A DNA stretch of 64,000 nucleotides, from NCBI RefSeq assembly GCF_017311415.1, contig NZ_JAEKIS010000006.1, positions 186,001 through 250,000 of the forward strand, in the 5' to 3' direction. Within the stretch, counting starts at the first letter, position 1, and every line of letters starts with the position of its first letter. Source of the stretch: Salipiger abyssi. Lineage in GTDB: Bacteria > Pseudomonadota > Alphaproteobacteria > Rhodobacterales > Rhodobacteraceae. Of this stretch, positions 1 to 64,000 are shown piece after piece. Under the pieces are notes generated by a model. The model saw only the letters and a list, made by a program, of their open reading frames with translations. It was not told the origin of the DNA and made no database searches. Made by a program: the position numbers and the translations under genes.

Positions 1-55
1 GCGAGGCGGAAATCGACAGAGCCGCGGCGGCGGCGAGAAAAACGGATGCGCGCAT
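1..55 (-). CDS. N-terminus of an exported protein (partial)
   Basis: Only the first 18 codons are inside the window. They read MRASVFLAAAAALSISAS, a short basic start followed by a hydrophobic Ala-rich stretch typical of a Sec signal peptide. A purine-rich GGGGGA lies just upstream of the ATG. The mature protein is outside the window, so no function can be given. Confidence 0.6.
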   Translation of the reverse strand, partial: MRASVFLAAAAALSISAS

Positions 56-218
56 GGTGTCCCCCGAGAAACCGAAGTGATCGGAAATTATTCTTCGCCG
101 CAGCGTAGCAGTCCCGCCTTTTAAGTCAATGAATTGTCCGGATTCCCGCGTATCGTTTCCATTTCGCGCACAGCGCCCCGGAAATGCCTCTATTGACATG
201 GGAATCCGGTGTCGGCGC

Positions 219-620
219 TCAGTCTTTCGTCAGCCGATCGGCCTTTTTACGCACCAGCACCGAGCGCAGATCGTGCATTGCCAGCAAAAGCGCATCGGTC
301 ACCGCGTCGAGCTGATCGTCGCTGGCGCGCGACTGCGCCCATTGCGCGGTCATGTTGAGATGGTCGATGGCGCGGTGGATATCGTCGATATCGCGCATCG
401 CCAGCAGGGCCTTGCGCTCGCCCATCCAGGATCGGATCGCCGCGAGATCGGCCTCACTCAGCACCCGGTCGCCATGCGGCTTGATCTCGTCGCGGTTGAG
501 GTTAACGACCGCGATCTGGTCCATCTCGATCCGTCGCTGGCGGTTCTCCAGATCAACACGGAACACCAGCGCCCCGTTGTCGCGCACCCGAAAGTAGTAG
601 TCCGGCAATTCGCTCGCCAT
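219..620 (-). CDS. conserved hypothetical protein, 133 aa
   Basis: A soluble, charged protein of 133 residues with no signal peptide or membrane segment. The N-terminal third looks beta-rich (DYYFRVRDNGALVFRVDLENRQRR) and the rest helical, ending in a basic tail. It follows the aminotransferase gene on the same strand with a gap of about 30 nt, so co-transcription is likely. I recognise no domain. Proteins of this look are common beside aatA in Rhodobacteraceae, but no function is assigned. Confidence 0.7.
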   Translation of the reverse strand: MASELPDYYFRVRDNGALVFRVDLENRQRRIEMDQIAVVNLNRDEIKPHGDRVLSEADLAAIRSWMGERKALLAMRDIDDIHRAIDHLNMTAQWAQSRASDDQLDAVTDALLLAMHDLRSVLVRKKADRLTKD

Positions 621-650
621 GCTCGCTCCTGTCGCTTGCGCAACCGCCCC

Positions 651-2614
<1,964 letters not shown>

Positions 2615-2716
2615 CGCGCGGAAATCTGCGGTTTTCCAAGTATCTTAGGCGATTTAACCGATTGTTCGTCTTTTTGCCGCAAACCTGCCTGTCAACGAAT
2701 ACAGGCGGAGACGGTT

Positions 2717-3214
2717 ATGAGCATTCATGCCTCCATGGGAAACAGGCCGCTCAGCGGCTACATGGCCGGGTACCTTGAAACGCTGTCCCTGGTCGAGCGG
2801 CTGCACCGGCTGCTGCTCGACGTGATCAAGGACGAGTTCGAGCGCACCGGGGTTATCGAGATCAACGCGGTGCAGGCGCTGCTCCTCTACAATATCGGCG
2901 ACAACGAGGTGACCGCGGGCGAGCTGAAATCGCGCGGCTACTATCAGGGCAGCAATGTCAGCTACAATCTCAAGAAGCTGGTCGAGATGGGCTATATGCA
3001 CCACCAGCGCTGCGAGATCGACCGACGCTCGGTACGGGTGCGGCTGACCGCGCAGGGGCGCGAGGTGCGCGATATGGTGCAATCGCTGTTCGAACGCCAC
3101 TCCGAGGGCCTGGAAGGGCGCAACATGATCGACCTCGATGGGCTCGACGTCATCAACACCTCGCTGCGCCGGCTCGAACGGTTCTGGACCGACCAGATCA
3201 GGTATATCTATTGA
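2717..3214 (+). CDS. ldtR: LdtR-type winged-helix (MarR family) regulator
   Basis: A 165-residue MarR-like regulator. Residues 45-115 carry the winged helix, with INAVQALLLYNIGDNEVTAGELKSR and the recognition-helix segment GSNVSYNLKKLVEMGY followed by the wing IDRRSVRVRLTAQG. Sequence and length match LdtR, first characterised in Liberibacter, where it controls an L,D-transpeptidase and stress genes. No L,D-transpeptidase gene is adjacent here. The start is preceded by GGCGGAGACGG. Confidence 0.85.
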   Translation: MSIHASMGNRPLSGYMAGYLETLSLVERLHRLLLDVIKDEFERTGVIEINAVQALLLYNIGDNEVTAGELKSRGYYQGSNVSYNLKKLVEMGYMHHQRCEIDRRSVRVRLTAQGREVRDMVQSLFERHSEGLEGRNMIDLDGLDVINTSLRRLERFWTDQIRYIY

Positions 3215-3270
3215 CCGCCGTCGGCGCGCCCCTCCCCCGGGTCGCGCCAGACCAACCGGTCCGCGCAGGC

Positions 3271-3429
3271 CTATCGCCCCGGCAAATCCACCGTCTTCAG
3301 CCGCCAGCGCGGCGCGCTCGGCGCCTGCGTCTCGGCTCTGTGCGTCAGCCGCGCCGCGCACAGCACGATGGCCACCGCCGGCACCATGATCAACAGCCCC
3401 AGAAACAGGCCAATGGCAAATTGCAGCAT
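3271..3429 (-). CDS. small single-span membrane protein, 52 aa
   Basis: A short gene starting at ATG 3429 with a strong GGGAGGA site seven bases upstream. The product begins with a hydrophobic segment (LQFAIGLFLGLLIMVPAVAIVLCAA) that would cross the membrane once, followed by a basic, polar C-terminal tail of about 25 residues. The ribosome binding site and clear amphipathic layout support it. No family is recognised. Confidence 0.6.
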   Translation of the reverse strand: MLQFAIGLFLGLLIMVPAVAIVLCAARLTHRAETQAPSAPRWRLKTVDLPGR

Positions 3430-3559
3430 GAAACGTCCTCCCTGAGAGGAGCGTATCACGGAATCGCGGCGACACAATGCCGCAGCTTGCCTGTACGAAA
3501 AATCGTCTCCGCAGCGCAGACCACGCCCGCCGGCCAAGCGCGGCGCGGCGCGAAACGGA

Positions 3560-4261
3560 TCAGGGTCGCAGCGCCCCCACAATCATATCGTTGAGCTCGC
3601 GAAACAGCTTCAGCGTCATCGCGCGGCGGAAATCCTCATAGCCCTCTGCCACCTCGACAAAGGCACCAGGGCCATGCGCCACCTCACCGCGAAAATAATC
3701 CACCACACGCGGGTCAGAGCCCAGCACCGCCAGCCCGTTCACCACCACGCCGTGAAAGGGGAAATGCGCATAGGCCTGCTGCGGACGGAACCCGTCATTG
3801 GTGATGCCGTCGCCGGAGACGTCGATCACCTTGCGCGCGCAGGCCGGCGCCTGCTCCAGCAGGCCCGCCCCGTAACCCAGCGCATAGCCCATGGCGGTGG
3901 GAAAGCGGTTGTAGCTGCGGGGCGCGGCGAGGATCGTGCCCACCGCCTGGTTCAGCGCATCCTCATCTGAGAGCAGGATCCAGTCGAGCAGCAGGGTCGA
4001 CTGCCGCCGCCCGCTCCATTCATAGACCGACAACGCCACATCTCCCTCGCCTTCGAGGATCGAGCGCTTGACGTCCGGGTCCGACAGCGCCGCAGCCAGG
4101 CCCTGTTTTTGCAGCTGATATTCGCTGTCATCCACCGAGGACGACACATCCAGCGCCAGCAGCAGCGCCAGCCGGCAGCCCTCGGCCCGCGCCGCGCCCG
4201 GAAGGAGCATCAGCGCCACAACGGCCAGCGCCGCGAGCCGGAGGGCGGCGGCCCTTACCAA
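3560..4261 (-). CDS. DUF1194 protein (VWA-like, secreted)
   Basis: About 233 residues of a DUF1194 protein: signal peptide (LAALAVVALMLLPGAARA) followed by a von Willebrand A-like fold. The metal-site motif appears as LALDVSSSVDDSEY, and VIDVSGDGITNDG matches the second loop. Function is unknown; the family is secreted and common in Rhodobacteraceae. The start is uncertain: no ATG or GTG precedes the signal peptide at a sensible distance, and a TTG at 4261, overlapping the end of gloA, is the best choice. Confidence 0.75.
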   Translation of the reverse strand: MVRAAALRLAALAVVALMLLPGAARAEGCRLALLLALDVSSSVDDSEYQLQKQGLAAALSDPDVKRSILEGEGDVALSVYEWSGRRQSTLLLDWILLSDEDALNQAVGTILAAPRSYNRFPTAMGYALGYGAGLLEQAPACARKVIDVSGDGITNDGFRPQQAYAHFPFHGVVVNGLAVLGSDPRVVDYFRGEVAHGPGAFVEVAEGYEDFRRAMTLKLFRELNDMIVGALRP

Positions 4262-4689
4262 TGACCTGTATTTTCCATGCTCGCCCAGGGCTCCTGCGGC
4301 GGCAGCGCGTCGCCCTGCTGCAAAAGCTCGATCGACACATTGTCGGGCGAGCGCACAAAGGCCATATGCCCGTCGCGCGGCGGCCGGTTGATGGTGACGC
4401 CATTGTCCATAAGCGTCTGACACATCTCGTAGATATCCGGCACGGTATAGGCGAGATGCCCGAAATGACGCGAATCCGAGGGCAGCCCCTCGTCGCCGTC
4501 CCAGTTATAGGTCAGCTCCACATCCGCGGTGCCGTCATCCTGTTCCGGCGGGCAGAGGAAAACCAGGGTGAAGCGGCCTTTTTCGCTTTCGCTGCGGCGG
4601 CGCTCCTTCAGCCCGAGAAGCTTGTAGAATGCGAGGGATTTTTCCAGGTCCTTCACGCGGACCATGGTGTGCAGATACCGGATGCCCAT
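4255..4689 (-). CDS. gloA: lactoylglutathione lyase (glyoxalase I)
   Basis: A 144-residue glyoxalase I that converts the methylglyoxal-glutathione hemithioacetal to S-lactoylglutathione in the cytoplasm. The two beta-alpha-beta-beta-beta repeats of the VOC fold are present, and the four expected metal ligands can be placed at H7, E58, H78 and E121, the Ni/Co-type layout. It lacks the insertions of the longer Zn-type enzymes. It overlaps the likely start of the DUF1194 gene by 7 nt, so the two are probably coupled. Confidence 0.93.
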   Translation of the reverse strand: MGIRYLHTMVRVKDLEKSLAFYKLLGLKERRRSESEKGRFTLVFLCPPEQDDGTADVELTYNWDGDEGLPSDSRHFGHLAYTVPDIYEMCQTLMDNGVTINRPPRDGHMAFVRSPDNVSIELLQQGDALPPQEPWASMENTGHW

Positions 4690-4805
4690 GTGACACCTCC
4701 TTCTTTGCGGTCTTTCCTAGAAACCTAGACAGCCCGGCGCAGATGTCGAGAGCGCCGCGCCGTCAGATCGTCTCGGGATCGCGGAAGGAGGGATGCGGCG
4801 CCTCT

Positions 4806-5720
4806 TCAGGCCTCGCCGTCGAGCACCGCCTTGAACTCGCGCCACTCGCCCTTGGACATGCCGGAGCTTTCCTGCGTGACCTCCTCGCCCTTGAGCATCC
4901 GGCGCACACAGTCGAGCGCGCTGCGCGAGAGCTGCGCGCCGCCCATGCGGTAATCCTCGAAGGCGCGATAGGCGAAGGGCACCCAGTCCTTGACCATCTC
5001 GCAGATCGCATCCGCATAGACGCGGATCTCGTATTGCGCATGGGCATCGGCGCGCAGGCGCAGGAAATGCAGCAGGTTGTGCAGATCCACCTTCCAGTAC
5101 CACTGGGTGTAGATATTCGCCGGCAGGTTCATCCGCGCCAACTCGCGCGCCAGCCCCTGCTGCCCTTCGGTCGAGATCATCTCTTCGTAGTGGTCGTAGC
5201 TGCGCATCGCGTCGTCGCGCAGATAGCGCAGCACGCGCTCGGCCTCTTCGCCCGAGAGCGCGGCGCCCCGGCCCTGGTTGTTGACCTCGGACTGCGCCGC
5301 CAGATGCTCGGGCGCGGGGACATAGAATTCCCGGTCGAGGATCGAATAGCGGGCGGAATATTCGTTCACATTGGCGGTGCGGTGACGGATCCACTGCCGC
5401 GCCACAAAGATCGGCAGCTTCACATGCAGCTTGACCTCGCACATCTCGAACGGGGTCGAGTGCCAGTGCCGCATCAGGTAGCGGATCAGCCCCTCGTCGT
5501 TGCTGACCGATTTGGTGCCCTTGCCATAGGAAACCCGCGCCGCCTGACAGATCGCCGCATCGTCGCCCATGTAATCGACCACCCGCACGAAACCGTGGTC
5601 GAGTACCGGCTGAGCGGTATAGAGATGCGCCTCCATGCCCTCGGACACGGCGCGCAGGGTCGGCTGCGGAGCGGCGCGCTGCGCGTCGATTTCGGCCTGC
5701 TGTTCGGGGCTGAGCGGCAT
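4806..5720 (-). CDS. thyX: flavin-dependent thymidylate synthase
   Basis: A 304-residue ThyX that methylates dUMP to dTMP using methylenetetrahydrofolate, NADPH and FAD. The ThyX signature is at residues 112-125, [14 protein letters not shown], with the usual first Ser replaced by Ala. ThyX explains how the cell can make dTMP without ThyA. The start at 5720 has GGAAAGGGA upstream; the 23-codon in-frame extension has no such site. The C-terminal helical region and length are usual for alphaproteobacteria. Confidence 0.95.
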
Positions 5721-5837
5721 GAACGAATCCCTTTCCGGTAACTGAGTCGGCGCGACTATATCTTGTCGCGCCACCGGCAGGAACGCCAAGATGAGGTGGC
5801 GCCATATGGCATCACCCGCACCGATAGGCTTGTCGCG

Positions 5838-6470
<633 letters not shown>

Positions 6471-6489
6471 CTTTACCTCCGTTACGATG

Positions 6490-7125
6490 TTACGATCTGA
6501 AGAGCCGCGAATAGAGCATGTCGTGGCGCTGGCTGGCAATGTCGATCAGCGGCGCGAAGCCGCCGATCTCATCGAGATCCGCCGCTTCCGCCTGTTTTGC
6601 CAGCGCCGCGCAGAGCGGCGCCAGCGCCGCCACCACGCGCTGGCCTTCGGTCTGGCCGAGCGGCACCAGACGCACGCCGGCGCCCGCGAGGTTGGATGCA
6701 AAGGCCAGAAGGTAAAGCCGCAGCGCCTCCGCCAGCGGCAGCTCCAGCGCCCGCACCGCGAGCCCGACCGCCACCGGGTAGGGGGATGGCGGGATCTCCA
6801 GCCCCCAGACCTCCGAAACGGTCGCGGCAAAGGCATTTCCCTGCTGCTCGGTCTCCAGCCGCCGCTCGGCGGAGGGCGAAAGCGCACGGCCCAGCTCGGA
6901 GAGCGTTTCCGGATCCGCGCCGCGCGCCGCCTGCGCCATCAGCACCGCGTCCGACCAGCCGGCACCGTGGCGCAGCACCGCCTCCAGCCAGGCCAGCAGG
7001 CTGCCGGCATCGCCCACCTGCCCCGCCTGCACCACGGTTTCGAGCCCGTGCGAATAGGCGAAGGCCCCCACCGGGAAGGCCGGGGAGAAAAGCTGGTGCA
7101 GGGTCAGCGCCGGGTCAGTGCTCAT
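6490..7125 (-). CDS. ureF: urease accessory protein UreF
   Basis: A 211-residue all-helical UreF, which bridges UreD and UreG during nickel delivery. Family motifs include [13 protein letters not shown] near the N-terminus, [20 protein letters not shown], and the conserved C-terminal tail [12 protein letters not shown]. The start (ATG 7125) overlaps the end of ureE by 11 nt, implying coupled translation. Longer in-frame versions would read out of phase through the His-rich tail of ureE and are not real. Confidence 0.95.
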
Positions 7126-7669
7126 GCGTATGCGGGTGCGATCCGTGGCTGTGGGAATGGCTGTGACTGTGCCCGTGGCCGTCGTCATGGCTATGTGCCT
7201 CGGGTCCGTGGCTGTGCGAATGGTCGTGCCCGTGGGTGCGACCATGGCCATAGGCGCCGCCCTCGGGGGTAAAGGGCTCGTCGACCTCCGCCACCGTGGC
7301 GCCGATCTTTTCCAGCATGTCGCGGATCACATGGTCGCGCTGGATGAGCAGCCGGCCCTGTTCGATCTGACAGGGGGTGTGACGGTTGCCGATATGCCAG
7401 GCGATGCGCGGCAGATCGGCGCCGGTCACCGCCAGCAGCGGCTCCTCCGCCGCCTCAACCGCCACGGCGCGCCCGTCGGTGAGCCGGAAGGCATCGCCAT
7501 GATCGAGGCTTTCGGTATGGGCGAGATCGACCAGAAAACCCTGCCCCGACGCCGCCTTCAGCACCTTGCGGCGCAGGAACCGGTCCTCATAGCTCAGCCG
7601 GACGGTGTCGGCGGCATCGTCCCAGAGGCCCTTGCGGAGAATCTCGTGGCTGGTGGGCAGCGTGGTCAT
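7115..7669 (-). CDS. ureE: urease nickel metallochaperone UreE
   Basis: A 184-residue UreE, the nickel donor for urease maturation. Residues 1-80 form the N-terminal peptide-binding domain and 80-140 the metal-binding domain (IGNRHTPCQIEQGRLLI). The last 45 residues are extremely His-rich (HGHDHSHSHG..., HSHSHSHSHG..., HTHEH), a nickel-storage tail found in some but not all UreE proteins. It is first in the ureEFG run and probably has its own promoter, because a strong hairpin terminator precedes it at 7712-7748. Confidence 0.96.
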   Translation of the reverse strand: MTTLPTSHEILRKGLWDDAADTVRLSYEDRFLRRKVLKAASGQGFLVDLAHTESLDHGDAFRLTDGRAVAVEAAEEPLLAVTGADLPRIAWHIGNRHTPCQIEQGRLLIQRDHVIRDMLEKIGATVAEVDEPFTPEGGAYGHGRTHGHDHSHSHGPEAHSHDDGHGHSHSHSHSHGSHPHTHEH

Positions 7670-7711
7670 GTCTCGGCTCCTTTCGCGCGGCGCGGGGGCC
7701 GCAAAACAGAG

Positions 7712-7748
7712 AAGGCCACGCCCCGGATCTCACCGGGTGCGTGGCCTT
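7712..7748 (-). terminator. hairpin terminator after the DUF1127 gene
   Basis: A long hairpin: AAGGCCACG at 7712-7720 pairs with CGTGGCCTT at 7740-7748, with an inner CCCGG/CCGGG stem. On the minus strand it is followed by TCTCTGTTTTGC. It sits between the DUF1127 gene and ureE and would separate ureEFG from ureC transcription. Confidence 0.65.
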
Positions 7749-7808
7749 GGCAGGTTGGAACGGCGCCCGCGTCAGCGCGCGCGGCGATCCGGAAACTCGG
7801 ACGCAGGA

Positions 7809-8024
7809 TCAGACGTAGAACAGATCCTGGAAAACGTGGCGCACGATGTCTTCGCGGCGCAGGCCTTTTTCGGCCAGCTCGGCGTCGGACAGGCGCTGAA
7901 GCGCCTCGACGCGTTTCAGACGCGGATTCGCTTCGCCGATCGAAACGAACATGTGGCCGATTGCGCTCAGAAAGCGCGAGAAGAGCGGTGCTTCGTGATG
8001 ATGAACGGCGCTTTGAAATGCCAT
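7809..8024 (-). CDS. DUF1127 small protein
   Basis: A 71-residue protein with a C-terminal DUF1127/YjiS-like segment (RLKRVEALQRLSDAELAEKGLRREDIVRHVFQDLFYV), the arginine-rich helical domain seen in small alphaproteobacterial RNA-associated or phosphate/stress-linked proteins. The N-terminus has an unusual HHH and a mildly hydrophobic helix. It lies between ureC-linked genes and ureE but is flanked by its own palindromic upstream site and terminator, so it is probably an independent unit. Confidence 0.8.
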   Translation of the reverse strand: MAFQSAVHHHEAPLFSRFLSAIGHMFVSIGEANPRLKRVEALQRLSDAELAEKGLRREDIVRHVFQDLFYV

Positions 8025-8133
8025 GGGAAACCTTCCTTTCGATGTTTAGGTCCCCTCCCACGAACGATAGGTAAGCGATCCTGCCCGACTCCACAAATGC
8101 TGCATCTGCAAAGTCGCGTTTCGCTGAGCGCAT

Positions 8134-8150
8134 AGGTAAATGGTTTACCT
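8134..8150. promoter_or_regulatory. palindrome upstream of the DUF1127 gene
   Basis: AGGTAAA-TGG-TTTACCT is a perfect 7+3+7 inverted repeat about 110 nt upstream of the DUF1127 start, in the only AT-richer patch nearby. It has no T-tract, so an operator is more likely than a terminator. The binding protein is unknown. Confidence 0.35.
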
Positions 8151-8171
8151 TTGAACTACCTTTGACCGCCA

Positions 8172-8759
8172 TCAGTGCACGGCCTCGATGCCGGTGTAGT
8201 CGTAGCGGTCCTCGCCCTCCCGGTCGGCGATACGCGACAGATAGGAAATGCCGAGCTCCGGCAGCCAGTTCACGAATTCCACCGTACCAAGCGGATCGGG
8301 CCGGTAGGACTGGATGACCGGGATCATATCATAGCTGCAATCGCCGAAGCTGACCCGGCTCAGCGGTCCGAAACTGTAGATCTGCACCTCGTGCTCGCTG
8401 CCCCAGGTGGCGGTTACCTCGACATCCGCCGTCCAGCCGCTCTCAGGCTCGGGCAGCGGCATCTCTGCCGGGGTACGCCCGAAATCGTAGTGCATCAGCC
8501 CCTCGGGCACCGGCTGGCCGTCCTGCGTCTCGCCATAGGCCAGCACGTACATGCCGCGCCCCAGCAGCACATGGCTCTCGGCGTTCTCCTCCGCGTAATG
8601 ATAGACCGAGCGCACCGTCTGCGCGTCCTCGCGCCGGAACAGCTCGGTATCGCCGCCCGCGAGATGAAACAGGATTCCCGTGTCGAGATCCGCCGCCGTC
8701 GGACAATCGGCCGGCGCCACCGAGGGCAGCGCCAGCAGGCAGAGGAACAGCCGTGTCAT
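8172..8759 (-). CDS. secreted hypothetical protein, 195 aa
   Basis: A protein with a short signal peptide (MTRLFLCLLALPSVAPADC) and a beta-rich acidic body containing three Cys in the mature part. It starts 19 nt after ureC on the same strand and is probably co-transcribed with it. I recognise no domain, and no link to urease chemistry is visible in the sequence. The first Cys of the mature region follows Ala-Asp rather than a lipobox, so a soluble periplasmic protein is more likely than a lipoprotein. Confidence 0.7.
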   Translation of the reverse strand: MTRLFLCLLALPSVAPADCPTAADLDTGILFHLAGGDTELFRREDAQTVRSVYHYAEENAESHVLLGRGMYVLAYGETQDGQPVPEGLMHYDFGRTPAEMPLPEPESGWTADVEVTATWGSEHEVQIYSFGPLSRVSFGDCSYDMIPVIQSYRPDPLGTVEFVNWLPELGISYLSRIADREGEDRYDYTGIEAVH

Positions 8760-8778
8760 GCGAAGCGCGCCGGCCGGG

Positions 8779-10527
<1,749 letters not shown>

Positions 10528-10677
10528 ATCGTCGTCTTTCCTCGGCTGTCAGCTCCAGCGCCCGCCGCTTGACCCTGCGTCAATTTTTGTCGCCAGACGG
10601 GACGGAGCTGATAAGGTGAGTTTCGCGTATCTGTTTTGTTTTACACTTTTAATTGCATCTCTCGGGGGAGACACATC

Positions 10678-11523
10678 ATGAAGTTGAAGGCGTTCGCGAC
10701 GTCGGTCGCCAGCCTCGGCAGCCTTGCCGTGGCAGCCACCGCAGAGCCGGATCTGGCGCGCGGCGAATATCTCGTTCGGGGGCCGGCGGGCTGCGGCAAT
10801 TGCCACACGCCGCTGGGCCCGGACGGGCCGGTGCCGGGCATGGAGCTGGCCGGACGGCTGGTCGACAAGAACCCGGGCTTCACGGCCTATGCGCCCAATA
10901 TCACCCCCGCGAGCCGCATCGCCGACTGGAGCGACGCCGAGCTGGCGCGCGCGATCCGTGAGGGGCTGCGGCCCGACGGCTCGCTCATCGGGCCGCCGAT
11001 GCCCTTTGCCATGTATCGCGGGCTGGGCGACGACGATCTTGCCGCGATCGTAGCCTTCCTGCGTACGCTGACGCCAGTGGATAACGAGGTTCCGCCTTCC
11101 GAATACAACATCCCCCTGCCCCCGGCTTACGGCCCGCCGGTCTAGACCGTGACCACCCCGCCGCAGGGTGTCACCGTGGCATACGGCGCCTATCTCGCCG
11201 GGCCGGTCGCGCATTGCATGGAATGCCATTCGCCGATGGGCCCGCAAGGCCCGATGACCGACCCAGAGCATCTCGGACAGGGCGGATTCGAATTTCACGG
11301 CCCCTGGGGCACCTCCATCGCCGCCAACCTCACCAGCCACGAGGACGGTCTGGCGGGCTACAGCGACGCTGAGCTGAAAGCGATGATCGCGGAGGGCAAG
11401 CGGACCGACGGCAGCGAGATGCTGCCGCCCATGCCCTATGGCTATCTCGTCGGAATGACGCCCGAGGATCTCGACGCGGTCATCCTCTACCTGCGCAGCC
11501 TGCCGCCGCTGCCCGACGCCTGA
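10678..11523 (+). pseudogene. di-haem cytochrome c gene with an in-frame amber stop
   Basis: One reading frame of 282 codons encodes a signal peptide and two c-type haem domains (CGNCH near residue 40, CMECH after the break), like the cytochrome subunits that serve periplasmic dehydrogenases. It is interrupted by a single TAG at 11143-11145. Downstream, the same frame resumes with ACC then GTG and stays open to 11523. The first part (10678-11145, 155 aa) is a complete monohaem cytochrome with its own GGGGGAG ribosome site. The second part (GTG at 11149) has no signal peptide, so alone it could not be exported for haem attachment. It lies opposite to the surrounding urease genes. Either a recent nonsense mutation, a sequencing error, or stop read-through. 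Confidence 0.7.
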
Positions 11524-11595
11524 CATGTGCCCCGTCGCGCCCTTCGGGGCGCGGCGGGAACTCGGCGGCGTGGCAGGGTAAAGGCGCATCTAGGA

Positions 11596-11991
11596 TCAGA
11601 CCTCGAACATCTCGTCCACCGGCACCTGAAGCGCCGTGGCCATGGCGTTGGTCAAACTGGCCACGCCGATCACCGCCAGCAGCTCGTTGTGCATCGCGTC
11701 GGTCATGCCCTTGGCCTTCGCCGCCGCCGTGTGCGAGTGACAGCAATATTCGCAGGCATTGGCGGCGGAGACGGCGATATAGACCATCTCCTTGACCAGC
11801 GGATCCAGCGCGCCCGGCCCCATCAGCCCCTTGAGCCGCTCCCAGGTCGCCTTGAGCGTCTCGGGATCATGCGCCAGCGCGCGCCAGAAATTGTTGACGT
11901 AGTCGGTGCCGCGCGTGGCGCGGATGTCGTCGAAGACCGCGCGCGCGAGCGGCGAGAGCTGTTCGTCGGTCAGAAGCGGACGGCTGGCCAT
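11596..11991 (-). CDS. carboxymuconolactone decarboxylase / AhpD-like protein
   Basis: A 131-residue CMD-family protein with the redox motif CEYCCHSH, the AhpD-like CxxC arrangement used in peroxidatic disulfide chemistry. The flanking helices (KEMVYIAVSAANACEYC..., AAAKAKGMTDAMHNELLAVIGVASLTNAMATAL) match the family fold. It starts 10 nt after the small gene at 12002 and belongs to a three-gene run continuing from ureB. The substrate is unknown. Confidence 0.85.
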   Translation of the reverse strand: MASRPLLTDEQLSPLARAVFDDIRATRGTDYVNNFWRALAHDPETLKATWERLKGLMGPGALDPLVKEMVYIAVSAANACEYCCHSHTAAAKAKGMTDAMHNELLAVIGVASLTNAMATALQVPVDEMFEV

Positions 11992-12001
11992 GACGTTGCC
12001 C

Positions 12002-12337
12002 CTAGATGTCTGCCGAGAGGTCGGCGTCGCCCGAGCGCGCCACCAGCACCGGCACCGGTGCCTTCGATGCTACGCGGCGGCGCGTCCGCGCCCCGGGCAC
12101 GGCAGGCACGGCCCGAAGCCGGGGCACGGCGCGCGGGTGGACCGCCGCGCAGGCGCCGGTCATCCCGGTCGCGCGCTCCTTGGCGGGAAAGACCGGTCCC
12201 CGCAGCCCCCAGAGCCGCTGTTGCTGCTCCATGCCCGCCTCGCACATGACCTGGGCCAGACGGATCTGTGCCCCCATCACCTGCGAGCCGGCCCGCATCA
12301 TCGCCAGGCTCCAATCCATCGGAGTCATCGGCATCAT
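12002..12337 (-). CDS. small hypothetical protein, 111 aa
   Basis: Starts MMPMTPMDWSLAMMRAGSQVMGAQIRLAQVMCEAGMEQQQRL, a Met-rich amphipathic helix of phasin-like look. The C-terminal half is low-complexity Arg/Ala/Pro/Val with weak coding character, so a frameshift around codon 55-60 is possible. It is packed 19 nt after the gene at 12357. Function not recognised. Confidence 0.5.
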   Translation of the reverse strand: MMPMTPMDWSLAMMRAGSQVMGAQIRLAQVMCEAGMEQQQRLWGLRGPVFPAKERATGMTGACAAVHPRAVPRLRAVPAVPGARTRRRVASKAPVPVLVARSGDADLSADI

Positions 12338-12356
12338 GTCGTCGTCCTCCTCCTCG

Positions 12357-12686
12357 TCAGTCCTCGGCCTCTAGACCGAGGGTCACTTTCGGCCCGCGCC
12401 GCGCCAGCCTCTGGCGGTTCTCGCGTGCCGCTTCCTCCAGCGGCTCGGCCCAGGCCGCGAGTACCGCCTCGGGCGAGGCGCCACTGCCCCAGGCCTGCGA
12501 GGCATCCCACCAACCGGTCAGAAAGGCCGGTGTCTTTTCCGCAACCATGCGGATCGACTCGGACGGCGGCACCGACCAGAGGCCGCTGAAGCCCAGCATC
12601 CGGTAAGCCACCACGCTCTGCGCTTCCGTGGCCAGCAGGCCAAGTTTCACCGCGCTTTCATGCCACGCATTGAGCTGACCGAACAT
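12357..12686 (-). CDS. small helical hypothetical protein, 109 aa
   Basis: A 109-residue helical protein (MFGQLNAWHESAVKLGLLATEAQSVVAYRMLGFSGLW...) with no signal peptide. Proteins of this type in Rhodobacteraceae have sometimes been labelled antifreeze-like from low-complexity matches, a label I do not trust. Together with the 12002 gene, which has a similar N-terminal amphipathic helix, it looks like a paired phasin-like unit, but this is an impression only. It lies 54 nt after ureB on the same strand. Confidence 0.6.
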   Translation of the reverse strand: MFGQLNAWHESAVKLGLLATEAQSVVAYRMLGFSGLWSVPPSESIRMVAEKTPAFLTGWWDASQAWGSGASPEAVLAAWAEPLEEAARENRQRLARRGPKVTLGLEAED

Positions 12687-12740
12687 CGCACCGTACTCCG
12701 TTATTATTATTTCGTTTTATCGGGTTCATCCCGGGCACGC

Positions 12741-13046
12741 TCAGAGCGCGCCCATGACCTTCTTGTTGAAGCCGTAGATGCGGCGTGCGCCCGAAAACGG
12801 GATCAGGTTCACCTCGCGGCGCTGCCCAGGCTCGAACCGCACGGCGGTGCCCGCCGCGATATCGAGCCGCAGCCCCATCGCCGCGTCGCGGTCGAATTCC
12901 AGCGCCGGGTTGGTCTCGGCGAAATGGTAGTGCGAGCCGACCTGGACGGGGCGGTCGCCGGTATTGGCGACCATCAGGGTGATCGCCTCCCGCCCCTCGT
13001 TCAGCACCAGCTCGCCGTCGGCGGGAAAGAGTTCTCCGGGGATCAT
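12741..13046 (-). CDS. ureB: urease beta subunit
   Basis: A 101-residue UreB with the standard opening [20 protein letters not shown] and the core [24 protein letters not shown]; it ends [13 protein letters not shown] as in the family. In the holoenzyme it packs with UreA and UreC as (ABC)3. It follows hupE by 12 nt. Downstream, instead of ureC, come three unrelated small genes. Confidence 0.96.
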
Positions 13047-13058
13047 CGCAGTTCCCCC

Positions 13059-13631
13059 TCAGCCCAGTGCCAGCGAGGCGCCGAGCACCGTCACCGCCGC
13101 GCCGAGCGCGCGGGTCAGCGCCGGGCTCAGCCAGCGTGTGAGGGCAAGGCCCAGCCCGAGCCCCGCCGCGTGCAGCAGCGCCGTGGCGATGGCGAACCCG
13201 CCGAGATAGCTCAGCGCCGTGGCGCCGCCGATCTCGGTGCCATGGGCAAAGCCGTGGAACAGCGCAAAGACCGCGACCACCGCCGCGCCCAGCCCGGCGG
13301 GCACCCGCGCCGCCAGCGCCACGGCGACGCCCAGCACCATGACCGAGGCGAGGATTGCGGGCTCGACAAAGGGCAGCGCCAGCCCGGCCAGCGCCATCAC
13401 GAAGCCCGCGCACATGGCCGCGACGAAAGACGCGGGCAGCATCCAGATCGCCCGCCCCCCGAGCAGCGCCGCCCAGAGCCCGACGCTGACCATCGCCAGA
13501 ACGTGGTCGGCGCCAAAGACCGGGTGGGTGAAGCCCGCCGCGAAAGAGCCGTGCTCGCCCGGGTTGAGATGCGCCAGCGCCGGGCTCGCGGTCAGGAGAG
13601 CGGGGGCGAGGATCAGGGAAAATCGTTTCAT
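13059..13631 (-). CDS. hupE: HupE/UreJ-type membrane nickel permease
   Basis: A 190-residue membrane protein with a signal-like start (MKRFSLILAPALLTASPALAH) and about six transmembrane helices. The family motif HPVFGADHVLAM is at the start of the first helix and FHGFAHGTE in the middle. HupE/UreJ proteins import nickel for hydrogenase or urease; placement between ureA and ureB argues for urease. The start at 13631 has only a weak AAAGG. It follows ureA by 19 nt. Confidence 0.9.
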   Translation of the reverse strand: MKRFSLILAPALLTASPALAHLNPGEHGSFAAGFTHPVFGADHVLAMVSVGLWAALLGGRAIWMLPASFVAAMCAGFVMALAGLALPFVEPAILASVMVLGVAVALAARVPAGLGAAVVAVFALFHGFAHGTEIGGATALSYLGGFAIATALLHAAGLGLGLALTRWLSPALTRALGAAVTVLGASLALG

Positions 13632-13650
13632 CTGGGGCCTTTCTGCGGGA

Positions 13651-13953
13651 TCAGCGGATCGGGTTATGCACGGTGACAAGCTTTGTGCCGTCGGGAAAGG
13701 TCGCCTCGACCTGAACCTCGTGGATCATCTCGGGCACGCCCTCCATGCATTGCTCCACGCTGATGACCTTGGCACCCGCCTCCATCATCTCGGCCACAGA
13801 GCGGCCGTCGCGGGCGCCCTCGACCACCGCGTCGGTGATCAGCGCCACCGCCTCGGGGTAATTCAGCTTCACGCCGCGGCTCAGGCGTTTACGGGCCACT
13901 TCGGCGGCCATGGCGACAAGAAGCTTGTCCTTTTCGCGGGGGGTCAGTTGCAT
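13651..13953 (-). CDS. ureA: urease gamma subunit
   Basis: A 100-residue UreA beginning [35 protein letters not shown] and ending [15 protein letters not shown], all as in the family. Forms the small helical subunit of the urease trimer of trimers. It starts 3 nt after ureD, so translation is coupled. Confidence 0.97.
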
Positions 13954-13956
13954 GGG

Positions 13957-14772
13957 TCAGATCATCCAGGGTCGTGGCAGTTCGCTACCGCTGAGGCGGC
14001 GCAGGACAGGAGCAAGGTGACCGCGCAGCGCAAAGCCGTCAACGGAAACCAGACGGATCAGCAGCAGATCCTCGGAGATCGCCGAGACCCCTGCGGTTTC
14101 GGGCAGCATCTCGCGCAGCGTGTCGCGGGCGTTGGCGGCACCCGGCGCCGCGTGGATCACCGTTGCCATCGCCCCCGCGCCGCCGGCAATGGCGGGATGG
14201 GCAAGCGTCGCGGCAGCATCGCCGCTCAGATGCAGCCGGTCGGCAAAGGCCAGCCTGCCGCCGATGCGCAGGTCGATGCGGTCGCGCAGGCGCAGGTCGT
14301 GCAGCACTTCGCCCATGGCGTGGCGGCCAAAGATCAGCGCCTCGCAGGCCAGCAGCCGCGCATCCGGCGCCATCTCGACGGACAGCCTGCGATCGAGCGC
14401 GCCGCCCTCGAACAGAATGGTTTCCTGCGGCAGCCAGTCGAGCCGCGCGCCTTCCTCCAGCTCCAGCCGGGTCTCTACCCGTCCGGTTTCCTTCGGCAGC
14501 GCACGATAGACGCGCTCGGCGGCCTGGGTGGTCATCGCCAGATGCGCGCCGGCCTCGGCCCGGGCCGCGACTTCGAAGGCGTCGCCGCCGGTGATGCCGC
14601 CGGAGCTGTTGAGGTAGACCGCCTGCAAGGCGCCCTGCGCGCGCGGGAACAGCAGCTTGGAGCTGCCCGACATATGCAGATCGGAGATCGCGCTACGCGC
14701 GCCGCGCAGCCTCGCGCCGAGGCGGGCGCGCCCACGGGCGCGCTGCGCGGCGGGGGCCGTCCGGGGCGTCAT
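13957..14772 (-). CDS. ureD: urease accessory protein UreD
   Basis: A UreD/UreH of 271 residues from ATG 14772, the scaffold that docks UreF-UreG onto apo-urease. Family elements include YLNSSGGITGGD, TTQAAERVYRA and the QETILFEGGALDR segment. It opens the ureD-A-hupE-B run. The ATG lacks a nearby ribosome site. An AGGAGG lies 29 nt upstream, eight bases before an in-frame ATT, so initiation may occur upstream of the ATG. Longer ATG starts run through non-coding sequence. Confidence 0.92.
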   Translation of the reverse strand: MTPRTAPAAQRARGRARLGARLRGARSAISDLHMSGSSKLLFPRAQGALQAVYLNSSGGITGGDAFEVAARAEAGAHLAMTTQAAERVYRALPKETGRVETRLELEEGARLDWLPQETILFEGGALDRRLSVEMAPDARLLACEALIFGRHAMGEVLHDLRLRDRIDLRIGGRLAFADRLHLSGDAAATLAHPAIAGGAGAMATVIHAAPGAANARDTLREMLPETAGVSAISEDLLLIRLVSVDGFALRGHLAPVLRRLSGSELPRPWMI

Positions 14773-14949
14773 CGCTGTGTGATCGTAGGGAATGGCGCAA
14801 ACCTCCTGAGCGCGCCACCCTTTCCGCAGCCCCTCGGAACGGCAAGGGCACCGCCTTTGCGCAACGCCTGACAGCCCGGCCCTGGAACGCCCCATGCCCG
14901 AACGATAAGCGGAATTTCGGAATTTGCCGAAATTTCAGTCACCCTCAGA

Positions 14950-15435
14950 TCACCCCTGATGTGCTGCCCCCTCCCGCTGTCGCACGGCATGATCGCAGCG
15001 CGCCGGCTTGAGGTCGATGAGCGGCGTGCCGTCGAGACAATCGAGCCCGCGCACCACCAGAACCGGCCCCTCGCGGCGGAGCAACGTCACCACCGAGGTG
15101 CCGATCGGATTCGGACGGTTGGGCGAGCGCAGGCTGAACGTGCCGCGCAGCTCGCCGCTGCCGCGCGGGCTCTGGGTGAGCAGGTCACGGCGCGAGCGGT
15201 CGAGCCAGTAGAGCAGTTCGATCCGGTCGGTGCGTTCGATCCCGTCAAGCGCCGGCTCCAGCAGCGGGTCGATCTCGACACGGCATTCGGGGCCGTCGGC
15301 GCCGCCCTGCCGGGGGCACTCGGCGCGGGTCTTGAAGGGCGTACGGATACGACCGATGAAGCGCAGCTGCGCGTCGGCGGCGGGCGGCAGCTCGACGGTG
15401 GTTTCGCCGGGGCGCAGGGTGGCGCTGTCGGGCAT
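14950..15435 (-). CDS. trmO: tRNA (N6-threonylcarbamoyladenosine37) methyltransferase TrmO
   Basis: A 161-residue TsaA/TrmO-family protein that methylates t6A37 in tRNA-Thr with SAM. Core motifs: RFIGRIRTPF near residue 25, the LLYWLDRSRRD strand, and the family hallmark FSLRSPNRPNPIGTSVV, followed by LDCLDGTPLIDLKP. An AAAGGAGA site precedes ATG 15435; in-frame codons upstream lie inside the next gene. Some TrmO-like proteins act on other substrates, so the tRNA role is by family. Confidence 0.88.
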   Translation of the reverse strand: MPDSATLRPGETTVELPPAADAQLRFIGRIRTPFKTRAECPRQGGADGPECRVEIDPLLEPALDGIERTDRIELLYWLDRSRRDLLTQSPRGSGELRGTFSLRSPNRPNPIGTSVVTLLRREGPVLVVRGLDCLDGTPLIDLKPARCDHAVRQREGAAHQG

Positions 15436-15509
15436 GGCGGATCTCCTTTGCGGTTTTTGCGCAGAGGCTAGCGCAGCGCGCGGGCGGGTGCCATGACCTC
15501 GCGCAAGGC

Positions 15510-16334
15510 TCAGCCGCGCCAGGCCACCTTGAGCCCCTCCAGCGCCATACGCACGCCATCGGCCTGCACCACCGGCACATGCTGCGCCGCGAGCGCAGCG
15601 CGATAGGGCGCCACCAGCGCACCCTCGCCCACCAGCGCGACGCTCTGCCCCAGCCAATAGGGTTTCGCCGCCGCCAGCTCCAGGCCGATGAGCAGGCCCA
15701 GCGCCTGCGAAGAGGCGGCCTCCTCCGGCATCCCCTTGAGCCGCATCTCCGCCAGCACCGCCGCCAGATCGCCGGCGATCCCCGCGGGCCGGCCCATGGC
15801 CCGGTCCGCCGCCGCCACCAGCGCCGCCTCGTCCCAGCCCGCCTCCGGCGCCGCCAGCCCCGGCAGGCCGGCAAAGAGCGTGCCGGTCAGAAAGCTGCGG
15901 AAACTGACGATCTCGCCGGCGCTCACATGCACCCAGCGGTTCTGCGCCCCCGGCAGGCAGACCACCCCGTCGAAGCGCGGGTTCATCGCGAGAAAGCCCG
16001 CCACCCGCACCTCTTCGCCGCGTAGCAGGTCGGCGGGGGTCTCCTGCGCCACGCCGGGCAGCAGGCGCAGCCCATCCGCCTCGCGCGCCTGCGCCGCCAC
16101 CGGCGGCGTGCAGGGCACGGCGGGGCTCGGCAGCAGGCCCGCACCGCTCATCAGCACCGGCACCGAGGCATCGAGATCCGGCAGCAGGCGCCGCAGAGCC
16201 GGTCCCGGTGCGTCGGTGTGTTCATAGCCCTCACCGCTCTCCGCCTTGGACAGCACGGTGCCATCGCTGGCCATCTGCCAGATCCGCAAAGCTGCGGCGC
16301 CCCATTCGGCGGCGATCCAGTCCGGTTGCGTCAT
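15510..16334 (-). CDS. dgoK: 2-dehydro-3-deoxygalactonokinase
   Basis: A 274-residue sugar-acid kinase of the DgoK family, which phosphorylates 2-keto-3-deoxygalactonate in the De Ley-Doudoroff galactose route. The N-terminus DWIAAEWGAAALRIWQM keeps the ASKHA-type phosphate-1 region, although the usual DWGTTxxR has become EWGAAALR. CLPGAQNRWVHVSAGEIVSFRSFLTGTLF is the family core. The start at 16334 has AGGAGG. The partner aldolase dgoA is not in the window. Confidence 0.85.
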   Translation of the reverse strand: MTQPDWIAAEWGAAALRIWQMASDGTVLSKAESGEGYEHTDAPGPALRRLLPDLDASVPVLMSGAGLLPSPAVPCTPPVAAQAREADGLRLLPGVAQETPADLLRGEEVRVAGFLAMNPRFDGVVCLPGAQNRWVHVSAGEIVSFRSFLTGTLFAGLPGLAAPEAGWDEAALVAAADRAMGRPAGIAGDLAAVLAEMRLKGMPEEAASSQALGLLIGLELAAAKPYWLGQSVALVGEGALVAPYRAALAAQHVPVVQADGVRMALEGLKVAWRG

Positions 16335-16651
16335 GCCTGACCTCCTGTTCCGCGCGAGAGGTAGCGGCGCGTCAAGCGCCCTGCAACCCCGCAACCTCTT
16401 GGCGAACAGCCCCGCGCGTGTTCTAGTACCCGCCGGAGGAGGAGCGCGGCCGCATACCCGCTGGCCGCATTCCTTAACGTCACTGTCAGCGACAGGACCG
16501 CCGGAGCCAACCGGCGGCCAATCGCTGTCACGAAACTGTCGCGCTGATCGGGCATGTCGGGGCCATCCCCGCCACCCGTTGGCGGGATTTCCGTTTCGAT
16601 AACAGGGGGTCCGGCCAAGAGGGCCCGACCCCGGACGACAAGGAGAAACAC
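16335..16651. promoter_or_regulatory. non-coding leader between dgoK and ugpB
   Basis: This 317-nt gap separates the divergent dgoK and ugpB. It holds a perfect hairpin CCGCCGG-AGCCAA-CCGGCGG (16498-16517) and a smaller one CTGTC-AGC-GACAG (16483-16495). ACAAGGAG just before 16652 is the ugpB ribosome site. The hairpins lie too far from dgoK to be its terminator, so they are more likely part of the ugpB 5' leader. I see no clear operator for a known regulator. Confidence 0.4.
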
Positions 16652-17959
16652 ATGAAACTGCGCATTTCCGCCCTGGCCCTGACCGCCGCGCTTGCCGGCC
16701 AGTCCGCCGCGGCCCAGACTGAGATCGAGTTCTGGCATGCCTTCACCGGTCGCCTGGGCGAGCTGGTCGCCGAGCAGGTCGAGACCTTCAACGCCTCGCA
16801 AAGCGAGTACACCGTCACCGCCAGCCACAAGGGCAACTATTCCGAGACGCTGAATGCCGGCATCGCCGCCTTTCGCGCCGGCGAGCAGCCCGACATCCTC
16901 ATGGTCTTCGAGGTCGGCACCGCCACGATGATGGCCGCCAAGGGCGCCGTGAAGCCGGTCTACGAAGTGATGGCCGACGCCGGTGCCGCGTTCGACCCCG
17001 ACGCCTATATCGGCGCGGTCAAAGGCTATTACACCGACACCGAGGGCAATATGCTGTCGCTGCCCTTCAACTCCTCGACCCCCGTGCTCTGGGTCAACGA
17101 GGACGCGCTCGAAGCCGCCGGCATCGCCCGCGATGTCGATCTCTCGACCTGGGAGCAGGTGGGCGAGGTTCTGACCACGCTCAAGGACTCCGGCAATGAC
17201 TGCCCGCTGACCACCGCCTGGCAGAGCTGGATCCATCTGGAAAACCTCTCCGCCTATCATGACGTGCCCTTCGCCACGCAGGAGAACGGCTTTGCCGGGC
17301 TCGACACCGAGCTGGCGCTGAACGGGCCGGTGCAGGTCAAGCATATCGAGACCATGGGCCAGTGGGCACAGGACGGAAAATTCATCTATGCCGGCCGCCG
17401 CAACGAGGGCGGGGCGAATTTCCGCGCTGGCGAATGCGCGCTCTTCACCGAAAGCTCGGCGGGCTATGCCGGCATCTCCTCCGAGGCGGAGTTCGATTTC
17501 GCCGTGCGTCCGCTGCCCTACTGGTCGGATGCCGAAGGCGCGCCGCAGAACACCATCATCGGCGGCGCCTCGCTCTGGGTCATGGAGGGCCAGTCGGACG
17601 AGGAATACAAGGGCGTCGCGGCGTTCCTGAACTTCCTCTCCTCGCCCGAGATCCAGGCCAAGTGGCATCAGGACACCGGCTATCTGCCGATCACCGAAGC
17701 CGCCGCCGAGCTGACCCGCGAGCAGGGTTTTTATGACGAGAACCCCGGCACCGATATCGCGGTGATCCAGATGACCTCCAAGGCGCCCACGGCGAATTCC
17801 AAGGGCATCCGTCTGGGCAATTTCGATCAGGTGCGCGGCATCATCGACGAAGAGCTCGAGGCCGTCTGGTCGGGCGACAAATCCGCCCAGGAGGCGCTCG
17901 ACAGTGCCAAGACCCGCGGCGACCAGCTGCTGCGCCGCTTCGAGCAGGCCAACCGCTAA
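16652..17959 (+). CDS. ugpB: sn-glycerol-3-phosphate ABC transporter, periplasmic binding protein
   Basis: A 435-residue family 1 solute-binding protein. A Sec signal peptide (MKLRISALALTAALAGQSAAAQ) precedes TEIEFWHAFTGRLGELVAEQVETFN, the typical UgpB opening. UgpB delivers glycerol-3-phosphate and glycerophosphodiesters to UgpAE. Residues WVMEGQSDEEYKGVAAFLNFLSSPEIQAKWHQDTGYLPIT are the conserved lobe hinge region. First gene of ugpBAEC, separated from ugpA by a palindromic doublet that may lower downstream expression. Confidence 0.93.
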   Translation: MKLRISALALTAALAGQSAAAQTEIEFWHAFTGRLGELVAEQVETFNASQSEYTVTASHKGNYSETLNAGIAAFRAGEQPDILMVFEVGTATMMAAKGAVKPVYEVMADAGAAFDPDAYIGAVKGYYTDTEGNMLSLPFNSSTPVLWVNEDALEAAGIARDVDLSTWEQVGEVLTTLKDSGNDCPLTTAWQSWIHLENLSAYHDVPFATQENGFAGLDTELALNGPVQVKHIETMGQWAQDGKFIYAGRRNEGGANFRAGECALFTESSAGYAGISSEAEFDFAVRPLPYWSDAEGAPQNTIIGGASLWVMEGQSDEEYKGVAAFLNFLSSPEIQAKWHQDTGYLPITEAAAELTREQGFYDENPGTDIAVIQMTSKAPTANSKGIRLGNFDQVRGIIDEELEAVWSGDKSAQEALDSAKTRGDQLLRRFEQANR

Positions 17960-17970
17960 GCCCCCTCGCA

Positions 17971-18048
17971 TCGCGCCCCGGCCTCCGCGCCGGGGCCTCC
18001 ACGCTGCAATGGCGGCATGAGGCCCCGGACCTGGTCCGGGGCGCGATC
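17971..18048. repeat. palindromic doublet (REP-like family 1) between ugpB and ugpA
   Basis: Two hairpins flank a short spacer. The left arm is at 17976-17995; the right is the perfect palindrome CCCCGGACCTGGTCCGGGG at 18023-18041. The outer TCGCGCCCCGG and CCGGGGCGCGA also pair. The same doublet layout, including the spacer words CCTCCAC and GGCATGAGG, recurs at 46808-46890. As with the REP sequence after malE, it could protect or attenuate the mRNA after the binding-protein gene. Confidence 0.7.
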
Positions 18049-18078
18049 ATTTCCCCCACGACCCCGAGCTGACCTGCC

Positions 18079-18960
18079 ATGGAAAAACGTGTGATCTTCA
18101 AGGGCGTCTGGCTGCCGCTGCTGCTCATCGCGCCGCAGATGCTGATCACGGCGGTGTTCTTCTTCTACCCCGCCGGTCAAGCGGTGTGGCAGTCGCTCTT
18201 CATCCCCGACCCGTTCGGGCTGTCGATGCAGTATGTCGGTCTCGGCAATTTCGAATACCTGCTGAGCGATCCCTATTACCGTGCCTCCTTCCTCACCACC
18301 GCGATCTTCTCGACGCTGGTCACGCTGGTCTCGATGGGCCTCGCGCTCTATCTCGCCGTGCTCGCCGACCGGCTGATCAAGGGCTCGGGCACCTATCGCA
18401 CGCTGCTCATCTGGCCCTATGCGGTGGCCCCCGCCGTGGCGGGCGTGCTGTGGATGTTCATGTTCAACACCCGCGTCGGCGTCATCACCTGGTATCTCGG
18501 CCAGCTCGGCTATGACTGGAACCATGTGCTGAACGGCACCGAGGCCATGGGCCTCGTCGTCATCGCCTCCGCCTGGGGGCGGATCAGCTACAATTTCCTG
18601 TTCTTCCTCGCCGGCCTGCAATCCATCCCGCGCTCGGTGATCGAAGCCGCCGCCATCGACGGCGCCGGCTTCTGGACCCGCTTTCGCACCATCGTCTTTC
18701 CGCTGCTCTCGCCCACCACCTTCTTTCTGCTGGTGGTCAATATCGTCTATGCCTTCTTCGAGACCTTCGGGGTGATCCACACCATCACCGCCGGCGGGCC
18801 GCAGCAATCGACCACCATCCTGGTCTACAAGGTCTATGCCGACGGCTTCGTCGGGCAGGATCTGGGATCCTCAGCGGCGCAATCGGTGATCCTGCTGCTG
18901 GTGGTGGGGGCGCTCACGGTGCTGCAATTCAAATATGTCGAACGGAAGGTGCATTACTGA
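18079..18960 (+). CDS. ugpA: sn-glycerol-3-phosphate ABC transporter permease UgpA
   Basis: A 293-residue inner-membrane permease with six predicted helices. The ATPase-docking EAA loop is seen as [26 protein letters not shown]-terminus [33 protein letters not shown] is standard for UgpA/MalF-like subunits. Its stop overlaps the start of ugpE (TGATGG), so they are translationally coupled. Forms the channel with UgpE. Confidence 0.94.
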
Positions 18961-19817
18961 TGGCCGACCGGCACACAGGCATGGTGGAAAAACGCGGCGC
19001 GGGGCACTGGCTGACACATGCGGGGCTGATCCTTGGCGTGCTCTTCATCTTCTTCCCGATCTGGCTGGCCTTCGTCGCCTCGACGATCACCCAGCCCGAA
19101 ATCGTACACCCGCCGATGCCCCTGCTGCCCGGCGATCAGTTCCTGGAGAACTACGCCAAGGCGCTGGTCTCGGGCGTCAACGCGCCGGTGGCGCGGATGC
19201 TGGCGAACTCGGCGGTGATGGCGATCGGCATCGCGCTCGGCAAGATCGTGATCTCGATCCTCTCGGCCTTTGCCATCGTCTATTTCCGCTTTCCGGGCCG
19301 CAAGCTGTTCTTCTGGCTGATCTTCGTCACCCTGATGCTGCCCGTCGAAGTACGCATCGTGCCGACCTACGAGGTCGCCGCGCGGTTCGACATGCTGAAC
19401 TCCTATCAGGGGCTGATCCTGCCGCTCATCGCCTCGGCCACGGCCACCTTTCTCTTCCGGCAGTTCTTCATGACCGTGCCCGACGAGCTGGCCGAGGCGG
19501 CGCGGGTCGACGGCGCCGGGCCGATGCGGTTCTTTGTCGATATCCTGCTGCCGATGAGCCGCACCAATATGGCGGCGCTCTTCGTCATCCTCTTCATCTA
19601 CGGCTGGAACCAGTATCTCTGGCCGCTCCTCATCACCACCGACCCGGAGATGAACACCATCGTGATGGGCATCAAGCAGATGTTCCCGTCGGGCGACGAT
19701 ATCGCCGACTGGCCGGTGATCATGGCGACCTCGATCCTCGCCATGATCCCGCCGGTCATCGTCGTGATCTCGATGCAGAAACTGTTCATCCGCGGGCTTG
19801 TCGACAGCGAGAAATGA
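18960..19817 (+). CDS. ugpE: sn-glycerol-3-phosphate ABC transporter permease UgpE
   Basis: A 285-residue permease, partner of UgpA. The EAA loop reads [28 protein letters not shown], followed by [19 protein letters not shown], a typical UgpE/MalG segment. Six transmembrane segments are visible. Its stop lies 47 nt before ugpC. A 14-codon frame (19820-19864) ends directly against the ugpC ATG; it may couple translation but is too short to call a gene. Confidence 0.94.
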
Positions 19818-19864
19818 GCATGACCGGCACGCCCTCCAATCCGATCCAACGGGACACGCAGTAA

Positions 19865-20878
19865 ATGGCCACCCTGACGCTTGAGCATGTGAAGAAATCC
19901 TTTGGCGAGACCAAGGTCATCCACGGGGTCGATATCGACGTGGCCGAGGGCGAGTTCATCGTGATCGTCGGCCCCTCGGGCTGCGGCAAATCCACCCTGC
20001 TGCGCATGGTTGCGGGGCTCGAAGGCGTCTCGGAAGGCGAGATCCGCATCGGCGGCGACAGGGTGAACGAAAAGGAACCGATGGCGCGCGACATCGCCAT
20101 GGTATTCCAGAATTACGCGCTCTACCCGCATATGTCGGTGGCGGAGAACATGGGTTACGGGCTGAAGATCGCAAAGACGCCGAAGCCCGAGATCGCCACG
20201 CGCGTGCAGGAGGCGGCAAAGCTGCTGCAACTGGAGCCCTATCTCAAGCGCCGGCCGCGCGAGCTTTCGGGCGGTCAGCGCCAGCGCGTGGCGATGGGAC
20301 GCGCCATCGTACGGCGTCCGGCGGTGTTTCTCTTCGACGAGCCGCTGTCGAATCTCGACGCCAAGCTGCGGGTGCAGATGCGGCTGGAGATCAAGCAGCT
20401 CCAGCGCAAGCTGGGGGTGACGGCGCTTTATGTGACCCACGATCAGGTCGAGGCGATGACGCTGGCCGACCGGATGATCGTGATGAACGCGGGCGTGGCC
20501 GACCAGATCGGCGCGCCGCTCGATGTCTATGCCGACCCCGAGACCGCCTTTGTCGCGGGCTTCATCGGCTCGCCGCCGACGAATTTCCTGCCCGCTTCGC
20601 GGTTCGGCGGGACCGAGGGCGAACAGCTCGGCATCCGGCCCGAACACCTGTCGCTGGTCGCGCCCGGTGAGGGGCGGATCGCCGGGCGTGTGATCTCGGT
20701 CGAGCCGCTGGGGGCGGAAACGCTGGTGCATCTGCGGCTGGAAGACGGCACGGACGTGACTGTCCGGCAGGAGGGCGGCGCCGAGGCGCCGGGCGAAGGC
20801 ATGGAGGCCGGACTGAGCTGGGAGAGCGCCGCCGAGATGCGGTTCGATGCGGAGGGCCGGCGGATGCGCGGCACGTAA
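19865..20878 (+). CDS. ugpC: sn-glycerol-3-phosphate ABC transporter ATPase UgpC
   Basis: A 337-residue ATPase of the MalK/UgpC group. Walker [10 protein letters not shown] is at residues 36-44, the signature is [20 protein letters not shown], Walker [13 protein letters not shown], and the H-loop [15 protein letters not shown]. The C-terminal 100 residues form the regulatory TOBE domain ([11 protein letters not shown]..., [18 protein letters not shown]). It is the last gene of ugpBAEC; no ugpQ phosphodiesterase follows. Confidence 0.95.
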
Positions 20879-20903
20879 GCGTCGGGCGCAGCACCCGTGG
20901 CGA

Positions 20904-20937
20904 GGGTTTTCTGGAGTATTTTCAGAAAGATGAAGGG
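20904..20937. repeat. short AT-rich intergenic hairpin after ugpC
   Basis: TTTCTG (20908-20913) and CAGAAA (20923-20928) form a 6-bp stem around GAGTATTTT. The sequence GGAGTATTTTCAGAAAGATGAAG resembles an intergenic word I associate with Rhodobacteraceae genomes. It lies between convergent ugpC and the TauE gene and may end one or both transcripts. The stem is short. Confidence 0.3.
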
Positions 20938-20963
20938 GCTTTCCGGAGCGCTTTGGCGGTCGG

Positions 20964-21728
20964 TTATGCGCCCGGCCACCAGGCCTGGGCGACCTCGCTC
21001 AGCAGCTTCAGGCAGAGCAGGCCGAGCGCGATATTGATCAGGGTGAAGAAGATCCGTTCGGGCAGCCATTTGGTGACACGGTAGCCCGACCAGGCGCCGA
21101 TCAGCGCCACCGGCGCCAGTACCGAGATCTGTTTCAGGCTCTCCCAGGTGACCTGCTCCGCGAGGATATAGGGCGGCAGCTTCATCCAGTTGATGCAGGC
21201 GAAGGTGATCGTGGCGGTGCCGGCAAAGGTCATCTTCGGCAGCTTCTGCGGCAGGGTATAGGCCTGAAACGGCGGCCCGCCCGCATGGCTGATATAGCTG
21301 GTGAAGCCGGCCAGCGCGCCCCAGAACAGACCGCGCGGCACATCCGCCGGGCGCGAGCGGAAATCGCCCGAGAGGCGCTTGCGCAGCGCGTCGAGCAAAT
21401 AACCGAGCCCGATCAGCGCCACCACCAGCTTGCTCGCCTCCACCGGCACGCGCGAGACCAGCAGGAAGGCGGCGAGGATGCCGATGGCGGAGGCCGGGAT
21501 CAGGATCTTGAGGTTGCGCGCGGAATACTGCCCGCGGAACAGCCAGACCGCATAGAGATCGGCGAGGATATACATCGGCAGCAGCAGCCCCGCCGCGGCG
21601 GCGGGCGGGATAAAGACCGACAGGATCGGCACGCCCAGCATGGCCACCATCGGCAGCCCGCCCTTCGACATGCCCACGAAAAACGTGGCCATGCCTGCCG
21701 CGATCCAGAATGCTGCCGTCTGCTCCAT
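20964..21728 (-). CDS. TauE/SafE-family sulfite/sulfonate exporter
   Basis: A 254-residue membrane protein with about eight hydrophobic segments. The duplicated family motif is visible as GMSKGGLPMVAMLGVP near the N-terminus and SYISHAGGPPFQAYTLPQ in the middle. Members export sulfite, sulfoacetate or other small organic anions; the substrate cannot be read from sequence. The start at 21728 has GGGGGAG upstream. Next gene upstream is the frameshifted barrel protein, about 60 nt away. Confidence 0.88.
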   Translation of the reverse strand: MEQTAAFWIAAGMATFFVGMSKGGLPMVAMLGVPILSVFIPPAAAAGLLLPMYILADLYAVWLFRGQYSARNLKILIPASAIGILAAFLLVSRVPVEASKLVVALIGLGYLLDALRKRLSGDFRSRPADVPRGLFWGALAGFTSYISHAGGPPFQAYTLPQKLPKMTFAGTATITFACINWMKLPPYILAEQVTWESLKQISVLAPVALIGAWSGYRVTKWLPERIFFTLINIALGLLCLKLLSEVAQAWWPGA

Positions 21729-21791
21729 GCCGCTCCCCCGGGGTTGCGGCACCTTCTGGCACGCAAGCGGCGGAGCGAAAAGGCCAAACCC

Positions 21792-22780
21792 TCAGGCGGC
21801 CTCGGCGGCATGGGCGCGCAGCAGCGGGCTGGTGAGCTCGACATCGTCCTGCAATGCGCGGTTGGGGCTGAGCCCGGCCTGACGCAGATCGGCGTGATAG
21901 GCCTTGACCGCCTCGAAGGAGCCGAGCCCCTCGCGGATCACCCGGCGCATGGCGGTGAGCATCAGCACCGGATCCTCGCAGGCAAAGCTCTCGCGGCTGA
22001 AGCCGGAGAGCCGCGCACCGTATTTTTCCGCCTGCGCGAGCCGTTCGAGGCAGTCGCGCGTGGTGCCGTTCGGGCAGCCGGTGAGCCCGACCACCAGCCG
22101 CGAGGGGTGCCAGCCCGCCAGCTCCTCCATCGCGGCGGGGCCGTGATATTCGGTCTCGATGAAAACCGGGCGCTCGCGCCGCGCCACGCCGGCAAGGCTG
22201 CGGATCAGGATATCGTTGCGATAGGCGCCATACTCCGCCCCCCGGTATCGATGGCGAAGGGCGGATCGGTGACCTGGAGGAAATGCCTTATGCCCACGGC
22301 GGTGGCGAGGTCGCGGAAATCGGAATAGGCGCAGAGCGTGGCGTGATCCTGCACCGGATCGTTGTAGAAGGTGACGCTGTAGAGCCCGAGATTGGCCGCC
22401 GGCTTCACCGCGTCGAGCCGCGCCGAGCGGAAGGGCAGCGCCGGCTGCGCCGGGTAGGCGCCGCCGCGCACGCGCCACATATTGGTGGGATCGTTCAGCC
22501 GCACCGCCGGGGTCGCGTTAGAGCGGCCATAGACGCCGTCCTCCGCCAGCATCTCGGCGGTGGAGAGCGAGGTCAGCACGATATCGGCGAGATCGCTTTC
22601 GATCACCCGCTTCACATCGGCGCGGTAGGCGGAGAGCGGGCGCGGCCGGCCCTGCGTGTCGCGCCCGGTGGCCGAGCAGCCGCGCAATAGGTCGGCATCC
22701 TTGGCAAAGGTGATGATGAAATCGCGCGGGCCGTAATTGCCCGAGCTGATCTTGGCCAGTTTTTCGTCGATCCGTCTCAT
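21792..22780 (-). pseudogene. aldolase-like beta/alpha-barrel protein with a frameshift
   Basis: The first 176 or so codons (22780 to about 22250) read well: MRRIDEKLAKISSGNYGPRDFIITFAKDADL... VTDPPFAIDTGG. The reading then continues in another frame from EYGAYRNDILIRSLAGVARRERPVFIETEYHG to 21792. The switch is at a run of six C on the plus strand (22238-22243); seven would restore one frame of about 330 residues. The restored protein resembles uncharacterised TIM-barrel, class I aldolase-like proteins, but I cannot name a substrate. Sequencing error in the homopolymer, true mutation or slippage are all possible. Confidence 0.7.
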
Positions 22781-22919
22781 GCACCCTGCCCTGAACGGCG
22801 CCCCGCACGCCGCGCCAGTCTGGCGTCAAGAGATTGAGCTTCGGTAAACGCCGCCCCGGGCGGTACGGGGCCGCGCCGCATCGCCATTGACGGCCCCCCG
22901 CCCCGCCCCTATGTCGGGC

Positions 22920-23332
22920 GCGCGTGGAGGGCCGGGCGGCCGCTGCCGGCGGAGCGATCCGCCGGGGGAGGAAAGTCCGGACTCGCCGAAGCGCCGGTGC
23001 CGGGTAACGCCCGGGCAGGGCAACCTGACGGAGAGCGCCACAGAAAACAGACCGCCCCGGACCTGGTCCGGGGTCAGGGTGAAACGGTGGGGTAAGAGCC
23101 CACCGGGGGGCTGGCAACAGCGCCCGCATGGCAAGCCCCACCGGGAGCAATGCCAAATAGGGACCTCGCGCGGGCATGATCCTTTCGGGGATATCGCCGC
23201 AGGGCGGCTTCGGCCCGAGAGGTCCGGGTTGGCAGCACGAGCCCCCGGGCGACCGGGGGCCTAGAGGAATGGTCGCCGATGGACGGGGCAACCCGTCCGG
23301 AACAGAATCCGGCTTACAGGCCCTCCACGCAT
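22920..23332 (+). ncRNA. rnpB: RNase P RNA, bacterial class A
   Basis: The catalytic RNA of RNase P, which removes 5' leaders from pre-tRNA. GCGTGGAGGGCC at 22922-22933 pairs with GGCCCTCCACGC at the 3' end (23319-23330) as P1. The conserved core is present: GAGGAAAGTCCGGACTC near 22968, the GTGAAACGGTGGGGTAAGAGCCCACC element near 23080, and GAACAGAATCCGGCTTACAGG near 23300. The hairpin in the P12 position (23055-23073) is identical to a dispersed intergenic palindrome. Confidence 0.95.
23055..23073. repeat. family 1 palindrome inside rnpB
   Basis: CCCCGGACCTGGTCCGGGG, a perfect 9+1+9 inverted repeat, identical to 18023-18041 and one base different from 46811-46829. It lies between ACAGAAAACAGACCG and TCAGGGTGAAACGG, the place of the variable P12 hairpin of RNase P RNA. 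Confidence 0.75.
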
Positions 23333-23435
23333 ATATTTCCGCGATGCCCGGTTGACTCGGGCGCGCGCATGGGTAAAAGGCGGGCTTCAAGGATTTCACG
23401 GGACGCGAGAGCGGCCCCGTTGCAGGAGAAGAAGA

Positions 23436-23603
23436 ATGGCGAAGCCGACCACCATCAAGATCCGCCTGAACTCGACCGCGGGCACGGGCCATTTCTACGT
23501 GACCAAAAAGAACGCCCGTACCATGACCGAGAAGATGAGCATTCGCAAATTCGACCCGGTTGCGCGGAAGCACGTCGAATACAAGGAAGGCAAAATCAAA
23601 TAA
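23436..23603 (+). CDS. rpmG: 50S ribosomal protein L33
   Basis: A 55-residue L33 ([55 protein letters not shown]). It is the Cys-free form: no zinc-binding CxxC pairs are present, so it needs no zinc. AGGAGA lies upstream of the ATG and a strong terminator follows, so it is a single-gene unit between rnpB and the HIT gene. Confidence 0.97.
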
Positions 23604-23629
23604 GCCTTACCTCGTCAGGGACAGTGACA

Positions 23630-23660
23630 GGCCGCGTGGGACACCCCTCGCGGCCTTTTT
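23630..23660 (+). terminator. rho-independent terminator after rpmG
   Basis: GGCCGCG (23630-23636) pairs with CGCGGCC (23649-23655) and is followed by TTTTTCTTTT. It lies 27 nt after the rpmG stop. Confidence 0.85.
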
Positions 23661-23712
23661 CTTTTCCGGCCTAGGGGGTGGCGCGCGGCATCAGAACAGG
23701 AGCCTCGGGGAC

Positions 23713-24162
23713 ATGCAGCCCGACTGCCTCTTTTGCGATATCTCCCGCGGGCGCAGCCTTGCGGATGTGGTGTTCCAGGATCGCCGCTTCATCGCCTTTG
23801 CCGACCGCGCGCCGATCCGGCCCGGTCACCTTCAGATCGTGCCGCGCACCCATGTCGCCTGTTTCGACGAGCTGGCGCCGCCGCTGGCCGGCGGGCTGAT
23901 CCGGCTCGGGCAGCGGCTGGCAAAGGCGCTCAAGGCGGAATACCGCGTCGACCGGGTGGGCTTTGTGCTGACCGGCAACGACGTGCCGCATGTGCATGCA
24001 CATCTGATCCCGATGCACGAGTCGACCGACATCACCTCGCGCCGCTACATTCCGCTCGACGAGGTGCCGTTTCATCCGCCCGAACCCGTGTCGCGCGAGG
24101 CGCTGGCCGAAACGGCGGAGCGGCTGCGCGCGCGTCTGGCCGCGTGTGAAACAGCGGCGTAA
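23713..24162 (+). CDS. HIT-family nucleotide hydrolase/transferase
   Basis: A 149-residue histidine-triad protein. The triad HVHAHLIP is near residue 96, with the catalytic middle histidine. The N-terminal CLFCDISRG pattern is typical of Hint/FHIT-like bacterial members that split AMP from phosphoramidates or dinucleotides. The start at 23713 gives the normal N-terminus; the same frame opens earlier, but through the rpmG gene and its terminator. Confidence 0.9.
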   Translation: MQPDCLFCDISRGRSLADVVFQDRRFIAFADRAPIRPGHLQIVPRTHVACFDELAPPLAGGLIRLGQRLAKALKAEYRVDRVGFVLTGNDVPHVHAHLIPMHESTDITSRRYIPLDEVPFHPPEPVSREALAETAERLRARLAACETAA

Positions 24163-24225
24163 CCGTCTCGTCAACGGCCTTCGCGGCTGCTAGGAGAGGC
24201 CGCGCAATCAACGGGGCGGGACAGA

Positions 24226-25380
24226 GTGACGACCGATACGCAAACCCTGCTGGTGGAGGCGGGCCCGGACGGGCGCCCTGCCCTGTTCACGCGGCCCGAA
24301 GAGGTGATCGCCGCCCATGACGGCGCAGAGGCGCTGGCGGCGCTGGAGCGGCTCGAAGCGGCGCGGCGCGAGGGCTTCTGGATCGCCGGGCTCGCCGCCT
24401 ATGAGCTGGGCCATGCGCTGGAGCCGGCACTGGCCGGGCTGCCGGGCGTCGGGGACGGTCCGCTGCTCTGCTTCGGCATTTTCCGCGCGCCCGAGGATGC
24501 CGCGCCGATGCTGCGCCGCGCCGCCGAGACGGCGGATGAGGCGCGCGTCATCTCCGCCACGCCGCTCTGGGATGCGGCGGATTATGCGGCGCGCTTTCAC
24601 GAGATCAAGGCGATGATCGCGCGAGGCGATCTCTATCAGGTCAATCTCACCATGCCGGTGGAGCTGCGCTATGAGGGTGCGCCGCTGGCGCTCTGGGGCG
24701 CGATGCGGCGCTTTCAGCCGGTGGGCCATGGCGCGTTTCTGGAGCTGGGCGGGCTGCGCGTGTTGTCGCGCTCGCCGGAGCTGTTCTTCCGGCTCGGCGC
24801 CGGCGGCGAGGTCACGGTCGCACCGATGAAGGGCACCGCGCCGCGCGGCGAGACCGAGGCGGCCGACCGCGCGCTGCGCGAGGCGCTGGCACGGGACGAG
24901 AAGAACCGCGCCGAGAATATCATGATCGTGGATCTGATGCGCAACGACCTGTCGCGAATATCCAGGGTCGGCACGGTGCGGGTGCCCGAGTTGCTTTGCG
25001 TCGAGACCTATGAGACCGTGCATCAGATGGTGTCGCGCGTCGAGGCGCAGTTGCAGGAAGCCCCGTCCCTGCCCGCGCTGATGCGGGCGCTGTTTCCCTG
25101 CGGCTCGATCACCGGGGCGCCGAAGATCGCCGCCATGCAGGCGATCCACCGGCTGGAGCGCTGGCGGCGCGGCGCCTATTGCGGCGCAATCGGCTGGGCG
25201 GCGCCGGACGGGCGGGCGGCGTTCAACGTGGCGATCCGCACCCTGACCGAGACCGCGCCGGGGCGCGCGGTGATGGGGGTCGGCGGCGGCATCGTGCATG
25301 ACAGCCAGTGCGCGGCAGAATATGAGGAGGCGCTGTGGAAATCCCGCTTCGTGACCGGACTGATCCCGCGCTCCGCGTGA
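24226..25380 (+). CDS. pabB: aminodeoxychorismate synthase component I
   Basis: A 384-residue chorismate-utilising enzyme that aminates chorismate to 4-amino-4-deoxychorismate for folate. The C-terminal chorismate-binding domain shows the PMKGTAPRG motif (PIKGT in many members), DEKNRAENIMIVDLMRNDLSR, and GSITGAPKIAAMQAI. The N-terminal region is shorter than in E. coli PabB. It uses a GTG start. The 3' end overlaps pabC by 46 nt. Anthranilate synthase is less likely given pabC next door. Confidence 0.92.
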   Translation: MTTDTQTLLVEAGPDGRPALFTRPEEVIAAHDGAEALAALERLEAARREGFWIAGLAAYELGHALEPALAGLPGVGDGPLLCFGIFRAPEDAAPMLRRAAETADEARVISATPLWDAADYAARFHEIKAMIARGDLYQVNLTMPVELRYEGAPLALWGAMRRFQPVGHGAFLELGGLRVLSRSPELFFRLGAGGEVTVAPMKGTAPRGETEAADRALREALARDEKNRAENIMIVDLMRNDLSRISRVGTVRVPELLCVETYETVHQMVSRVEAQLQEAPSLPALMRALFPCGSITGAPKIAAMQAIHRLERWRRGAYCGAIGWAAPDGRAAFNVAIRTLTETAPGRAVMGVGGGIVHDSQCAAEYEEALWKSRFVTGLIPRSA

Positions 25381-25979
25381 TCGAGACGATGCTGTGGCTT
25401 CCGGGCTCTGGCATCGTACGCGAAGAGCTGCACCTGGCGCGCGCCGAGCGGAGCTGCGCGGCGCTGGGATTTGCCTGGGACGCGAGCGCGGTAAGCCTGC
25501 GGCTCTGGGCGGTGCAGTCCGACGCGCCGCTGCGGCTGCGCATGACCGTCGGGCGCGACGGCGATGTGGAGCTGACGCATCAGCCCTTCGATCTGGGCTC
25601 GGCGCCGGAGCTGGCGCATGTGAGGCTGGCGCCCGACGCGCTCGATCCGGACGACCCGTTCCTGCGCCTCAAGACCACGCGCCGTGCGCGCTATGACAGT
25701 GCCCTGCGCGACAAGCCCGAGGGCGTCTATGAGGTGTTGTTCTTCAACAACCGGGGCGAGCTTTGCGAGGGCGCCTTCACCAATGTGTTTCTGCGCATCG
25801 GCGGGCGCATGCTGACCCCCGCCCTGCCCTGCGGCCTGCTGCCCGGGGTGCTGCGCGAGAGTCTGCTGCTGACCGGCGAGGCCGAGGAAGCGGTGCTGAC
25901 CCGCGCCGATCTGGAGCGGGCGGAGCGGCTCTGGATCGGCAATTCGCTGCGCGGGCTGATCCCGGCGGCGCTGGTCTGA
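25335..25979 (+). CDS. pabC: aminodeoxychorismate lyase-type class IV aminotransferase
   Basis: A 214-residue fold-type IV PLP enzyme that would release 4-aminobenzoate and pyruvate from aminodeoxychorismate. The PLP lysine lies in LRLKTTRRARYD, and NNRGELCEGAFTNVFL is the family cofactor-binding segment. It is about 50 residues shorter than E. coli PabC. The GTG start at 25335 lies inside pabB, so the two are tightly coupled. Confidence 0.88.
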   Translation: MEIPLRDRTDPALRVIETMLWLPGSGIVREELHLARAERSCAALGFAWDASAVSLRLWAVQSDAPLRLRMTVGRDGDVELTHQPFDLGSAPELAHVRLAPDALDPDDPFLRLKTTRRARYDSALRDKPEGVYEVLFFNNRGELCEGAFTNVFLRIGGRMLTPALPCGLLPGVLRESLLLTGEAEEAVLTRADLERAERLWIGNSLRGLIPAALV

Positions 25980-25996
25980 GCAAAGTCGCGGGTTGC

Positions 25997-26242
25997 GGGG
26001 CGGGCGGTGGGCAGGCTGCCCGCCCTACGGTGAGCCGCGCCATTGCCGGCCCGTGGGGTGGCGAACTGACCGACGAAGCTCTCGATTTATCCCTGCCAAA
26101 TCCGAAAGATCTCGACACGCAGCGCTGGCGTCACCAAATCGCCAGCCCGCCCGGACGGGCCGGCGATGGCGCGGCGGCTTCGCCTTGTCCCGCGCCCGGG
26201 CTGTTCAACCGTAGGGCGGGCAATCTGCCCACCGCCCGCCCC
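25997..26242. repeat. 246-bp inverted-repeat element
   Basis: The ends are an 18-bp perfect inverted repeat (25997-26014 with 26225-26242), each overlapping a 23-bp family 2 palindrome (26006-26028 and 26211-26233). Inner arms 26034-26053 and 26156-26175 match at 19 of 20 positions when inverted. The right arm has about 30 extra bases. The central 100 nt has no gene. It resembles a small non-autonomous (MITE/REP-pair) element; it fills most of the 25980-26312 gap. Confidence 0.65.
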
Positions 26243-26252
26243 CACCCCCAAC

Positions 26253-26281
26253 AAAAAAAGGCCCCGCGCCGGGCGGGGCCT
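26253..26281 (-). terminator. terminator after the BI-1 gene
   Basis: AAGGCCCCGCCCGGCGCGGGG stem on the minus strand, ending in CCTTTTTTT (plus-strand A7 at 26253-26259). It is 30 nt after the BAX inhibitor-1 family stop codon. Confidence 0.85.
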
Positions 26282-26312
26282 TGATCTGTGTCTGTGGCGG
26301 TTGCCGGCGCGC

Positions 26313-27050
26313 TTATTCGCGGTTGCCGAGCAGTTGCAGCAGGAACATGAACATGTTGATGAAGTCGAGATAGAGGTTCAGCGCGCCCATGATGGCGGCC
26401 TTGCCCATCCACTCGCTGTCGCCATGCGCCGCGTGCTGGAGATAGGTGTTCTTGATGTTCTGCGTGTCATAGGCAGTCAGGCCCGCGAAGATCAGCACAC
26501 CCAGGATCGAGATCGCGAACATGATCGCCGGCGAGCCCAGGAAGATGTTGATGATCGAGGCGACCACCAGGCCGATCACGCCCATGATCAGGAAAGACCC
26601 CCAGCCGGAGATGTCCTTTTTCGTGGTGTAACCCCAGAGCGACAGGCCTGCGAAGGCGATCGAGGTCACCAGGAAGACCTGCGCGATCGAGAAGCCGGTG
26701 AAGGCCACGAAGATCCAGCTCAGCGACAGGCCCATCACCGCCGCGAAGGCGAAGAAGAACAGCTGCGCGCCGGCGGCGGAGAGTTTGTTGATCGCCGCGC
26801 CGAAGGCGAACACCATGATCAGCGGCGCGAACATCACGATCCAGCCCAGGATATTGGGCTGCAAGGTGGCCGGGTCACGGAAAATCCCGAGAAGCTCCGG
26901 GCTGGTGCCGATGGCCCAGGCCACTGCGAAGGTCAGCAGCATCCCGATGGACATGGTCCCGTAGACCTTGTTCATGTGGCTGCGGAGCCCTTCGTCAATC
27001 TGGGCCGCGCTGGTTCCGGTGGCGGTCCGGATTGTTCTGTAGTCTGCCAT
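26313..27050 (-). CDS. BAX inhibitor-1 / YccA-family membrane protein
   Basis: A 245-residue inner-membrane protein with seven hydrophobic segments and the family ending AYDTQNIKNTYLQ... plus a membrane-embedded C-terminal helix ALNLYLDFINMFMFLLQLLGNRE. Bacterial members act as calcium-leak channels or modulate FtsH. The Asp pair of the pH sensor (FAGLTAYDTQNI and ALNLYLDFINMF) is conserved. It is a monocistronic unit ending in a strong terminator. Confidence 0.93.
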   Translation of the reverse strand: MADYRTIRTATGTSAAQIDEGLRSHMNKVYGTMSIGMLLTFAVAWAIGTSPELLGIFRDPATLQPNILGWIVMFAPLIMVFAFGAAINKLSAAGAQLFFFAFAAVMGLSLSWIFVAFTGFSIAQVFLVTSIAFAGLSLWGYTTKKDISGWGSFLIMGVIGLVVASIINIFLGSPAIMFAISILGVLIFAGLTAYDTQNIKNTYLQHAAHGDSEWMGKAAIMGALNLYLDFINMFMFLLQLLGNRE

Positions 27051-27181
27051 CTAATCCTCCAAGCTGTGCCCCACTACGGGGCGATACAGAGTTCGTTTCG
27101 AATATTGGCAGACCCCGGCGCTATTTCAAGGCTTTGGACGCGCGAAACGGCCTGTTTCCGATGCCATCGCGCGCGCCGCCG

Positions 27182-27400
27182 TCAGCGGCGCCAATGCGCC
27201 GGCGCATCCCAGAGCGACCGGCGCGCCTCGTGCAGCGCCTCGGAGTGGGTCAATCCCATGTCGCGCAGTGCGGCCTCGTCGAGCCTGGCGAGCCGCCGGC
27301 GCTGGCGCCACAGCGCGTCGAGATCGAGCAGACGGGTCAGCAGCGGGATGCGGCGACGGGAGTTTGCGGGGCAGCTGGTCAGGGCGATGTCACGGGTCAT
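27182..27400 (-). CDS. DUF1127 small protein
   Basis: A 72-residue protein (MTRDIALTSCPANSRRRIPLL...) ending in a DUF1127 helix (LARLDEAALRDMGLTHSEALHEARRSLWDAPAHWRR). The start at 27400 has GGAGG six bases upstream. It is divergent from the LysR gene at 27526, with 125 nt between, an arrangement typical of a LysR regulator and its target. Confidence 0.8.
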   Translation of the reverse strand: MTRDIALTSCPANSRRRIPLLTRLLDLDALWRQRRRLARLDEAALRDMGLTHSEALHEARRSLWDAPAHWRR

Positions 27401-27525
27401 GATGACCTCCTTCACATTATGTGATGCAAGTTTTATCTTCCATGTTTTCGTGTGATGGGTATCCTCTCCGGCGACCCATCTGTAAAACGACTATTCCTGA
27501 CGCCCCCCATCACGAAATCCGATTC

Positions 27526-28398
27526 ATGCGCAATCTCGACATCACCACGCTCCGCTCTTTCATGGCCGTCGCGGATTCCGGCGGCGTCACCCGCGCCGCG
27601 GGCTTTCTCAACCTCACGCAATCGGCGGTGTCGATGCAGCTCAAACGGCTGGAGGAGATGCTGGGCATCGCCCTGCTCGACCGCTCCGGGCGCGGGGTGA
27701 GCCTGACCCCCGCCGGCGAGCAGCTGCTGAAATACGCCCGCCGCATGGTCGAGCTGAACGACGAGATCTATGCCCGGCTCACGCTTCAGGACTGGGAGGG
27801 CGAGATCGTGCTGGGGGTGCCGCATGACGTGGTCTACCCGGTGATCCCGCGCGTGATGAAGCGCATGCAGCGCGATTTCCCCCGGGTGAAGCTCCAGCTT
27901 GTCAGCTCCTATACCGCAGAGCTGAAGGAGCAGTTCGCACGCGGCGCCGTCGATGTGATCCTCACCACCGAGGTCGAGCCGGGCGATGGCGGCGAGTCGC
28001 TGCTCGACGTGCCGCTGCGCTGGTACGGCGCGCCCGGCGGCACCGCGTGGAAATCCCGCCCGCTGCGCGTCGCCTTTTCACGGCATTGCGGCTTCCGACC
28101 GGTCACCATCGCGCAGATGGAACGCGCCGACACCGAATGGGAGCTGGCGGTGGATTCCGAAAGCGACCGCACCATCGAGGTCACGGTCTCCGCCGATCTG
28201 GCGATCACCCCGGTGCTCGAAGGCCATGCGCCCGCGCATTTCGAGATGATCCCGGTCGGCGCGCTGCCGGATCTGGGCATGCAGAAGATCTGCCTCTATT
28301 CCTCCGGCGCCCGCCCGCAGATCGTGCAGCCGCTGCTGGAGATGCTGCGCTCGGAATTCTGCTGCCTCGGCAGGCGCGAGGAGATCGCGGCGGAATAG
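27526..28398 (+). CDS. LysR-family transcriptional regulator
   Basis: A 290-residue LysR regulator. Residues 4-62 are the winged HTH (DITTLRSFMAVADSGGVTRAAGFLNLTQSAVSMQLKRLEEMLG). Residues 90-285 form the substrate-binding-like effector domain (IVLGVPHDVVYPVIPRVMKRM...). The effector is not evident. It diverges from the DUF1127 gene and points toward the transglutaminase cluster on the other strand; the DUF1127 gene is the more likely target. Confidence 0.9.
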   Translation: MRNLDITTLRSFMAVADSGGVTRAAGFLNLTQSAVSMQLKRLEEMLGIALLDRSGRGVSLTPAGEQLLKYARRMVELNDEIYARLTLQDWEGEIVLGVPHDVVYPVIPRVMKRMQRDFPRVKLQLVSSYTAELKEQFARGAVDVILTTEVEPGDGGESLLDVPLRWYGAPGGTAWKSRPLRVAFSRHCGFRPVTIAQMERADTEWELAVDSESDRTIEVTVSADLAITPVLEGHAPAHFEMIPVGALPDLGMQKICLYSSGARPQIVQPLLEMLRSEFCCLGRREEIAAE

Positions 28399-28417
28399 CC
28401 CGCCCTCCCCTCGCCGG

Positions 28418-29296
28418 TCAGACCGGCACCACATCCACCTGATGGGTCGTATCATGCGAGCCCTCGGAGCGCAGCGAGCCCTTGGCCGGCGCCACGTCGG
28501 AGTAATCGCGCCCCACCGCCACGGTGACGTGATCGGTGCCGGCGCGGATCGCGTTGGTGGGATCGAACTCCACCCAGCCGGTCTCCCCACCGCACCAGGC
28601 GCGCACCCAGGCATGCATGGCATCCGCCCCCGCCAGCCGCTCCTGCCCCTTGGGCGGGATGGTGCGCAGGAAGCCCGAGACATAGCCCGCCGGGATCCCC
28701 AGCGCGCGCAGCCCGGTGATCATCACATGGCTGATATCCTGGCACACGCCGCGCCGGGCGCGGAACGCCTCGATGGGCGTGGTGGTGACCTCGGTGGCCT
28801 CCGGATCGAAATCGAAGGCCTCGTGCAGCGCCAGGCTCAGCGCCTCCGCCGCCGCCAGCGCCGACATGCCCGGGCGCGCGCAATCGCGGGCGAAGGCCGC
28901 GATCTCGGGCTCCGGGCGCAGACGCGGCGACGGGCCGAGGAAGTGGTGCGGGCTCTCCGGCCCGATGCTCTGGATCTGCGCCAGTTCCCGCGGCAGGCTG
29001 TCGAGCGCGCAGGAGAGATCCAGCCCCCCGGGCGTGCCGTGGCGCAGCACCCTGCCCCGGAACAGGAATTCGATCTCCGACAGCCGCCGCTCGTGGCTGA
29101 CCTCCGTGGTCGGGTTGCCGAAGAAGTCGATATCGTCGAGCCGGTAATCTGGCGCCGGGTTGGTCGTCACCACGCCATAAAGCAGCTGCTGTTCCGGCAG
29201 GTTGCGCGGCAGCATGCGCAGCAAGGTCCGGCTCGCGGCAGCGGGGCTGTCGTAGAGATAGGCGATCTTCAGCGTGATGTCGTAGCTCTGACTCAT
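28418..29296 (-). CDS. transglutaminase-like cysteine protease/amidase
   Basis: A 292-residue protein with an N-terminal bacterial transglutaminase-associated beta domain and a C-terminal transglutaminase core. The triad can be placed at C185 (RRGVCQDISH), H228 (DAMHAWVRAWC) and D245 (VEFDPTNA). Such proteins act as peptidases or amide hydrolases rather than cross-linkers. It has no signal peptide. It is the last gene of a three-gene cluster with the ATP-grasp/alpha-E fusion, 4 nt downstream of it. Confidence 0.9.
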   Translation of the reverse strand: MSQSYDITLKIAYLYDSPAAASRTLLRMLPRNLPEQQLLYGVVTTNPAPDYRLDDIDFFGNPTTEVSHERRLSEIEFLFRGRVLRHGTPGGLDLSCALDSLPRELAQIQSIGPESPHHFLGPSPRLRPEPEIAAFARDCARPGMSALAAAEALSLALHEAFDFDPEATEVTTTPIEAFRARRGVCQDISHVMITGLRALGIPAGYVSGFLRTIPPKGQERLAGADAMHAWVRAWCGGETGWVEFDPTNAIRAGTDHVTVAVGRDYSDVAPAKGSLRSEGSHDTTHQVDVVPV

Positions 29297-29300
29297 GGGT

Positions 29301-31685
29301 TCAGCTCAGATATTGCGCGGTGAGCGCCTCGGAAATCGCCGCAAGCTCGCGCCGGATACGGCGCAGGCGCCGCGTGCTGATCGCCTCCGGCCCCGACACC
29401 GCCAGCGCGGTTTGCAGCATCAGGATCCGGCGCGAGGCCTCGCCCATCTCGGCCATGCCGGAAAGCTCGGCAAGCCGCGCCTCCTCCTCGCGCATGCGGT
29501 CGAGCTGGAACAGGATCGAGCGCGGGTTGTCACGGTCGAGCGCCAGCACGTCAATCACCGTATCGCGGTTGGTCTCCACCGAGTAGCGGCGGCGATGGGT
29601 CATAACGCTGTCGCCGATCTCGATCGCCGCGTCGAAGCCGCCGCCGACGACATCCGGATCGGCAAAGACCGAGAGCACAGAGGCCATCTGGTCGGCACGC
29701 TCCAGCGCCCGCCCCAGCGTCAGGAAACGCCAGCCGAGGAAGCGGAACATATTGTCGTGCACGAGGCCGGAGAACCCGGCGATCTTGCGCAGCAGGACGC
29801 TCATGGCGCGGGCGGCATCGTCGCCCGGCAGCACCCGCGTGGCGAGGTCGTGCCCGGTCGCCGAGAGATCGTTGAGCGCGTTCCAGCCATCGGTGGAGAA
29901 CCGGTCGCGCACCTTGCTGGCGCAGATCACCGAGGCGTCGAACTGGCCCAGAAGCGTGGCCGGTATCGGCTCTTCGGGGTCGATCCCGAACCCGTCGAGG
30001 AACTGCCCGAGACCGTTGACCAGCGGCACCGTGCGGCGGCCGTATTCCTCCAGCCGCAGGTGATAGGCGCGCAGCACCCGCACACCGCCCTCGGCGCGCT
30101 CCACATAGCGACCAAGCCAAAAGAGATTGTCCGCCGCCCGCGCCGGCAGCAGCCCCGGCAGGCGCCGCAGGAACGGGCCGCTGTCGGTCTTGCTGAGCGT
30201 GTCGGGCACCACGGGCTGGTCGGCCATCACCCAGACATCGGCGACCGATCCGCCCGCCTGCATCGCCAGCGCCGCCGGATCGCCGGAACGTCCGATACGG
30301 GCATAGCCGCCGGGCATCACTGCCCAGCCCTCGGGCGTGCGGGCGGCAAAGACCCGCACCACCATGGGCCGGGGCGCCAGTTTGCCATCGATCATCGCCG
30401 GCGTGGTCGAAAGGGTCACCGCCTCCTGCCCCACCAGCGTCGCGCCCTCACGCTCGATCCAGTCGGCCACCGAGCTGTGCGCGGTGCCCCGGAACTTGCC
30501 GCCAAGCGCGGTGGTGGCGTCGATGTCGAAAGGCAGCTTGGTCGACTGCGCCGGCCCGATCATCATGCGTTCGAGATTGTTCAGCACATAGGCGCGCTCG
30601 GTGGGCTGGCCGCACCACCAGGTGGCGATATTGGGCAGTTTCAGCGGCGCACCCATCAGGTGCTGGGAGATGCGCGGCAGGAAGGCCATGAGCGCCCGCG
30701 CCTCCAGCACGCCGGAGCCCAGGCAGTTGACCATATCCATCGCGCCGGCCCGCAGCGCCGAGACCATGCCCGGCGTGCCAAGCGCCGAGGTCTCGTCGAG
30801 CTCCAGCGGATCGGCGAAACGCGAGTCGAGCCGCCGCCACAGCACGCCCACCGGTTCCGGCCCGTTGATCGTGCGCACCGAGAGCCGCCCGTCCTGAACC
30901 TTCAGATCCTCGCATTCCAGCAGCGAGAAGCCGAGATAGCGGGCGATATAGGCGTGTTCGTAATAGGTATCCGTATGCTGGCCCGGCGTCAGGATCGCCA
31001 CCCGCCCGTCATTGTCGCCGCGCAGCCCGTTCATCGCGTCGCGGAAGCTGCGGAAGAACCCGGCCAGCCGCTCGACATTGGCCTTGGGCATGAGATCGTG
31101 GAACACCCGGCTTGACGCCATGCGGTTTTCCAGCGCGAACCCCGCCCCCGAGGGCGCCTGGGTGCGGTCGCCCAGCACGAACCAGCTGCCATCCGGCGAG
31201 CGGCCGATCTCGAAGGCGAGGAAATGCAGGAAATTGCCCGAACGCGGGCGGATATTGACGATGGGCCGCAGCCATTCGGGGTTCTGCGCCACAAGATCGG
31301 CAGGGAGAAAGCCGTCGCGCACCAGATTGCCCGGCCCGTAAAGGTCGGCCATGACCCGTTCCAGCAGCTCGGCGCGCTGCGCGATCCCGTCGGCCAGCGC
31401 CGCCCATTCGGCGCCGTCGATCACCACCGGCACATGGCTCAGCGGCCAGTCGCGCACGGTCGAGCCGGTGCCGGTATATTGCCGGAAATAGACGCCAGTA
31501 TCGTGCAGATACTGATCGCCGCGCGCAAAGGCACGGGCCAGCGTCTCGGCGCTCTGCCCGGCAAGATAGCGCATCAGCGACGCCCAGACCGGACGCAGCG
31601 AGCCGTCCGGACGCTTCAGCTCGTCGGCCACCCCCGCAAGCGGCTTGTAGCCTGCGAGAAACCGCGAGAGCGCGTCCGGCGTCAT
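29301..31685 (-). CDS. circularly permuted ATP-grasp plus alpha-E domain fusion
   Basis: A protein of about 794 residues. Roughly residues 60-460 are a circularly permuted ATP-grasp domain (HTDTYYEHAYIARYLGFSLLECEDLKVQDGRL is the family core), predicted to form amide bonds with ATP. Residues 480-790 are an alpha-E helical domain (LLPARAADNLFWLGRYVERAEGGVRVLRAYH...), usually a separate gene. The start at 31685 has GGACGAGG eight bases upstream; an ATG at 31706 is also in frame. Substrates are unknown. It probably works with the two flanking transglutaminases as ligase and amidase. Confidence 0.9.
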   Translation of the reverse strand: MTPDALSRFLAGYKPLAGVADELKRPDGSLRPVWASLMRYLAGQSAETLARAFARGDQYLHDTGVYFRQYTGTGSTVRDWPLSHVPVVIDGAEWAALADGIAQRAELLERVMADLYGPGNLVRDGFLPADLVAQNPEWLRPIVNIRPRSGNFLHFLAFEIGRSPDGSWFVLGDRTQAPSGAGFALENRMASSRVFHDLMPKANVERLAGFFRSFRDAMNGLRGDNDGRVAILTPGQHTDTYYEHAYIARYLGFSLLECEDLKVQDGRLSVRTINGPEPVGVLWRRLDSRFADPLELDETSALGTPGMVSALRAGAMDMVNCLGSGVLEARALMAFLPRISQHLMGAPLKLPNIATWWCGQPTERAYVLNNLERMMIGPAQSTKLPFDIDATTALGGKFRGTAHSSVADWIEREGATLVGQEAVTLSTTPAMIDGKLAPRPMVVRVFAARTPEGWAVMPGGYARIGRSGDPAALAMQAGGSVADVWVMADQPVVPDTLSKTDSGPFLRRLPGLLPARAADNLFWLGRYVERAEGGVRVLRAYHLRLEEYGRRTVPLVNGLGQFLDGFGIDPEEPIPATLLGQFDASVICASKVRDRFSTDGWNALNDLSATGHDLATRVLPGDDAARAMSVLLRKIAGFSGLVHDNMFRFLGWRFLTLGRALERADQMASVLSVFADPDVVGGGFDAAIEIGDSVMTHRRRYSVETNRDTVIDVLALDRDNPRSILFQLDRMREEEARLAELSGMAEMGEASRRILMLQTALAVSGPEAISTRRLRRIRRELAAISEALTAQYLS

Positions 31686-31713
31686 GGTGTCTGCCTCGTC
31701 CTGCATTACGGGC

Positions 31714-34700
31714 TCAAAGCCCCGGCGCCCTGCGCAGGTCGAGCGTCATCGGGAATTCCGGATGCGGCGTCTCGGGCGCGGGCCAGTAAGACCCCGGGTT
31801 GTGCCCCAGTTTCTCGAACCGCGCAAGGCGGCGGGCATCGGCCTCGTTGGTGTTGACCGGGAACGTGTCGTAGTTGCGCCCGCCCGGATGCGCGACGTGA
31901 TAGGTACAGCCTCCAAGCGCGTGGCCGGTCCAGGTGTCGAAGATGTCGAAGACCAGCGGCGCGTTGACCGGCAGCGTCGGATGCAGCGCCTCGGCGGGCT
32001 GCCAGGCCTTGAAGCGCACGCCGCCGACCTTGACGCCGCTGGCATCGGTCTGCGCCAGCGGCACCGGGCGCTTGTTGCAGGTGACGATATAGCGGTCGGG
32101 GTCCATCGCGGTGAGCTGCACCTGCATGCGCTCGACCGAGCTGTCGGTATAGCGCACGGTGCCGCCGATGGCGCCGCGTTCGCCCAGAACGTGCCAAGGC
32201 TCCAGCGCCTGGTTGAGTTGCAGATGCACGCCCTCGTACTCGACCTCGCCGGCGAATGGGAAGCGGAACTCCTTCTGCGCCTCGTACCAGTCGGAGCGGA
32301 ACTCGAACCCGTGGCCGCGCAGGTCGCGCAGCACTTCGAGGAAATCCTGCCAGACGAAATAGGGCAGCATGAAGCGGTCATGCAGCGCGGTGCCCCAGCG
32401 CACCGGACGGCCCTGCACCGGCTCCTTCCAGAACCGCGCCAGCAGCGCCCGGATCAGCACCTGCTGCGCGAGGCTCATCTTGGCATCCGGCGGCATCTCG
32501 AAACCGCGGAACTCCACCAGGCCCAGCCGGCCCGTGGGGCCGTCGGGCGAGAACAGCTTGTCGATGCAGATCTCGGCCCGGTGGGTGTTGCCGGTGACGT
32601 CGATCAGCATGTTGCGCAAGAGCCGGTCGGTGAGCCAGGGCTGCGGCGGCTCGCCATCCTCGGGCTTGGGGAAATGCGACAGCGCAATCTCCAGCTCGTA
32701 GAGGCTGTCATGCCGCGCCTCGTCGATCCGGGGCGCCTGCGAGGTCGGGCCGATGAAGAGGCCGGAGAACAGGTAGCTGAGCGAGGGATGCCGCAGCCAG
32801 TAGAGGATCAGCGAGCGCATGAGATCCGGGCGCCGCAGGAACGGGCTGTCGAGCACCGTTTCGCCGCCCACCACCACATGGTTGCCGCCGCCGGTGCCGG
32901 TATGCTTGCCGTCGATCATGAACTTATCGGCGCCGAGCCGGCACTGCCGGGCCTCCTCATAGACGCCTTGGGTGATCGCCTTGCAGTCCTCCCAGTCATG
33001 CGCCGGGTGGATGTTCACCTCGATCACGCCCGGGTCGGGCGCCACGCGGATCACGTTCATGCGGCTGTCATGCGGCGGCGTGTAGCCTTCGATATGGATC
33101 GGCAGGCCCAGCTCTTCGGCGGTCTCCTCCGCCGTGGCGAGCAGTTCGAGATAATCCTCCAGCTCTTCCACCGGCGGCATGAAGAGGCAGAGCCGCCCGT
33201 CGCGCGGCTCGATGGCGATGGCGGTGCGCACCTGCCCGCCCTCCGGGTCCACCCCCTGCTCCATGATCCTCTGCCGGCGCCCGGCATCGCGCGAGTCCGA
33301 CACCGGCTGCTCGCGCCCCTCGGTGACCTCTGGCAGCATCTCGGCCTGTTCCTTCGCGATCCGCGCCTCGTCCTGCGCGATGCGCTCCAGCTCATCCATC
33401 AGCGCGCGGCGCTTTTCCTCGCGGTCGGCGTGGAAATCGGGCAGTGCCTCGCGCGGGACGGTGGGATCGGTGGGGTAGACATAGGGATAGGCCGAGGGCG
33501 CAATATAGGGCAGCGCGCCCAGCGGCAGGCGGAAGCCCACGGGGCTGTCACCGGGGATCAGGAACAGGTGACCGCGCCGGGTCTTCCAGTGTTCCGAACG
33601 CCAGCGGGTCGCGGGCTGCGCCTTGCTCTGCCAGCGCTGGATCGGCAGCACATAGCCCGCCGGATTCTCCAGCCCGCGCGAGAAGACGCGGGCGATGCGG
33701 GCGCGGGTCTCGGGATCCTTGAGCTTGCTGTCCTCGGGCGTCACGTTGGCGGGCAGATCAGCTTCCTTCATGATCCACTCGACCGGATCCTCATAGGTCG
33801 GATGCACGAAATCGCCGTCGAGCCCGAGATTCTGCGCAAAGCCCGACAGGAAGCGATCGGCATCCTCGGCGGTGGCGCCCTTGGCGCTTTCCTTGGCGAC
33901 CAGATCGGAGTTCTTCCAGATCGGTTTGCCGTCGCGGCGCCAGTAGAGCGAGAAGGTCCAGCGCGGCAGCGTCTCGCCGGGATACCACTTGCCCTGCCCG
34001 TAATGCAGGAAGCCGCCCGGTGCGAAACGATCGCGCAGGCGCCGGATCAGCGTATCGGCGAGCCCGCGTTTCTGCGGCCCCACGGCGGCGGTGTTCCACT
34101 CGGCGCTTTCGAAATCGTCGATCGACACGAATGTCGGCTCGCCGCCCATGGTGAGCCGCATGTCCTGTGCCTTGATGGCGTCGTCCACTTTGTGGCCCAG
34201 CGTATCCAGCGCCTGCCAGGCCTCTTCCGAGAACGGCTTGGTGATGCGCGGATGTTCGGAAACCCGCGTCACCGACATGTCGAAATTGAAATCGACCTCG
34301 GCAAAGCTCGCCATGCCGGTGATGGGGGCCGCGTTGCGGTAATGCGGGGTCGAGGCGAGCGGGATGTGGCTTTCGCCGGTCAGCAGGCCCGAGGTGGGGT
34401 CGAGCCCGATCCAGCCGGCGCCGGGCAGAAACACCTCGCACCAGGCATGCAGGTCGGTGAAATCGTGATCGGTGCCCGCCGGCCCGTCGAGCGAGACGAG
34501 ATCGGGCTTGAGCTGGATGAGATAGCCGGAGGTAAACCGCGCGGCAAAGCCCAGATGCCGCAGGATCTGCACCAGCAGCCAGGAGGTGTCCCGGCAGGAG
34601 CCGCGCGCGTGCTGAAGCGTCTCTTCCGGGGTCTGCACGCCGGGCTCCATGCGGATCACGTAGCCGATATGCTGTTGCAACGTGGCGTTGAGATCGACCA

Positions 34701-35133
34701 GGAAATTGACGGTGTTCTCGGCCTTTTTCGGAAGCTGGTCGAGATAGGCCTGCAAGCGCGGCCCGGCCGCCTCGGGCATGCGGTAAATGTCGAGATCGCT
34801 GCGGAACTCCTCGGGGTATTCGAAGGGCCAGGTCTGCGCCTCTTCATCGACGAAGAAGTCGAACGGATTGTAGACCGTCATGTCGGCGACAAGATCGACC
34901 TCGATCTTGAACTCGGTCACCGGCTCGGGAAAGACGAACCGCGACAGCCAGTTGCCGTAGGGATCCTGCTGGTGGTTCACGAAATGCCCGGTCGGGCTGA
35001 CCTTCAGCGAATGCGAGATCACCCTTGTGCGCGAATGCGGCGCCGGTCGCAACCGGATGAGCTGCGGGCCCAGCGAAACCGGCCGGTCGTACTTGTAATG
35101 GGTGAGGTGATGAATGCTCGCCGTAATGGCCAT
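31714..35133 (-). CDS. DUF2126 transglutaminase protein, 1139 aa
   Basis: A very large cytoplasmic protein. Residues 1-80 form the transglutaminase N-terminal domain, residues 150-300 the transglutaminase core ([22 protein letters not shown] with the Cys; DLHAWCEVF with the His; GLDPTSG with the Asp). The remaining 800 residues are DUF2126, which resembles a glutamine-synthetase/carboxylate-amine ligase fold ([15 protein letters not shown]). It opens the three-gene cluster. The exact reaction is unknown for any member I know. Confidence 0.9.
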
Positions 35134-35284
35134 GGGGGATCCGCGCGCGCTGTTTCCGTTTGATTACCGGTCACAAGAGCCGGTTCCCCCCGGCTTGTAA
35201 AGTCCGGCCCAAAAATGCCGTACCAATGGTGGCTTGCGCGCCATCGCAATGATCGCCGCTTGCGCAGATCCGGGGCGGCGACGG

Positions 35285-35316
35285 CAAAAAACGATACGCC
35301 GCAGGCGCGGCGTATC
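35285..35316 (-). terminator. terminator after the PQQ alcohol dehydrogenase gene
   Basis: GATACGCCGC-AGGC-GCGGCGTATC (35293-35316) is a perfect 10-bp stem. On the minus strand it is followed by GTTTTTTGCC. It is 21 nt after the stop codon. Confidence 0.9.
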
Positions 35317-35336
35317 GCTGGGATCCCAGAGCCGGA

Positions 35337-37103
35337 TCAGTCGGCGTTGGCCAGTTGCTTGGGCAGCTTGAAGGTCCAGACCGTGCCGCCCTGATTGAGG
35401 TAGTTCACCTTCTTGGCGACCTCGCCGCCCCAGAGCGGCACAGCGCCACCCCAGCCGGAGACGACCGAGACATATTGCTCGCCCTCCATGTCCCAGGTGA
35501 CGGGCTGTCCGACGATGCCGGAGCCGGTCTGGAACGACCACAGCTCTTCACCGGTCTCGTCATCCAGCGCGATGAACTTGCCCTCAGGCGTGCCGAAGAA
35601 CACCAGACCGCCGGCAGTGGTCATCACCCCGCCCCAGAGCGGCGCGTCGTTCTTGTACTCCCATTTCCACTCGCCGGTGGCCGGGTCGATGGCCTTGAGC
35701 GAACCGATATGGTCCTCGTACATCGGCTTGATGGTGAAGCCCGAGCCGAGATAGGCGGCGCCCTTTTTGTAGGTCACCGGCTCGTTCCAGATATCCATGC
35801 CCCATTCGTTCGAGGGCACGTAGAACAGACCGGTATGCTGGCTGTAGGCCATGGGCATCCAGTTCTTGCCGCCGAGGAAGCCCGGCGCCGAGAACACCAC
35901 CTCGCCCTTGCCGCCATCGGCCGCCGAGGAAGGATCGCCCGGACGGTTGTCCTCGTTGTAGATCGGCCGCCCGGTCTCGTCGATGCCGCTTGCCCAGGTG
36001 ATGTCCTTGACGAAGGGATGGGCGCTGACGAAAGAGCCGTCCTCGCGGTTCAGCACGTAGAAAAAGCCGTTGCGGTCTGCGGTGGCGAACAGTTTGGTGC
36101 CGTCCGCGTCCTCATAGGCCACGACCTCGTTCACGCCGTCATAATCCCAACCCTCGCGCGGGGTGGACTGGAAGTGCCACTTGATCTCGCCGGTGGCCGG
36201 GTCGATGCCGAGGCGCGAGGCGGCATAGAGGTTGTCGCCGGCATTGCCTTCGGTGGGCGCGCCTGCGTTGCGCAGGTGGCTGTTCCAGGGCGCCGGGTTG
36301 CCGGTGCCAAAGACCAGCGTATCGGTCTCAGCATCGTAGGAGCCGCCGAGCCAGGTGGCGCCGCCGCCGGTCTTCCACATGTCGCCCGGCCAGGTGGCGT
36401 TGAGCTCACCGGTCATGGTCGACTCTTCGCCGTTCAGCGTGCCCATATGGCCTTCGATCACCGGACGGGTCCAGACCATGTCGCCGGTCTCGACGTCACG
36501 CGCCTGCACCTCGCCGACAATGCCGAACTCGCCGCCGGAATTGCCGGTGATCACCAGCCCGTTCACGATCAGCGGCGCGGCGGTGTAGGAATAGCCCGCC
36601 TTGTAATCGGCGATCTTGTCGCGCCAGACCACATCGCCGGTCTTGCGGTCGAGCGCCACAAGCCGGGCGTCGAGCGTGCCGAAGATGATCTTGTCGCCAT
36701 AGATCGCGGCGCCACGGTTGATCACGTCGCAGCAGGGCAGAATACCCTCGGGCAGACGCGCATCGTATTGCCAGAGCTCTTCGCCGTTCATCACGTCGAT
36801 GGCGTAGAGCCGCGAATAGGAGCCGGTGACATACATCACGCCGTCATAGATGATCGGCTGCGTTTCCTGCCCGCGCTGCTTTTCGCCGCCCATGGAAAAG
36901 GCCCAGGCGGGCACGAGGTTTTTCACGTTGTCCTTGTTGAGCGTCTCCAGCGGGCTGTAGCGCTGAAGATGGCGCCCCATGCCGTTGGTGACGACCTGTT
37001 CGGTCATGGTCTGGTCGTTGGCCAGATCCTCTTCGGTGACCTGCGCCTGCGCGACACCGGCGGCGAGCAGGCTGGCCGTGACGGCCAGGATAAAGCGGTT
37101 CAT
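35337..37103 (-). CDS. exaF: PQQ-dependent alcohol dehydrogenase, lanthanide-type
   Basis: A 588-residue periplasmic quinoprotein with signal peptide [20 protein letters not shown] and the eight-bladed propeller tryptophan-docking repeats. The vicinal cysteine ring is C124-C125 ([10 protein letters not shown]). Metal ligands are E192 (GGEFG), N269 (GTGNPAPWN) and D320. D322 follows in WDYDG; this second Asp marks lanthanide-dependent enzymes (XoxF, ExaF, PedH), whereas calcium enzymes carry Ala or Ser there. The GWDYDGVNE context is closer to the ethanol-dehydrogenase (ExaF/PedH) group than to XoxF, so the symbol is tentative. PQQ synthesis genes are not in the window. Confidence 0.88.
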
Positions 37104-37189
37104 GATGTCCTCCCTTCGAGACGGTTCGGAAATGCCGGCGTGGCGGGCCGGTCCTCCGGTGAAAATCATCCCCGGCAGGGCGCCGGAGA

Positions 37190-37208
37190 TGAATTGCACC
37201 ATGGTCGT
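37190..37208. promoter_or_regulatory. ACCATGGTC motif upstream of the PQQ-ADH gene
   Basis: ATTGCACCATGGTCG lies about 90 nt upstream of the ADH start. The same word upstream of the cytochrome gene (37741-37755) shares ATTGCACCATGGTC, and GACCATGGTC recurs at 45110-45119 between the PQQ binding-protein and pedF genes. A shared operator is likely. Confidence 0.45.
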
Positions 37209-37225
37209 ACGACCTTTGGGCCGGA

Positions 37226-37633
37226 TCACTCCTGCCCTTCGATGGCGCGGTTGTCCTGGGTGGTGATCGACGTCAGATAGGCGAGGATAAAGTCCTGCAC
37301 GGTGCGGTCCTCGATGCCCACATGGCGCATCTTGGTGCCCGGCATGAAGCCGTCATTATCCGCCATCCAGGCGCGCAGGGCCGCCGGGGTCCAGACGATG
37401 CCGGAGGCCGAAAGCGCGGTGGAATAGTCGTAATCCGGATAGGTGCCGGCGCCGCGATAAAGCACGTTCTCCAGCGGCGGACCGTAGGAAGGATCCGTGG
37501 AATCAACGGCATGGCAGCGGCGGCATTCGGCATCGAAGAGCTGCTTTCCCGCCGAGACCTTGACCTCGTCGAACGTGTTGGACAGGGCCGGCGTGGCCAG
37601 GCAAAGCGCGGCGAGCGCAATGAAACGGTGCAT
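37226..37633 (-). CDS. periplasmic monohaem cytochrome c
   Basis: A 135-residue class I cytochrome c with signal peptide [18 protein letters not shown]. The haem site is CRRCH, and the axial Met lies in [10 protein letters not shown]. The layout (haem, [33 protein letters not shown], Met) is that of the c2/c552 type with length normal for the family. It lies upstream of, and on the same strand as, the quinoprotein ADH, with 122 nt between, and is the probable first electron acceptor. Confidence 0.92.
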
Positions 37634-37671
37634 GGTGTATCTCCCGGGGTTTGCATCGGTTCCGGACGCGC

Positions 37672-37759
37672 GCACAGCACCGTTCGCGCAAGGGGCCCGC
37701 GCATCCGCCCCGAGTATCCCGCCTGCGCTGTGCGGGGTGTATTGCACCATGGTCTAGGG
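37672..37759. repeat. 88-bp direct repeat, copy A (cytochrome c upstream region)
   Basis: This 88-bp stretch covers the region upstream of the cytochrome c gene (start at 37633). It recurs in the same orientation at 38666-38753 with 7 mismatches and no gaps. It ends in CACCATGGTCTAGGG. Confidence 0.85.
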
Positions 37760-37905
37760 GGCTGGCCGGAGTTCGGCAGGGCCTGTCTCAGACATCCCGG
37801 CCACCCGCACGCAACATGGCAAGGCACGTTCACACCAATCCCCGACTCTGATGACACCGGACCTCCGCTCCGGATAGAGTCAAGAAAGGCACTCAGGAAA
37901 CGATC

Positions 37906-38604
37906 ATGTCGAATATCTGGATATTTCTACTCGGAACCTTGATCATCTTTTCGATCGCGATCCTCGCGACATCTCTGCTGTTCCTGAAATTGTTTGCGCA
38001 TTCCTCGGCGCCGCTCCCCTCCTCCGCTTCAATCGAAAATGCACGGGAGTGGATCGGGGCAACCAGCGGATGGTTTGCCGGGTTCGTAGCCATCATTGCG
38101 GTGCTCGCCTCCGTGCTGATGATATCGCGGCAGATTTCCAGCGCATCGGACCAGCACCTTGAGCTTATGAAGTTCCAAGCGCATGAAAAGCTTGTGCTGG
38201 CGACACAGGTTCAGACCGCCGCAAGCGGCGCGCATGGGACCATCGTGCAACTCCATGACTCCGTCATAAACCGGGACGACGAACTCACAGACGGGAAGCT
38301 CCACAACGATCTCGCGGCGGCCAGATCGGTCTCGAAGCTGCTGAGCGATACCGGCCTGTCAGATAAGGCCTACCAGCTATTCGGGCACCGATCTGCCTTC
38401 GGATCTTTCGAGGCTGCGCTAGACGACTGGATTGCAAAGGCCATGTTGATGCTGAGAACATCGGTGGAGCCGGAAACCGGCGAGACGCGGAGACAAATGC
38501 TCAAGCGATTGAGCGGGGCTCTGGTGATCCTAGAGATCGAATTACGACATACGCAGAGTGAAGCGCGAGATTTCATCAAGATATGGGGGCATTTAACGCC
38601 TTAA
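37906..38604 (+). CDS. membrane-anchored hypothetical protein, 232 aa
   Basis: Two transmembrane segments near the N-terminus (IWIFLLGTLIIFSIAILATSLLFL and WFAGFVAIIAVLASVLMIS) are followed by about 150 residues of soluble, mostly helical domain with a His-rich start. No family is recognised. The gene sits between two 88-bp direct repeats, opposite in strand to the cytochrome gene, and looks like an insertion. Its upstream TCAGGAAACG is a reasonable ribosome site. Confidence 0.7.
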   Translation: MSNIWIFLLGTLIIFSIAILATSLLFLKLFAHSSAPLPSSASIENAREWIGATSGWFAGFVAIIAVLASVLMISRQISSASDQHLELMKFQAHEKLVLATQVQTAASGAHGTIVQLHDSVINRDDELTDGKLHNDLAAARSVSKLLSDTGLSDKAYQLFGHRSAFGSFEAALDDWIAKAMLMLRTSVEPETGETRRQMLKRLSGALVILEIELRHTQSEARDFIKIWGHLTP

Positions 38605-39228
38605 ACGACGGGATAATCTGCCGCAGAGTGCCGGAGACCCGCGCCGACAAACGCCAGAGGCACGGGCACAGCACAGTTGGCGCAAGGGGCCCGCGCGTCC
38701 GCGCCGAGTATCCCGCCTGCGCGGGGCGGGCTGTATTGCACCATGGTCTAGGGATTAGGACGACAGTGCTGTTGATGAGCAGCACATTTATCCTTTGGGG
38801 TCACAAACTGCCTTTTCGACCCGCTGCATGAAAATCTGAAGGGCGGCTATGAGCCCGAAGTTACCTATGCTGCGCATTGCTCGAATGTCTGCGTTTCAGG
38901 ATGCGGCCAAAAACGTGACAAAATCATAGATGGTTTTGCCGAGGGTTTGTGGCACAAGGTTTTCCAATGATCTCGGTGAACCCACGGTTCGTGACAAAAA
39001 CGACCGTTTTTGGCCGAGGTGTTTTGGCAGGGGGTATTTGTCCCATGTGCGTGCAGTGCTGACGTACGCGCGAAGTCCGCTCTTGGAGTGCGAACTTTTG
39101 AACGAGATTGTCAAACGGGTTCATTCTTTCGGATCGTTAACAGGGCTTTGGTGCTGGGAACTCTTGCTTTCCCTGTGCTTTTGGCAAAGCATTCACACCA
39201 TAACAAACTGGAAGAACGGTATTTCATC
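38605..39228. other. gene-poor stretch with the second direct repeat
   Basis: The 624 nt hold copy B of the 88-bp repeat and, from about 38760, lower-GC sequence with no convincing gene. AAAAACGACCGTTTTT (38996-39011) recurs at 39865-39880. The in-frame run 39010-39228 upstream of the next gene has Cys-rich, atypical composition and is not counted as coding. Confidence 0.5.
38666..38753. repeat. 88-bp direct repeat, copy B
   Basis: Matches 37672-37759 at 81 of 88 positions, same orientation, no gaps. Nothing like the cytochrome gene is attached to it, so it looks like a duplicated fragment produced when the intervening 0.9 kb was inserted or copied. Confidence 0.85.
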
Positions 39229-39747
39229 ATGGGTGCACTAGCACAGCAAGTTTCCATCATACTACCGTTCGTCATTGGACTTTTGGTTGGTGGCTTGGGT
39301 GTTTGGTTGTGGACGCGAATTTCAACCGAGACATCGAGAGAAGAATTGAGGCTGTCGTTTGTGAGCGAAACGGCCCTGATTGATCAGCTTCGGCATCATA
39401 CCAATGAAAATAATAGGCTAGCAGGCTCAGAAGGTGAGGAGGCCCTCTTCGATTTTATAACTTCGGAAGCATTGTTAGCGGGTAGAATTGATGAAATTGC
39501 GGAAGCAATTGATAGCTCGGACAGTTACGACGAAGCCTTCGCTAAGGCTCGAGTCATTCCGTTTCGACCAAGAGAAGCCCCTGGAGAAGACAATAGCGAC
39601 CTCCAACCACCAGAAGACGATCCCTCTCGCTGGGAGCGTATAAAAGGGAAAGCCAAGGGAGTGAAGGATAAAGCTCTAAAGGTTGCCAACCAAAAGCTTC
39701 AATCAACTGTCAAAAGTTGGGCTGGCGATGCCTCCCAAGACGAATAG
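39229..39747 (+). CDS. membrane-anchored hypothetical protein, 172 aa
   Basis: Starts MGALAQQVSIILPFVIGLLVGGLGVWLWTRI, one transmembrane anchor, then an acidic helical region and a Lys-rich C-terminal tail (GKAKGVKDKALKVANQKLQ). The frame is open for 73 more codons upstream, but those residues are not of coding character; GGAAGAACGG precedes ATG 39229. Base composition is clearly AT-richer than the neighbours, with codons such as AAT, AGG and CTA, suggesting acquisition. The same 16-nt palindrome flanks it on each side. Confidence 0.65.
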   Translation: MGALAQQVSIILPFVIGLLVGGLGVWLWTRISTETSREELRLSFVSETALIDQLRHHTNENNRLAGSEGEEALFDFITSEALLAGRIDEIAEAIDSSDSYDEAFAKARVIPFRPREAPGEDNSDLQPPEDDPSRWERIKGKAKGVKDKALKVANQKLQSTVKSWAGDASQDE

Positions 39748-40160
39748 TAGGAAGATCGCGACCCAGCTGGCAGCTTCTGGTGGAAATCGCAGTGGTTGCT
39801 CGATCTCCCTATTAACAAATATTAATTTCTAACATGCCAAAACTCATACGTTTATGACACCAGAAAAAACGACCGTTTTTGACCCGGCGATTTCCCGGAA
39901 GCCGCCGTTGGCGCATCCGCAACGAAAGCCCGCTTTGTCCGCATAGCTACCCTCTGGCTCTGTCCACCCCGGTCAAAACCCGTGACAAAAAAGGCACTTT
40001 CGTTGCTGATCCACAATCGGTCCACATGTTTGCAGCGGGTTGCCGAAGTCCGACAGGACAAATTCGGTGCCTCGGGAGAAGCGCGCCAGGCAGCCAGCGA
40101 TCACACCGGCAATTTCAACTCAAGCACCTGTGACCGGATATCCGGCGGGGCCAATCCGGA
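39748..40160. other. non-coding stretch of mixed remnants
   Basis: 413 nt with no convincing gene. It contains the second AAAAACGACCGTTTTT (39865-39880) and a phrase GTGACAAAAAAGGCACTTTCG near 39981 that echoes GTGACAAAAACGACC at 38991. The short frames here lack ribosome sites and family features. It may be decayed coding sequence. Confidence 0.4.
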
Positions 40161-40808
40161 TCAGCCCTGATACGCGGCCTCACAGTTCAACGCGTATTCT
40201 TCCAGCAGATCGATGAATTCGTCGGTTTTCTCGGGTGCCATGAAAAACGTGACCGAAGACGCGCGCAATGGCGTGGTCAGTTCTGCGCCCGAACAATACG
40301 AAACGGTCTCTCTTGATTTAGAATAGCTCTGCGGGTCGATCTCTTCCCGGTATCTTTCACTGAGCGACTCGAGCCGGCTGGCGACGTCTTTGGGGTATTT
40401 CCTGAACTCTTCGTCGAAAATCCGATCGCCGGTTGCGTTCGCAACCTTCAAAAGCCGGTTGTAGGCCCACCTGTAGGAATAAACCAGGCCCGCTCCGGGC
40501 GCACCGGGAAACGGTCTCGCCGGCCTGCTATGTTCGACATCCGCCCTGTCGGCTTTGAGGATCCGGATATCAATATAGGTGTCTGACCTTCCGACACTGG
40601 CGCCCTTCGAACAGGCATCCAGTTTGTCCAAGGTCAGTTTGAGAACGCAGCCTTCGAAGGAGGCGGTTTTCCGGGATGCAAGCTGTCCCTCGGGGGTGAC
40701 GTAATCCCATGCCAGGATGTCCGCCAATCGCTCGGCCGGACCGGCCTGTACTGAACCGGACATTAAAGATAGGACAGTCATCACCGTCGCAGCAACAGAA
40801 CGTTTCAT
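40161..40808 (-). CDS. secreted hypothetical protein, 215 aa
   Basis: A signal peptide (MKRSVAATVMTVLSLMSGSVQA) is followed by a 193-residue soluble domain with four Cys (two in FEGCVLKLTLDKLDACSKG, one in VSYCSGAEL and one near the end), consistent with two disulfides in the periplasm. No family is recognised. It closes the accessory patch; the next gene leftwards is 413 nt away and on the opposite strand. Confidence 0.7.
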   Translation of the reverse strand: MKRSVAATVMTVLSLMSGSVQAGPAERLADILAWDYVTPEGQLASRKTASFEGCVLKLTLDKLDACSKGASVGRSDTYIDIRILKADRADVEHSRPARPFPGAPGAGLVYSYRWAYNRLLKVANATGDRIFDEEFRKYPKDVASRLESLSERYREEIDPQSYSKSRETVSYCSGAELTTPLRASSVTFFMAPEKTDEFIDLLEEYALNCEAAYQG

Positions 40809-40914
40809 CGGGCACCCTTTTCACTCATGACGAGTGTCGGGTTACACGACTCTCAACCCCAAGGCCACCCGGTCCAGGTCGCAAATGCCCTTCGGGCGAC
40901 CCCACGCCGCACCG

Positions 40915-42177
40915 TCAGCTCTCCTCCTCCTCGCGTTCCGCTTCGGCGTTTTCCGCCGCCCAGACACCCGCCGCTTCGACCGCGACCATCGAACTCGTCG
41001 GCAGCACGTTCAGATAGCTCTCGCTTTCCTCCTGCGGCGCGCTCACGCGCTGGGTCATCCGGTAGACCGCGTAGAACGCAATTGCCGCGAAGGTCACGCT
41101 CAGCACCAGCCAGAAGGCCTGCGGCCCCAGCACCTCCATCGCCCAGCCGGCAACCAGCGGGCCGGCGATGGCGCCGAGGCCGAAGGTAAAGACCAGCCCG
41201 CCCGACGCCGCCGGCATGTCCTCGGTCGAGAGCACATCGTTGGTGGTCGCGATGATCAGCGCATAAAGCGGCGTGGTGACGCCGCCGGCAAAGAACGCCG
41301 CCGCGAGCAGCGCCCAGAACCCGCCGCCCATGGCCCAGCCGAGCGCACAGACCCCGGCGCCGAAGATCGAGGAGCCGAAGATCAGCTTGCGCCGGTCGAG
41401 CTTGTCCGAGAGCCAGCCGATCGGGTACTGAAGCACCAGCGCGCCGGCAAAGAGCATGGCGATGAAGAGTGCGATCTGCCCCGCGCTCAGCCCGATCTGC
41501 GTGCCAAAGACCGCCCCCATGCCCGATTGCGTCGCGTAGACGCCGCCGAGCAGGAACATCCCCACCGTGCCCAGCGGCGAGGCGCGGAACAGCGCGCGCA
41601 GCGGCATCGGCCGCGCCACCTCGACCGCCGGCACCGGCGTGATCGACAGCAGGATCGGCGCGAAGGAGATCGACACAAGGATCGAGGCGCCGATGAACAG
41701 CACCGAGGTGCCCGCATCGCCCAGCGACAGCAGCCCCTGCGCGCCGATGATGCCCAGGGTCTGGGCGATCATATAGGCCGAGAGCACCTTGCCGCGGGTC
41801 TCGTTCGTGGCCGCGTGGTTGAGCCAACTCTCGGCGGTGACATAGACCCCAGACATACAGAAACCCAGCAGCAGGCGCAGGATGGTCCAGGCCCAGGGCT
41901 CGGCGATCAGCGGAAAGGCGATCAGCCCGGCGGACATGAAGCTGCCCAGCGCCGCGAACACGCGCACATGGCCGACGCGGCGGATCAGCTTGGGCGCGGT
42001 CTGCGCCCCGGTCAGGAAGCCGATGAAATAGCCGGAGGTGACGACAGCCAGTTCCGCTGCGGAAAACCCTTCGATCCCGCCGCGCAGACCGATCAGGGTG
42101 AAGTGCATGCCGTTGCCCAGCATGATCAGGACGATACCGAGAAGGAGCGCCCAGACGCCCGCCAACACATTGATCAT
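40915..42177 (-). CDS. MFS transporter
   Basis: A 420-residue major facilitator with twelve hydrophobic segments. The MFS loop 2-3 motif is seen as GFLTGAQTAPKLIRRVGHVRVFAALG and its repeat as GWLSDKLDRRKLIFGSSIFG. It resembles the YcaD/YfcJ-like subgroup. The last 60 residues are a charged cytoplasmic tail ending EREEEES. Substrate unknown. Confidence 0.88.
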   Translation of the reverse strand: MINVLAGVWALLLGIVLIMLGNGMHFTLIGLRGGIEGFSAAELAVVTSGYFIGFLTGAQTAPKLIRRVGHVRVFAALGSFMSAGLIAFPLIAEPWAWTILRLLLGFCMSGVYVTAESWLNHAATNETRGKVLSAYMIAQTLGIIGAQGLLSLGDAGTSVLFIGASILVSISFAPILLSITPVPAVEVARPMPLRALFRASPLGTVGMFLLGGVYATQSGMGAVFGTQIGLSAGQIALFIAMLFAGALVLQYPIGWLSDKLDRRKLIFGSSIFGAGVCALGWAMGGGFWALLAAAFFAGGVTTPLYALIIATTNDVLSTEDMPAASGGLVFTFGLGAIAGPLVAGWAMEVLGPQAFWLVLSVTFAAIAFYAVYRMTQRVSAPQEESESYLNVLPTSSMVAVEAAGVWAAENAEAEREEEES

Positions 42178-42358
42178 GACGACTGCTTCCAGCTCCCGGG
42201 CACGCGCACTTACCGCTTTGTCGCCGAGATCGGGCCGATCCGCTTACATATGCGCGGCATGAATCTTCCGCTTTGCGACACCGGAGCCCAGTTCTGACAC
42301 CAGCGGGTATCTCTGCCCCCTGCCCGTTTGCTTCGCCGCAGCACGATTCGTAAAAACC

Positions 42359-42889
42359 TCAGAACAAAGGTGCGTAGCGCCAGTTGTCGGCATCCGGCGT
42401 GATCTCGTCGAGATCGTAGCCCGCGCCCTGCAAGCGCTTCGCGACAGGCAGGCCCGCACCCGCCGCCTCGTCGATCAGGCGGCGCCCGGCGGCCTCGTCC
42501 TGTGCGATACCGAAGCCGCGCATCAGGTTCACACCGTGGTTGAATTTGCCCACCGGGTCGCCGGCCTCGGCGGCCTGCCGGTCCCAGCGCGCGGCGGCGT
42601 CGGGGTCGAAATCGCCGCCGAACCCGTTCTGCTCCATATAAGACATCCAGGTCATCGCCCCGGTATAACCCGCCGCCGCACAGGCCTCGAAGATGGCGCG
42701 GGCGGTGGCGTGATCGCCGGATTTGGTCATCAGATAGCCCGAAGCGCAGACCATCATGTCGGTGTCACCCTCCGCCGCGCGGTCGCGCAGGGACTGCCAG
42801 GTCAGCTCTTCGGGATTGGTTGTGCCGTATTCGTCCGCCGTCACGGGCAAGGCCGCCAGCAGGCAAAGGGCCGTGAAAACCGTTCGCAT
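42359..42889 (-). CDS. periplasmic Sel1-like repeat protein
   Basis: A 176-residue exported protein (signal MRTVFTALCLLAALPVTA) with two or three Sel1/TPR-like helical repeats, for example AAARWDRQAAEAGDPVGKFNHGVNLMRGFGIAQDEAAGRRLIDEAAGAGLPVAKRL. It lies 32 nt downstream of the PQQ-associated beta-propeller gene on the same strand, so it is likely part of that unit. The partner protein is unknown. Confidence 0.8.
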   Translation of the reverse strand: MRTVFTALCLLAALPVTADEYGTTNPEELTWQSLRDRAAEGDTDMMVCASGYLMTKSGDHATARAIFEACAAAGYTGAMTWMSYMEQNGFGGDFDPDAAARWDRQAAEAGDPVGKFNHGVNLMRGFGIAQDEAAGRRLIDEAAGAGLPVAKRLQGAGYDLDEITPDADNWRYAPLF

Positions 42890-42921
42890 TCTCCGTCTCC
42901 TCTCGCGATTGCGCCGGCGGG

Positions 42922-43887
42922 TCAGCCCCCTTCCGGCCTGAAGGCCGCGCCCCAGGGGAAGCGCCCGACCTTGATCGTCTTCACCGGCTTGCGCGCCGCC
43001 ACGTCGATCACCGTCACGTCGCCCGAGACGCCGTTCGTGGTGAAAAGCCGGCTGTGATCGCCGTCGAAGGCCATATGCCAGACACGGCGGCCCACCAGCA
43101 GATACTCCTCGACCTCATAGGTCTCGGCATCGACCACGGCGACGTGGTTCGCCGGGCCCAGCGCGATAAAGGCGGTCTTGCCGTCCGGCGTCAGCTCGAA
43201 CCCCACCGGCTGGAGCCGATCCTGGTGCACGCCCTTGATTTCGAAATGGATCTTGGCCTTTTCCGCCTGCGTCGCGGTGTCGAACACGGTCACCGTGCCG
43301 CCGATCTCGGCAGAGACCCAGAGCTCGGCCCCGTCCTTTACGAATTCGGCATGGCGCGGACGGCTATCCACCAGCGTATTGGCAAAGATCGCCTCGCTCT
43401 CGGTGTCGATCCAATGCGCCATATTGGTGGTCTCAGAGGTGGTGATGACTATCTTGCCGTCCGGGCTCACCGCCATGCCCTCGGGCTCGATGCCCACGTC
43501 GATCTGTTCGATCACCCGGCGAGTTTCAGTATCGACCACGGTGGTGATCGCATCGTCCTCATTGGCGATATAGAGCCGCCGGTCGTCGGGATGCAGCACG
43601 AATTGCTCCGGGTCTTCGCCCGAGGGCAGATCGTGCAGGATCTCGCCCGAGACCGGGTCCATCACCTGCACCGCGTCGCTGTCGGAGGCGCAGATATAGA
43701 CGCGGGAATAATCGTGGCTGAAGGTGATGCCGCGCGGGCGCTCGCCGGTGGGGATGGTGCGGGTGACTTCAAGGCTGTCGATGTCGATCACGCTGATCGT
43801 GTCGTCCTTTTCATTGGTCACCCAGATCTCGCCGCCCGCCAGCGCGGGCGCGGCCAGAAGCGTCAGGATGGCGGTCAGTCGCAGCAT
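42922..43887 (-). CDS. PQQ-dependent catabolism-associated beta-propeller protein
   Basis: A 321-residue periplasmic seven-bladed YVTN-type propeller (signal MLRLTAILTLLAAPALAGG). Repeats such as IWVTNEKDDTISVIDIDSLEVTRTIPTGERPRGITFS recur seven times. It matches the protein found with PQQ alcohol dehydrogenases and an ABC-type binding protein (the TIGR03866 type). The role is not established; it may guide assembly or signal alcohol. It starts one base after the binding-protein stop. Confidence 0.88.
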   Translation of the reverse strand: MLRLTAILTLLAAPALAGGEIWVTNEKDDTISVIDIDSLEVTRTIPTGERPRGITFSHDYSRVYICASDSDAVQVMDPVSGEILHDLPSGEDPEQFVLHPDDRRLYIANEDDAITTVVDTETRRVIEQIDVGIEPEGMAVSPDGKIVITTSETTNMAHWIDTESEAIFANTLVDSRPRHAEFVKDGAELWVSAEIGGTVTVFDTATQAEKAKIHFEIKGVHQDRLQPVGFELTPDGKTAFIALGPANHVAVVDAETYEVEEYLLVGRRVWHMAFDGDHSRLFTTNGVSGDVTVIDVAARKPVKTIKVGRFPWGAAFRPEGG

Positions 43888-43888
43888 G

Positions 43889-45058
43889 TCAGTTCTCCTC
43901 GAATGCGCGGCAGGCGCTTTCCGGGGCGTCGCGCCCCAGCGTGTCGAGCTCGTTGCCCTGATGGAAAAACCCCTCCAGCGGCGCGGTGGCGACCACGGCG
44001 CGGTCGGTGACGATCGGGATCGGCTGGCGCAACTGCCCGTTCCACGGGCGGAAACTCAGCGGACGGCCCTTGAAGCCGGCCAGTTCGAACGCGTCCGAGA
44101 GGATATAATCGCGCAGCACGCCCGCCTCATCCGAGCCGGTGCGGGTCACCGCCTCGCCCAGCGTGCGCAGCGCCGCCCAGGTGGCGTAGTCCTCGGACGT
44201 CATGTCGCGATGCGCGAGATCCTCGAAGCGCGATTGCAGCTGCGCCGCGCCCCATTGCTCGACCACCGGCGCCCAGGCCTGCGGCACCAGCTCTTCGGAG
44301 CCCGCGACCGGGCGCGGCAGCCAGGTGTTGTAGACCACGTAGCGGCCGAAATCGCCGATCTCGTCGGCGATGAGCAGAACGTCGTGATCGCCGAACTCCT
44401 GTGTGAAAAGCGGCACCTCGGCACTGGCATTGCGACGCATGTCGGCATCGAAGATCCAGTCCTTCTCGCCCACCAGCTTCAGCCGGAATTTCTCGACCGA
44501 AGCTTTCAGCGCCCCGGCAAAGGCACGGTCACTGTCATGCCCGCCGGAGATCAGCGCGACATCGCTCCAGCGGCGCTGGACGAGGAACTGCGCCAGCGCA
44601 TCCGCACGCATCGCGTCCGACGGGATCGCGTGCAGCAGGTTGGCGCGGCAGGCATCGTCGCGCAGCGCCGCATCCGGCGCGCTGGTGTTGAAGAGCAGCG
44701 CGCCTTTCGCCTCCGGCAGATCGGCGATGGCGGTCAGGGTCTCGGCGGGCGCGTCGATCACCAGAAAGGGCGTGCCGGCCAGTGCTGCCCGCGCCGCCGC
44801 CAGCGCGTCGCCGCCCTCGGGCACGGCGGTTTCCATGAGCGTCCAGCTCTGGCCCAGGAACTTGCCGGTGGTGGCATTGTCGGCCAGCCCCAGCCGCGCC
44901 CCCGCGAGGCCCAGATCCTCCGGGTCGGGATCGAGATTCGACAGCACCGGCGGCGCCGGACGCTCCACCGAAAGATAGCCGACCCGAACCGTCGTTTCCG
45001 ACGCCGCGGCGGCGCCGAGCGACAGTGACAGCAAGGCTGCAAGCCCGAAAACACGCAT
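43889..45058 (-). CDS. ABC-type binding protein of PQQ alcohol dehydrogenase systems
   Basis: A 389-residue periplasmic binding protein of the branched-chain amino acid type (signal MRVFGLAALLSLSLGAAAAS). It belongs to the set that clusters with quinoprotein alcohol dehydrogenases (the TIGR03863 type), with the typical opening TTVRVGYLSVERPAPPVLSNLDPDPEDLGLAGARLGLADN. In most genomes an ATPase, a permease and a CXXCW protein accompany it; they are absent here. First gene of a leftward unit, divergent from pedF. Confidence 0.88.
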   Translation of the reverse strand: MRVFGLAALLSLSLGAAAASETTVRVGYLSVERPAPPVLSNLDPDPEDLGLAGARLGLADNATTGKFLGQSWTLMETAVPEGGDALAAARAALAGTPFLVIDAPAETLTAIADLPEAKGALLFNTSAPDAALRDDACRANLLHAIPSDAMRADALAQFLVQRRWSDVALISGGHDSDRAFAGALKASVEKFRLKLVGEKDWIFDADMRRNASAEVPLFTQEFGDHDVLLIADEIGDFGRYVVYNTWLPRPVAGSEELVPQAWAPVVEQWGAAQLQSRFEDLAHRDMTSEDYATWAALRTLGEAVTRTGSDEAGVLRDYILSDAFELAGFKGRPLSFRPWNGQLRQPIPIVTDRAVVATAPLEGFFHQGNELDTLGRDAPESACRAFEEN

Positions 45059-45213
45059 GGATTGTCCTCCCTGCGATCAGGCTACCCCGGCGCGCGCGCC
45101 GGCGCCGTAAGACCATGGTCGAAGACAGGCCGGTTTCGCGACCAAGGTCCAATATGGCCCCCGGGGGCGCCTTGCTAACCAAACTGAAACCAGTGGAAAC
45201 GGAGGAGGTCCCC
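45059..45213. promoter_or_regulatory. divergent promoter region, PQQ binding protein / pedF
   Basis: 155 nt between divergent genes. It holds GACCATGGTC (45110-45119), a perfect 10-bp palindrome, roughly central. The same core lies upstream of the quinoprotein ADH and its cytochrome. GGAGGAGG at 45201-45208 is the pedF ribosome site. Confidence 0.5.
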
Positions 45214-45897
45214 ATGTCCGCATTTCGAGTGTCTCGCCCTGTCCTGACAGGCGCCGCCGCCTGTGTTCTGACCGCAACCCTCGCCTTCGCCCATGGCGAT
45301 GTGGCGCCGCAGCCGGTCGATACCGATGCACTGCCCGAGGTCGGCGAGGAGTGGCTGACCGAAAACCCCTATCGCGACGCCGGAGAGGATGTCTGGCTGA
45401 AGGCGGTGGAGATCGGCTCCTCCGGCTACAACCAGAACTGCGCCCGCTGCCACGGGCTGGAGGTGATCTCGGGCGGGCTGGCGCCGGATCTGCGCTTTCT
45501 CGAGGCCGAGGAATACGGCGACGAGTGGTTCATCGAGCGCTTCCGCCACGGCTATACCCAGAACGGCACCACCAAGATGCCGGCCTTTGGCGAGCTCTTG
45601 GGCCAGAAAGCCGCCTGGGCGATCCGCACCTATGTCGAGGCGCGCCCCGACGACATGGCGGTGGAGGATCAATCGGACGAGCTGAAGGGCATCCGCGACC
45701 AGCTCGCCGCCGGTGAGGGCGACGTGGCGGCGTTGCAGGCGCGGCTTGCCGAGATCGCCGGCGAGATCGAGACGCTTTCCGGCGCGCCGGTGGCCGACAG
45801 CATCGCCTTCCGCGCCGCCAATCAGCTTGCCGCCGATCCCGGCGCCACGGCGCATGCCGCCGAGACGCTGACGATCGGGCTCTCCGCGGCGCACTGA
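45214..45897 (+). CDS. pedF: cytochrome c-550, PedF-like
   Basis: A 227-residue periplasmic cytochrome c. The signal peptide MSAFRVSRPVLTGAAACVLTATLAFA is followed by HGDVAPQPVDTDALPEVGEEWLTENPYR, the PedF hallmark, then the haem site CARCH and axial Met in GTTKMPAFGELL. PedF-type cytochromes accept electrons from quinoprotein ethanol dehydrogenases. The C-terminal 70 residues are a helical extension not needed for haem binding. It is followed 1 nt later by the XoxJ-like gene. Confidence 0.9.
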   Translation: MSAFRVSRPVLTGAAACVLTATLAFAHGDVAPQPVDTDALPEVGEEWLTENPYRDAGEDVWLKAVEIGSSGYNQNCARCHGLEVISGGLAPDLRFLEAEEYGDEWFIERFRHGYTQNGTTKMPAFGELLGQKAAWAIRTYVEARPDDMAVEDQSDELKGIRDQLAAGEGDVAALQARLAEIAGEIETLSGAPVADSIAFRAANQLAADPGATAHAAETLTIGLSAAH

Positions 45898-45898
45898 C

Positions 45899-46789
45899 AT
45901 GTTGCGGCGTCATCTGATGGCCGCGCTCGCCGGGCTTGCGCTTGCAGGCCCGGCTTTCGCGCGTTGCGGGGACTGGGTGCCTCAGCCGAAACCGCAAAAC
46001 GCCAGCCGCGACATTGTCGGCCAGGATCTCGATCAGATCGTCGAGCGCGGATTTATCGACTTCGCCGCCTATGAGGATTTTGCGCCCTGGTCCTATCAGG
46101 AGAAGGGCAAGCCTGTGGGCGTGGATATCGAGATCGGCCGGCTGATCGCTCAGGATCTCGGCGTCGAGGCACGGTTTCAGCTGGTGCCGGCGGGCGAGAA
46201 TCTCGACGCGGATCTGCGCAACAATGTGTGGAAAGGCCCGGTGATCGGCGGGCGCGTCTCGAACGTGATGCTGCATGTGCCCTATGACAGCGAGTATGCC
46301 TGCCGGGTGGAGCAGGTGGTGTTCACCGGGCAATACGCAGCCGAGCAGATCGCCATCGCCTATCGCGAAGAGGCCTATCCCGAGGAAAAGCCCGTTCCCG
46401 CCTATTTCCGCTTCGACACGGTGGCGGTGGAGAACGACTCGATCTCGGATTTCTACCTGACCTCCTTTGCGAACGGGCAGCTCGCGCAGGGCGTGCGGCG
46501 CTATCCCAGCTATGCCGCCGCGATGGGCGCGCTGGCGGCGGGCGAGACCATGGCGGCGATGGGGCCTTTGGCGCAGCTCGAAGCGGGCGCGGCGCCGGGC
46601 ATCGGCATCCACCAGCCGCCGCTTGCGGGCTTCGCGGTGAGCCGCTGGACGGTGGGCGTGGCGGTGCACATGCGCTACCGCGCGCTGGGATATGCGGTCG
46701 ACGACGCGATCCGCGCGGGGCTGGAGGACGGGCGCATCGCCGCGATCTTTGCCGCCCACGGGGTGACGCATCTGCCGCCGGAGCGGTAA
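45899..46789 (+). CDS. XoxJ/MoxJ-like periplasmic binding protein
   Basis: A 296-residue family 3 solute-binding protein fold with signal peptide MLRRHLMAALAGLALAGPAFA, beginning RCGDWVPQPKPQNASRDIVGQDLDQIVERGFIDFAAYEDFAPWSY. Homologues next to XoxF (XoxJ) help activate the quinoprotein rather than import a nutrient. No transporter partner is nearby, which fits that role. Coupled to pedF. Confidence 0.85.
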   Translation: MLRRHLMAALAGLALAGPAFARCGDWVPQPKPQNASRDIVGQDLDQIVERGFIDFAAYEDFAPWSYQEKGKPVGVDIEIGRLIAQDLGVEARFQLVPAGENLDADLRNNVWKGPVIGGRVSNVMLHVPYDSEYACRVEQVVFTGQYAAEQIAIAYREEAYPEEKPVPAYFRFDTVAVENDSISDFYLTSFANGQLAQGVRRYPSYAAAMGALAAGETMAAMGPLAQLEAGAAPGIGIHQPPLAGFAVSRWTVGVAVHMRYRALGYAVDDAIRAGLEDGRIAAIFAAHGVTHLPPER

Positions 46790-46807
46790 CGGTTGCGGCC
46801 AAAATAC

Positions 46808-46890
46808 CCGCCCCGGACCTGATCCGGGGCCTCCACCTCACCGCCCCACGCTGCCTCGGGGCATGAGGCCCCGGGTCGAGCCCGGGGCGG
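46808..46890. repeat. palindromic doublet (family 1), second copy
   Basis: CCCCGGACCTGATCCGGGG (46811-46829) and CCCCGGGTCGAGCCCGGGG (46869-46887) flank a spacer sharing CCTCCAC and GGCATGAGG with the ugpB-ugpA copy. Outer CCCGCCCC and GGGGCGGG also pair. It lies between convergent xoxJ-like and apbE genes and could end both transcripts. Confidence 0.75.
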
Positions 46891-46902
46891 GTAGCGCCCC
46901 CC

Positions 46903-46925
46903 GTGGGGTGGGCAATCCGCCCACC
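46903..46925 (+). repeat. 23-bp family 2 palindrome
   Basis: GGGGTGGGCAATCCGCCCACC core, one of five copies of the 23-bp family (others at 26006-26028, 26211-26233, 51798-51820, 51863-51885). Here it lies beside a family 1 doublet. Confidence 0.7.
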
Positions 46926-46932
46926 GCCCGCG

Positions 46933-47817
46933 CTACACCTCCACCACCCGCAAATCGCCCCCCCGATCCACCAGCGTCACACGCCGGATCCCGGGCAACG
47001 CCCCTGCCGCCCGCGCGAGCTCCTCCGCGCTCATAAGACAGCCCGCTGTCGAGACCCCGTCCGCAACCGTGGCACTCTCCGCCTCCACACTCACCGTCGA
47101 CCAGCGCGCCGCGCCCTGCCCGCGCGGATCGAGGATGTGGCCCCCCTTCCCCAGCATCAGCGCGCCGGGGCTGGAGGTGGCGATCGCCCCGCCCTCCAGC
47201 GTGCGCGTGCCGAGATAACCCTGCGCGGGATCGGAGAGACCCAGCCGCCACGGCCCGCCCAGCGCCCGGAACTCGCCGATATTCACCAGCGCCCGGCCAA
47301 AGCCCCGCGCCGCCAGAAGATCCGCCACCAGATCCGTGGCATAGCCCTGCGCGATGCCGTTGAAGGTCAGCGCCTGCCCACGCGCCAGAACGATCCGCTC
47401 GCCCCGCGCCACCCGGTCCCAGCCGATGGCCTCGCGCGCCACACGCACATCGCCCCCCATGGCCAGCGCCCGCCAGAGCGGCTGCACACTCGGATCGAAG
47501 GCCCCGCCAGTGGCGCGATGGATCGCATCCGCCTGCGCCATCAGCGCGCGGAAATCCTCCGACGGCACCAGCCGACCCTCGCGGTTCAGCACAGACAACT
47601 CAGAACGCGGATCATACAGGCTGAAGCACCGCTCCACCCCACGCAGCCGCGCAACCGCCTCCTTCAGCGCCGCCGGCGCCTCCGGCCCGTAGAGGGTGAT
47701 CTCGGCCTCTGCCCCCATCGCCACACCCCGCCAGCGCGCCGGCGCGGCATCGGCCAGCGCCGGCGCCGCGACACAGGCGGCGGAAATCGTCAGGAAACGG
47801 CGACGCGACAGGCTCAT
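46933..47817 (-). CDS. apbE: FAD:protein FMN transferase
   Basis: A 294-residue ApbE that links FMN covalently to Thr in periplasmic flavoproteins. It has a Tat-like signal (MSLSRRRFLTISAACVAAPALA). The family core reads AMGAEAEITLYG, FDPSVQPLWRALA, LTFNGIAQGYATDLVADLLAARG, and the metal-site Asp is in ATVADGVSTAGCLM. Its start overlaps the stop of the NosR-like gene (ATGA), so the flavoprotein and its modifying enzyme are made together. Confidence 0.94.
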   Translation of the reverse strand: MSLSRRRFLTISAACVAAPALADAAPARWRGVAMGAEAEITLYGPEAPAALKEAVARLRGVERCFSLYDPRSELSVLNREGRLVPSEDFRALMAQADAIHRATGGAFDPSVQPLWRALAMGGDVRVAREAIGWDRVARGERIVLARGQALTFNGIAQGYATDLVADLLAARGFGRALVNIGEFRALGGPWRLGLSDPAQGYLGTRTLEGGAIATSSPGALMLGKGGHILDPRGQGAARWSTVSVEAESATVADGVSTAGCLMSAEELARAAGALPGIRRVTLVDRGGDLRVVEV

Positions 47818-49904
47818 TCGGCGGGCACCCCGTCTTGCCGGCGAATAGGCCGCTTGCGCGCCTTCGCCGCCAGCACCAGCGGCACGCATTGCGCCGGGTC
47901 GTCATGGATTTTCACACAGTCGAGGCACTGGAAGCATTCGGAATAGGCGATCCTGCCGCTCTTCTCGATGGCGCCGTAGCGGCAGCGCACCCGGCAGAGC
48001 TGGCAGGGCGAGCCGCATTCGGCGCGCCGCGCGATCCAGTCGCGCCCGCGCAAAAGCCCGCCAATGGCCATCACCGCGCCCAGCGGGCAGAGATAGCGGC
48101 AGAACCCCTTGAAGAGCATCGCGCTCAGCAGCAGCAGCCCCACCGCCCAGGCGACGTAAGGCCAGGGGCGCAGGAAATGCGTGGTGATCGCGGTCTTGAA
48201 CGGTTCGATCTCGGCCGCCGTGTCGATCTCGCCCGGCGCCACGAAGACCACCGCCACCATGCCCGCCAGCACGAGATATTTCAGCCCCTTCAACCGCCAA
48301 TCCCAGCGCGGCGCGGGGTCGAACTGCGGCAGGCGCAGCAAGTGCCCCAGATGCGCGGCGAATTCCTGAAGCGCGCCGAACGGGCAGAGCCAGCCGCAAA
48401 AGAAGCCCCGCCCCCAGAGCACGAATCCCGCAATGGCCGCGCCCCAGACCAGCAGCGAAAACGGATCGTAGAGCAGGAAGGCATAGCTGCCGCCGTCGAG
48501 CGCCGTGCGGATCACCCCCAGCACCGTGACAATCGAGAGCTGCCCCTGCCCCCAGAACCCGACAAAGCCTGTCATCACCGCCAGGATCCCCAGCCGCAGC
48601 GGCGTGAACACCCGCGACGCCGCCAGCCGGTTTTGCGCCGGCCCCACCGCCAGCAGCAGCGCGATCAGAAAGACGCAAAGCAGGATCAGGTCGCCCTGCC
48701 GGTTGAGGATCGCCTCGCGCCAGGGCGGCAGCGTCTGCACCGCGCCGGGGCGCAGGAAAAACCGCTCGGGCGTGGCGTGGCGCACACTCAGCTCGCGCAT
48801 GCCGATCTCGGGCTGGAACATGCCGTGTTCGCGCACCGCCTCGACCTTTAGGATCCACTCGCGCGACGGATCGAAGCCCAGCCGCCGGTCGGTGCGCAGG
48901 ATCATCGCGATGCCCCCGGGCACACCCTCCGCCAGCTCGACCAGCAGATCCGCATCGCGCAGCGCCACCGGCAGCCCGTCCTGTTCGGCGGCGATGCGGT
49001 CGGGCGCGGTGTTGCGGATGAACTCGGGCGAGACCAGCCCGTGCCGCCCGGCCTCGATCAGCAGAATCGGCTCGTCGTCCGGAGAGATCGCCAGGAACCG
49101 CGCCAGCTCGGCCTGCGTGTCGGGTGCCAGCAACGCGCGGGCGATAGACGGCGGGCCGAGATCGACGATCCAGAGATCGAGATAGGCGCCTTCCGGATCG
49201 TCCGCCGCCTCCGGATCGTCATCGGCCCAGATCGTGCCGGCAAAGAGCGCGTCGACCTCGGCATTGCTGACCCGCTTGTGGGTGGCGATGCCCTGCGCCA
49301 CCAGATCGCCCCAGCTCAGCACCTCGTCACGGTCGGGGTCGGGATAGGCGGGCGGGCCGGCGGAAATGCCCTGAAGCTTTTCGCGCGCCACCTCGCGGGC
49401 GGCGGCCATCAGGCTTTCATGGGCGATGCGCACGCTGGCGGTCGCCTTCGTCACCCCGTCGAGATAGACCAGCGGCGAGCCGGCGCCGCCCTCGCCATAG
49501 GCGTTGCCGACCACCATGGTCTCGGAGATCGAGCGCCCGGCATACTGCTCGAAGAACTGCCGGAACGGCGCCTCGCCCAGCCCGGAGACAAAGATCGGCT
49601 CGTTATGCGAGATCAGCCGTACGTCGAGAAACCGCCCCTCCGGATCGAGCATGGCAAAGATATTGATCGGGGCGCCGGAAAAGCCCGGCAGCGGCGCCAT
49701 CAGCTCGGTCTCGAAGGCATAGCCGGCCGGCCCGCCACCGGAATTCAGCAGCTCCCACACGCCTTTGTCGTTCACCTCCTCGCCCAGCACATAGGGCGCA
49801 TAGACGAATTCCGCCATCGCCTCGCGATCAAGCGGCGCAGCATGGGCCCGCCCCGTCAGCAGGGCGGCGAGGCTTAGCAGAAAAAGGACCAGAAGGCGCC
49901 GCAT
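47814..49904 (-). CDS. NosR/NirI-type flavin and iron-sulfur membrane protein
   Basis: A 696-residue protein. The signal and periplasmic FMN-binding domain (residues 1-180) include the flavinylation motif DGVTKATASV. Residues 400-610 hold six or so membrane helices with CGWLCPFGALQEF and CRYLCPLGA motifs, as in NapH/NosR. The C-terminus has two 4Fe-4S sites (CGSPCQLCRVRC and CFQCLDCVKIHDDPAQC). NosR normally feeds electrons to nitrous oxide reductase, but no nosZDFY is in the window. Confidence 0.9.
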   Translation of the reverse strand: MRRLLVLFLLSLAALLTGRAHAAPLDREAMAEFVYAPYVLGEEVNDKGVWELLNSGGGPAGYAFETELMAPLPGFSGAPINIFAMLDPEGRFLDVRLISHNEPIFVSGLGEAPFRQFFEQYAGRSISETMVVGNAYGEGGAGSPLVYLDGVTKATASVRIAHESLMAAAREVAREKLQGISAGPPAYPDPDRDEVLSWGDLVAQGIATHKRVSNAEVDALFAGTIWADDDPEAADDPEGAYLDLWIVDLGPPSIARALLAPDTQAELARFLAISPDDEPILLIEAGRHGLVSPEFIRNTAPDRIAAEQDGLPVALRDADLLVELAEGVPGGIAMILRTDRRLGFDPSREWILKVEAVREHGMFQPEIGMRELSVRHATPERFFLRPGAVQTLPPWREAILNRQGDLILLCVFLIALLLAVGPAQNRLAASRVFTPLRLGILAVMTGFVGFWGQGQLSIVTVLGVIRTALDGGSYAFLLYDPFSLLVWGAAIAGFVLWGRGFFCGWLCPFGALQEFAAHLGHLLRLPQFDPAPRWDWRLKGLKYLVLAGMVAVVFVAPGEIDTAAEIEPFKTAITTHFLRPWPYVAWAVGLLLLSAMLFKGFCRYLCPLGAVMAIGGLLRGRDWIARRAECGSPCQLCRVRCRYGAIEKSGRIAYSECFQCLDCVKIHDDPAQCVPLVLAAKARKRPIRRQDGVPAE

Positions 49905-49979
49905 GACGCGACCCTAGCAACGCCCCGCGCGGCTGCCGATGCGACCAAGGTCTGAGAGTGCGATTTGGGAGAAGGATCT

Positions 49980-50021
49980 GCGGTGCCTTTGGGGAGGGGA
50001 GAGTGTGAAGAAAGGCACCGC
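49980..50021. terminator. hairpin downstream of the ALDH gene (distal)
   Basis: GCGGTGCCTTT (49980-49990) and AAAGGCACCGC (50011-50021) are perfect inverted repeats separated by a purine-rich 20-nt loop. It is one of two tandem hairpins in the 208-nt gap between the convergent-side end of aldehyde dehydrogenase and the NosR-like gene. Confidence 0.5.
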
Positions 50022-50026
50022 AGAGG

Positions 50027-50060
50027 GGTGCTGATGCGCTCCCGAAAGCGCATCGGCACC
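50027..50060. terminator. hairpin downstream of the ALDH gene (proximal)
   Basis: GATGCGCT-CCCGAA-AGCGCATC with flanking GGTGC/GCACC extends to a stem of about 13 bp with one mismatch. It has no T-tract, so it may be an mRNA 3' protector or a Rho-dependent end. Confidence 0.5.
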
Positions 50061-50112
50061 GGGTCCGGCCCGGGCGGCAGTTGACAAGGAGTGCCCGGGA
50101 CGGGAGGAGCTC

Positions 50113-51633
<1,521 letters not shown>

Positions 51634-51718
51634 GGAAATCCTCCTTTGAGCCCGGGTCCTCCGCCCGGTGTGCCTCATACCTGCCGCGCGGAAGCGGTCG
51701 TGTCAGCCCGGGCACGGC

Positions 51719-51763
51719 GGGAGACGGGGCGAAACCGTCTCAGTTGCGAGACAGTTTTGTCGG
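51719..51763. promoter_or_regulatory. GAGAC/GTCTC repeats upstream of ALDH
   Basis: GAGACGG-N7-CCGTCTC (51721-51741) is a perfect inverted repeat. It runs directly into GTCTC-AGTTGC-GAGAC, so three half-sites alternate at regular spacing, followed by AGTTTTGTC. It lies about 90-130 nt upstream of the ALDH start, where an enhancer-type activator of an acetaldehyde dehydrogenase gene would bind. Confidence 0.5.
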
Positions 51764-51797
51764 AGAATGTGGTGGTAGAGGGAAAGAGAGAGCGTGT

Positions 51798-51885
51798 GGT
51801 GGGCATATTGCCCACCCTACAAGTGACATGTCAGCGCGAGCCACGCCGGGTATTTTTCCCATGTAGGGTGGGCAATATGCCCACC
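51798..51885. repeat. inverted pair of 23-bp family 2 palindromes
   Basis: Copies 51798-51820 and 51863-51885 are exact reverse complements, separated by 42 nt. Core TGGGCAATATGCCCA. They lie between the ALDH promoter region and the monooxygenase operon's last gene. Confidence 0.8.
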
Positions 51886-51908
51886 GCCGCGCAAAACACC
51901 GGCACGGC

Positions 51909-52343
51909 TCAAAGCGCCGCACAGACCGCCGGCTGACCGTAAAGGCCCGTTACCAGCCTCCGGCGCAGCCGCGCGAGGAAGGCGCTGTCGGGGATCTCCT
52001 GCCGCAGACCGGCGCGCAGCGTTTTGGGCATGTCGACGTAGCGGCGGTAGCCGAAGCCCAGCGCGGCAGAGTCGAGCGTGGCGATCCCCGTCGCGACCTC
52101 CCGCGCCTCATCCGCGCGGTCATAGCCAAGAAGCGCCTTGGCATAAGCCTCATCGTGCAGCGCACCATGCGGGTAGAGATCGCGCGCCAACAGGATCAGC
52201 GCCGCCATATGCTCCGGCGCCAGATGCGCCAGCTCCATCGCCCAGCCTGCCCCGGCCACAAAGCCCGAGCCGATCACCAGGCCGCCCAGCTCGCGCATCG
52301 GCAGCGGCGCGCCGGTCAGCGCGCCCGCATCCTGATGTCTCAT
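51909..52343 (-). CDS. hypothetical protein at the end of the monooxygenase operon, 144 aa
   Basis: A 144-residue soluble protein (MRHQDAGALTGAPLPMRELGGLVIGSGFVAGAGWAMELAHLAPEHMAALILLARDLYPHGALHDEAYAKALL...). The segment LARDLYPHGALHDEAYA recalls small subunits of flavoprotein dehydrogenases, but the match is too short to assign. No membrane anchor or Tat motif. It is 64 nt after the Zn alcohol dehydrogenase and may be its last co-transcribed partner. Confidence 0.6.
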   Translation of the reverse strand: MRHQDAGALTGAPLPMRELGGLVIGSGFVAGAGWAMELAHLAPEHMAALILLARDLYPHGALHDEAYAKALLGYDRADEAREVATGIATLDSAALGFGYRRYVDMPKTLRAGLRQEIPDSAFLARLRRRLVTGLYGQPAVCAAL

Positions 52344-52407
52344 CGCCTTCTCCCCCAGTCGGTTCGCACCGGGACAGCCCCTGCCCCGGCGCCTGCATCT
52401 GCGACGC

Positions 52408-53451
52408 TCAGGGCACGATCACGCCGCGCCCGGTGAAGCGGCGATGTTTGAAATCGTCGATCGCCTGGTTGATATTGGCGAGCTTGTATTCGGTCTGATG
52501 CATCTTCACCTTGCCGTCGGCATTGAGCTCCATCAGCTCCACCAGCTCGATGTAATCGCCCACGAGGCTGCCGCCGATCTTGATCTCGTTGACCACGAAT
52601 TCCAGCGTCGGGATCTCGATCTTGCCGCCATAGCCCACGACGATCAGCTCGCCGCCCTGGCGCAGCAGCTTCCAGCAGATATTCTCCACCCCGAGCTCGC
52701 CGACGAAATCGATCACCACATGAGCACCGCCGCCGGTGACCTCCTTGACCTGCTCGATCAGATCCGGAGCGCCGTCGAGCACCACATCCGCGCCCAGCTC
52801 CCTGGCCAGCACCTGCGCCGCCGGCTCGCGGTCCACCGCGATGACCCGCCCGCCGCTCATGTGCTTGAGGCATTGCAGCGCGATATGGCCAAGCCCGCCG
52901 ATGCCCAGCAGCACCGTCCAGGCGCCGGGATAGGTGAGCTTGGCGGCCTTCTTGGCGGCGCGATAGGCGGTGATGCCGGCATCGGCCATGGGCGCGACTT
53001 CGAGCGGGGTGATGCCGGTGTTGAGCTTGATCACCGAGCTTTCGGAAGTCTTGAAATACTCCGCAAACCCGCCATCGAGCCCGAGCCCCGGAAACAGCCC
53101 GTGGTCGCAATACATATCATGGCCATAGCGGCAGTTGAGGCAGATGCCGCAGCTCCGATGCGGGTGAACGATCACCGCATCGCCCGGCTTTACCGAGGTC
53201 ACGGCGCTGCCGACATCCTCGATCCAGCCGGCATTCTCATGCCCCATGATATAGGGCAGGAGCGTGCCCTCGCCGTCCATGATGTCTTTCCAGACACCTT
53301 CGATGATGTGCAGGTCGGTGCGGCAGAGTCCCGCCGCGCCGACCTTGACGACCACCTCGTTCGGGCCGGTGATCTCGGGGGGAGCGACGTCCTCGATCTT
53401 CAGCTCGACATTCATCGCGGGGTCGTATTCGTAAAGTCTTGCCGCTTTCAT
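52408..53451 (-). CDS. zinc-dependent NAD(P) alcohol dehydrogenase
   Basis: A 347-residue medium-chain alcohol dehydrogenase. The catalytic zinc ligands include C43 and H71-E72 (MGHENAGWIEDVG). The structural zinc site is C101, C104, C107 and C115. The Rossmann motif is LLGIGGLGHIALQ. In propane monooxygenase clusters of actinobacteria a similar gene is linked to the same operon and oxidises the propanol product; that role is inferred here. It lies 63 nt after the GroEL-like gene. Confidence 0.92.
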   Translation of the reverse strand: MKAARLYEYDPAMNVELKIEDVAPPEITGPNEVVVKVGAAGLCRTDLHIIEGVWKDIMDGEGTLLPYIMGHENAGWIEDVGSAVTSVKPGDAVIVHPHRSCGICLNCRYGHDMYCDHGLFPGLGLDGGFAEYFKTSESSVIKLNTGITPLEVAPMADAGITAYRAAKKAAKLTYPGAWTVLLGIGGLGHIALQCLKHMSGGRVIAVDREPAAQVLARELGADVVLDGAPDLIEQVKEVTGGGAHVVIDFVGELGVENICWKLLRQGGELIVVGYGGKIEIPTLEFVVNEIKIGGSLVGDYIELVELMELNADGKVKMHQTEYKLANINQAIDDFKHRRFTGRGVIVP

Positions 53452-53514
53452 CTGCGGACTCCTTTCGTGGGAAAAGGGCCGCGCGCCCCTTGCGGCGCGC
53501 GGCGGCGACAGGGG

Positions 53515-55146
53515 TCAGGGACGGCCGAGCAGCTCGGCGCCGCCGCCGAGGGCCGGACCTTCGGTCGGGTCGGCCTCGCCCTCGTCGAGATCGCCGACCA
53601 GGGTTTCGGTGGTCAGGATCAGCGTGGCGACAGAGGCCGCGTTGACCAGCGCCGAGGCGGGCACGCGCGCCGGGTCGATGATCCCGGCCTCGTACATGTC
53701 GCCGTAGGTACCGGTGGCCGCGTCATAGCCATGGCCTGGCGCGCCGGCGGTCACCGCCTCGACCACCTGCTCGGCATCGGCGCCGGCATTCGACGCGATG
53801 CGCCGCAGCGGCTGGGTCAGCACCGAGCGCACGAGGTCGATCCCCTTGCCGATATCGCCGATGGCCGAAAGGTTGCCGAGCACCGGCGCGGCCTGCGCCA
53901 GCGCCGTACCGCCGCCCGCCACGACGCCGTCATCGGCGGCGGCGCGCACGGCGCAGAGCGCATCCTCGATGAGCTGGATCTTGCGCTTCTGCTCCACCGG
54001 AGTGAAGCCGCCGGCATAGAGGATCGCGCTGCCGCCCGAGAGCTTGGCCAGCCGCTCGCGCAGCTTGTCCTGCTCGATATTGGGCGGCGCCACATCGTAC
54101 ATGCGCTGCACCTGGTTGCGCCGGGCGACGACCGCCTGAGGATCGCCCTGCCCGCGCAGCACGCTGGTGGTCGATGCGGTGGCGCGCACCATCTCGGCAC
54201 CGCCGAGCTGGGCGCGGGTGACATTCTCGATCTTCTTGCCGAGATCGCGGGCCAGCACCTCGCCGCCGGTGATGATCGCCAGATCGTCCATCATCGCCGT
54301 GCGCCAATGGCCGTATTCCGGCGGGTGCACGATCAGGAACTTGCCGGCGCCGCCATTCTCCAGCAGCCGGATCACCACCTCGGGGGCGATCTCCTCGGCG
54401 ACGATGGCGAGCGGGCGGCCCTCCTCCTCGGCGATGGCAATGGCATTGTCCAGAACCGACGGCTGGAGGATCTTTTGATCTGTCAGCAATATCAGCGGGT
54501 TGCGCAGCACCGCCTCCATATGCTCGCGGTCGGTCACCATGTGATGCGAGATATAGCCGCGCTCGAATGACATGCCCTCCATCACATCCATGGTGGTCTC
54601 GATGGTGACGCCGAAATCGGCGGTGATCACCCCCTCGCGACCCACCCGGCGAAAGGCCTCCGCCACCAGATCGCCGAGCTCGGGATCGGTTGCCGAGACC
54701 CGCGCCACCGCCTGGAGATAGTCCGGATGCGCGGCGCAATCGCGTGCGCTTTCGTCGATGGCGTTCACGATGCGCTCCACCGCCATGTCGATGCCCTTGC
54801 AGAGATCGACCGGTTTCACACCATTATCGGTGAGCGCCACGCCGCGCTGGATCAGCGCGTTCGCCAGCACGATGGCGGTGGTGGTGCCGTCGCCCGCCAC
54901 CTCGTTGGTCTGCATCGAGACCTCGCGGACGACTTGCGCGCCCATGTTCTCGAACCGGTCGGTCAGCTCGATCTCGGACGCGATGCTCACCCCGTCGCGG
55001 GTGATGAGCGGCGTACCGACCGGACGGTCGACCATCGCGTTGAGCCCCTTGGGCCCCAGCGTCGGCTCCACCGCCGCCGCCAGCCGCGCAACCCCGCGCG
55101 CCAGCGCTTTGCGGGCGAATTTTCCGTGTACAAGCAGTTTGGCCAT
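53515..55146 (-). CDS. GroEL-like chaperonin dedicated to the monooxygenase
   Basis: A 543-residue type I chaperonin paralogue. The ATPase residues are kept (D51 in ITRDGVSIAS, D86 in GDGTTTAIVL). The C-terminus ends GGGAELLGRP and lacks the GGM repeats of housekeeping GroEL. The equatorial region is diverged (MAKLLVHGKFARKALARGVARLAAAVEPTLGPKGLNAMVD). No groES is adjacent. A chaperonin of this kind (MimG in mycobacteria) is required to fold the large hydroxylase subunit of MimABCD. Confidence 0.93.
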   Translation of the reverse strand: MAKLLVHGKFARKALARGVARLAAAVEPTLGPKGLNAMVDRPVGTPLITRDGVSIASEIELTDRFENMGAQVVREVSMQTNEVAGDGTTTAIVLANALIQRGVALTDNGVKPVDLCKGIDMAVERIVNAIDESARDCAAHPDYLQAVARVSATDPELGDLVAEAFRRVGREGVITADFGVTIETTMDVMEGMSFERGYISHHMVTDREHMEAVLRNPLILLTDQKILQPSVLDNAIAIAEEEGRPLAIVAEEIAPEVVIRLLENGGAGKFLIVHPPEYGHWRTAMMDDLAIITGGEVLARDLGKKIENVTRAQLGGAEMVRATASTTSVLRGQGDPQAVVARRNQVQRMYDVAPPNIEQDKLRERLAKLSGGSAILYAGGFTPVEQKRKIQLIEDALCAVRAAADDGVVAGGGTALAQAAPVLGNLSAIGDIGKGIDLVRSVLTQPLRRIASNAGADAEQVVEAVTAGAPGHGYDAATGTYGDMYEAGIIDPARVPASALVNAASVATLILTTETLVGDLDEGEADPTEGPALGGGAELLGRP

Positions 55147-55211
55147 AGTGTCCTCCTTCGCCGTGCGGCATGCCGCCGGCGTCCTCCCAGAATTCTTGTT
55201 GTGTCAGTCGC

Positions 55212-56015
55212 TTACTTGCGCATCGCCGCGTCCTCGCGCGGCGGCACACGGCCCAGCATGAAATCCACCAGCGTCGGGCCGTCGGCGCCGATCTCCACCT
55301 CCTTGTAGCGGGTGGAGGCGAGGCCCCGGCACATGGCGCCGTTGAACTCCATGCTGATCCGCGTGCCCCGAAGCCGGTCGAGATGCGCCGGAAGATCCGC
55401 GGGCGCGATGGGCTGCCCGTCCCAGGTCGGAAACGCCGGAGCATCCGGGGTATCCGCCAAACCCTGAGTTTCGAGCAGATCACGGTAGCGTGCCATCTGC
55501 CGGATCTCGTCCTCGCTGCCGAAGACCACGCGGTCGAGCGCGCCCACGGTCATCGCGACAATCTCCTCCGCCCCGAGGCCGCGCCGGCGCAGACCGCGCA
55601 GCACCACTTCCTGCCGCCGGTCGAAGGCCTTGGCCATGAATTTCTCGACCACCTCGCCCAGATCGGCCCCGTCGCAATATTCAGCAAAGACCTCGCCGAA
55701 GGCCCGCCCGCTGTTGACGCCCTCATTGACCTGATCGCCGAAGCAGTGGTCGTTGAGCCAGACCTGCACCTCGCGCACCCAGGGCAGCGCGCCGACCTCG
55801 CGGCGGATGCCGAAGGCCATGAGAAAGGCGAAATTGGGCGAGCACCAGTAGGTGGGAAGCCGGAACTCGACCTCCACCCGACGGGCGTCGATGACCTCCA
55901 GACGCTCGACAAAGCCCATATCGGTGATGGGTTCGTCGAGCTCCGGATCGGTCACCATCTCCAGGCATTCCCAGACCTCGGTTTCGAGATCCGCCCTGAT
56001 GATGTCCGTCAGCAT
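55212..56015 (-). CDS. DUF59/MIP18-family protein of the propane monooxygenase operon
   Basis: A 267-residue protein. Residues 1-90 are the DUF59 (MIP18) fold (MLTDIIRADLETEVWECLEMVTDPELDEPITDMGFVERLEVIDARRVEVEFRLPTYWCSPNFAF), which assists iron or Fe-S cluster assembly. The remaining 170 residues are helical and specific to monooxygenase operons. Likely helps metal loading of the hydroxylase or reductase. It starts 4 nt after the amidohydrolase stop with GGAGTGAGG upstream. Confidence 0.85.
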   Translation of the reverse strand: MLTDIIRADLETEVWECLEMVTDPELDEPITDMGFVERLEVIDARRVEVEFRLPTYWCSPNFAFLMAFGIRREVGALPWVREVQVWLNDHCFGDQVNEGVNSGRAFGEVFAEYCDGADLGEVVEKFMAKAFDRRQEVVLRGLRRRGLGAEEIVAMTVGALDRVVFGSEDEIRQMARYRDLLETQGLADTPDAPAFPTWDGQPIAPADLPAHLDRLRGTRISMEFNGAMCRGLASTRYKEVEIGADGPTLVDFMLGRVPPREDAAMRK

Positions 56016-56019
56016 GGCC

Positions 56020-57042
56020 TCACTCCGCCGCGATCTGCACCGGGGCGCCGGCGAGCTCGGATTTCTTCGCTCCGACGTCGATGCCGTAGAGCTTGGCGGC
56101 GTTGAGCCCGAGGATCTTTTCCTTGATCTCGTCGGTGAGCTGCACGCCGCGTTCCTCGGCGATGTCGTCGGGGATCTGGAAGTTCCAGAACTTCTCGACC
56201 AGCCAGCCCGGCGTCCAGATCGCGTAATCCGAGCCGAAGAGGATCTTGTCCTCACCCACCCAGAACAGCAGCTCGGCGATCATCTCGGCGAAATAGCGCG
56301 GCCGGGCATGGATGAAGGGCAGCACCACTGCGAGCCCGCCATAGACATTGCTTTCCTGCACCGCGATCCAGCAGAAATCGTCCAGCCGCGGCTGGCCGCA
56401 ATGCTCCACGATCCAGTTGAGGTTGGGGAAATCGGTTGCGGCGTAATCGACGTCATGCACGTCGAAGGCATCCTTCGACAGCGGAATGATCGTCGGGCCC
56501 TTGTGGACATGGATGTTCCTGATGCCCAGCTTCTCGCAGAGCTCGAAGCACTTGTAGGCCTGCGGATCGTTCAGCGCCCAGCCCTTGGAGGCCCCGTTCC
56601 ACTCGGCGGTGTACATCTTCACGCCGGTGATATTGTGCTCTTCCTTCATGTAGTGGATGTATTCCAGCGCCTTCTCGCCATCGCGCGGATCGAAGGCGCC
56701 GTTGACGATAAAGCGCTCGGGGTGACGCTTGGCCATTTCGGCGGTGCGCTCGATGCAGCCGAAGCCTTCCTTGTAGAAATCGCCCAGAACCGTGGTCTGC
56801 ACGATGGCCATGTCGTCGGGTCCGTCGACGAAAAGGTCGCGATAGATGTCGTCCTCGGAGTATTTCTCGAAGCGGGACTTTTCCCAGAGATGCTCCTTGG
56901 GGCTCAGGTTGGTGTGGTAGGCGTAGAAGCAGTCGATGAACTGCTTGCCATGGATATTGGCCTGGTTCTCGGGGCTGCCGTCCCAGAAATGGGTGTGGCC
57001 GTCGAGAACGAAAATCTCCTTGCCGTCCGGTGTCTTGTACAT
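56020..57042 (-). CDS. amidohydrolase-family protein of the propane monooxygenase operon
   Basis: A 340-residue amidohydrolase 2 (ACMS decarboxylase-like) protein. The N-terminal HTHFWDG is the metal-binding HxH; downstream histidines appear in VKMYTAEWNG..., IHVHKGP and WIVEHCGQP, and the final Asp in LFGSDYAIWTPG. The same gene accompanies propane monooxygenases elsewhere; its reaction is not known. The position between the coupling protein and the DUF59 gene is conserved. Confidence 0.88.
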   Translation of the reverse strand: MYKTPDGKEIFVLDGHTHFWDGSPENQANIHGKQFIDCFYAYHTNLSPKEHLWEKSRFEKYSEDDIYRDLFVDGPDDMAIVQTTVLGDFYKEGFGCIERTAEMAKRHPERFIVNGAFDPRDGEKALEYIHYMKEEHNITGVKMYTAEWNGASKGWALNDPQAYKCFELCEKLGIRNIHVHKGPTIIPLSKDAFDVHDVDYAATDFPNLNWIVEHCGQPRLDDFCWIAVQESNVYGGLAVVLPFIHARPRYFAEMIAELLFWVGEDKILFGSDYAIWTPGWLVEKFWNFQIPDDIAEERGVQLTDEIKEKILGLNAAKLYGIDVGAKKSELAGAPVQIAAE

Positions 57043-57124
57043 GATGTCCTCCCTTGCTGACGTCTGAATGGCTGAGCGGTCGCCGGGGCCGGATCCGGCC
57101 GGCCCCGGGCGGTTCCGAGGCGGG

Positions 57125-57499
57125 TCAGATGTACTCCATCACCTCGTCCATATCCCCGAAGAGGATCACCGTGTTGTCGTCGATGCGGACCATCCGCCCA
57201 TAGTGGGTGGAGGTGTTCACCTCGAAGATCTCGGCGGTCATCTCGCGGCCCAGGAACTCGGTGATCTCGTCCATCTTGAAGATCAGCTTGCCCTCGCCGT
57301 CGATCCGGATGGTCGCCGGGTTGTAGGTGACGGTCACCTTGGGGTCGTTCTCCTCCATGAACTCGGCGATGGCGCGGGCCTCGACGCTGTCGTTCATGGT
57401 GACCCCGCATTCGTGCGAGATTTCACGGCTGCTGAGGTCGATATCCTTCATCGACTTGAAGATGTTCTTCTTCGAAGCGTCGCGTGCGGCTGTCGACAT
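57125..57499 (-). CDS. mimD: propane monooxygenase coupling protein (MmoB/DmpM family)
   Basis: A 124-residue effector protein of the MmoB/DmpM family, which binds the hydroxylase and gates oxygen and electron use. Family stretch: CGVTMNDSVEARAIAEFMEENDPKVTVTYNPATIRIDGEGKLIFKMDEITEFLG. It has no cofactor residues. AGGAGAC precedes ATG 57499. It lies 22 nt after the small hydroxylase gene. Confidence 0.92.
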   Translation of the reverse strand: MSTAARDASKKNIFKSMKDIDLSSREISHECGVTMNDSVEARAIAEFMEENDPKVTVTYNPATIRIDGEGKLIFKMDEITEFLGREMTAEIFEVNTSTHYGRMVRIDDNTVILFGDMDEVMEYI

Positions 57500-57521
57500 G
57501 ATTGTCTCCTCTTCCCTGTCG

Positions 57522-58586
57522 TTAGCGGTTGAGGCCGAGTTCGCCGAGGATCTGGCCGATGCGCTCATGCGACACCGCCTTGACGTCCTCGAAGGAGACC
57601 GGCTTGGAATGGGGCTGCGACCAGATCGGTTGCAGCGCGGCGGCGGCCTTGTCGGCCAGATCGCCATGCTTGTTGACCCAGCTCTGGAACAGCGCCCTGT
57701 TCTGGGCGCCATAGGTCTCGTCATTGGCCAGCAGGTAGATAAGGTCGATCGTGTTCGCGAGATTGCGCTCGTAATCGGCCTCTGCCGCCGAGATCACCGG
57801 GGGCGTGATGAAATCGTTGTTGGCCGCCGCCGCCTGCATGAAGAAGCCCGAGCGGATCAGCTCGCCCACCAGCGGCTCGAAGACGATGTTGATGGCGAAA
57901 TACTGCTCGAGATAATCCTCGCAGCCCATGATCGTCTCGATGGCCTCGCGGCAGGGCTGCCAGATCGGATCCTCGAGCCAGGCCTTCTTGCCGAGCTCGT
58001 CGTCCCAGCCCTCGATATCCATGCCGATCTCGGCGAGGTAGAGCGTGATGTCCTGCGCCAGCCGCATCTTGTAGGACGAATTGGTCAGCGTGGCGTTGTT
58101 GATCATCTGGGTATAGCCATAGCGCTGCGCCTGCATGAGCGAGGTGCCGAGGCCGAATTCCGCGTGTTTCCACGCGCCCAGATGCTTTTGCAGGATCTTC
58201 GCCCAGTTGGCATCGAACGCCGCCGGCGCGCCGGCCTTGCGGGCATTGGCGATGACCGCCTGCACCATGGTCTCGATCTTCGACTGGCGCTGGTAGTGGG
58301 TGCGCTCCCATTCCTGATCGGGCGCGCGGAAGGCGTGCCAGTTGGACGATTGCGCCCGCGTGTTATCCTTGGTGTAAGCGCCGCCACCCTTGCCGCCCTC
58401 GAACTCGATGATCCAGTTCTGAATGAGGTAGCGCTCGGGATCGGGCTGCACGTCGACGGTGACGTCCTCGTAATGCGTCGCCCGCTTGCCGCGCGGTTCG
58501 AAGTAGTTGTATTTGCGGCTTTTCGAGCCGGCAAAGATGGCGGCACCCGCCGCCCCGGACCCGACCGAGCTTGATGTTGCTACCAT
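57522..58586 (-). CDS. mimC: propane monooxygenase hydroxylase, small (beta) subunit
   Basis: A 354-residue beta subunit of the soluble di-iron hydroxylase. The fold resembles the alpha subunit but lacks iron ligands. Characteristic segments: SRKYNYFEPRGKRATHYEDVTVDVQPDPERYL, QSSNWHAFRAPDQEWERTHYQRQSKIE and MIPGELI-free core EPLVGELIRSGFFMQAAAANNDFITPPVISAAEADYERN. It follows the reductase by 51 nt. In this A-B-C-D order it matches MimC/PrmC. Confidence 0.92.
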   Translation of the reverse strand: MVATSSSVGSGAAGAAIFAGSKSRKYNYFEPRGKRATHYEDVTVDVQPDPERYLIQNWIIEFEGGKGGGAYTKDNTRAQSSNWHAFRAPDQEWERTHYQRQSKIETMVQAVIANARKAGAPAAFDANWAKILQKHLGAWKHAEFGLGTSLMQAQRYGYTQMINNATLTNSSYKMRLAQDITLYLAEIGMDIEGWDDELGKKAWLEDPIWQPCREAIETIMGCEDYLEQYFAINIVFEPLVGELIRSGFFMQAAAANNDFITPPVISAAEADYERNLANTIDLIYLLANDETYGAQNRALFQSWVNKHGDLADKAAAALQPIWSQPHSKPVSFEDVKAVSHERIGQILGELGLNR

Positions 58587-58637
58587 GGTAGCCTCCCTTG
58601 TCTGCTGTTTTTCACGTCACTTGCGTTCGGGCCGGTT

Positions 58638-59696
58638 TCAGTGGCCCGAAGAACCGGAAGTGGGGGTGAACCTGTCGTAGAAGATGCGATCCGTGTCGAA
58701 ATCGTGCATGAAGAGCACCGGTGTCAGCGCGTCGATCATCGGCGGCGGACCGCAGGCATAGACATCGCCCTCGCCGTCGATCCCCAGCGCCTTGAGCCGC
58801 CGGTCGACCGCCTCGTGAACGAAGCCGCGCTCGCCGTCCCAGCCGTTGCCCTCTTCCTCATGGCTGAGCACGGGAATGAACTGCACATTCGGGCAGGTCT
58901 CGGTGACCGCGCCGATCTCGTCGAGCTTGAAGAGGTCGTTCTGGGTGCGGGCGCCGTAGAAGAAATAGATCGGGCGGTCCTCGCCGCAGCTCACCTGATC
59001 GTTGAGGATCGACCAGACCGGCGACATGCCCGAGCCCGCGCCGACCAGGATCACCGGTCCTTCGCGCTCTTCCCGCCGGAAGCACATCCCGTAGGGTCCT
59101 TCGACGGAGACGTCGGCTCCGGCGCGGATTCCGCCGTCGTCGAGCTCGTTGGAGAATCGTCCGTCGGGGTATTTCTTGATGATGAAGGAGAGTTTCTGGG
59201 CTTCGCTCGGCGGATTTGCCATGGAGAACGAGCGTGTAATCTCCTCCCCTTTTTCCGTCCTGACTGTGATGTCGACATATTGGCCCGCCCAGAATTTCAA
59301 AGGCGCATCCAGTTCGATCTGCACGCCCCGGATGTCGTGGGTCAGCTTCTGGAAATCGACGATCTTGCCGGAATACTGCTTTACCGGAATGGACTTGGAG
59401 AGCACCTCCTCGTCATAGTTCAACAGCTCGATCTCGATATCGCTGTAGGCGAGCGTGCGGCACATCAGGATGTGGCCGCTGTCCTTCTCCATGTCGTTCA
59501 GCGCGAAGGTGGAATATTTCAGCAGCTCGGACTCGCCGTCGAGCTGCACGCATTTGCAGGCCGAACACTGCCCCTCCTTGCAGCCATGCGGCAGTGCGAT
59601 GCCCTGGCGGAAGGCGGCGTCGAGCACGGTCTCTCCCTCCTCGACCTCGAATTCCACGCCGACGGGCTCCAATCGGACGGTATAGATATCCGTCAT
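58638..59696 (-). CDS. mimB: propane monooxygenase reductase
   Basis: A 352-residue NADH:acceptor reductase. Residues 1-90 hold a plant-type 2Fe-2S ferredoxin with C39, C44, C47 and C79. The FAD site is RSFSMA at 155-160, and the NAD domain shows VGAGSGMSP (218-226) and YACGPPPMIDA. It passes electrons from NADH to the di-iron hydroxylase. GGGAG lies before ATG 59696. It is 80 nt after the large subunit, the order seen in Mim/Prm rather than in methane or toluene enzymes. Confidence 0.95.
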   Translation of the reverse strand: MTDIYTVRLEPVGVEFEVEEGETVLDAAFRQGIALPHGCKEGQCSACKCVQLDGESELLKYSTFALNDMEKDSGHILMCRTLAYSDIEIELLNYDEEVLSKSIPVKQYSGKIVDFQKLTHDIRGVQIELDAPLKFWAGQYVDITVRTEKGEEITRSFSMANPPSEAQKLSFIIKKYPDGRFSNELDDGGIRAGADVSVEGPYGMCFRREEREGPVILVGAGSGMSPVWSILNDQVSCGEDRPIYFFYGARTQNDLFKLDEIGAVTETCPNVQFIPVLSHEEEGNGWDGERGFVHEAVDRRLKALGIDGEGDVYACGPPPMIDALTPVLFMHDFDTDRIFYDRFTPTSGSSGH

Positions 59697-59776
59697 CTTC
59701 AGTCTCCCTGGGTCCGCCGTGCCTCTTGCGGACACGGCTCTGGCGGGGAGGCCGGCGCGCGGCCTCCCCCGATGGC

Positions 59777-61441
59777 TCAGTTGCAAGGATTGATGGTGAA
59801 TCCCTTGCGGTACTCGGCGATATGCGCGTCGCGGTCGGCGGGCGACATGGCGCGCAGCGCGTTGAGCGGCGAGGCCAGCGTGTGGCCGCGGACATGCTCC
59901 AGCTTCCACATGTCCTTGTCGTCGAAGCGCAGATGCGGCTGCGGCACCAGGGTCTGACCGTCCTCGCGGACGAAGTTCAGATCGGTGATCGCATCGGCGA
60001 GATCCCAGCCGTCATAGACCGTTTCCCACTCGCGCTTGCCCGAGAACTTGCCCATCGCGGGCGTCGGACGGCCCTGATACTCGTCGGCAAAGGCCTCGAC
60101 GGCGGTCCAGCGGTCCAGCTCATGCGCGAAGGTGTGCAGCTGGCCGTCGATCTCGTCGACCACCATGTCCTCGCGGATGAGGCAGGGCACCAGGCAGGAC
60201 CAGCAGCGATGCGGGTAGACGTAGCCCACGTCCTCGTTGAACACGAGCACCTTCTCGCCCGGCTTGCTGAGCTTGTCGTACCATTTCCAGAACTCGCCGA
60301 ACTCGGCATACCAGCCCGGATACTTGTGCTCGAACCACTCGAAATCCTTCTCGGTCTGAGCCTCGATCCGCCAGAAGTTTACCGGCCAGCCGACCGCGAA
60401 GAACTGCGCGACCTTGTGGACATAGTTCTTCTCGGTGATCCGCTTCCAGGCTTCCTGGACGTCGTCGTGATGCACCTTCACGCCGTATTTCTCGAGCGGC
60501 AGCATGTAGGTCCGGTAGTAGTCTTCAAAGATCCAGCGGTGCCACATCTCCGCATAGGACTCCTTGTCCTTGTCGCGGTTGGTGGTGCCGTATTCGATGA
60601 AGGTGCCGATGGCGGCATCGACGATGGCATGGTTCTGCCAGAAGGCGTAGCGCAGATCGCGCTCCAGAAGCAGGTGGTTCTCCGGCTCCTTCAGCGCCGC
60701 CATCAGCATCGAGTGGCCGTTGCCGATATGGCGGCTCTCGTCCGACTGCACCGACAGGAACACCGTGGGCAGCGCGTAGTCGCCGTTGCGGGCGGCTTCC
60801 GACGGCATGGCCACGAAGAGCGTGTTGGTAAAGGCGGTCTCGGCCACCACGGTCAGGTACATGCAGGCCGAGGTCATCACGTCACCGGTGATGAAACCCT
60901 CGCCGAACTGCCGGCCGATGGTGGTGGCGTAGCACTTGCCAAAGGCTTCCTCGGTGATGTCGAAGCCCGCCGGGTCGATATAGTTCTCCATGTACCACTT
61001 CTTCAGGTTCATCTGAATCGTGGAATGGCGGAACTCGTCGACCATCTGCATGGTGAAGCCGGTGCGCAGGTCTTCGCCGGGAGCGAGGCGGGCGACCATG
61101 GCCATCGAACGGGCGGCCGAGATTTCGGGGAACGGGATGATCGCCAGGAAGAGCTTCATCCATTCCACCCAGCGCGGTTCCACGTTGCGGAACATGTCGC
61201 CGCGCAGCGCCGCGTCGAGCGCACCGTAGACCCGGTTGTCCTTTTCTTCCTGCATCGGGAAGTAGGAGCGCAGAACCTGCTTCATCGGATCGCGCGGGGC
61301 CTTGGTGATCTTGTAGTCGGTGGGGAAGGTCGATGCCTCCTGGACAAAGGTGGGGTTCCAGCCGAGATCCGAGATCTTCTTCGTGGCCTCCCCGACCGAA
61401 ATGCCACGCTGAGACGTGATCTTGTTCAACGTCAAAGTCAT
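59777..61441 (-). CDS. mimA: propane monooxygenase hydroxylase, large (alpha) subunit
   Basis: A 554-residue di-iron hydroxylase. Iron ligands can be placed at E106, E136, H139 (DEFRHSTIQ), E201, E235 and H238 (DESRHIGNG). The length and features such as MTLTLNKITSQRGISVGEATKKISDLGWNPTFVQEASTFPTDYKITKAPRDPMKQVLRSYFPMQEEKDNR match group 5 soluble di-iron monooxygenases (MimA/PrmA), which hydroxylate propane at C2 and also attack acetone, phenol or chlorinated substrates. It opens the operon. GAAAGGAGG lies before the ATG. Confidence 0.95.
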   Translation of the reverse strand: MTLTLNKITSQRGISVGEATKKISDLGWNPTFVQEASTFPTDYKITKAPRDPMKQVLRSYFPMQEEKDNRVYGALDAALRGDMFRNVEPRWVEWMKLFLAIIPFPEISAARSMAMVARLAPGEDLRTGFTMQMVDEFRHSTIQMNLKKWYMENYIDPAGFDITEEAFGKCYATTIGRQFGEGFITGDVMTSACMYLTVVAETAFTNTLFVAMPSEAARNGDYALPTVFLSVQSDESRHIGNGHSMLMAALKEPENHLLLERDLRYAFWQNHAIVDAAIGTFIEYGTTNRDKDKESYAEMWHRWIFEDYYRTYMLPLEKYGVKVHHDDVQEAWKRITEKNYVHKVAQFFAVGWPVNFWRIEAQTEKDFEWFEHKYPGWYAEFGEFWKWYDKLSKPGEKVLVFNEDVGYVYPHRCWSCLVPCLIREDMVVDEIDGQLHTFAHELDRWTAVEAFADEYQGRPTPAMGKFSGKREWETVYDGWDLADAITDLNFVREDGQTLVPQPHLRFDDKDMWKLEHVRGHTLASPLNALRAMSPADRDAHIAEYRKGFTINPCN

Positions 61442-61973
61442 GCCATGAGCCTCCTTTCAAGCTCGGCGACCGTGTTCCGGCCGCAGGTCAGACGGCTTGC
61501 GCCGCCGGTTGATGGCCCGGCAACCGGAATGGTCGCGGGCGCCGGTCACGGCAAAGGTTGCTGAGCCCGCGCGTCACGGGCGGTTGCTTGGGGGCACCAC
61601 CGGGCCGGAATTGGGGACCGGGCCGATTGTCCATGACGCGCTGCGGCATCCTCTCCTTCGTTCTTGGGACGGTCCCTTGAGGGCCGTTCGTCTTGTGCCA
61701 ATCCAATAGGCACGCGCTGTTCCAGAACGGGGGAAACGGCAGCATTTTGAGGAGCTGCGAGCGCAATCACCTGAAAAACCTACATTCTTTTTTAACATTT
61801 TTTCGCAGGGTGCCGGGCGGCGCTGTTAGCGCCCAATGCGACCGTCTTCCGTAACGTTAAGAAGCGTTACACCGCCCGCAAAACCGTTGCGCCGGACATT
61901 ACAAATGGACAGTGCGCGGCGTTACACCACGGCCCCGCCAGGCCATGCCGCAATGCAGAAAAACTGTGGAAAA
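61442..61973 (-). promoter_or_regulatory. long leader/promoter region of the monooxygenase operon
   Basis: 532 nt with no gene between mimA and the sigma-54 paralogue. From the distal side it holds CGTTACACC twice (61865-61873, 61920-61928), the palindrome GTAACG-N8-CGTTAC (61851-61870), an AT-rich tract (about 61775-61804) and, on the minus strand, TTGGCACA (61693-61700), like the -24 box of sigma-54 promoters. The -12 position reads GAACG instead of TTGCA, so the promoter is not proven. CCGGTTG-N9-CAACCGG (61505-61527) lies in the transcribed leader. Confidence 0.5.
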
Positions 61974-63230
61974 TCAGGCGCGTCTGCGCCGCAGCGCAGC
62001 GGGCGCATAGCCCGCCTGCTGGCGATATTTGGCCACCATGCGGCGCGAGATCGTGATGCCCTCGGCCAGCAGCAGCGCCACGAGCCGCGCGTCGGAGAGC
62101 GGCGCCGCCGGATCCTCGGCACCAAGATGCGCGCAGAGCCGCGCGGTGACCTGCGCCCGCGAATGCGCTCCCGTGCCTTTCGAGGCCGCCCCGGCACAAA
62201 GCACACGGGCCGCGATCACCCCCTGCGGCGTGTCGAGCAGATAGCCGTTCAGCACCCGGCTCACTGTGCTGGGATGAAAGCCCGTCGCCGCCCCCAGCCC
62301 GGCCATGGTGAGCGGCGCCAGCGCCTCGGCGCCGTGGTCGAAATAGCCCTGCTGGCGCGCGACCAGCGCCGCCAGCACCTGGCGCATCGCCGAGTGCCGC
62401 AGCGCCATCGCCTGTTTCAGCATCCGCGCCTGTTTCTGCGCTTCCGCCAAGCTCTCCGACCGTGCCCGGTCGGGCAGCGCCCGCACCTCCAGCTCCGGCT
62501 CCGCCCCGCGCAACAACCGCACCTGCCAGCCCTGCGCGCCGCGCTCCACCACCGCATCGGGTGCGCGGCTCAGCGTCGGGTCGGCTGCGAAACGCGCCCC
62601 CGGTTTCGGATCGAGCCCGCGCAGCACGGTCAGCCCCTCGACCACCGCCTCCACCGTCAGCCCGGCGGTCCGCGCCAGCGCCGCCGGCGTGCCGCGTTCC
62701 AGTACTCCCAGATGCGGCAGCATCGCCGCGAGCGCCGGCGTCATCGCCTCGCGCTCCTCCAGTTGCAGGCGCAGACATTCCGCCAGATCGCGGGCAAAAA
62801 GCCCGGCTGGCGAGATCCGCCGCTGCACCAGCGCCAGAACCCGCTCCATCACGCTCGGCGCCACACCCAGCCGCTCGGCCAATACCGACAGATCGCCGCC
62901 GAACCAGCCGGAGGGCTCCAGCTCCTCGATCAGCGCGATGACCGCGCGCGCCATCGGCCCGCCATCGGCCAGCAACGGCGCAAGCTCGGCGCTGGCATGG
63001 GCGAAAAGGCTCGACGCCTCGGCGGCGGCCACCGCCTCCAACACGTCGGTCGCCGCGTTGCCGATAAACAGCCGCCGGCGCGGGCGCGAGACCCGCAGGA
63101 GCGGGTTCACCTGCGCCACCTCCAGCAGATGCTCCGTCAGCTCGGCTGCACTCATGCGCAGGAGCGTCATGGACTGGCCCAGCACAAAGCTCTGGCGCGT
63201 CGTCGCGACGAGGCCGAGACCCGGGGTCAT
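61974..63230 (-). CDS. rpoN: sigma-54 factor paralogue
   Basis: A 418-residue RpoN. Region I is LGLVATTRQSFVLGQSMTLLRMSAAELTEHLLEVAQVNPLL. The core-binding region follows, with ISPAGLFARDLAECLRLQL and the HTH FHPSTVSRVLNGYLLDTPQG. The RpoN box at residues 395-404 reads SRRMVAKYRQ, three changes from ARRTVAKYRE. It lacks the long acidic region II and is about 70 residues shorter than typical RpoN. Rhodobacteraceae often carry several rpoN copies for separate regulons; this one directly precedes the monooxygenase operon. GGGAGGGG lies before ATG 63230. Confidence 0.9.
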   Translation of the reverse strand: MTPGLGLVATTRQSFVLGQSMTLLRMSAAELTEHLLEVAQVNPLLRVSRPRRRLFIGNAATDVLEAVAAAEASSLFAHASAELAPLLADGGPMARAVIALIEELEPSGWFGGDLSVLAERLGVAPSVMERVLALVQRRISPAGLFARDLAECLRLQLEEREAMTPALAAMLPHLGVLERGTPAALARTAGLTVEAVVEGLTVLRGLDPKPGARFAADPTLSRAPDAVVERGAQGWQVRLLRGAEPELEVRALPDRARSESLAEAQKQARMLKQAMALRHSAMRQVLAALVARQQGYFDHGAEALAPLTMAGLGAATGFHPSTVSRVLNGYLLDTPQGVIAARVLCAGAASKGTGAHSRAQVTARLCAHLGAEDPAAPLSDARLVALLLAEGITISRRMVAKYRQQAGYAPAALRRRRA

Positions 63231-63322
63231 CGCCCCCTCCCTGACACGAGGGCAGAAATCGCTGGCCGGATTTCGCCCGCGCTTGCTATCCTTGCCCGAC
63301 CGCATATCCGCGGAGGACGCTT

Positions 63323-64000
63323 ATGAGCCATGACGATATGATCGGTGCGGTGACCACGCTGCACCACGCGCCGCCGGAACTGTCCTATCCCGGCCTCTCG
63401 CCGCAATTGCTGGCGCGGGTGCGTCAGCTCTGGTCGGCGCGCGGGCTGGATTTCGACCGCGCCTGGGCGCGCGGCGTGCACAGCCTGCCCGGCTTTCGCG
63501 CCCTGCCCCGCCCCGAGGGCGCGCCGAGCAGCGCGCAGGTGGATCTGGTGTTTCTCTTCGATCAATGCGTGATCTGGCTGCGCGCCCTGCACGCGGCGGC
63601 GGAGCTCGGTCGCCGGCAGGAGACCGAGGGGCTCGACCCGGCGCAATGGCACGGGCTCGCCGCCGTTTCGGCGCGGCTCACCGATCAGGTCTCGGCGCTG
63701 CGGCTGCTGGCGCTGACCGGGCTGCCGATGCAGGCGATGCAGATCTCGCGCTCGGTCTCGGAAGATGTGGATATGATGCTGGTGCTTCTGGCGCGGCGCA
63801 AACTCGCGGCGCGGTTCACCGCCTGCCGCGACGTGGAAGAGGCCAATGCCTTCTGGCGCCGGCATATTTCCGGGGGCCGGGCGTTTCGCGCGATCACCGA
63901 AAAGCTCTACGATGTCGGGCTCGATTACTCCGCCGATACGGACTATGCGCGCTGGCGCCGGCAGGTGCTGGCAGTGCTCGGCGCAGCGGTACATGGCACC
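63323..64000 (+). CDS. hypothetical protein, partial at window end
   Basis: An open frame of 226 codons from ATG 63323 (GGAGG ten bases upstream) running off the window. It begins MSHDDMIGAVTTLHHAPPELSYPGLSPQLLARVRQLWSARG. The body is helical and Arg/Leu/Ala-rich with no signal peptide or membrane segment, including MQAMQISRSVSEDVDMMLVLLARRKLAARFT. It is divergent from rpoN, 92 nt away. No family recognised; C-terminus unseen. Confidence 0.65.
   Translation, partial: MSHDDMIGAVTTLHHAPPELSYPGLSPQLLARVRQLWSARGLDFDRAWARGVHSLPGFRALPRPEGAPSSAQVDLVFLFDQCVIWLRALHAAAELGRRQETEGLDPAQWHGLAAVSARLTDQVSALRLLALTGLPMQAMQISRSVSEDVDMMLVLLARRKLAARFTACRDVEEANAFWRRHISGGRAFRAITEKLYDVGLDYSADTDYARWRRQVLAVLGAAVHGT

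Follow-up and report, generated by a model that had tools for sequence, protein, structure and literature searches.

Repeats within rnpB, the gene for the RNase P RNA, are already known. Vioque reportedly described STRR sequences in cyanobacterial rnpB in 1997; we take these to be tandem heptamers placed in helix P12. Another class of repeats, the REPs, carry a conserved tetranucleotide at one flank, occur as inverted doublets and go with a RAYT (Y1) transposase in the same genome. In Rickettsia, palindromic elements are fused in the genes for tmRNA and M1 RNA (Ogata et al. 2002, as related in the available part of the review PMC2229807). The base of P12 is relatively conserved, the helix has no universally conserved nucleotides and in some cases, cyanobacteria among them, it can be dispensed with (PMC2858038, in part), while the presence of P12 ranks among the most conserved features of the RNA (PMC8172020, in part). 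The portions of PMC2996960, PMC7191817 and PMC8172020 that were accessible make no mention of repeats in P12. In the open-licence literature we found no report of a REP serving as P12 (titles and the beginnings of abstracts), none of a REP-associated tyrosine transposase together with RNase P, and no published 13-mers of the core or 15-mers of the second repeat described below, with the proviso that sequences broken by spaces would escape such a search. Nor did we find there any account of short REP palindromes being reused as P12 in several lineages.

The stretch of DNA analysed here (the window) is 64,000 nucleotides from Salipiger abyssi, genome G000. The rnpB gene, coding for a class A RNase P RNA, lies at 22924–23332 on the plus strand and matches RF00010 over the full covariance model (268.3 bits, E 2e-86, model positions 1–367 of 367). 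Helix P12 is found at 23052–23078 (plus strand), and most of it is the 19-mer palindrome CCCCGGACCTGGTCCGGGG at 23055–23073, on the same strand. The base is made by 23052–23053 pairing with 23077–23078, next to a 2-nt bulge at 23075–23076, and a stem of nine pairs (23054–23062 with 23066–23074) carries the loop CTG. In the RF00010 alignment P12 is at its expected place with zero non-standard pairs marked, and the same hairpin is formed when the whole of rnpB is folded freely and when P12 is folded alone. The sequence-only reading had taken the 19-mer for the P12 hairpin and had proposed a fold of the RNA as a check; the 19-mer does fall on P12 of the model, and the predicted free fold makes the P12 hairpin out of it.

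The palindrome had also been read as a dispersed REP-like element, and this is borne out. An identical 19-mer occurs at 18023–18041, preceded by GAGG at 18019–18022 (the whole copy being 18019–18041, plus strand), and a 19-mer with one mismatch occurs at 46811–46829, followed by CCTC, which is GAGG on the minus strand (46811–46833, minus strand). Both copies, the first of which had been called intergenic, lie between open reading frames that look plausible from their coordinates, although mechanical opposite-strand frames overlap both. Allowing up to three mismatches, the window has six matches to the 19-mer, since each of the three loci matches on both strands; 0.09 would be expected, and six was reached in 0 of 100 shuffles. 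In the G000 genome (5.2 Mb in 75 contigs) the same search gives 67 forward and 65 reverse places, with many loci counted twice, once per strand, and the pattern written backwards gives 1 and 1. Exact copies of the 19-mer number three, including rnpB, and the pattern CCCCGGANNTGNTCCGGGG, which matches any given locus on one strand only, is found at 50 loci, rnpB included; the palindrome is not rare outside rnpB.

The flanks were read for 32 distinct copies from 28 fetched loci, a set limited to the best matches in G000. The core is followed by CCTC in 28 copies and by GCTC in one, and it is preceded by GAGG in two copies of opposite orientation; the sole copy without a tetranucleotide is that of rnpB, where inspection of the flanks shows rnpB's own GACCG and TCAGGG and not a complete REP unit. 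At the opposite end of the core the four bases found most often are CCCG, in 16 of the 32 copies. The unit of the family is thus GAGG plus a palindrome, commonly CCCCGGATCARGTCCGGGG, often followed by CGGG, and it resembles a REP. Many copies, though not all, form inverted doublets on opposite strands with starts about 40–80 bases apart, as at G000:C1:305393 and 305434. A many-copy palindrome, a tetranucleotide and inverted doublets are therefore all present in the dispersed family; of the RAYT transposase there is no sign in a PF01797 search of G000 and its sister G001 (zero matches), and 3 of 20 congeners have a match.

The tetranucleotide tail has consequences for the direction of transfer. 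That the P12 of rnpB seeded the dispersed repeats has in its favour only the core common to the two; against it, CCTC, GCTC or GAGG adjoins the core in 31 of the 32 copies and is missing in rnpB, and a repeat-rich genome may have an unrelated P12, as does G134 with its 121 copies. Because of the tail we reject an origin of the repeat from rnpB as hardly credible. In S. abyssi the direction would be from the repeat into rnpB.

Several other features of the window were seen along the way. A second dispersed inverted repeat, of the type GTGGGCA...TGCCCAC, is present at 25997–26031, 26208–26242, 46901–46931, 51798–51826 and 51857–51885, and for 5 of the 32 copies read for the first family a part of it, GCCCACCCTAC, lies no more than 30 bases upstream. 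Two 91-nt copies with 91% identity are found 994 bases apart, at 37669–37759 and 38663–38753. At 10048–10335 on the plus strand there is a match to the Rfam family 5' ureB sRNA (RF02514, 110 bits), which may be conserved coding sequence and not a small RNA.

Within the genus, rnpB was located in 20 of 20 congeners. The 19-mer serves as P12 in just two of them, G000 and G001. The other 18 of the 20 have different hairpins there, so the comparison with close relatives that had been suggested earlier does show a P12 that differs. The strict family CCCCGGAYYTGRTCCGGGG, counted once per locus and by exact matches only (near variants were counted in G000 alone), is present at 40 loci in G000, 34 in G001, 6 in G014 and 0 in the other 17 congeners. 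In a tree built from rnpB minus P12 together with a downstream rpmG-like stretch, G000 and G001 group together with support 100/98 and lie 0.002 changes per column apart. Since the two form one clade and are very close, the repeat-type P12 in the genus is most simply explained by one event. The repeat can also exist without a repeat-type P12, because G014 has six repeat loci yet a different P12. For these two genomes, we think it quite probable that P12 is the palindromic core of the resident REP-like family, a copy of which entered or overwrote the helix.

The main rival to capture in S. abyssi is convergence. P12 could have drifted to CCCCGGACCTGGTCCGGGG through a preference for GC-rich stems on a CC...GGY base with loops of the type C(NN)G, the REP being a hairpin of similar build. 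Convergence has on its side the congener G009, whose P12 is CTCCGGATGCGTCCGGAG and which has no copies of the strict family, and the absence of the tail from the rnpB copy.

The family Rhodobacteraceae allows the two readings to be compared on a larger sample, with one genome per genus, except for two from the genus of the window. Two patterns extracted P12s for 128 and at least 173 of 295 genomes, and the typed set consists of 165 P12s (130 short and 35 long) among the matches listed for these 295, of which 76 have at least one exact match to the repeat. Repeat-type P12s, as defined by CCCCGGANNTGNTCCGGGG, are those of G000, G068 and G287. These are 3 of the 18 typed genomes with at least three other copies versus 0 of the 147 others (Fisher p 0.0011, or 0.010 without G000), where the threshold of three was chosen post hoc and the test treats genera as independent, ignoring kinship. 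Other thresholds weaken the association, to p 0.011 for at least one copy (0.047 without G000) and 0.019 for at least five (0.15). The full core occurs in 0 of 128 typed genomes without exact copies versus 3 of the 18 with at least three others, which is against convergence.

Part of the match between P12 and the repeat is nevertheless convergence. The base CC...GGY is found in 120 of the 130 typed short P12s and coincides with the outer CC...GG of the 19-mer. P12s that begin with CCCCGG are more frequent in genomes with at least three other copies (7 of 18, versus 15 of 147, p 0.0035), but 13 of the 128 typed P12s whose genomes have zero exact copies start in this way too. The loops CATG, CTTG, CGTG, CACG and CCTG are common among the 130 short P12s, and as P12 often has a loop of this C(NN)G form, a TG centre is less rare than 1 in 16. 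Leaving the centre free, CCCCGGA-N5-TCCGGGG is found in P12 in 5 of 394 genomes of the family, in a scan that counts only P12s followed by the motif NNAGGGTGAAA. The five centres are CCTGG in G000, CGTGA in G068, TCTGA in G287, GCTGA in G644 and CGCCG in G310, and the last of these genomes, with its different centre, has zero repeat copies. G644 appears to be Frigidibacter, as the place and letters of its P12 are those of G316 (locus L057), and Frigidibacter (G316/G644) has a repeat-type P12 with zero other exact copies. Both Frigidibacter and G310 are results against a simple repeat origin. The sequence-only reading had named relatives that have the same P12 and lack other copies as a finding that would tell against it; such a case, with a P12 of this kind, exists in the distant Frigidibacter, and inside the genus of the window there is none.

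Some P12s in these samples are unusual in other ways. In G014 (rnpB locus L048) the helix holds about four near-tandem units around GGTGCGCCAA, which enlarge it and are reminiscent of the tandem repeats in cyanobacterial rnpB, and a related single unit is found in the P12 of G017 (L032) and of G268 from the family sample (GGTGCGCCGA). The P12s of G039, CCCCGGCCTGTCCGGGG, and G199, CCCCGGCCTGCCCGGGG, look like the repeat core minus one A-T pair, and these genomes carry the repeat (6 and 9 matches). In G009 there are three Y1 matches, and its P12 (CTCCGGA...TCCGGAG) was considered as the REP of its own transposase; this is unsupported, as the three fetched Y1 loci contain no stretch within four substitutions of that P12.

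When GTDB contigs were scanned for P12s of the repeat type, six loci came up: two in Marinosulfonomonas and one each in Novosphingobium, a Sphingomonadaceae MAG, Frigidibacter and Henriciella. The P12 centres at L054 to L059 are, in that order, CCTGA, CTTGA, CTTGA, GCTGA, CCTGA and CATGA, and the exact repeat matches, including rnpB, number 4 in G313, 12 in G314, 23 in G315, 1 in G316, 2 in G317 and 15 in G318. Henriciella has a single other exact copy, and this, like the zero of Frigidibacter, counts for convergence. An unpaired C...A at the loop, which is typical of the repeat, is present in five of the six loci, and a hairpin chosen by pairing alone has no need of it. In the family of G315 (298 genomes), CCCCGGA-N5-TCCGGGG is found as P12 in two genomes only, both with the repeat's own centre CTTGA, and these two carry 11 and 22 further copies of the repeat; both were already among the matches of the GTDB scan before the 298 genomes were scanned. 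That both P12s have the exact common form of the repeat, unpaired C...A included, speaks against convergence. The tetranucleotide of the first family is absent beside the core in all the other repeat-type P12s that were found.

The genus of G315 is probably Novosphingobium, as its rnpB is nearly the same as that of the Novosphingobium genome G314. From this genus 59 genomes were drawn and P12 was obtained from 54. The P12 of G315 is the first repeat, and three of the 54, those of G744, G746 and G747, hold a different element, CTTCGACAAGCTYNGGNNNANCGG, which has 510 matches in 42 of the 59 genomes; the pattern backwards has 0 in 59. The rnpB copies of this second repeat end in GAGCGG or TAGCGG, and they occur in both orientations. 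The pattern itself requires a part of this tail, but a search of the fetched loci with the core only gave five further copies, of which four end in GAGCGG and one in GGACGG, so the tail is not merely made by the pattern. At genome-average density 0.0075 occurrences of the second repeat in P12 are expected by chance, and if all copies are assumed to sit in a tenth of the genome, 0.075, with probabilities of 7e-5 for three or more and 0.003 for two or more; the P12s in question were noticed post hoc, on reading the list of P12s before the tree was built. On a tree of rnpB without P12 (55 rows) the second repeat in P12 needs three changes over all rows. A single clade of G744, G746 and G747 is rejected (p 0.0008) and a clade of G744 and G747 is allowed (p 0.37), with a bootstrap that is incompletely settled. 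There are therefore at least two origins of the second-repeat P12, plus one for the first repeat. Two further genomes, G714 (L107) and G750 (L109), have a copy of the second repeat's core with its tail outside P12, in the short stretch taken around rnpB.

Repeat capture by P12 in the genus of G315 is well supported, and convergence leaves the second repeat and its tail unexplained. For S. abyssi the identity of the 19-mers, their dispersal, the limitation to two of 20 congeners and the predicted P12 fold are established; capture is likely and convergence, though the main rival, is in our judgement unlikely. The earlier proposal that a repeat replaced the natural P12 is accordingly upheld in part: the palindrome is a dispersed REP-like one, 18 of 20 congeners differ and capture is clear, with the tail, in the genus of G315. 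The proposed mobility, in the sense of an intact unit being inserted, is not borne out in S. abyssi, with rnpB alone of 32 copies lacking the tetranucleotide and PF01797 absent in both G000 and G001.

We suggest two routes by which a copy of a repeat may get into the P12 of rnpB: insertion, and template switching at the CC...GG ends that repeat and helix have in common. Insertion would be the route in the genus of G315, where the tail is retained, and template switching at the CC...GG ends that in S. abyssi, where it is absent. A palindrome on the conserved CC...GG base would make a plausible hairpin, and the energies predicted for five first-repeat P12s (-16.5 to -18.9 kcal/mol) and three second-repeat P12s (-18.6 to -23.9) can be set beside those of three sister P12s (-14.5 to -17.1). 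A captured repeat would be kept because P12 seems to need little beyond a stable hairpin on a conserved base, and the function of P12 would presumably be unchanged. It is also conceivable that selection keeps the repeat in P12 for a role of its own, such as binding by a REP-hairpin-binding protein or protection of the rnpB RNA. Recurrence in several lineages would fit this, but only a minority of repeat-rich genomes (3 of 18) have such a P12, and two genomes as close as G000 and G001 do not reveal selection; we regard a repeat-specific role as very unlikely. The evidence on balance favours the view that in Alphaproteobacteria P12 is a site where dispersed palindromes are captured again and again, by several lineages independently and from at least two unrelated repeat families.

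If this is true, REPs are a reservoir of ready-made RNA helices. They are usually viewed as intergenic, and here an essential ribozyme seems to have taken a helix from them on more than one occasion. The P12s amount to a series of natural swap experiments at a single site in a well-understood RNA, and with them one can test simply whether RNA helices at the periphery evolve by repeat capture or by point change. A caution is that counts of REPs and alignments of rnpB may contaminate each other.

Among the known systems, cyanobacterial rnpB is similar in having genomic repeats inside the gene, but these are tandem heptamers, whereas here a dispersed palindrome serves as a single hairpin. The short palindrome, the one-sided tetranucleotide and the inverted doublets are like those of REP/RAYT systems (survey PMC12306157, in the part accessible to us); unlike in those systems, a Y1 transposase was undetected in G000 and G001, and the rnpB copy is without the tetranucleotide. 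As with the Rickettsia elements, a dispersed palindrome is found within the RNase P ribozyme gene of an alphaproteobacterium, but the Rickettsia RPEs are 105–146 bp long (both points after the available part of PMC2229807), whereas in S. abyssi a core of 19 nt makes up all of P12 but its base.
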